A stretch of DNA of 20,852 nucleotides from a virus: IMG/VR virus record IMGVR_UViG_3300037541_001043, positions 1 through 20,852 of that record; one strand, given 5' to 3'. Under the pieces are notes generated by a model. The model was not told the DNA's origin. It saw only the letters and a program-made list of their open reading frames with translations, and searched no databases. This document shows, in pieces, positions 1-20,852 of the stretch (positions within the stretch are counted from its first letter, which is position 1; each line of letters begins with the position of its first letter). The position numbers and the translations under genes are program-made.

Positions 1-297
1 ATTGCCTGTTCCATACCAAAAATAATAGCTTATTGCGCCATCACCTAGCGAGTAAACAGAGTGCATATTTGATTTATACGAACATTCAAATCCCAACCGC
101 ATCAACACCTCTTCGGATAGGGGGATGGGTCGATGCCATTCATTGAAACCTTCCTCGTTTTCTGAAACCTGTTGTAAATCCTCCCAATCAATGTTTGTTT
201 CAACCCATTCATCAACGTGTTCTTCGACTGGGCCAATGTTGTCGATTAAGTGGTATTGAATTGTGTTTCCAATCCTTAGTTCTGTTGCTTTTATCAT
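1..297 (-). CDS. ELRIGN-type small phage protein, 3' end cut by window edge
   Basis: The minus-strand frame opens at ATG 297-295 and runs off the left edge with 99 codons and no stop. It begins MIKATELRIGN and has a later HRPIPLSEEVLMRLGFE segment. Proteins with an N-terminal ELRIGN(W/Y)V and a PIPLTEEWLLKFGF-like motif are, from memory, very common small proteins of unknown function in Bacteroidetes phages and mobile elements; this one matches that layout. Its start codon overlaps the stop of the upstream gene (ATGA-type overlap), so it is the last visible member of the minus-strand operon that begins with the packaging genes. No catalytic motif is visible. The family call is good; the function is unknown. 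Confidence 0.8.
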   Translation of the reverse strand, partial: MIKATELRIGNTIQYHLIDNIGPVEEHVDEWVETNIDWEDLQQVSENEEGFNEWHRPIPLSEEVLMRLGFECSYKSNMHSVYSLGDGAISYYFWYGTGN

Positions 298-551
298 GGC
301 TTCAAAAGTGTTTCAAGTTTGTTCTGTTGCAAGTCGCGTGACCATTTGGCTGATTCTATAAAATAAGGTTCATTCAGATACGTGACATCCTGTTCATCTA
401 TCTCCTCATCCGTCACCTTCACTAGCTCAAACACTTCGGCTAGGGCTTGGGTGAAATCATGTAGATTCATTTTGCTCCCATTATCGTAAGGATAGCTATA
501 CTTCTCAAATATCTTTTCTATCTCGGTCATGGCTTGGGTGGTATCACTCAT
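294..551 (-). CDS. Small acidic hypothetical protein (85 aa)
   Basis: An 85-residue acidic protein starting MSDTTQAMTEIEKIFEKYSY. It is predicted largely helical, with no membrane segment and no metal-binding motif. I do not recognise the family. Evidence that it is real is positional: it overlaps the preceding 48-aa gene by 8 bp and its stop overlaps the next start (294-297), the tight packing of a phage operon. It belongs to the accessory block downstream of the terminase genes. Confidence 0.65.
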   Translation of the reverse strand: MSDTTQAMTEIEKIFEKYSYPYDNGSKMNLHDFTQALAEVFELVKVTDEEIDEQDVTYLNEPYFIESAKWSRDLQQNKLETLLKP

Positions 552-690
552 AATGCGATTCGTTTATTTCGTTTAGATTCTTATTTGCTGCCTCGTTGAT
601 GATCTCAACAAATCGACTGAATGTGATTTGCTCTTTCATGTATTCTTTGAAAGCGGGGTAAACATCTGCAACACGGATCAGTTTTTTCAT
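544..690 (-). CDS. Small hypothetical protein (48 aa)
   Basis: The frame can be extended upstream to about position 789, but that extension lies entirely inside the neighbouring membrane-protein gene. The start at ATG 690-688 gives MKKLIRVADVYPAFKEYMKE and overlaps the upstream stop TGA (689-687) as ATGA, which strongly favours this start. The 48-residue product is mixed-charge, helical and soluble. Residues such as FKEYMKEQITFSRFVEIINE suggest an amphipathic helical hairpin. Function is unknown. It is translationally coupled to both neighbours. Confidence 0.6.
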   Translation of the reverse strand: MKKLIRVADVYPAFKEYMKEQITFSRFVEIINEAANKNLNEINESHYE

Positions 691-881
691 TTTTTGAGGT
701 ATTCGATTAACCAATAAATACCACCAATTACATAACAGAAGCCTATTAAAACCAATAGTGCGCCAATGTACATTGGTAAAACTCGCCAATCACCTAAGTA
801 TTCATGGCTCAATAATGATCCAAAGGCAGTCACAAGTACCACGAGAGCGATAGCAGCTAAAACTCTTTTAAATATTTCCAT
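687..881 (-). CDS. Small two-TM membrane protein (64 aa)
   Basis: Starts MEIFKRVLAAIALVVLVTAF and ends in IEYLKK. There are two hydrophobic segments (about residues 5-23 and 36-58) around a short polar loop HEYLGDWR, so it should be an inner-membrane hairpin. Size and topology would fit a small holin or superinfection-exclusion protein, but neither is shown by a motif, and a clearer holin candidate lies at 18040-18645. It is preceded by a 31-bp gap after the DUF1508 gene and coupled to the next gene through ATGA. Confidence 0.6.
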   Translation of the reverse strand: MEIFKRVLAAIALVVLVTAFGSLLSHEYLGDWRVLPMYIGALLVLIGFCYVIGGIYWLIEYLKK

Positions 882-912
882 TTTCTTTATGATTCATATT
901 CTGTTTTGATGA

Positions 913-1122
913 TTACTCCTGATGCGATCCGTGTACCTGTGGATCATAGCCGTTGCGCTTTGCATTGTCAATGCACATCTGACGTTTGGTATATCCTTCG
1001 GTGCTTGCGCCAACAACTCTTCCGTTGCGGCTCTTGCGGGTCCAACGGTATTCGTCTTGTGCATTTTTCTTGTGGAAGATAAATGTGTCGGTGTTCCCGA
1101 GTTTGGGTTTGGTAGTGCTCAT
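913..1122 (-). CDS. DUF1508 (YegP-like) domain protein
   Basis: A 69-residue protein whose core FIFHKKNAQDEYRWTRKS, then NGRVVGASTEGYTKRQ, matches the YegP/DUF1508 repeat: an aromatic strand, YRW(R/T), N-G, then GY(T/S) followed by a short helix. The family forms small alpha/beta domains, often in tandem. This has only one copy, and its biochemical role is not known. The gene begins 2 bp after the stop of the preceding gene, so it is part of the same minus-strand operon. The family assignment is by motif reading only. Confidence 0.75.
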   Translation of the reverse strand: MSTTKPKLGNTDTFIFHKKNAQDEYRWTRKSRNGRVVGASTEGYTKRQMCIDNAKRNGYDPQVHGSHQE

Positions 1123-1124
1123 AA

Positions 1125-1475
1125 TTATTTCTGTTGTTTTGATTTGCGTAGTTGTGAGATCGTTGGAATGTTTACCCCAATCAATCGGTAGAACTTTCGG
1201 GCTGCACTGTCTTCATTGAGTGCCTGTAGATATAGGTATCCTTCCTCCATCTGCACCTTGGCATGTAGGGATACGTGCTGCTTATGGTTGATGCTTTGCA
1301 TAACCGGTTCCACGGATTCCATTGGAACATTGGTAACCTCACCTGTTTCAATTTTGAACTTCCAAACTTTTAATCCCGGTATAAACTTTTTTTGATCTAG
1401 CAGCTTTGTCTTCTTCTGCTCTGCTTGGATCACATGTTCAACCGGTACCGTTATGTTGTGCGGATCTAGTTTCAT
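1125..1475 (-). CDS. Hypothetical protein (116 aa)
   Basis: Starts MKLDPHNITVPVEHVIQAEQ, with a basic C-terminus SQLRKSKQQK. Mixed alpha/beta composition, no signal peptide and no TM segment. I do not recognise a family. The start ATG (1475-1473) overlaps the preceding stop (ATGA), and the stop is 2 bp before the DUF1508 gene, so it is part of the compact operon downstream of terL. The central stretch VWKFKIETGEVTNVPMES hints at a beta-hairpin. No function is proposed. Confidence 0.65.
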   Translation of the reverse strand: MKLDPHNITVPVEHVIQAEQKKTKLLDQKKFIPGLKVWKFKIETGEVTNVPMESVEPVMQSINHKQHVSLHAKVQMEEGYLYLQALNEDSAARKFYRLIGVNIPTISQLRKSKQQK

Positions 1476-1690
1476 TGCTTCTTTAGGTGATAGGTTTTTA
1501 TCTGGCGGAAGCTTTCATAGTTCTTGTACTTGCGGTACCCAAATCTTTTTTGATATGCGTCTTCGCAAGATTCGTAGGCTTCGGTGTAATTTTTGCAGTG
1601 CTTCAGTAGTTTAAACCATGCGGCAATGAATCCACCTGGTTTAATCATTTTCATTACTTCCTGTTCTGTGAGTATTGTTTCAGTGGCCAT
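1472..1690 (-). CDS. Small conserved-looking hypothetical protein (72 aa)
   Basis: Starts MATETILTEQEVMKMIKPGG and contains EAYESCEDAYQKRFGYRKY followed by a YESFR segment. Short proteins with an E-A-Y-E...(F/Y)G.R(K/R)Y..Y.SFR ending are, from memory, widespread in Bacteroidetes phages and mobile elements with no assigned role. It begins 2 bp after the terL stop and overlaps the next gene by 4 bp, so it is cotranscribed with the terminase. It is probably a soluble helical protein; function unknown. Confidence 0.65.
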   Translation of the reverse strand: MATETILTEQEVMKMIKPGGFIAAWFKLLKHCKNYTEAYESCEDAYQKRFGYRKYKNYESFRQIKTYHLKKQ

Positions 1691-1692
1691 TA

Positions 1693-3411
1693 TTAGAATG
1701 AGGTTATTGAGTAGTCTTCTGGAATTGTAGTATTGGATTGGGAGGCTTCGAAATTGTAATTGGCTTTGGCGATGATGAGCGATACAACTCCATCGATCTT
1801 ATTGTTGGATTTCTTCTTGGTGGGTTTTATGTTTCCGGCTGCATCGGTATCTATTACCACGTTTCCAAATTGCCAACGCATACATGGGTCTGTGTCGATG
1901 GCACATCGATTCAGGTATAACTTCCGCTCGAGATCCTTGGTAGCTTCGGAGAGTCCTATAAAGCCTTGTCCTATTGGATTAAGGCTATGGCCATCGTCTG
2001 TAAGTTCTTGACCAAGCTGCGAAAAGTTATGTCTATCGTAGCCAATGGATTTGATCCGAAATTCAGAGGCTCTGTCGCTGATGAACTTGCGGACAAAAGC
2101 ATAATCTGTAGCATTGCCCGGAGTAGTGAGAATGATTCCATCCCTTGCCCATTGTATCCATGGATGTCTGTCGTTGTTGGATTTCAATTCAGTGATCCTT
2201 TCTTCCGGAACCCAGCACCATGTTTTGCTGTGCTCGATGCCATCTATAATCCATAAAAGGGTAAATGCTGTGAGATCTCGCACCGATGCAAGGTCCAATC
2301 CACCATAGCACTCATGTTGTTTGAGCATGGTGTAATCGAGTGACCTCATATTGTTTTTCACAAGATCGTCTGGTATCCAAACCGACTCTGCTCCTACCCA
2401 AATATTGAGGTGCTTGGTTTTGAAATTGGTGATCTTCGTGCCACCTTCATTCACTGCTTGGTTGTACTCTTCCCTTAATCGATTGAGCGTAACCGAGTGG
2501 CTAATAGATGGATTGGCTTTAATCCAAGCGGCTTCGTCATTCCAATCATCTTCTTCGTCTATGCCGTAGTACACTCCGAACATGGAAGGATCGTCAATCT
2601 TTCCATCGAGTAAGTCGAATAGCAGATCGTTTTCTTTTTTGCATGGACCGGTAGTATCGAATCCGGCTGTGGTGATATATAGAATTATCGGCTCATTGCG
2701 CGCGATGGTTCCCGCTTTCAATCCATTGTAAACCGAGCTATCCTTGTGTACGTGGCCTTCGTCTATAAGTGCACCATACACGTTGATACCTTCAAAAGTT
2801 CCTGAGTCTGATGCCAGAGGTTTGAGTGTGGCAAATGTGCTTGGTATGCTTATTACCTTTTCGCCAACCTCTATAAATGGGGCTACTGCCGGTGAGCTAC
2901 GCACAATGTCTTGGCACATGCTAAAGGCAATTCGTGCCTGATCTCTTGCAGTGGCAGCACAGTACAATTCCGGTTTGGGCTCTGCGCTCATGAGCATGTT
3001 CAGTAGAAGTCCTGCGCCCAATGTTGTCTTGCCGTTTTTCTTAGGAATGAATACGTGAACGTACTTGAACCTTCGGCGTAATTCTGTTTTCTTCTTACCC
3101 GGTTCATGGAGTAAAAAGCCATAGAGATTCCAGATGATAAACTGCTCCCATGGAAGTAATTTGAAACTCTTCCCGGCATAGTTTCCATGTGGGTGGCGAA
3201 GAAACTTGGGGAACCAATCTACCATCTCGGAGGCATATTTGTAATCGAATATCCATCCGCGCTCTTGCATCTGTTGCAGATCATCTAGGTAGCGCTGGCA
3301 TGCTTGCTTGGTGCGTTTGCATGAAATGATTTCACCGGATACAATGTCTTCGGCATACCTGTGTGCAGGATGCTTTCTTATTGTAGATATGCCGGGAATG
3401 GATTGGCTCAC
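1693..3411 (-). CDS. terL: Terminase large subunit (TerL, YmfN/Terminase_1-like)
   Basis: The ATPase/nuclease motor that translocates DNA into the prohead and cuts the concatemer. At 572 residues it is the usual length. The N-terminal ATPase shows Walker A PKKNGKTT (residues 123-130), the KNGK(S/T) form typical of this family, a Walker B ALIDEGH (214-220, with D217 and E218) and a coupling motif YITTAG (245-250). The C-terminal RNase-H-like nuclease has its first acidic residue in GGLDLASVRDL (D373), a second in the IGYDRHNF segment and a third in NNKIDGVVSLI near the end. It overlaps terS by 4 bp and heads a tail of small genes. It lies far from the portal and on the other strand, which is unusual for an HK97-type phage. 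Confidence 0.97.
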   Translation of the reverse strand: MSQSIPGISTIRKHPAHRYAEDIVSGEIISCKRTKQACQRYLDDLQQMQERGWIFDYKYASEMVDWFPKFLRHPHGNYAGKSFKLLPWEQFIIWNLYGFLLHEPGKKKTELRRRFKYVHVFIPKKNGKTTLGAGLLLNMLMSAEPKPELYCAATARDQARIAFSMCQDIVRSSPAVAPFIEVGEKVISIPSTFATLKPLASDSGTFEGINVYGALIDEGHVHKDSSVYNGLKAGTIARNEPIILYITTAGFDTTGPCKKENDLLFDLLDGKIDDPSMFGVYYGIDEEDDWNDEAAWIKANPSISHSVTLNRLREEYNQAVNEGGTKITNFKTKHLNIWVGAESVWIPDDLVKNNMRSLDYTMLKQHECYGGLDLASVRDLTAFTLLWIIDGIEHSKTWCWVPEERITELKSNNDRHPWIQWARDGIILTTPGNATDYAFVRKFISDRASEFRIKSIGYDRHNFSQLGQELTDDGHSLNPIGQGFIGLSEATKDLERKLYLNRCAIDTDPCMRWQFGNVVIDTDAAGNIKPTKKKSNNKIDGVVSLIIAKANYNFEASQSNTTIPEDYSITSF

Positions 3412-3875
3412 TTAGCTTTGCTATGAAATGGATTTTCTTCGAATGGTAATTTCATCTGATTGCCATCGCCGAGACCATCAATCTTTTGATTGCTGCTGGG
3501 TGTCATTCCAAACTCTCTTTGGAAAAGAATCCACTGAGAATTTAGTTTGATAAGGGCAGATGCTTTCGGGGAAATCTGTGTTACGCCGTTGCCAAAAGTT
3601 TGGATGAGGTCTTTTGTTTCTTTCAGATCGTTTACCATTTTGGCGGCAAGGGTTTCCATGCGAATGAGCATACGTGCAGCGCTTGTGTAATTGCTGTGCC
3701 ATGCTTCTTTCTTGTGGTAGTAATCTACAAACTGACGGAAGCGCAACTCTTCTTCTTCGCTTAGCTCCACGGGGCTATTCCATGCAGCTTCTTTCTTCTG
3801 CTTGCCACGTGTGCGCACAGGTTTCTTTTTGGGCTGACCAACTATGTGCATTCCGGTTTTGCGCTCTCTTCTCAT
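3408..3875 (-). CDS. terS: Terminase small subunit (TerS, P27-like)
   Basis: The DNA-recognition subunit of the packaging motor. A 155-residue protein with a basic N-terminus (GQPKKKPVRTRGKQKK), a central helical region and the C-terminal LNSQWILFQREFGMTPSSNQ segment. P27-type small terminases characteristically end in an L-G-(M/L)-(T/S)-P-(A/S)-S motif, seen here as FGMTPSS. The 4-bp overlap with terL supports the call. The start at ATG 3875 is the only conventional one, but the frame stays open upstream to a TAG at 3998-3996 with no ATG, GTG or TTG, so an N-terminal extension from a rare start cannot be excluded. An inverted repeat sits just upstream. Confidence 0.9.
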   Translation of the reverse strand: MRRERKTGMHIVGQPKKKPVRTRGKQKKEAAWNSPVELSEEEELRFRQFVDYYHKKEAWHSNYTSAARMLIRMETLAAKMVNDLKETKDLIQTFGNGVTQISPKASALIKLNSQWILFQREFGMTPSSNQKIDGLGDGNQMKLPFEENPFHSKAK

Positions 3876-3892
3876 ATTTTCAAATTGGTAAA

Positions 3893-3957
3893 CCCCGCTC
3901 CGGTCGTAACCTGCTGCAATGCCATTTATACTTACAGCACCTTCTTGGAGAGCGGGG
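3893..3957. repeat. 8-bp inverted repeat upstream of terS
   Basis: CCCCGCTC at 3893-3900 and GAGCGGGG at 3950-3957 are perfect inverted arms around a 49-base loop, 18 bp upstream of the terS start on the minus strand. No U-run follows in either direction, so it is not a typical terminator. It could be an RNA structure in the terS leader or a packaging-related site; nothing in the sequence decides between these. Confidence 0.4.
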
Positions 3958-3963
3958 AATTGA

Positions 3964-4170
3964 TTATAGTTTTGGAAGCTCTTCTTCTTGGGCTGCTAAA
4001 ACAAAAAACGTAAAGATTATATCAATCAATAACCAAAAGGTGGCAACCGTACTTCTGATATTTTCTGTCCAATGAATAGGGTTCCAGTTGGCGGAACCGA
4101 TTGATCCTCCAACATAAAACATTGCAGATAGCATCGTGCTTACCGCAAACCAAACTGTTATTCTTTTCAT
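3964..4170 (-). CDS. Small two-TM membrane protein (68 aa)
   Basis: Starts MKRITVWFAVSTMLSAMFYV and ends AAQEEELPKL. There are two hydrophobic segments (about residues 5-24 and 42-60) joined by a polar loop, with an acidic cytoplasmic-type tail. The family is not recognised. It lies between a structured terminator-like region and terS, and its 3' end is about 90 bp from the terS start. A holin-like or membrane accessory role is possible but not supported by a motif. Confidence 0.6.
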   Translation of the reverse strand: MKRITVWFAVSTMLSAMFYVGGSIGSANWNPIHWTENIRSTVATFWLLIDIIFTFFVLAAQEEELPKL

Positions 4171-4189
4171 GCTCGTTTTTATTGTTTAT

Positions 4190-4273
4190 TAAAAAAATCC
4201 TCGTTGTGTCAGGTAATTCCTGTTAATAATTTGAGTTGTACACCTCGCGTTAAAACCGTTAGCCAACGAGGAT
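4190..4273 (-). terminator. Structured intrinsic terminator with long loop
   Basis: On the minus strand ATCCTCGTTG (4273-4264) pairs perfectly with CAACGAGGAT (4206-4197), which is followed at once by a run of T (4197-4191). The loop is long (about 57 bases) and can fold further, for example through CAGG and CCTG. It follows the secreted-protein gene and would end transcripts arriving from the right. Given the loop size it may also be the 3' end of a small RNA. Confidence 0.6.
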
Positions 4274-4279
4274 CTTGGC

Positions 4280-4309
4280 TATGTCTCCGACACGAATGTC
4301 GGAGACATA
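4280..4309. repeat. Perfect 13-bp hairpin directly after a stop codon
   Basis: TATGTCTCCGACA (4280-4292), a CGAA loop, then TGTCGGAGACATA (4297-4309) form a perfect 13-bp stem. It begins one base beyond the stop codon of the secreted-protein gene on the minus strand. There is no T-run on either side, so by itself it is more likely an mRNA-end stabiliser or a protein-binding palindrome; together with the downstream U-tract stem it forms a two-hairpin 3' end. Confidence 0.7.
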
Positions 4310-4310
4310 A

Positions 4311-4913
4311 TTAATTCCCATACCTCCCATTAAACAACAGTAGATCCATTACATCTACGCTGCCGTTGTTATCTAGGTCGCCTAATTCTCCAATAAAGTT
4401 TTTGCCCAGGTAGTAGTGGTACACTCCCCATGTTCTATTGTTCTGATCCTGATTGAGCCATTGGTTGTCGGTGTAAAAGCTAAATGGCATGAGCTGCGGA
4501 CATGGATCTATATCTGCATTAAACAAGACTCGGCACGGACCTTGACAACTCCACGCTCTACCATCCGGCGCTATGGCTTGCACCTCGAGCACGAAAACTC
4601 CGGAACATAATGCTTCGAGATGTTGAGCGGGAGTTATTTGAAAAGCCGTATCGAGTAGTTGTCTCTGCCAAATACCATTCTCTACTTTCACCATGCGGCT
4701 CCATACCCAAGTGATACTATCTTGTGGTGTGGCATCGTGGTAGGTGCTATCGCTCATAAAGACACGCGAGAGATTGGCAATGGGGATATCACTTACTTCG
4801 GAGATATCTTGTAACTGTCCGTTCCAGTGGAAGTCTATTCCTGCAATAGTAATAGACTGTGCTACGGATGCTACCGCGCAAAAAAGAATCATAAGGGTGG
4901 TTAATCTTTTCAT
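4311..4913 (-). CDS. Secreted protein with C-terminal dockerin/EF-hand-like motif
   Basis: A 200-residue protein with a clear signal peptide, MKRLTTLMILFCAVASVAQS, cleaved after about A18-Q19. No lipobox is evident. The middle is beta-rich and contains three scattered cysteines. The C-terminus GDLDNNGSVDVMDLLLF (from residue 178) has the D-x-D-x-N-G-x-(V)-D-x-x-D-L pattern of a dockerin or EF-hand-like calcium loop, which in marine Flavobacteriia, from memory, is common at the ends of secreted proteins. It is not a standard phage structural gene; it may be a cargo gene or a virion-displayed protein. It sits between the small TM locus and the two-TM gene of the minus-strand packaging operon. 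Confidence 0.75.
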   Translation of the reverse strand: MKRLTTLMILFCAVASVAQSITIAGIDFHWNGQLQDISEVSDIPIANLSRVFMSDSTYHDATPQDSITWVWSRMVKVENGIWQRQLLDTAFQITPAQHLEALCSGVFVLEVQAIAPDGRAWSCQGPCRVLFNADIDPCPQLMPFSFYTDNQWLNQDQNNRTWGVYHYYLGKNFIGELGDLDNNGSVDVMDLLLFNGRYGN

Positions 4914-4928
4914 TGATGTATAGGGTGT

Positions 4929-5140
4929 TTAAAATAAATTGTACAGCAATGCGAGCACCACAGCCGCGATGCCAAGTACATATTCTGTGCGATCTCCTTT
5001 TAGCGCATCGCCATTTCGGCGGCTTGCAATAATTCTAAAGCGTAGTAGACTGCGCCTGCTGAAAGGGCTGCACCAAGAATGGTCCAAAAGATTAGACTGG
5101 GATTTTCGTTGTGCTGTGGCGAGTGGTTTGTTGTGCTCAT
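4929..5140 (-). pseudogene. Small membrane protein, apparently frameshifted (two-TM, holin-like)
   Basis: Two overlapping minus-strand frames each carry half of a plausible protein. From ATG 5140 one frame reads MSTTNHSPQHNENPSLIFW and a TM helix (WTILGAALSAGAVYYAL), ending at TAA 5002-5000 after 46 residues. In the -1 frame, LKGDRTEYVLGIAAVVLALL then runs to a stop at 4931-4929 with a second TM helix but no start codon near it. That frame's only ATG, at 5144, would give an unlikely arginine-rich N-terminus. Joined by a shift near 5000-5015 they make a two-TM protein of about 70 residues. Either a single-base indel broke the gene, or a -1 frameshift or sequencing error is involved. Confidence 0.45.
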
Positions 5141-5157
5141 ACATACCGGGTATTGTA

Positions 5158-5448
5158 TTAATAAACTGTTGTGCGTTTTTCCTGCGCTCTTTTTATTTGG
5201 TGGCACTGATTGCAGAGGGTCTGATAGTTTAGATCATCCCAAAAATCTGCGCCTTGGCGAACAGGTATTATATGGTCCACTACTTGCCCGGGAGTAATGC
5301 GATGCTGTCTTTCGCATTCCGTGCAGCAGGGTTGTTTTTCCAAATGAATTGCACGGACCTTCCGCCAGCGCGAAGTGTGATATCGCTCATCACTTTTCGG
5401 ATAAGAGCGCTGTGCTTTTCTGTTTTTGGAATATGGAAGGTTGCCCAT
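5158..5448 (-). CDS. HNH endonuclease
   Basis: A 96-residue HNH nuclease, complete for the small phage type. It shows the zinc-binding pairs C42-x2-C45 and C79-x2-C82, the catalytic DHI (58-60) followed by IPVRQG, the central Asn in DDLNYQ (N74) and a following CHQIK with H83. Such proteins in HK97-like phages act with the terminase in cutting DNA at cos ends during packaging, and lie near terS as here, though about 1.3 kb and four genes away. It is the first gene of the minus-strand packaging run. A homing role is possible but less likely given its small size and lack of accessory domains. Confidence 0.9.
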   Translation of the reverse strand: MGNLPYSKNRKAQRSYPKSDERYHTSRWRKVRAIHLEKQPCCTECERQHRITPGQVVDHIIPVRQGADFWDDLNYQTLCNQCHQIKRAQEKRTTVY

Positions 5449-5471
5449 GATGAGGGCAAATTAATAGAAAT

Positions 5472-5602
5472 TAATTGCTATGTTGCAATAGTTGTTGTAA
5501 ATAAATTGCTCTTTGTTGAAAACTAATTGCCATGCAAAAAGCAAAACAATGTATAATTGCTGCTCATGGTTATATACTAATAGTTAAAGAAGCAGTAATT
5601 GC
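5472..5602 (+). repeat. Phased TAATTGC direct-repeat array
   Basis: TAATTGC occurs at 5472, 5524, 5554 and 5596, with a one-mismatch copy (AAATTGC) at 5503, all in the same orientation. Start-to-start distances are 31, 21, 30 and 42 bases, close to 3, 2, 3 and 4 turns of the DNA helix, so all copies face the same side. The last copy is part of the inverted repeat ATTGCC-AAT-GGCAAT. This looks like a binding array for a protein such as a repressor or TerS. Confidence 0.5.
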
Positions 5603-5693
5603 CAATGGCAATACCTGCACGCATTTTAAGAGATGCGTTTTTGAAAGCGGTTTTTGTGAAAGAAAGGAATCCCCGTTGATAGTAGAGTGTTAA
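5532..5693 (+). CDS. Possible small cysteine-containing ORF (53 aa), opposite strand to its neighbours
   Basis: ATG 5532 opens a 53-codon frame beginning MQKAKQCIIAAHGYILIVKE and ending SPLIVEC, with five cysteines. It fills the only sizeable stretch of the left part without a minus-strand gene, and its TAA (5691-5693) lies inside a terminator whose U-run faces this strand. No RBS or database family is recognised. It overlaps the TAATTGC array, so the frame may be fortuitous. The directional terminator is the main reason to list it. Confidence 0.3.
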   Translation: MQKAKQCIIAAHGYILIVKEAVIANGNTCTHFKRCVFESGFCERKESPLIVEC

Positions 5694-5706
5694 CGGGGAT
5701 TTTTTT
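5668..5706 (+). terminator. Intrinsic terminator (plus-strand U-run, possibly bidirectional)
   Basis: AATCCCCGTT (5668-5677) and AACGGGGATT (5692-5701) form a 10-bp stem with a 14-base loop, followed by seven T (5700-5706). The U-run favours plus-strand transcripts. On the minus strand it lies right after the stop of the signal-peptide gene (5707-5705), where its A-run precedes the stem, so it probably also ends the repressor transcript, less efficiently. Confidence 0.8.
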
Positions 5707-6238
5707 ATGCCTTCTTTTTTAGAAGTTGGTAAAGCCGGTAGGTGTCTGACCAGGCAATAATGTTTTTTACAAACACGCTGCCATCCCGGTATTCGTCATT
5801 GTTGCTAATTCGAATAGATACAGATTGTTTTGTGGTATAGTTTGCCATAAGCTTTACAAGATCGTTGCATCCGGTAAAGTGCATGGTTTCATTTACTGCT
5901 TGCATTACTCTTAAATGCGAAGTGTTTACTGGATTGCTCAGGACGTAAAAGGTAGAATCCATTTTTACGGTTGCGGAGTTAGGTAAGAATAGTGATCCGT
6001 TGGCTGTTGTAGAAACTATTATATACAGAGCCGTATCGCGCAGCTCCGGATACATGCTGTGCTTATTGAGGCCGCTCGTGGCTTGCTTGTGCTGGTAGCT
6101 ATCGAAGTTATAAAAATCATCGTGGGTCTTCTTAAACTTTTTAAGAAGGGTTTTCAATTCCGCTGATTCCGCTTCGCTGAGTTGGGTAAAAGCATGGATG
6201 GAAAAAATGCTAAGTAGAATAGTAAAGATTACTTTCAT
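5705..6238 (-). CDS. Signal-peptide protein of unknown function, paired with the repressor gene
   Basis: A 177-residue protein with N-terminal signal peptide MKVIFTILLSIFSIHAFTQL (cleavage probably after HAFT or FTQ). The mature part is mixed alpha/beta, with KTLLKKFKKTHDDFYNFDSY near the front and a basic C-terminus LLKKKA. It has one mature cysteine and no lipobox. I recognise no family. It starts 10 bp after the stop of the repressor-like gene on the same strand and is followed by a terminator, so the two should share a transcript that would be on during lysogeny. That makes it a candidate lysogenic-conversion (moron) gene acting in the periplasm or outside the cell. Confidence 0.7.
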   Translation of the reverse strand: MKVIFTILLSIFSIHAFTQLSEAESAELKTLLKKFKKTHDDFYNFDSYQHKQATSGLNKHSMYPELRDTALYIIVSTTANGSLFLPNSATVKMDSTFYVLSNPVNTSHLRVMQAVNETMHFTGCNDLVKLMANYTTKQSVSIRISNNDEYRDGSVFVKNIIAWSDTYRLYQLLKKKA

Positions 6239-6248
6239 AGTTAGAGGT

Positions 6249-6644
6249 TTAGGATATGCGTTTCAAATCTACATTATAACCGGTTATCATATCATTCTTC
6301 ATGGTAACCTTTGTAGTTATTTCAAATTCAGTGCCAGGACGCATCCCTGTTTCAGTAAACAATTCCTTTGGAGCAGGTGGTTTATATTCCTGCCGCAAAT
6401 CAGACACGACATTCGCATCCGGAATATCAATTGTGTAGTTTTTGGCGCGGGTTAAATCAATTCCGCTGGCCTGTGCAAAGGTGATCAACTTAGTTGCGTA
6501 GATGGCTGATACCTCCCTTTCGCCTTTCATAATGCGCGTGTAATAAGTATAACTCATTCCGGCTTTCTCCGCTAAAGCTTTCATTCTTATGTTCTTATTA
6601 GCCATTATGTAGTTGCTAATTGCTCTAAACTCTGTAGTGTTCAT
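6249..6644 (-). CDS. Cro/CI-type HTH regulator (repressor candidate)
   Basis: A 131-residue protein. The helix-turn-helix is at about residues 18-60: MKALAEKAGMSYTYYTRIMK then GEREVSAIYATKLITFA, the Q/K-x3-A-x3-G-(hydrophobic) pattern of the lambda-repressor superfamily. The C-terminal half shows no LexA/CI autoprotease Ser-Lys signature, so RecA-type self-cleavage is unlikely. An upstream ATG at 6692 would add 16 residues but lies inside the operator/promoter region; ATG 6644 gives a cleaner HTH start. Divergent from the early operon, with repeats in between, it is the likely switch gene. Cotranscribed with the following signal-peptide gene. Confidence 0.8.
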   Translation of the reverse strand: MNTTEFRAISNYIMANKNIRMKALAEKAGMSYTYYTRIMKGEREVSAIYATKLITFAQASGIDLTRAKNYTIDIPDANVVSDLRQEYKPPAPKELFTETGMRPGTEFEITTKVTMKNDMITGYNVDLKRIS

Positions 6645-6674
6645 TTCTGTGTTAATATTTTGTTGACACAAATT

Positions 6675-6719
6675 ATTGCTAAATGTTTGCAAAATGACAA
6701 TTCATAGCAATATGTTTGC
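6675..6719. promoter_or_regulatory. Operator repeats in the divergent switch region
   Basis: ATTGCTA (6675-6681) and TAGCAAT (6705-6711) are inverted copies 30 bp apart. ATGTTTGC occurs twice in direct orientation (6683-6690 and 6712-6719), 29 bp apart. Both spacings are close to three helical turns. The repeats lie between the repressor-like gene and the plus-strand early operon and overlap the early promoter, as repressor operators do. Confidence 0.6.
6686..6718 (+). promoter_or_regulatory. Early promoter with Bacteroidetes -33/-7 consensus
   Basis: TTTG (6686-6689), a 21-base spacer and TATGTTTG (6711-6718) match the Bacteroidetes promoter consensus TTTG-N19-21-TAnnTTTG exactly. Transcription would start near 6725 and read the early operon from 6776. 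The -7 box is part of an operator repeat, so a bound repressor would block it. Confidence 0.7.
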
Positions 6720-6723
6720 CACG

Positions 6724-6745
6724 CTTTAAACATCTTTGTTTAAAG
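6724..6745. repeat. 9-bp palindrome at the start of the early transcript
   Basis: CTTTAAACA (6724-6732) and TGTTTAAAG (6737-6745) are perfect inverted arms with a TCTT centre. The element sits at the predicted transcription start of the early operon, about 30 bp before the first start codon. It is a candidate operator (for example for a Cro-like protein) or a 5' UTR hairpin. Confidence 0.6.
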
Positions 6746-6775
6746 TTACCAAAACAAAGTATTAAACACACACAC

Positions 6776-7027
6776 ATGAGCACAGCAGAAGAAGCAATAG
6801 TTAACGATAGGGCTAGAAGTGTAGACCTTCGTAGGAGTACCATGTTTATTGTCAAAGAGTTACAAGATAAGTTTATCGATGTAAAAAAGGCAGTTATCAG
6901 TCGATTGCCTGAGACAGATACTCCGGAAGGTAGGGCTCGTGTAGGGCGGGTATTGTCTGGGATAACTGCCGATAGCAAAATATTTGCTGTCCTAGAGCAA
7001 ATTAAACGAGAGTCTTTAGCAAAGTAA
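6776..7027 (+). CDS. Early hypothetical protein (83 aa)
   Basis: First gene of the plus-strand early operon. An ATG further upstream at 6716 lies within the promoter -7 box, so ATG 6776, after an A/C-rich leader, is the true start. The product begins MSTAEEAIVNDRARSVDLRR and is helical, charged and soluble, with RLPETDTPEGRARVGRVLSG in the second half. No family is recognised. Its stop overlaps the start of the next gene (TAATG), so the two are coupled. Its position opposite the repressor is where cro-like or antirepressor genes sit, but no clear HTH is visible. Confidence 0.75.
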   Translation: MSTAEEAIVNDRARSVDLRRSTMFIVKELQDKFIDVKKAVISRLPETDTPEGRARVGRVLSGITADSKIFAVLEQIKRESLAK

Positions 7028-7284
7028 TGGGAGCCACAACTAAGCAACCCAAGGCAGCTCGCAAGCGCATTAAACATGTGCAGGTAGAGGTAGTGGATGG
7101 TATGTGGACCACTCGTGAGGCTATGGCTTTTTTGAACATTGGTAGGAGTCGGCTTTACGATCTAATTAAGCAGGGCACACTGCCAACCTACAGCATCGGT
7201 ACCAATGGTGATTACCGCTTTTTGGTAAACGATGTAAAGAACCTTTTGATACCGCTTCCCGGTACAGGTAAAATCCAATTTTGA
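7027..7284 (+). CDS. Excisionase/MerR-like HTH DNA-binding protein (HTH_17 type)
   Basis: An 85-residue protein with a basic N-terminal tail (KQPKAARKRIKH) and a winged-helix core at about residues 27-74: MWTTREAMAFLNIGRSRLYD, then LIKQGTLPTYSIGTNGDYRF. This is the pattern of small excisionase-type HTH_17 proteins (T-x-x-E-A-x-x-x-L-x-(I/V)-(G/S)-x-x-x-(I/L)-Y, then L-I-x-x-G-x-L-P). Such proteins act as excisionases or as transcription regulators; with no integrase in view an early-regulator role is as likely. The start overlaps the previous stop. Confidence 0.85.
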   Translation: MGATTKQPKAARKRIKHVQVEVVDGMWTTREAMAFLNIGRSRLYDLIKQGTLPTYSIGTNGDYRFLVNDVKNLLIPLPGTGKIQF

Positions 7285-7306
7285 AATTTTTAAAACAGAG
7301 TATATC

Positions 7307-7837
7307 ATGGGTACAGAATTTCTCGAAATAAATAAGGAGCGGTCGCAATCCATTGTGGCGGTTTCACTTCCTGTTGGGGTTGAGTTTGATGTGCGAGTAG
7401 AGTCTCTCGATGCGCGCTATAAAAACGAAAGGGGAGAGTCTTATGTAAAACCAATATTTGGTTTGTTTGGGATTGGGGAAAAGTACAAGGCGCGAATGTA
7501 TGCTGACTGTATAATGGTTTTTGATCTGGCTGGTCATGCACACAGGTTCAACATTTACAAAGGTGATTGGAGAAGGCCAAATACTCTTCCGCCGTTTGAT
7601 GCTTTCTTTAGTGTGGTAACTGCTACAATAAAATGTGATGCTAAAACTGTTGTGGCAGAAACGGTAACAAAGCAAAAAACTAATTGCACCACATTCTCTA
7701 TTACTGTTACCGGTACCATCGGCGAAGATGGTCAGATCGATATTACTACCGAGGCTACCGGCGCTCCCATTGTTACTTTCATCGGAGCTCTCGAAGTTGC
7801 TAAGCGTGATCTTTATAAGCAGGGAGGTAGAAAGTGA
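7307..7837 (+). CDS. Hypothetical early protein (176 aa)
   Basis: Starts MGTEFLEINKERSQSIVAVS. Beta-rich first half (VGVEFDVRVESLDARYKNE) and a threonine-rich C-terminus (TVTGTIGEDGQIDITTEATG). No signal peptide or TM segment. Position just upstream of the replication genes suggests a DNA-metabolism role such as a single-strand binding or recombination accessory protein, but no motif supports that. The stop overlaps the next start region, so it is coupled to the following gene, and the last codons contain a strong Shine-Dalgarno sequence for that gene. Confidence 0.75.
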   Translation: MGTEFLEINKERSQSIVAVSLPVGVEFDVRVESLDARYKNERGESYVKPIFGLFGIGEKYKARMYADCIMVFDLAGHAHRFNIYKGDWRRPNTLPPFDAFFSVVTATIKCDAKTVVAETVTKQKTNCTTFSITVTGTIGEDGQIDITTEATGAPIVTFIGALEVAKRDLYKQGGRK

Positions 7838-8247
7838 ACATGAAACTAAAAGACCTTCCGCAGCGCTATCTGTTTACTGTGCTTACGCTTAACGGCACTG
7901 TAAAGATGATGCTTGATGGCGTGGGTATGGACCACGTAAAATTCATGAATCTCTTCTGGGAGATTTACCGCAAAACTTTTCAGAAGCATGCCATCGACAT
8001 GACGCTGGAATACTACCCGTTTAAGATGGAGGGTTTTCCGGATATGCCATTGTCAAACCTAAAGGCGTATTTTGAAAATGAATGTCAATCGGCATTGGTA
8101 GATACTCATAACCGTTGGGCTTCTACGGATATGGAAAAAATATATCAGCGCACCATGGAAGAGCTGAGGCTGCAAGGTGTAGTTAGTACATACAAGAATA
8201 TTCTTCGATCAGGAGAAACGTCTCCTGTGGCAAGTAGTTCCGGTTGA
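7834..8247 (+). CDS. Hypothetical early protein (137 aa)
   Basis: The start is GTG 7834 or ATG 7840. AGGGAGG at 7821-7827 is an unusually good Shine-Dalgarno for this genome and its 6-base spacing favours the GTG; the 4-bp overlap with the preceding stop agrees. The product begins with KLKDLPQRYLFTVLTLNGTV and is largely helical and soluble, ending in a Ser/Gly-rich tail. No family is recognised. It is the last gene before a strong terminator, so it closes the first early transcript. Confidence 0.7.
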   Translation: MNMKLKDLPQRYLFTVLTLNGTVKMMLDGVGMDHVKFMNLFWEIYRKTFQKHAIDMTLEYYPFKMEGFPDMPLSNLKAYFENECQSALVDTHNRWASTDMEKIYQRTMEELRLQGVVSTYKNILRSGETSPVASSSG

Positions 8248-8299
8248 GTGACCGGAAGATGGGTTGGGTAACCGCCATCGATAGTATAGCAAGTTAAGT

Positions 8300-8331
8300 A
8301 CCGGGAAGGCAATTCCCTTCCCGGTTTTTTT
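8300..8331 (+). terminator. Intrinsic terminator ending the first early segment
   Basis: ACCGGGAAGG (8300-8309) and CCTTCCCGGT (8316-8325) form a perfect 10-bp GC-rich stem with a 6-base loop, followed by T at 8325-8331. It separates the regulatory early genes from the replication genes, so the latter need readthrough, antitermination or another promoter; no consensus promoter is evident between 8332 and 8366. Confidence 0.9.
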
Positions 8332-8366
8332 ACCCCTTTTCGTTAACCAATTAAACACAAAATATC

Positions 8367-8699
8367 GTGGGTGTCATATACACATTCGAATTGCTACTGG
8401 AGCTTCAACAAGGACAGTTGGCCATGCATAAAGTGCAGCATTATGTAGATAGCAAGATAACCTCTTGGGATGATAAAACAGAGCTGGAAAAAATGGTGGG
8501 GAATATGTGGCTCGTGCCACCCGATGATGTTGAGGTAAACGATGTAATGATCAGATCTAAAACAAAGCGAGTGCTGAATTGCATGCTCCTGTCGGAGATT
8601 ACTGTAGATGATCAGACAGTGGATCGCCCATTGTTTAAAGAAGCGGGAGCCGGTACATTGACCGGTAATTCCGTTGTTGCTTCACAGAGTAAGGATTAA
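8367..8699 (+). CDS. Hypothetical protein (110 aa)
   Basis: GTG 8367 gives MGVIYTFELLLELQQGQLAM; ATG 8424 is an alternative shorter start (MHKVQHYVDS). The leader AATTAAACACAAAATATC resembles the A-rich leader of the first early gene, which supports the GTG. The product is soluble, helical at the front and mixed at the end. No family is recognised. It lies 35 bp after a terminator and 16 bp before the next gene, at the head of the replication block. Confidence 0.65.
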   Translation: MGVIYTFELLLELQQGQLAMHKVQHYVDSKITSWDDKTELEKMVGNMWLVPPDDVEVNDVMIRSKTKRVLNCMLLSEITVDDQTVDRPLFKEAGAGTLTGNSVVASQSKD

Positions 8700-8715
8700 T
8701 AAAGAAATACCAAAA

Positions 8716-9012
8716 ATGAGTACAGAGAATCATGCTCTCCTGGAGGACGAGCGTCCAATGGAAGGAATCACCATAACGATGCTTAAAAAAGCAAAATTTC
8801 AACAGCGCTTTTTGGAAGACAATTCCGGATCGTGGTGGGTTCGAAAGATCAATCATAAGTATCTAGGCGCTTTAGAAATAACTGTGGATACCGATTGGAT
8901 AACTATCACATTGATCGATAGCAAAGATCCCGGCAATGCTTATCTCTCCAGAAAACATTCCGGGCATAACGACATACGCAGTACCATCCTGTGGATAACT
9001 CAAAAGCCATGA
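8716..9012 (+). CDS. Hypothetical protein (98 aa)
   Basis: The frame is open from 8674, but ATG 8716 follows the stop of the previous gene with an A-rich leader and is the likely start: MSTENHALLEDERPMEGITI. The core WWVRKINHKYLGALEITVD plus WITITLIDSKDP looks like a small beta-sheet fold. The stop overlaps the start of the replication initiator-like gene as ATGA (9009-9012), so the two are translated together. No family is recognised. Confidence 0.7.
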   Translation: MSTENHALLEDERPMEGITITMLKKAKFQQRFLEDNSGSWWVRKINHKYLGALEITVDTDWITITLIDSKDPGNAYLSRKHSGHNDIRSTILWITQKP

Positions 9013-9746
9013 GAAACCCATATACAATATCTTCGATACTTCGACAGACTAAGAACCTTACAGCGGCAGAGGTGGGTGTTTACGCTCGTCTGATGGACTT
9101 CCTAAAGTCCAAACAATCTTTGCCCGGTAAAAAAGGTGAGGTTGCACGGATAGCCGGTGTTCAAAATACACATATCAATCGATATAATATGGTGATCCGG
9201 ATGGCGCAAGAAGTGCACTCCAAATGGTTAACCGTTCAAGGGTTAACCGTTCAAAGGGTAACCATTGACAGTAAGTTAAAGCTATCAGAATCAGTAAGTA
9301 CAACTGATGAAAACCCCGCGAAAGTTTTTGATAAAGTCGAAAACCCTCTATATCTATCTAATAATATATTATTAGAGATAGATAATAAACAAAACCAAAC
9401 GAAATCTGAACTTAAACACGAGCAACTTCCGCTGCTGCGCCCGAGCGAAATGTTGGCGGCTGCGCCTACGAAGGTTGAAGCCATCATGAAAAACCACGGA
9501 GTTCCACCATCGGTGCGTGATGAAGAGTTCAAAAAGTTTGATGCGCATCTGGAAGGCCGGTTTGTGAAAGACGCAAACCATGCGGTAAACCTTTGGAATT
9601 ACTGGTGCACGAATTACCGAAAGAAAGCCATGGATGCTTCTGGTCAAAAAAATTCGAACGGGGCTGCGGCACAATCAGCTGATGTCAGGTTTAAGCCACG
9701 CGGTAACAGTGCCCAAAAATTCGAACAAAGTGGGGTAAAACTTTAG
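9009..9746 (+). CDS. Replication initiator / helicase-loader-like protein (O-like)
   Basis: A 245-residue protein directly upstream of the DnaB gene. Start ATG 9009 overlaps the previous stop. Residues 1-75 look like a winged-helix DNA-binding domain (TISSILRQTKNLTAAEVGVY then GEVARIAGVQNTHINRYNMV). A low-complexity linker covers about residues 76-140. The C-terminal part contains FKKFDAHLEGRFVKDA followed by a WNYWCTNYR motif, like the tryptophan-containing helicase-interaction segments of phage O/DnaT-type proteins. The linker DNA holds three 15-bp tandem repeats and an AT-rich palindrome, the layout seen in lambda O and P22 gene 18. Role: binding its own origin and loading the phage helicase; inferred. 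Confidence 0.7.
   Translation: MRNPYTISSILRQTKNLTAAEVGVYARLMDFLKSKQSLPGKKGEVARIAGVQNTHINRYNMVIRMAQEVHSKWLTVQGLTVQRVTIDSKLKLSESVSTTDENPAKVFDKVENPLYLSNNILLEIDNKQNQTKSELKHEQLPLLRPSEMLAAAPTKVEAIMKNHGVPPSVRDEEFKKFDAHLEGRFVKDANHAVNLWNYWCTNYRKKAMDASGQKNSNGAAAQSADVRFKPRGNSAQKFEQSGVKL
9226..9270 (+). repeat. Three tandem 15-bp repeats (candidate iterons)
   Basis: GGTTAACCGTTCAAG (9226-9240) is followed by a copy with one difference (9241-9255) and a third with about 11 of 15 matches (9256-9270). The core GGTTAACC is a palindrome. The repeats are in frame and encode LTVQG-LTVQR-VTIDS in the linker of the initiator-like protein. In lambda-type phages the initiator binds such repeats within its own gene. 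Confidence 0.75.
9351..9384. repeat. AT-rich near-perfect palindrome (candidate unwinding element)
   Basis: Outer arms TATCTATCT (9351-9359) and AGATAGATA (9376-9384) enclose a perfect 14-bp palindrome AATAATATATTATT (9360-9373), with two unpaired bases on the right. The 34 bases contain only five G or C. It lies 80 bp after the tandem repeats, inside the same gene, where an origin's DNA-unwinding element would be expected. Confidence 0.7.
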
Positions 9747-9756
9747 GTGAAAAATT

Positions 9757-11223
9757 ATGAGTGCGAACAAACCAAGAACCAAAAAGGAAAAACAGTTGGC
9801 TGATACCCGACAACACGCGGAACTGAATGTGTTGGGCAAAGTAGCCCCACAAGAATCGGAACTAGAGGCTGTGGTGCTCGGTACGATGATGCTAGATCGG
9901 GTTGGTCTAGGTATCGGGCTTAGTCTGCTGCAACCGGATCATTTTTATAAACCTGATCACAGGGATATCATGAGGGCGATTACTGACCTTGCGCAGGAAG
10001 GTGGCAAGGTTGACATCATGACTGTTTGTGCATGGTTAAAAAAGGACGGCACCCTGATGGCGTGTGGTGGACCGGCTTCGATAGCAGAACTTACAGGTCG
10101 CGTTGCTTCCAGCGCTAATCTGGAACAGCATTGCCTTTTGATGCTTCAAAGTTGGATGAAGCGTGAAGCAATTCGTGTGGGTATGGAGGCTGTGAGTAAG
10201 GGTTATGATGATACCGAAGATGCGTTGGATCTGATCAGTGATATCCAAAGTCAGTTGCTTAGTGTGAGCGGAGTGCTTAACATTCGTCACGCGAAAAGTA
10301 GCAGTGATGGGATGGAAGATTACATGAAGCAAATACTTACACCGCGCGAAAACAATTTGAGCGGTGTAGATACCGGGTACAGTCACTTCAATAAGTTTAC
10401 CGGTGGATGGCAGCGATCTGATGTGTACGTGATAGCTGCAAGACCGGGGGTAGGTAAAACTGCTTTTGGTTTGAACTTCGCTTGGCGGTGTGCTGCAATC
10501 GGAAATGCCAAGGCATTATTCTGCTCATTAGAGATGCCGGATTATCAAATTAAAACAAGGCTTCTGTCGATGGTAAGTACATGTACCTACCAGAATATTC
10601 AGAATCAGTATTACACTGCATGGGAAAAGGAGCAGATACAGAATCATGGATACCGTGCGTTTCCAAAAGACCTATGGTTGGATGATACTCCTGCGCTTAC
10701 CCCATCCCAATTGCGGAGTAAGATTATACACATGCGCAGCAAGGTTGGTTGTGATATTGTTTTTGTGGATTACCTACAGCTCATGACCGATGGGAAGAAG
10801 CAAGGTCCGTTCACTAACCGCGAGCAAGAAGTGTCCAGTATAAGCAGACAACTGAAAGCCATTGCGATGGAGTTCAATATTCCGATCGTGGCCATGGCTC
10901 AGTTGAATCGTGAGAGTACAAAACGTGCAGGCGGTAAACCATTGCTTTCAGATCTGCGTGAATCGGGCAGCATCGAGCAAGATGCGAGTACAGTAATGTT
11001 CCCGTGGAATCCACATGAGAATAAAGTGGATAAAGAAAACGGGGAGCCCTATGATCCCAATACAGTTTTCATGCTTGTCCAGAAGCACCGCAATGGTGCG
11101 CTAGATGATGTTCCGTTTTATGTGGTGAAGCGAACAAGTAGAGTGCTTATGCCTGGTGAGGATAGTAAAAATATCTTCCATGTGAACCATGAAGAAAATG
11201 ATAATCGTGATGAAGGGTTCTGA
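9757..11223 (+). CDS. dnaB: Replicative DNA helicase, DnaB family
   Basis: A 488-residue hexameric 5'-3' helicase for phage DNA replication. The N-terminal DnaB domain spans about residues 30-135 (VAPQESELEAVVLGTMMLD, the usual P-x-(S/N)-x-E-(A/S)-E opening). The RecA-like C-terminal domain has Walker A ARPGVGKTA (228-236), Walker B VFVDYLQL (335-342), the glutamine-containing motif AMAQLNRE (379-386), LSDLRESGSIEQDA (397-410) and the arginine-finger region KHRNG (443-447). All key residues and full length are present. It starts 10 bp after the initiator-like gene. Encoding its own helicase implies the phage does not depend on recruiting host DnaB. Confidence 0.97.
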   Translation: MSANKPRTKKEKQLADTRQHAELNVLGKVAPQESELEAVVLGTMMLDRVGLGIGLSLLQPDHFYKPDHRDIMRAITDLAQEGGKVDIMTVCAWLKKDGTLMACGGPASIAELTGRVASSANLEQHCLLMLQSWMKREAIRVGMEAVSKGYDDTEDALDLISDIQSQLLSVSGVLNIRHAKSSSDGMEDYMKQILTPRENNLSGVDTGYSHFNKFTGGWQRSDVYVIAARPGVGKTAFGLNFAWRCAAIGNAKALFCSLEMPDYQIKTRLLSMVSTCTYQNIQNQYYTAWEKEQIQNHGYRAFPKDLWLDDTPALTPSQLRSKIIHMRSKVGCDIVFVDYLQLMTDGKKQGPFTNREQEVSSISRQLKAIAMEFNIPIVAMAQLNRESTKRAGGKPLLSDLRESGSIEQDASTVMFPWNPHENKVDKENGEPYDPNTVFMLVQKHRNGALDDVPFYVVKRTSRVLMPGEDSKNIFHVNHEENDNRDEGF

Positions 11224-11420
11224 TGAATTTTGATATTGGGCAATACTATCGATATCCGGGTAGCGAGAAGAAATACAAACTTGTAAAACGCAACCAATGG
11301 ACCTTTGTTTTTGAGTGTGGGCACTGGTGCACAGATACGGTTTTTGAAGATTTAGTGAATTGTAGAACGGGTATTCCGGTGCACAAGGATATTCAAATTA
11401 GACTTTTTTTAAATGAATGA
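11223..11420 (+). CDS. Small hypothetical protein (65 aa)
   Basis: ATG 11223 overlaps the dnaB stop by one base (TGATG), which argues for translation coupling. The product starts MNFDIGQYYRYPGSEKKYKL and has three cysteines within CGHWCTDTVFEDLVNC. The layout of a beta-rich front, then a C-x-H-x-C-like pair, recalls small SH3-like proteins seen after replication genes, but no family is recognised. Function unknown. Confidence 0.65.
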   Translation: MNFDIGQYYRYPGSEKKYKLVKRNQWTFVFECGHWCTDTVFEDLVNCRTGIPVHKDIQIRLFLNE

Positions 11421-11435
11421 AATTTTTTTGATAGC

Positions 11436-11813
11436 ATGAACATAAAACTAACCAGGTACGGAGACTTCCGGTTGACCTCTAAAGATGGTAACCAATGCGC
11501 AAGCATACACCATCAATTGTTCAGGTACGAAGCCTTTATAGAAGCAAGTCCACAAGCTCTTGATGATCGTGGGTTTTTGGTGGACCACATGGAACTAGAT
11601 AGCATTGTGAAAGAAGCGGTGCGAACACAAGGCGGCAGCTGTGAGCAAATAGCAATGCGTATGTGTGAGGCTATAGTGCAGCACCTTGTTTCTAAACGTG
11701 TGGTGGCTTGGCACTCGGTAGGTATATTGATCACTACAGATGGGAGACTAAGTAAGTTGGAATGTAGGTTTGAGAATGAACCGAGGCCGAAGCCAGACTT
11801 GGGTGCGCGATAA
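11436..11813 (+). CDS. Hypothetical protein with faint T-fold (PTPS/QueD-like) resemblance
   Basis: A 125-residue protein. The stretch C21-x3-H25-H26-x4-YEAFIEA, then DDRGFLVDHMELDSIVKEA (43-61) and SCEQIAMRMCEAIVQHL (68-84) follow the order of 6-carboxytetrahydropterin synthase (a C...HGH strand, G-x-(V/L)-x-D-(F/H) and a T-x-E-x-(I/L)-A helix). The protein is the right length, but the N-terminal zinc histidine is not obvious. If correct it would be a pterin or 7-deazaguanine pathway enzyme, or a catalytically dead relative; this is a pattern resemblance only. The gene lies 15 bp after the previous ORF in the replication operon. Confidence 0.6.
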   Translation: MNIKLTRYGDFRLTSKDGNQCASIHHQLFRYEAFIEASPQALDDRGFLVDHMELDSIVKEAVRTQGGSCEQIAMRMCEAIVQHLVSKRVVAWHSVGILITTDGRLSKLECRFENEPRPKPDLGAR

Positions 11814-11825
11814 TACATTGAGAAT

Positions 11826-12065
11826 ATGGCATTACGAGGCATGAGTAATATTGAAAAGATTGCGGCTGCTGAATTAAAGCAAAAGGGCTTTTCTGTTTTT
11901 TGGATGTATCAAGGTCCGAAGCATGGAGACTATTGGGCTACTCATCCAAAGTTAATCTGTCAGTATCATGTACAGACTACATCTAAAAAAGCGTTAGAAG
12001 ATCTCGAGAATATTATTCTAGTGAACCCACAGATCTGCAATGGACAACTTACAATGGAGCTATGA
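11826..12065 (+). CDS. Small hypothetical protein (79 aa)
   Basis: Begins MALRGMSNIEKIAAAELKQK; a second ATG at 11841 (MSNIEK...) is an alternative start. The core GFSVFWMYQGPKHGDYWATH looks like a small alpha/beta fold, with a helix KALEDLENIILVN after it. No family is recognised. The stop overlaps the start of the next small gene as ATGA, and the gap from the previous gene is 12 bp, so it belongs to the same operon. Confidence 0.6.
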   Translation: MALRGMSNIEKIAAAELKQKGFSVFWMYQGPKHGDYWATHPKLICQYHVQTTSKKALEDLENIILVNPQICNGQLTMEL

Positions 12066-12223
12066 ATGACAAGGTTACAAATTTGTTTAGTAAGGTGTGT
12101 ACTTGCGGGATGATCGGTGGAGATACCTGCACGATAGCACCAAAGGATTGTCCTGAGTTTCGAGAGCATCAGCGACAAGCTATAGCGAGGCGAGACAAAA
12201 TAAAGTTAAAGTGTGCCACGTGA
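12062..12223 (+). CDS. Small cysteine-containing protein (53 aa)
   Basis: ATG 12062 overlaps the previous stop (ATGA) and opens 53 codons to TGA 12221-12223: MNDKVTNLFSKVCTCGMIGG at the front, then CTIAPKDCPEFREHQ and a basic tail. The cysteine pattern C13-x-C15...C23...C30 could bind zinc, and the tail is rich in Arg and Lys, so a small nucleic-acid binder is conceivable. No family is recognised. Operon coupling is the main evidence that it is expressed. It is the last gene with tight phage-style spacing before the cassette-like region. Confidence 0.55.
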   Translation: MNDKVTNLFSKVCTCGMIGGDTCTIAPKDCPEFREHQRQAIARRDKIKLKCAT

Positions 12224-12235
12224 AATTTTAAAGAA

Positions 12236-12511
12236 ATGAAAACGCATTATTTAAAAACGGTTCAGCCCTTTTTCTCCGAAGTAGAAAAAGGCACAAAAAC
12301 ATTTGAACACCGAAGAAACGATAGAGATTTTCAAGTAGGTGACGAAGTTTATTTGCAAGAATATGATATGGTTCACAATTCATTTACTGGTAAAGAAGTA
12401 AGAGGAACTATCACCTACGTTTTAAGTGATAGGTCTGGACTTGATGATGATTTTTGTGTGTTCTCATTTAAGGTAACACAATACATAATTAAGAAAAATT
12501 TTGAATCGTAG
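12236..12511 (+). CDS. DUF3850 (ASCH-superfamily-like) protein
   Basis: A 91-residue protein starting MKTHYLKTVQPFFSEVEKGT. The pattern H-x-L-K-x-x-x-x-F-F-x-x-(V/I)-x-x-G-x-K-x-F-E-x-R-x-N-D-R-x-F-x-V-G-D, followed by VYLQEYD and a C-terminal FCVFSFK, is that of the DUF3850 family, related to ASCH/PUA-like RNA-binding domains. The conserved GxKxxExR segment is intact (residues 19-27). Function in phages is not established; modified-nucleotide or RNA binding is the usual suggestion. The gene is AT-richer than the replication genes and is followed by an attC-like repeat, suggesting recent acquisition. Confidence 0.9.
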   Translation: MKTHYLKTVQPFFSEVEKGTKTFEHRRNDRDFQVGDEVYLQEYDMVHNSFTGKEVRGTITYVLSDRSGLDDDFCVFSFKVTQYIIKKNFES

Positions 12512-12533
12512 CGGTCTGGTAGCAATGACCGCT
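12510..12533. repeat. 7-bp hairpin at the end of the DUF3850 gene
   Basis: AGCGGTC (12510-12516) and GACCGCT (12527-12533) are inverted arms with a 10-base loop, starting in the stop codon of the DUF3850 gene. No U-run follows. It abuts the larger attC-like repeat and may be part of the same element. Confidence 0.5.
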
Positions 12534-12658
12534 AACGGTTTGCGTGTATAAGAAGTGGCGGATTAGAACTCCGAAACTTTCAGCAAACGCAGAACTTAAT
12601 TAGAATACTAAAACTTTAAATTAACCGAGAACCCGCCATTTTTTATACACGCTGTTAG
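12532..12658. repeat. attC-like long imperfect inverted repeat
   Basis: A left arm of CTAAC (12532-12536) plus a 20-base block at 12542-12561 pairs with a right block at 12633-12652 (2 mismatches) plus GTTAG (12654-12658). The arms are separated by a 5-base bulge on the left and one base on the right, so the folded single strand has extrahelical bases. The terminal CTAAC/GTTAG, total length of about 127 bp and asymmetric bulges are the hallmarks of integron attC sites, though the full 7-base attC consensus is not met. From memory, very similar repeats are scattered in Bacteroidetes genomes next to small hypothetical genes. Confidence 0.65.
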
Positions 12659-12687
12659 TGGCTGGGCTTTTCACAAATCTAAATAAA

Positions 12688-12900
12688 ATGTTTAACAACA
12701 ATCAAATTCAAAAATTAGAAATAGACCAAGAGAAGAAAAAACTTTATGTCTATTACGTTCAGGACAACTCACATTTAATGAGCAATCCTCCACCACCTCC
12801 AAGTTATTACAGAGAGGTTTATTCTTTCGATAATTTAGAATTTATTGAAAAGGAATACGCAAAAGTAGAACGTAGTTTTGAAAAAGTAACGTGGTCATAG
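12688..12900 (+). CDS. Small AT-rich hypothetical protein (70 aa), cassette-like
   Basis: An in-frame GTG at 12658 would start inside the inverted repeat, so ATG 12688 (MFNNNQIQKLEIDQEKKKLY) is chosen. The product has a beta-hairpin-like front (KLYVYYVQDN), a PPPPPSYYREVY turn and a helical end. Its form resembles KTSC-type or other short domains of about 60 residues found in mobile cassettes, but no family is firmly recognised. It is isolated, AT-rich and flanked by GTTAGTGGC (12654-12662) on the left and the near-inverted GTCACTAAC (12905-12913) on the right, consistent with one integron-type cassette. Confidence 0.6.
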   Translation: MFNNNQIQKLEIDQEKKKLYVYYVQDNSHLMSNPPPPPSYYREVYSFDNLEFIEKEYAKVERSFEKVTWS

Positions 12901-12937
12901 CCTTGTCACTAACTTGGGGATTGGAGAAGTTTTAATA

Positions 12938-12967
12938 AAAAAGCCCGGTACGTTTACCGGGCTTTTT
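12938..12967. terminator. Bidirectional intrinsic terminator before the late genes
   Basis: AAAAAGCCCGGTA (12938-12950) and TACCGGGCTTTTT (12955-12967) form a perfect 13-bp stem with a CGTT loop and T/A runs on both sides. It closes the early/cassette region on the plus strand and isolates the structural operon, which must then have its own promoter between 12968 and 13129. Confidence 0.9.
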
Positions 12968-13052
12968 CACTTTTAATTACTTAAACCAAAACGAAAATTA
13001 TAACATAACAAATGTGTGCATTCTTCTTTGATAAAGAATAGACCTGATAAAA

Positions 13053-13093
13053 AAAGGTAGAATTTCTACCTACAGAAAGGTAGAATTTCTACC
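13053..13093 (+). repeat. Duplicated 18-bp block containing a 15-bp palindrome
   Basis: AAAGGTAGAATTTCTACC occurs twice (13053-13070 and 13076-13093), 23 bp start to start with a 5-base spacer. Each copy contains GGTAGAA-T-TTCTACC, a perfect 7-bp inverted repeat around one base. The pair lies 37 bp before the portal start, in the intergenic segment that must hold the late promoter, so it is a likely operator for a late-gene regulator. No convincing TAnnTTTG box with correct spacing was found next to it. Confidence 0.8.
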
Positions 13094-13129
13094 CCTGTTT
13101 AGCTTTTTTGAAGTATACTATTGTGCCCG

Positions 13130-14428
13130 ATGAACTCTGTTACTCATGATCAAAAGGGCACAGGACTGTTGGGGAAATTCGCCAACAGTCTTCGCTCTTT
13201 TGGGTTTATTGGTGGCGGCAATACTGGAGTACAAGAACGTGCAAACGATCCGGCCGAAAAGATTCTAAGACTTCAGGCAGGCGTAGGAGCGACAGTTACA
13301 AGTCCGTATATGAGCGATGCAACATCGCTTCAAATAGCAACCTTTTTTGCGTGTGTAAGAAAGCTTTCACAGGGTATCGCCTCACTTCCATTGGAGGTTT
13401 ATAAGACTACAGAAGTAAGTGGCAAACCAAATACAGCGGTAGATTATAAGCACCCTGCCTATTGGCTTGTGCACGAGAATCCAAACACAAGGGATACAGC
13501 AGTAGAGATGTTTGAGTATGCGTTGGCCAATGCCTTTATACGTGGGATTGGTCACATTCTCATAAAGCGCAATCCCTTTAACAACGATCCAATAGAGCTC
13601 TGGCCTTTGTCGGGAAAAAACGTAGAAGAGATATCTATGGATGAGGGTATGGGTCGTGCTTACAAAGTGAAAGGTGTTGGCATGGTTCCACAAGACGATA
13701 TGATTGTGCTTCGAAACTTCATTAGCACAAACCCAGTACGTGAGTTCAATCGCGTTACCGGATTAGCCTTTACTGCCGATGAGTACGCTGCACGTTACTT
13801 CAGTTCTTCCGGATCTATTGCAGGTGTAATAGAGTCTCCAAATGAACTTAGCCAGAAGGCTAAAGAAAATGTGCGAGAGGGATGGAATGGCGGAGCGGAA
13901 AGTGGTCACAAAGTTAGATTGCTCGAGTATGGTTTGAAGTTTACCAAGCTAACTTCCAACCCAGACGAATCTCAATTGGTAGAAGCTCGCACCTTCAACG
14001 GCGAAGAGATCTGCCGCATTTTCGATGTCCATCCTTCTATGGTTGGATACAAGTCGGATAGCAAATACAATTCGGTGGAAGCCCAAAACGTGGCATTCCT
14101 TCAACATACACTCATGCCTCACATCAAAAGGTTTGAGCAGCAATTGAACAAGCGATTACTCCGAAGCAATGAGGTTTCTACCCATGCATTTAAGTGGAAT
14201 GTAAAGGGATTGCTTCGAGGCGATATCAAAACTCAGGGAGAGTATTACGATAAGTTAATTGCTAAGGGTGTGCTTTCCATCAACGAAGTACGATCGCTTG
14301 AAAATATGAATCCGGTAGAGGGTGGAGATGCCCGCTTAGTGCAGGTGAATCAGATACCACTGGAGCACATGGATGAATACGGTAAAAAAATAAGTGCAGA
14401 GGGCACTGTAAATACAAACGCTCAATGA
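13130..14428 (+). CDS. Phage portal protein (HK97 family)
   Basis: A 432-residue portal that forms the dodecameric ring at the head vertex through which DNA enters and leaves. The frame opens at TTG 13121, but ATG 13130 is a normal start. Family features: an early VTSPYMSDATSLQIATFFAC segment (the S-x-x-x-A-x-x-x-S-x-V-x-A-C-(V/I) motif), IASLPLEVYK, HPAYWLVHENPN (the typical H-P-x-x-x-L-L-x-x-x-P-N), LWPLSGKNV, and a C-terminal half with ICRIFDVHPSMVGY and YNSVEAQNVAFLQHTLMPHI. Full length. First gene of the late operon; overlaps the protease gene by 4 bp. The terminase gene normally found before it is absent here. Confidence 0.96.
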   Translation: MNSVTHDQKGTGLLGKFANSLRSFGFIGGGNTGVQERANDPAEKILRLQAGVGATVTSPYMSDATSLQIATFFACVRKLSQGIASLPLEVYKTTEVSGKPNTAVDYKHPAYWLVHENPNTRDTAVEMFEYALANAFIRGIGHILIKRNPFNNDPIELWPLSGKNVEEISMDEGMGRAYKVKGVGMVPQDDMIVLRNFISTNPVREFNRVTGLAFTADEYAARYFSSSGSIAGVIESPNELSQKAKENVREGWNGGAESGHKVRLLEYGLKFTKLTSNPDESQLVEARTFNGEEICRIFDVHPSMVGYKSDSKYNSVEAQNVAFLQHTLMPHIKRFEQQLNKRLLRSNEVSTHAFKWNVKGLLRGDIKTQGEYYDKLIAKGVLSINEVRSLENMNPVEGGDARLVQVNQIPLEHMDEYGKKISAEGTVNTNAQ

Positions 14429-15069
14429 AAGTTGAAGAAAGAAAAGTAGGTGCTGCCGAAAGAAGATTTTTTTCCGCACCCATAACAACAGTGAAAAGAG
14501 CTGCTGATGATGTGGAGAATCCGGAGATGGTTATCGGCGGGGTATCTGCACGTATGGAGTCTCGCACACTTCTTTATGAGTGGGATGAGTACAAGGTATT
14601 CGAAGAAATTGCACCAGGCGCATTTGATGATGTGCTCAATAACGATTGCCGCTGCTTGTTTAATCACAACTCGAGCAACGTTCTTGGAAGAACCACCAAC
14701 GAAACTCTGAAGCTTCAGGTAGTAGATAATGAACTTCGCTTCGAATCGGTTTTGCCAAATACGCAAACCGCTCGCGATGTATACGAGCTTGTATCTCGTG
14801 GCGATGTAAATCAGTGCAGCTTCCAGTTTACCATCGAAACCGAAGATCGATTGGAGATAAGCCCGAAAGAAGTGGTTTATCGCATTACCAAAATTAAACA
14901 ATTGTATGACGTAGGACCGGTAACGTTTCCTGCATATCAAGATACTACCGTGTCTGCCCGGGACATTGAAAAGATTAAAGAGGAACTCATGAATCGCGAT
15001 CATGCTCCTGTAGAAAAAAACAAGAAGTGGAAAAACTTCCTGCGATTGGCAAACACAACACAACAATAA
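14425..15069 (+). CDS. HK97-type prohead protease (S78 family)
   Basis: Cleaves the capsid delta-domain and scaffold during head maturation. 214 residues, usual for the family. The catalytic His is in LFNHNSSNVLGRT (H81), the Ser in RGDVNQCSFQF (S132, the G-x-(V/I)-x-x-(M/C)-S-F-x-F motif), and the later D-V-G-P-V-T-F-P-A-Y-Q-D-T segment (162-173) is the typical family ending. E59-Y/F and APGAFDD at 63-69 complete the fold. It overlaps the portal gene by 4 bp and lies 15 bp before the capsid gene. The C-terminal basic tail beyond residue 185 may act in self-cleavage. Confidence 0.95.
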   Translation: MKVEERKVGAAERRFFSAPITTVKRAADDVENPEMVIGGVSARMESRTLLYEWDEYKVFEEIAPGAFDDVLNNDCRCLFNHNSSNVLGRTTNETLKLQVVDNELRFESVLPNTQTARDVYELVSRGDVNQCSFQFTIETEDRLEISPKEVVYRITKIKQLYDVGPVTFPAYQDTTVSARDIEKIKEELMNRDHAPVEKNKKWKNFLRLANTTQQ

Positions 15070-15084
15070 AACAATTCAAACAAG

Positions 15085-16410
15085 ATGAAAGATCTTAAAC
15101 AACTCCGCGAAAAGCGCGGTCAACTTGCGGAAGAGATGAAAAATCTCCTTACGCTATCGGAATCCGAAAAACGTGATTTCACAGAGGCAGAGGAAACTCG
15201 TGCCGCTGCAATTGAAAGTGAAATGGAACAGCTCAATAAAGAGATTGTTGCAGCAGAGAAGCGTCAGGAACGTCAGCTCATTGCTGCTGCCGGCTCTCAG
15301 TCTCCAAACAATGGAATGAGCCAAAAAGAAAATCGTGATATCAGCAAATACGATTACATGAAAGTGCTTCGTATGTCTGATGTTTCAGCAAATGTGAAGC
15401 GTGAAGGTTTGGAGTACGAGTTGCACCAAGAGGCTCTTATTCAAGGTCGCGAGGCCGGAGTAGAGTACAACGGTTCAGGTATCATCATTCCATCGCACTT
15501 TATCCGCATGGGTCGCGATGTACAAAAGCGTGCTCACACATGGGGTACTGATTCTGAAGGTGGTTTCACTGTGGCTACCGAAAAAATGGATATCATTCCA
15601 TACCTGAATGTGCAGCCGGTAGTTGGTCAGCTTGGAGCTACCACCATGGCAAACTTGAGCGGAAAGGTTTCTTTCCCACGCAATTCTAACGCCATCACCA
15701 TGGGTTGGAAAACGGAAGGATCTGCGTCTGATGAAAAAAGCTTAACTTTTGACGAGGTGACTCTTACAGCAAAGGAACTCACCGGGCATGGCGTGCTTTC
15801 AAACAGCTTGCTTCGTCAGTCTACCAACATGTCTTCCTTTGTTCAGCAAACATTCCAAAATGCCATTGCAATTGCACTGGATGCTGCAGCAATCAACGGA
15901 TCAGGATCTGCAGGTCAGCCAACCGGTATTTTGAATACTTCGGGAATTGGATCTGTGGTTGGTGGTACCAATGGTGCTGTTCCAGATTGGACTGATGTGG
16001 TAGACCTTTTGAAAGAAGTGGAAATTGATAATGCGCTGTTGGAAAACTTGCACTACTTGTCTACTCCACAGATCAAAGCATTGTTCAGTAGAACTGGTAA
16101 GCAATCATCCGGAGTGGAGGGTAACTTTATCATGACCAACCCGAAAGAGTTGAACGGATATCCATTTACCGCAAGCAACAACGTTCCTTCAACATTGACT
16201 AAGGGAACTTCTTCCGGTAATTGTCACGCCATCATTTTCGGAAACTTTGCCGAGTTGATGATCGGTACTTGGGGTGGTGTTGAGATCATGGTGAACCCAT
16301 ACTCGCTTGACACAACTCGTCAGACACGTATTACCGTGAGTTTGTTTGCAGATATTGCTGTGCGTCATGCTCAGTCTTTTGCCGCAATGAAAGATGCTCT
16401 GCTTTCTTAA
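15085..16410 (+). CDS. Major capsid protein (HK97 gp5 family)
   Basis: 441 residues. The N-terminal 65 residues are a charged coiled coil (MKDLKQLREKRGQLAEEMKN then ETRAAAIESEMEQLNKEIVA), the delta/scaffold domain the adjacent protease would remove. The shell domain begins around residue 150 (TWGTDSEGGFTVATEKMDII, like the G-G-(Y/F)-x-V-P-x-x-x motif), continues through VSFPRNSNAITMGWKTEG and SASDEKSLTFDEVTLTAKEL, and ends with the beta-strand region GVEIMVNPYSLDTTRQTRIT. The cross-linking Lys/Asn pair of HK97 itself cannot be judged by eye. Followed by a strong intercistronic hairpin. Confidence 0.96.
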   Translation: MKDLKQLREKRGQLAEEMKNLLTLSESEKRDFTEAEETRAAAIESEMEQLNKEIVAAEKRQERQLIAAAGSQSPNNGMSQKENRDISKYDYMKVLRMSDVSANVKREGLEYELHQEALIQGREAGVEYNGSGIIIPSHFIRMGRDVQKRAHTWGTDSEGGFTVATEKMDIIPYLNVQPVVGQLGATTMANLSGKVSFPRNSNAITMGWKTEGSASDEKSLTFDEVTLTAKELTGHGVLSNSLLRQSTNMSSFVQQTFQNAIAIALDAAAINGSGSAGQPTGILNTSGIGSVVGGTNGAVPDWTDVVDLLKEVEIDNALLENLHYLSTPQIKALFSRTGKQSSGVEGNFIMTNPKELNGYPFTASNNVPSTLTKGTSSGNCHAIIFGNFAELMIGTWGGVEIMVNPYSLDTTRQTRITVSLFADIAVRHAQSFAAMKDALLS

Positions 16411-16436
16411 AAGCTGAACTATTCAATAAACCATAC

Positions 16437-16462
16437 ATCCCCGCCGCTTAGAAGGCGGGGAT
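16437..16462. repeat. Intercistronic hairpin after the capsid gene
   Basis: ATCCCCGCC (16437-16445) and GGCGGGGAT (16454-16462) pair perfectly around an 8-base loop, 26 bp after the capsid stop. No U-run follows, so it is unlikely to be a full terminator. A stem at this point could protect the capsid message 3' end or lower expression of downstream connector genes. Confidence 0.75.
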
Positions 16463-16477
16463 AATACCATAAATAAA

Positions 16478-16678
16478 ATGGGAAAGAAAAAAGAATCCAA
16501 TGAGGAACTGCAGACCAAAATTGTAAAATTCTTGCGTCCTGCTGCAGGTGAACCATGGTTTTTGGCATACTCTGAAGGAGATGTAGTTACGCTCGAAGCT
16601 AAAACAGCCGATGAGCTTATTGAAAACAAAATCGCGGTTTTGTTTGAGCAAGAAGCACCTGAAAAAACCGAAGAGTAA
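16478..16678 (+). CDS. Small acidic protein after the capsid gene (66 aa)
   Basis: Begins MGKKKESNEELQTKIVKFLR and ends EQEAPEKTEE. The core GEPWFLAYSEGDVVTLEAKTADELIENKIAV splits into a short beta-hairpin and a helix (A-D-E-L-I-E). Small proteins of this size between capsid and connector genes are common in Bacteroidetes phages, and their role (head decoration or assembly) is unproven. It starts 15 bp after the hairpin and lies 3 bp before the connector gene. Confidence 0.7.
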   Translation: MGKKKESNEELQTKIVKFLRPAAGEPWFLAYSEGDVVTLEAKTADELIENKIAVLFEQEAPEKTEE

Positions 16679-16681
16679 TCG

Positions 16682-17260
16682 ATGGTTATTACCCGCACAA
16701 CCCTGCCTACCGATACGACTATCATCTCGTTGAGTGATGCGAAGGCTCATCTTCGCGTCACTCATTCGGATGATGATGATTATATCACTGCGCTTATAAC
16801 TGCTGCACGCGAGTGGGTTGAGAATTATTGTAAGTGCTGGGTAGGTGATTCGGCAGGTAAGTTGAAGTTGGATACGTGGCCGGATGGTCCTTACTTGCAC
16901 ATGCCGCTTCATCCGTTGGTATCTGTACAAAGTGTCAAATACTTTAATGAAGCCGGCACCGAGATTACCATGACGGTTACTACCGATTATCGGGTAGATG
17001 TAGATAGTGTTCCACCAAGAATTTATTTTGAAAACATTTACTCTACTAATGATGGTCCAAACGTGATAGTGATTGACTTCACTGCGGGTATTGCGGAAGC
17101 TTCTGTTCCAAAAAGTATCATCTATGCCATGAAAATTCTTATTGCAGATATGTACGAGAATCGTCAATCATCAGTAGTCGGTACTATCACTTCGCCATCA
17201 CGATCAGTTGCTACCGTGCAGTCATTACTAAGTGCTTTTGTTCTTATAATGCCTGACTAA
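16682..17260 (+). CDS. Head-tail connector (gp6-like, Phage_connect_1)
   Basis: 192 residues. The N-terminal helical part ISLSDAKAHLRVTHSDDDDY then ITALITAAREWVENYC is the classical gp6/gp15 connector signature: L-x-x-(A/V)-K-x-x-L-R-(V/I)-x-x-(D)-x-D-x-x-(I/L)-x-x-x-(I/L)-x-x-A-x-x-x-(I/V)-E. A beta-rich middle and a C-terminal helical region (PKSIIYAMKILIADMYENR) follow, the last also typical. It builds the ring under the portal. Order portal-protease-capsid-connector is the standard HK97-like one. Confidence 0.9.
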   Translation: MVITRTTLPTDTTIISLSDAKAHLRVTHSDDDDYITALITAAREWVENYCKCWVGDSAGKLKLDTWPDGPYLHMPLHPLVSVQSVKYFNEAGTEITMTVTTDYRVDVDSVPPRIYFENIYSTNDGPNVIVIDFTAGIAEASVPKSIIYAMKILIADMYENRQSSVVGTITSPSRSVATVQSLLSAFVLIMPD

Positions 17261-17264
17261 TGCG

Positions 17265-17594
17265 ATGCAAAACTTTCAAGGATACGATACCAAGATAGTG
17301 GTGCAAGTTCAATCGGAGAGCTCGAGAACTGCCGCCAATGAACCGCAATATACATGGGCTACACATGCTACTTTATGGGGTCGAAGAAGGTACAGGGCTC
17401 TTGGTGAAAGTGATCGCATGGAACAGCTTGCCTCCACGCAAGAGGTGATGTTCAACACAAGATATACGGCAGGCATTACAACCGTGATGAGAATACTTGT
17501 TGAGTCGGAGTACTACCAAATAACCAAGGTAGAACCCATGGGAAGGAAAGAGTCATTAGTAATAACAGCTATCAAAAAAGACGCATGGACTTAG
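17265..17594 (+). CDS. Head closure / head-tail joining protein (SPP1 gp16-like)
   Basis: 109 residues with the phage head-tail joining pattern: an N-terminal V(V)QVQSES strand, ATLWGRRRYRALGESDRMEQ (the W-A-x-(V/I)-x-x-x-(S/G)-(G/A)-x-E typical turn-helix), EVMFNTRYTAG with the conserved R-(Y/F), and a C-terminal YYQITKVEPMGRKESLVITA (the (Y)-x-(I)-x-x-V-x-x-x-x-x-R-x-x-x-(L)-x-(I)-x-(A) end). It seals the connector after packaging. It starts 4 bp after the connector gene and overlaps the next gene by 10 bp. Confidence 0.88.
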   Translation: MQNFQGYDTKIVVQVQSESSRTAANEPQYTWATHATLWGRRRYRALGESDRMEQLASTQEVMFNTRYTAGITTVMRILVESEYYQITKVEPMGRKESLVITAIKKDAWT

Positions 17595-18040
17595 TAATTC
17601 AGCACGAAAGATTTCTTCTGATGCCAGACTATACTTTGTCTATGGTGGACTATGGTGGAAAGTTTCCACTCTTCTGTTTGGAAGATCAGTATCAGGATGT
17701 AAAGGTGAAAGGTGAAACTTGTTTTGCCGAGGGCTTGTATCCGCTTGTGATCAATCGCACCCAAACTCCACTTACTAAAAAGTACCAGGCGAAATATCCT
17801 TGGTTTAAATTTTTTATTGAGATTGATGGTATACCAAACTTCGATAAGGTTTATCCCCACATCGGCAACGATGATGAAGATACGGCAGGTTGCCCATTGC
17901 TCGGGTTGTCCAGCGAAATAGTCAACCCAAATGGATGGGTAGCACAAAGCACCGGTGCCTTTCGGATGTTTTACCAAGCGATATATCCAATGCTTGAATC
18001 GGGAAAAAAAGTAATGTGGAAAACTAAATTATTGAAGTAA
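17585..18040 (+). CDS. DUF5675 protein (possible cell-wall-active/lysis protein)
   Basis: 151 residues. The N-terminus PDYTLSMVDYGGKFPLFCLEDQ has the T-x-G-x-L-x-x-x-x-x-F-(C/T)-L-E-D opening of DUF5675, KVKGETCFAEGLYPL is the K-(V)-x-G-x-T-x-(I/F)-P-x-G-x-Y element, and PHIGNDDEDTAGCPLLG (91-107: H92, G94, N95, D99, T100, C103) is the IH-x-G-N-x-x-x-D-T-x-G-C signature. That His/Gly-Cys arrangement resembles the L,D-transpeptidase/YkuD active site, so a peptidoglycan role is plausible but not established. It directly precedes a holin-like gene, overlapping by one base. ATG 17585 is used; M13 (17621) is an alternative. Confidence 0.85.
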   Translation: MDLVIQHERFLLMPDYTLSMVDYGGKFPLFCLEDQYQDVKVKGETCFAEGLYPLVINRTQTPLTKKYQAKYPWFKFFIEIDGIPNFDKVYPHIGNDDEDTAGCPLLGLSSEIVNPNGWVAQSTGAFRMFYQAIYPMLESGKKVMWKTKLLK

Positions 18041-18645
18041 TGGACAAGCGCACTAAAAAACCATTCAGCGAAACTACTGCCGGTAAAATCTTTCAGAAGG
18101 TTGGGGGCTTGCTTCCTGATCTTGCCAAGGATCTTATACCCGGTAAGCTCGATGATTTTGTTATTGATAATCTATTTAACAAAGTAGATAAGGCTGCGGC
18201 GGCTGATCCAAATAATCCGGAGCTTCAAAAGTTTGCACACGAATTAAAATTGGCAGAGCAGGAGCTTCGCCGCCAAGCACAGGAGCAATTGCATCAGCGT
18301 GAAATGGAAGCAATGCGCCAAGAAACGGAAGTCATTATTGCCGAAATAACCGACACTCAAAATGCACGATCTCGTGAGATTGAGTTCATGAAAAATAACG
18401 GTGGCAAACGTGATTGGATGATGGGTTGGGTAGGCATCACAGTTATGGTTGCATTCATTGCTTCCATTGTGTTGCTATCGTTTTGGGAAGTTCCCGAGAC
18501 TAATAAAGATATTCTTTACTCCATGGTTGGAAGCCTTGGAACATTAGTAGTAATCGTGGTAGGCTACTACTATGGAAGTAGTAAGGGTAGTAAAACAAAA
18601 GATCAGGCATTGATTCAAAAAAATAATGGCTCTCAGGCGGTGTAG
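18040..18645 (+). CDS. Holin-like membrane protein with coiled coil (3TM-holin type)
   Basis: 201 residues. A charged helical region with strong coiled-coil character (about residues 60-120: EQELRRQAQEQLHQREMEAM, then RQETEVIIAE) precedes two C-terminal TM helices (126-148 MMGWVGITVMVAFIASIVLL and 158-178 SMVGSLGTLVVIVVGYYYGS). The end GSSKGSKTKDQ is typical of phage holins of the GTA-holin/3TM group. The gene starts in the stop of the DUF5675 gene (TAATGG), so the two are probably a lysis pair. Other readings, such as a membrane-anchored structural protein, are possible. Its 3' end overlaps the 5' part of a tRNA-like sequence. Confidence 0.75.
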   Translation: MDKRTKKPFSETTAGKIFQKVGGLLPDLAKDLIPGKLDDFVIDNLFNKVDKAAAADPNNPELQKFAHELKLAEQELRRQAQEQLHQREMEAMRQETEVIIAEITDTQNARSREIEFMKNNGGKRDWMMGWVGITVMVAFIASIVLLSFWEVPETNKDILYSMVGSLGTLVVIVVGYYYGSSKGSKTKDQALIQKNNGSQAV

Positions 18646-18727
18646 CTGTACGCCGCTAATTGGCATCGAAGGACCGATCCGGGTGGTAGGACCTGAAGAG
18701 CGAGGTTCGAATCCTCGGTGAGCCGCA
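18628..18727 (+). other. tRNA-like sequence with intact T-arm, degenerate overall
   Basis: CGAGG-TTCGAAT-CCTCG (18701-18717) is a perfect tRNA T-arm, followed by GTGAGCC (18718-18724) and GCA. GGCTCTC at 18628-18634 can pair with GTGAGCC in 6 of 7 positions, GCGG/CCGC after it can form a D-stem, and an ATCCGGG stretch (18678-18684) looks like an anticodon loop with a CCG triplet. The middle (about 97 bases in total) does not fold to a normal cloverleaf, so this is a decayed or rearranged tRNA, or a captured tRNA 3' end. It fills the only gap in the head-tail gene cluster. Confidence 0.4.
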
Positions 18728-18746
18728 TGTAAAGTTTTAATTTGAA

Positions 18747-19265
18747 ATGAAAGCAGAAGTACAACTTGTAGGATTTGAAGAGGCTAAAGAGCTATTCCGG
18801 AAACTTCCGGAGGCTGTTAGCAAGAACATTCTGCGGGGTGCCCAGCGCAATGTACTTAAGCCTGTGTTAAATGATATGCGCAACCTAGCGAAGATTCGGA
18901 CCGATGTGAAGTCGGGAAGATACCTACGCAGCATTGATTTTAAAGCGCTGAAAGCATTGAACACTACTGTAGCGAGTTTAGTGGGTTATCGCTATGGCAC
19001 GCTGGGTGCTCCGCATGCTCATCTAGTAGAGGCAGGAACCAAGCAGCGTAGGTTAAAGAAGCCTCGCGTGCTGACTTTCGTTTTGCCATCCGGCGAATCT
19101 GTAACCGCTCGCGTAACCAATACGGGTGTGATGCCTGCTTATGAGGTAATGAATGACGCGATCAATCTAAATAGAGCTGAGGTAGAAAAGAATTTTCCGG
19201 CAGAAGTGGGTAGGTCCATTGATCGGGTTGCAAAAAAATACGCAAAAAAATACGGCAACTTATGA
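18747..19265 (+). CDS. HK97 gp10-like head-tail protein
   Basis: 172 residues. Begins MKAEVQLVGFEEAKELFRKL, typical of the family (V-x-G-x-x-E-(A/L)-x-x-x-(L/F)-x-x-L-P), and contains KSGRYLRSIDFKAL (the G-x-L-x-x-S-I element) and APHAHLVEAGT (88-98, the (Y/P)-H-A-x-(L)-V-E-x-G-T motif). The C-terminus is basic and helical. In siphophages this protein joins the tail to the head or completes the tail end. It starts 102 bp after the holin-like gene with the tRNA-like sequence in between, and overlaps the next gene by 4 bp. Confidence 0.9.
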   Translation: MKAEVQLVGFEEAKELFRKLPEAVSKNILRGAQRNVLKPVLNDMRNLAKIRTDVKSGRYLRSIDFKALKALNTTVASLVGYRYGTLGAPHAHLVEAGTKQRRLKKPRVLTFVLPSGESVTARVTNTGVMPAYEVMNDAINLNRAEVEKNFPAEVGRSIDRVAKKYAKKYGNL

Positions 19266-20686
19266 TAGTACCATTGATAGACATATTGATTGGTACAGAT
19301 GCCGTTACAGACTTGTGCGCAGCAGACAACATTCTGCCAATGCACAGGACTCAGGCTATTCCATTGCCTGCAATAGTGCTAGAGCGTGCCGGTGCTAATC
19401 CCAACGATACAAAGTCGACCACTTCCGAAATGGATGAGGACCGCGTGACGGTTTCATGTTATCACACATCATATTCATCTGCACATGCATTGGCGGAGCA
19501 GGTACGTTTGGCTATCGATGGATTCCGTGGCACCCAAAGTGGGTATGAGGTAGAGTCTGTTCGATACAACGGATCTAGTGATGGTTACATGGATGATAAC
19601 GAGAAAGTCTTTCGCGTTACTCAGGAGTACAACGTCATGATCAAACGTGATGGTCTTGTTGTGGCAGATCAAAATGCGCCTGCCAATCCATACATGCTCA
19701 AATCGGTTTATGATTCGAATGGAAATGGAATCGTGGACAATGCGGCAAAAGTTAACGGCGTTGATGCTGCTGGCAATTCAAAGTACTACGGTACAGATGA
19801 TACCGGGATACCGGGCTTTTACGCTTTGCCCGATGCATCTGGACTAGCCGATGGAAACTACGGTGCTTTTACAGTTACAGGTGGTGTTGCGCAGTTAAAT
19901 GATGAGGTAGTTGATACAGATCAGTATGCTCATAATTCGATCAGCAACGACAAGCTGTATCACGTGGCACAATACACGTTTAAAGGACGTTTATCTGCTG
20001 GTGCAGGTGATCCGGAAGATTTGACGGCAAATCAAGCTTTATCGGGATTGGATACAGCCACCGATCCATATTTGAGAACATCAAAGCGTGCAGCGAATAA
20101 TGGTGTAGCTTCATTAGATGCCGGTGGTAAAGTTCCCATAGCACAAATACCTGATGCTGTAATTGGTCAGGTAGAGTATCAAGGTACATGGAATGCGGCA
20201 ACAAATACACCGGCTATTCCTGTTCCTTCCACATCAAACAAGGGATGGTATTATTTGGCTAATGCTGGGGTTTCTTCGGCTCATGGATATGCCAATGTTC
20301 CGGCAGTTGATTTTGAAATAGGGGATTGGATTATTTCAGACGGCACAGCATGGTCGAAGGTAGATAATACCGATGCCGTTTTATTGGTCAACGGTCAAAA
20401 AGGGAATGTTGTTCTTGTAACTGCCGATATTACCGATAGCTTAAACAGGCGTTACGTTACTGACGCACAGTTAGTGGTTGTAGGAAATACAAGCGGAACG
20501 AATACGGGTGACAATGCAACCAATAGCCAGTATAGCGGCTTGGCTGTTTCTAAACAAGACACTCTTGTAAGTGCTGCGAATATCAAAACTATTAACGGTA
20601 ATAGCGTTTTAGGTAGCGGAAATTTAACTATATCGGCAGGTATTACGGCAGTAGAAGCAATTGGTTATTCACTCATATTTGGCTAA
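19262..20686 (+). CDS. Tail terminator-like (DUF3168) domain fused to a fibre-like region
   Basis: 474 residues with two unlike parts. Residues 1-130 (MIVPLIDILIGTDAVTDLCA, DRVTVSCYHTSYSSAHALAE, FRVTQEYNVMIKRD) have the size and pattern of the DUF3168/tail completion family: a helix, the x-R-V-x-(I/V)-x-x-(Y/W) strand, a helix EQVRLAIDGFRG and a last strand with a D/Y-x-V. The remaining 340 residues read like a phage fibre: GIPGFYALPDASG, ASLDAGGKVPIAQIPD (283-298), GQVEYQGTWNAATNTPAIPV and GDWIISDGTAWSKVDNT, and NTSGTNTGDN. Tail-terminator proteins are normally about 130 residues, so the long C-terminal addition is remarkable. The junction is open and stop-free. Confidence 0.75.
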   Translation: MIVPLIDILIGTDAVTDLCAADNILPMHRTQAIPLPAIVLERAGANPNDTKSTTSEMDEDRVTVSCYHTSYSSAHALAEQVRLAIDGFRGTQSGYEVESVRYNGSSDGYMDDNEKVFRVTQEYNVMIKRDGLVVADQNAPANPYMLKSVYDSNGNGIVDNAAKVNGVDAAGNSKYYGTDDTGIPGFYALPDASGLADGNYGAFTVTGGVAQLNDEVVDTDQYAHNSISNDKLYHVAQYTFKGRLSAGAGDPEDLTANQALSGLDTATDPYLRTSKRAANNGVASLDAGGKVPIAQIPDAVIGQVEYQGTWNAATNTPAIPVPSTSNKGWYYLANAGVSSAHGYANVPAVDFEIGDWIISDGTAWSKVDNTDAVLLVNGQKGNVVLVTADITDSLNRRYVTDAQLVVVGNTSGTNTGDNATNSQYSGLAVSKQDTLVSAANIKTINGNSVLGSGNLTISAGITAVEAIGYSLIFG

Positions 20687-20692
20687 GAAAAA

Positions 20693-20852
20693 ATGAAATC
20701 ATTTATAACACCTACCTATGTTTTCACCCCCGGTCTTTCGGGAGTTGGAACTATTGATTTGTCAGGCATAACAAACTTTGACATCAAACGATTGGTTGCT
20801 ATTATCAACATCAATAGCAACATCATTATATACAACGTGGCAAATCCGTTGG
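20693..20852 (+). CDS. Tail structural protein, 3' end cut by window edge
   Basis: ATG 20693 opens 53 codons to the end of the window: MKSFITPTYVFTPGLSGVGT, IDLSGITNFDIKRLVAIINI and NSNIIIYNVANPL. From memory, the TPTY(T/V)FTPG-x-SG-x-GT...(D)IKRL(V/L)AIIN pattern is a recurrent beta-sandwich structural protein in Bacteroidetes phages, of unknown exact position (tail or fibre base). It starts 6 bp after the fusion gene. Only the first third is visible. Confidence 0.75.
   Translation, partial: MKSFITPTYVFTPGLSGVGTIDLSGITNFDIKRLVAIININSNIIIYNVANPL

Follow-up and report, generated by a model that had tools for sequence, protein, structure and literature searches.

Replication origins that lie inside a phage gene and carry direct repeats have been established experimentally in lambda and the Stx phages (PMC7466680), in SPP1, where oriL is found in gene 38 (PMC6316719), and in TP901-1 and Tuc2009 (PMC8965321). 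This kind of origin is already known from lambda, P22, SPP1 and some lactococcal phages, while the instance that we describe here, in a 20,852-bp stretch of viral DNA (the window), is new. We propose that positions 9226-9388 are probably a phage replication origin of the lambda O/P22 gene 18 type, situated inside the gene of its own initiator. This reading supports in substance the candidate origin put forward in a preliminary description of the same DNA. We observe directly the repeats, a minimum of duplex stability, the gene order and a layout that recurs in other dnaB phages.

Lambda O and P22 gene 18 served as the positive controls of our array test. In lambda O, the array is significant (p=0.003), the repeats occupy 0.39-0.43 of the gene and the stability minimum lies 2 bp past them; in P22 gene 18, the corresponding values are p=0.017 and 0.45-0.51, with the stability minimum at the repeat end. 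Measured by one and the same method, both genes thus carry iterons and an AT-rich region mid-gene, as the preliminary description had stated.

In the window, the candidate iterons form an array of three tandem 15-bp repeats on the plus strand at 9226-9270: iteron 1 (9226-9240, GGTTAACCGTTCAAG), iteron 2 (9241-9255, GGTTAACCGTTCAAA), which matches iteron 1 at 14/15 positions, and a degenerate iteron 3 (9256-9270, GGGTAACCATTGACA), which matches iteron 2 at 11/15. The array and its palindromic core had been reported at these coordinates, which proved right. Iterons 1 and 2 are centred on the palindrome GGTTAACC, whose only two occurrences in the window are both in the array (0.28 expected), and an imperfect inverted repeat of 14 bp, AAnGGTTAACCnTT (9223-9236), has iteron 1 as its core. 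Tandem Repeats Finder ranks 9226-9270 as the highest-scoring array of the window. When synonymous codons were shuffled within gene 9009-9746 (n=2000), with protein and codon usage held constant, the match between copies 1 and 2 was equalled in 3/2000 shuffles and that of all three copies in 0/2000, and when every period between 9 and 30 bp was admitted, the test gave p=0.0005. The array therefore exceeds what the protein sequence and codon usage give. It is located at 0.30-0.36 of the gene length, between the two domains of the candidate initiator. Pairs of GGTTAACC at 15-bp spacing also turned up in four stretches elsewhere in a scan of our collection; these are unrelated and mostly intergenic, and we set them aside as chance occurrences.

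The repeats are in frame and encode W-L-T-V-Q, G-L-T-V-Q and R-V-T-I-D, so that the pentapeptide repeat noted earlier is borne out. Such a pattern could also arise, without any DNA function, if 15 bp had recently been duplicated in tandem and in frame within a disordered linker, the palindrome then being a coincidence: the period is a multiple of three, copies 1 and 2 are nearly identical in both DNA and protein, linkers are tolerant, and comparable arrays are found in 6/244 other genes of the same phage loci in our survey (see below). We nevertheless regard this explanation as improbable, given that iteron 3 is better preserved in DNA (11/15 bases, with the core retained) than in protein (1/5 residues) and that the array falls in a class of genes about half of whose members carry arrays, together with the least stable DNA of the window. 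The spacing itself counts against an origin: 15 bp is in frame and corresponds to no integral number of helical turns, whereas 11 or 22 bp is commoner.

In a nearest-neighbour scan of all 20,852 bp, duplex stability over 40 bp is lowest at 9349-9388, which we consider a candidate DNA unwinding element; the least stable 60 and 100 bp are 9346-9405 and 9321-9420, respectively. This minimum begins 78 bp after the array end, a distance that argues against the origin reading, as the two elements adjoin in lambda and P22. The 34-bp AT-rich palindrome of the preliminary description, 80 bp past the last repeat, is found at the position and with the gap that were claimed (9351-9384; 16-bp arms, a 2-nt bulge and no loop). 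Under the search rules used, it is the best palindrome in the whole window, it was equalled in 1/2000 synonymous shuffles of the gene, and its DNA-fold z-score is -2.8. In relatives, the best arms downstream of the repeats measure at most 10 bp, and we have accordingly dropped the palindrome as a conserved part of the origin. AT-richness near the repeats, unlike the palindrome, is common to the relatives, and the earlier proposal needs trimming on this point. The palindrome is peculiar to the window phage, and in our reading it is a side effect of the AT-rich element or, at the very most, an accessory to it.

The symmetric GGTTAACC cores would also suit the sites of a dimeric regulator, and the repeats could then be an operator at which the protein or a repressor controls transcription of the replication genes, rather than an origin. 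A sigma-70-type match at 9337-9365 even overlaps the AT-rich stretch, though such matches occur at background frequency. This alternative appears very unlikely to us: the repeats are inside the gene and not at a promoter, and the combination of array, stability minimum and dnaB is the pattern of known in-gene origins. Autoregulation, for its part, could coexist with origin function.

The gene that contains these elements is an open frame on the plus strand (9009-9746) encoding a candidate replication initiator of 245 aa, with an N-terminal DUF1376-like region, a linker and a helical C-terminal domain. The N-terminal region may be a winged-helix domain of DUF1376-like type. PF07120 (DUF1376) matches residues 7-64 with E=4e-4, only suggestively, as its 21.2 bits fall below the curated cut-off of 30.1 bits, and the same part gives weak matches to "primosomal protein" in PHROGs. 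In a single-sequence AlphaFold2 model, residues 143-209 form the sole confident domain, which is helical (pLDDT ~80), while the N-terminal domain has pLDDT <50; Foldseek returned no significant structural neighbours of this model. The C-terminal domain is weakly similar (17 bits) to the C-terminus of a protein that begins with a Lin1244_N domain and is encoded just before dnaB in contig L034. No O-family match to the 245-aa protein was obtained in Pfam, PHROGs or NCBIfam. The term O-like origin, used in the preliminary description, thus holds for the architecture but not for protein homology, where we see no lambda O match and only the weak one to DUF1376.

Directly downstream, 10 bp past the stop of gene 9009-9746, begins the phage dnaB replicative helicase gene (9757-11223, plus strand, 488 aa; PF03796 E=1.4e-70, PF00772 E=1.9e-21, PHROG 19). 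The repeats and the palindrome are therefore inside the gene just before dnaB, as first described. The locus has the architecture of an in-gene origin: iterons between the coding parts of two domains, an easily melted tract near the iterons and a helicase gene directly after the initiator gene.

From lambda (PMC7466680), SPP1 (PMC6316719) and TP901-1/Tuc2009 (PMC8965321), we infer how binding, opening and DnaB loading, and with them the start of replication, would proceed at 9226-9388. Probably in dimeric form and through its N-terminal domain, the 245-aa protein would bind the three iterons centred on GGTTAACC. The bound array would then strain the neighbouring AT-rich DNA at 9349-9388 and lead to its melting, and the single strand so exposed would receive the phage DnaB, the product of the next gene, by way of the helical C-terminal domain.

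GC skew, which is uninformative here, shows no clear switch at 9226-9388, a point against the origin reading. DnaA boxes show no excess. If the origin were elsewhere, the most plausible site would be the AT-rich intergenic stretch at 12900-13120, which has two tandem 23-bp units: two copies of TAAAAAAAGGTAGAATTTCTACC are found at 13048-13093, between the preceding gene and that of the portal, and among 100-bp stretches of the window 12972-13071 ranks second in instability. Each of these units, however, forms a hairpin, and the minus strand gives a terminator-like match; the units are present in two copies only, lie away from the replication genes and have no core in common with 9226-9270. We give an origin at this site only a slight chance, and a second origin, as with oriR in SPP1, would not exclude the first. 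Two other elements of the window may be mentioned here. One is an imperfect hairpin of ~130 bp at 12529-12661 (ends CCGCTAAC...GTTAGTGG, 23-nt inner arms, DNA-fold z -3.0), which sits just before an 80-aa ORF at 12658-12900 and has copies of 70-79% identity in Bacteroidota chromosomes, with matches of any length in 16/296 sampled genomes. Its form suggests a mobile palindromic element, of the integron attC-like or another type, and the motif CACTAAC recurs at ~12906, past the ORF. The other is a perfect 12-bp tandem duplication, GCAAAAAAATAC, at 19230-19254, in the 3' end of gene 18747-19265.

The 245-aa protein has one full-length homologue among the sequences searched, on IMGVR_UViG_3300043567_001519, and the 10,735 bp fetched around that gene are identical to the window. 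Searches of IMG/VR (with whole, N-terminal and C-terminal queries), INPHARED and 395 Bacteroidota genomes yielded no diverged homologue, which counts against the origin reading; a match in L185 was rejected, being a 12-residue stretch in an unrelated protein. A separate search for DUF1376 in 296 Bacteroidota genomes found two, one of which (L190) has a heptamer-like linker array. The identical contig reaches ~1.8 kb further left and encodes a tyrosine integrase, and the phage is therefore probably temperate. The integrase matches PF13102 and, at the borderline, PF17293, domains that we take to be associated with Bacteroidota. Together with a repeat element that the window shares with Bacteroidota chromosomes, this integrase type supports the earlier assignment to a Bacteroidetes phage. 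When window positions 1-3000 were used as the query, the match to this contig started at base 301, bases 1-300 being different or rearranged.

As the family of the protein itself offered no comparison, we compared genes by their position immediately ahead of dnaB. Cellulophaga phage phi39:1 has there, directly before dnaB (gp42), the gene of gp41, an HTH_36 protein, with three mid-gene repeats of 21-22 bp (core GACAAAATTGTC) and directly after them an AT-rich stretch coding for IYSINNTINT. Like the window, this is a Bacteroidota phage with a gene for an HTH protein before dnaB, three linker repeats, whose core is itself an inverted repeat (GACAA-AA-TTGTC), and AT-rich DNA close behind them; unlike the window, its protein is HTH_36 rather than DUF1376-like and its spacing is 21/22 bp. 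Three relatives of gp41 (59, 45 and 41% protein identity) each have 3-4 repeats of different sequence at a spacing of 22-23 bp, mostly the out-of-frame 22 bp, and in the family as a whole the repeats are found at 0.38-0.52 of the gene. A 22-bp spacing shifts the frame from each copy to the next, which indicates that selection keeps the DNA and not the protein. The expectation that repeats should vary in sequence while keeping their position is thus upheld in this parallel family. No origin feature is among the annotated features shown for the gp41-gp42 region. We found no paper on in-gene origins of Bacteroidota phages in the open literature searched, itself a part of the literature, and their documentation in these phages is new as far as we have searched.

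The nearest phage to the window by structural genes and dnaB is a Bacteroidota contig, L197, with similarity in portal, terminase and capsid. Its gene before dnaB has only a weak 11-bp TCCGA array (p=0.15), followed by an A-rich run, and this speaks against the origin reading. The gene looks like a different type of initiator. This would fit a joint replacement of initiator and iterons, which one weak case does not show.

To place these observations in a wider context, we surveyed 80 viral and 80 genome loci around dnaB, recovering the upstream gene in 131, and called arrays at a synonymous-shuffle p<=0.01 in the genes of suitable length (62 viral, 46 genome). Significant arrays are present in 32/62 viral genes just before dnaB, in a sample that was unclustered and contains some related matches (e.g., L056/L057/L061 and L046/L074/L075), versus 0/46 in the genome loci, a set unsorted as to host or prophage dnaB and apparently made up mostly of the former. 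Such arrays are present in 6/244 of the remaining genes of these viral loci. The viral arrays have periods mainly of 10-12, 15 and 20-23 bp and are mostly located at 0.35-0.65 of the gene. Variable sequence at a fixed position is also borne out statistically across dnaB phages. Some viral arrays are microsatellite-like, and the iteron reading need not hold for all of them. In 15/34 cases, the start of the gene's least stable 40-mer lies in the interval from 20 bp before the array end to 150 bp after it, versus 25% expected by position alone. The 15-bp spacing of the window also occurs in TP901-1 and in contig L026. In L094, the gene before dnaB has a 15-bp in-frame array of TGAAGGGAACGGAAC extending over more than 100 bp (gene positions 398-502), a strong further candidate for an in-gene origin. 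In L023, the gene before dnaB has about five 22-bp repeats (L023:2367-2474) with alternating half-sites GAACACTCA and GCACCCTCA, and the least stable 40 bp of that gene are within 20 bp after them.

A broader proposition, to which we assign even chances of being right, is that dnaB phages with unrelated initiator families (DUF1376-like, HTH_36, Lin1244_N and others) regularly have their origin where the gene before dnaB codes for a linker, that initiator and iterons move as one self-addressed cassette, and that the helical repeat of DNA (11/22 bp), more than the reading frame, determines the iteron spacing. The survey suggests that the origins of many uncultured dnaB phages could be read from sequence alone, by way of a shuffle-significant array in the gene before dnaB, which would allow origins to be placed in viral contigs and replicons to be built for poorly tractable hosts.

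When compared to the described systems, the window shares with SPP1 oriL direct repeats and an AT-rich unwinding element in an initiator gene as well as a DnaB-type helicase of the phage's own (PMC6316719), whereas SPP1 has a separate helicase loader, gp39, and the second origin oriR, neither of which was identified in the window. The replisome organizer gene of TP901-1, ORF13, is likewise reported to contain a direct-repeat origin (PMC8965321), and its best array has the same 15-bp spacing, at 0.38-0.42 of the gene; the protein, in contrast, is DnaD-like, the array taken alone falls short of significance (p=0.086), and the next gene is not dnaB. In lambda O, the mid-gene iterons are imperfect inverted repeats, and the 40 bp of lowest stability in the gene come after them (PMC7466680), as in the window, but there are four iterons of 18 bp at 20/24/23-bp spacing with an adjoining AT-rich tract. 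Moreover, lambda loads the host DnaB through P, while the window phage encodes its own DnaB. In P22 gene 18, the repeats are spaced at 24 bp and the AT-rich region adjoins them, so that the window differs from both lambda and P22 in its 15-bp spacing and in the 78 bp that separate its repeats from the stability minimum. Finally, P22 resembles the window in that its origin is annotated inside the initiator gene, at ~0.43-0.61 of its length, and in that the next gene, gene 12, encodes a DnaB-type helicase.
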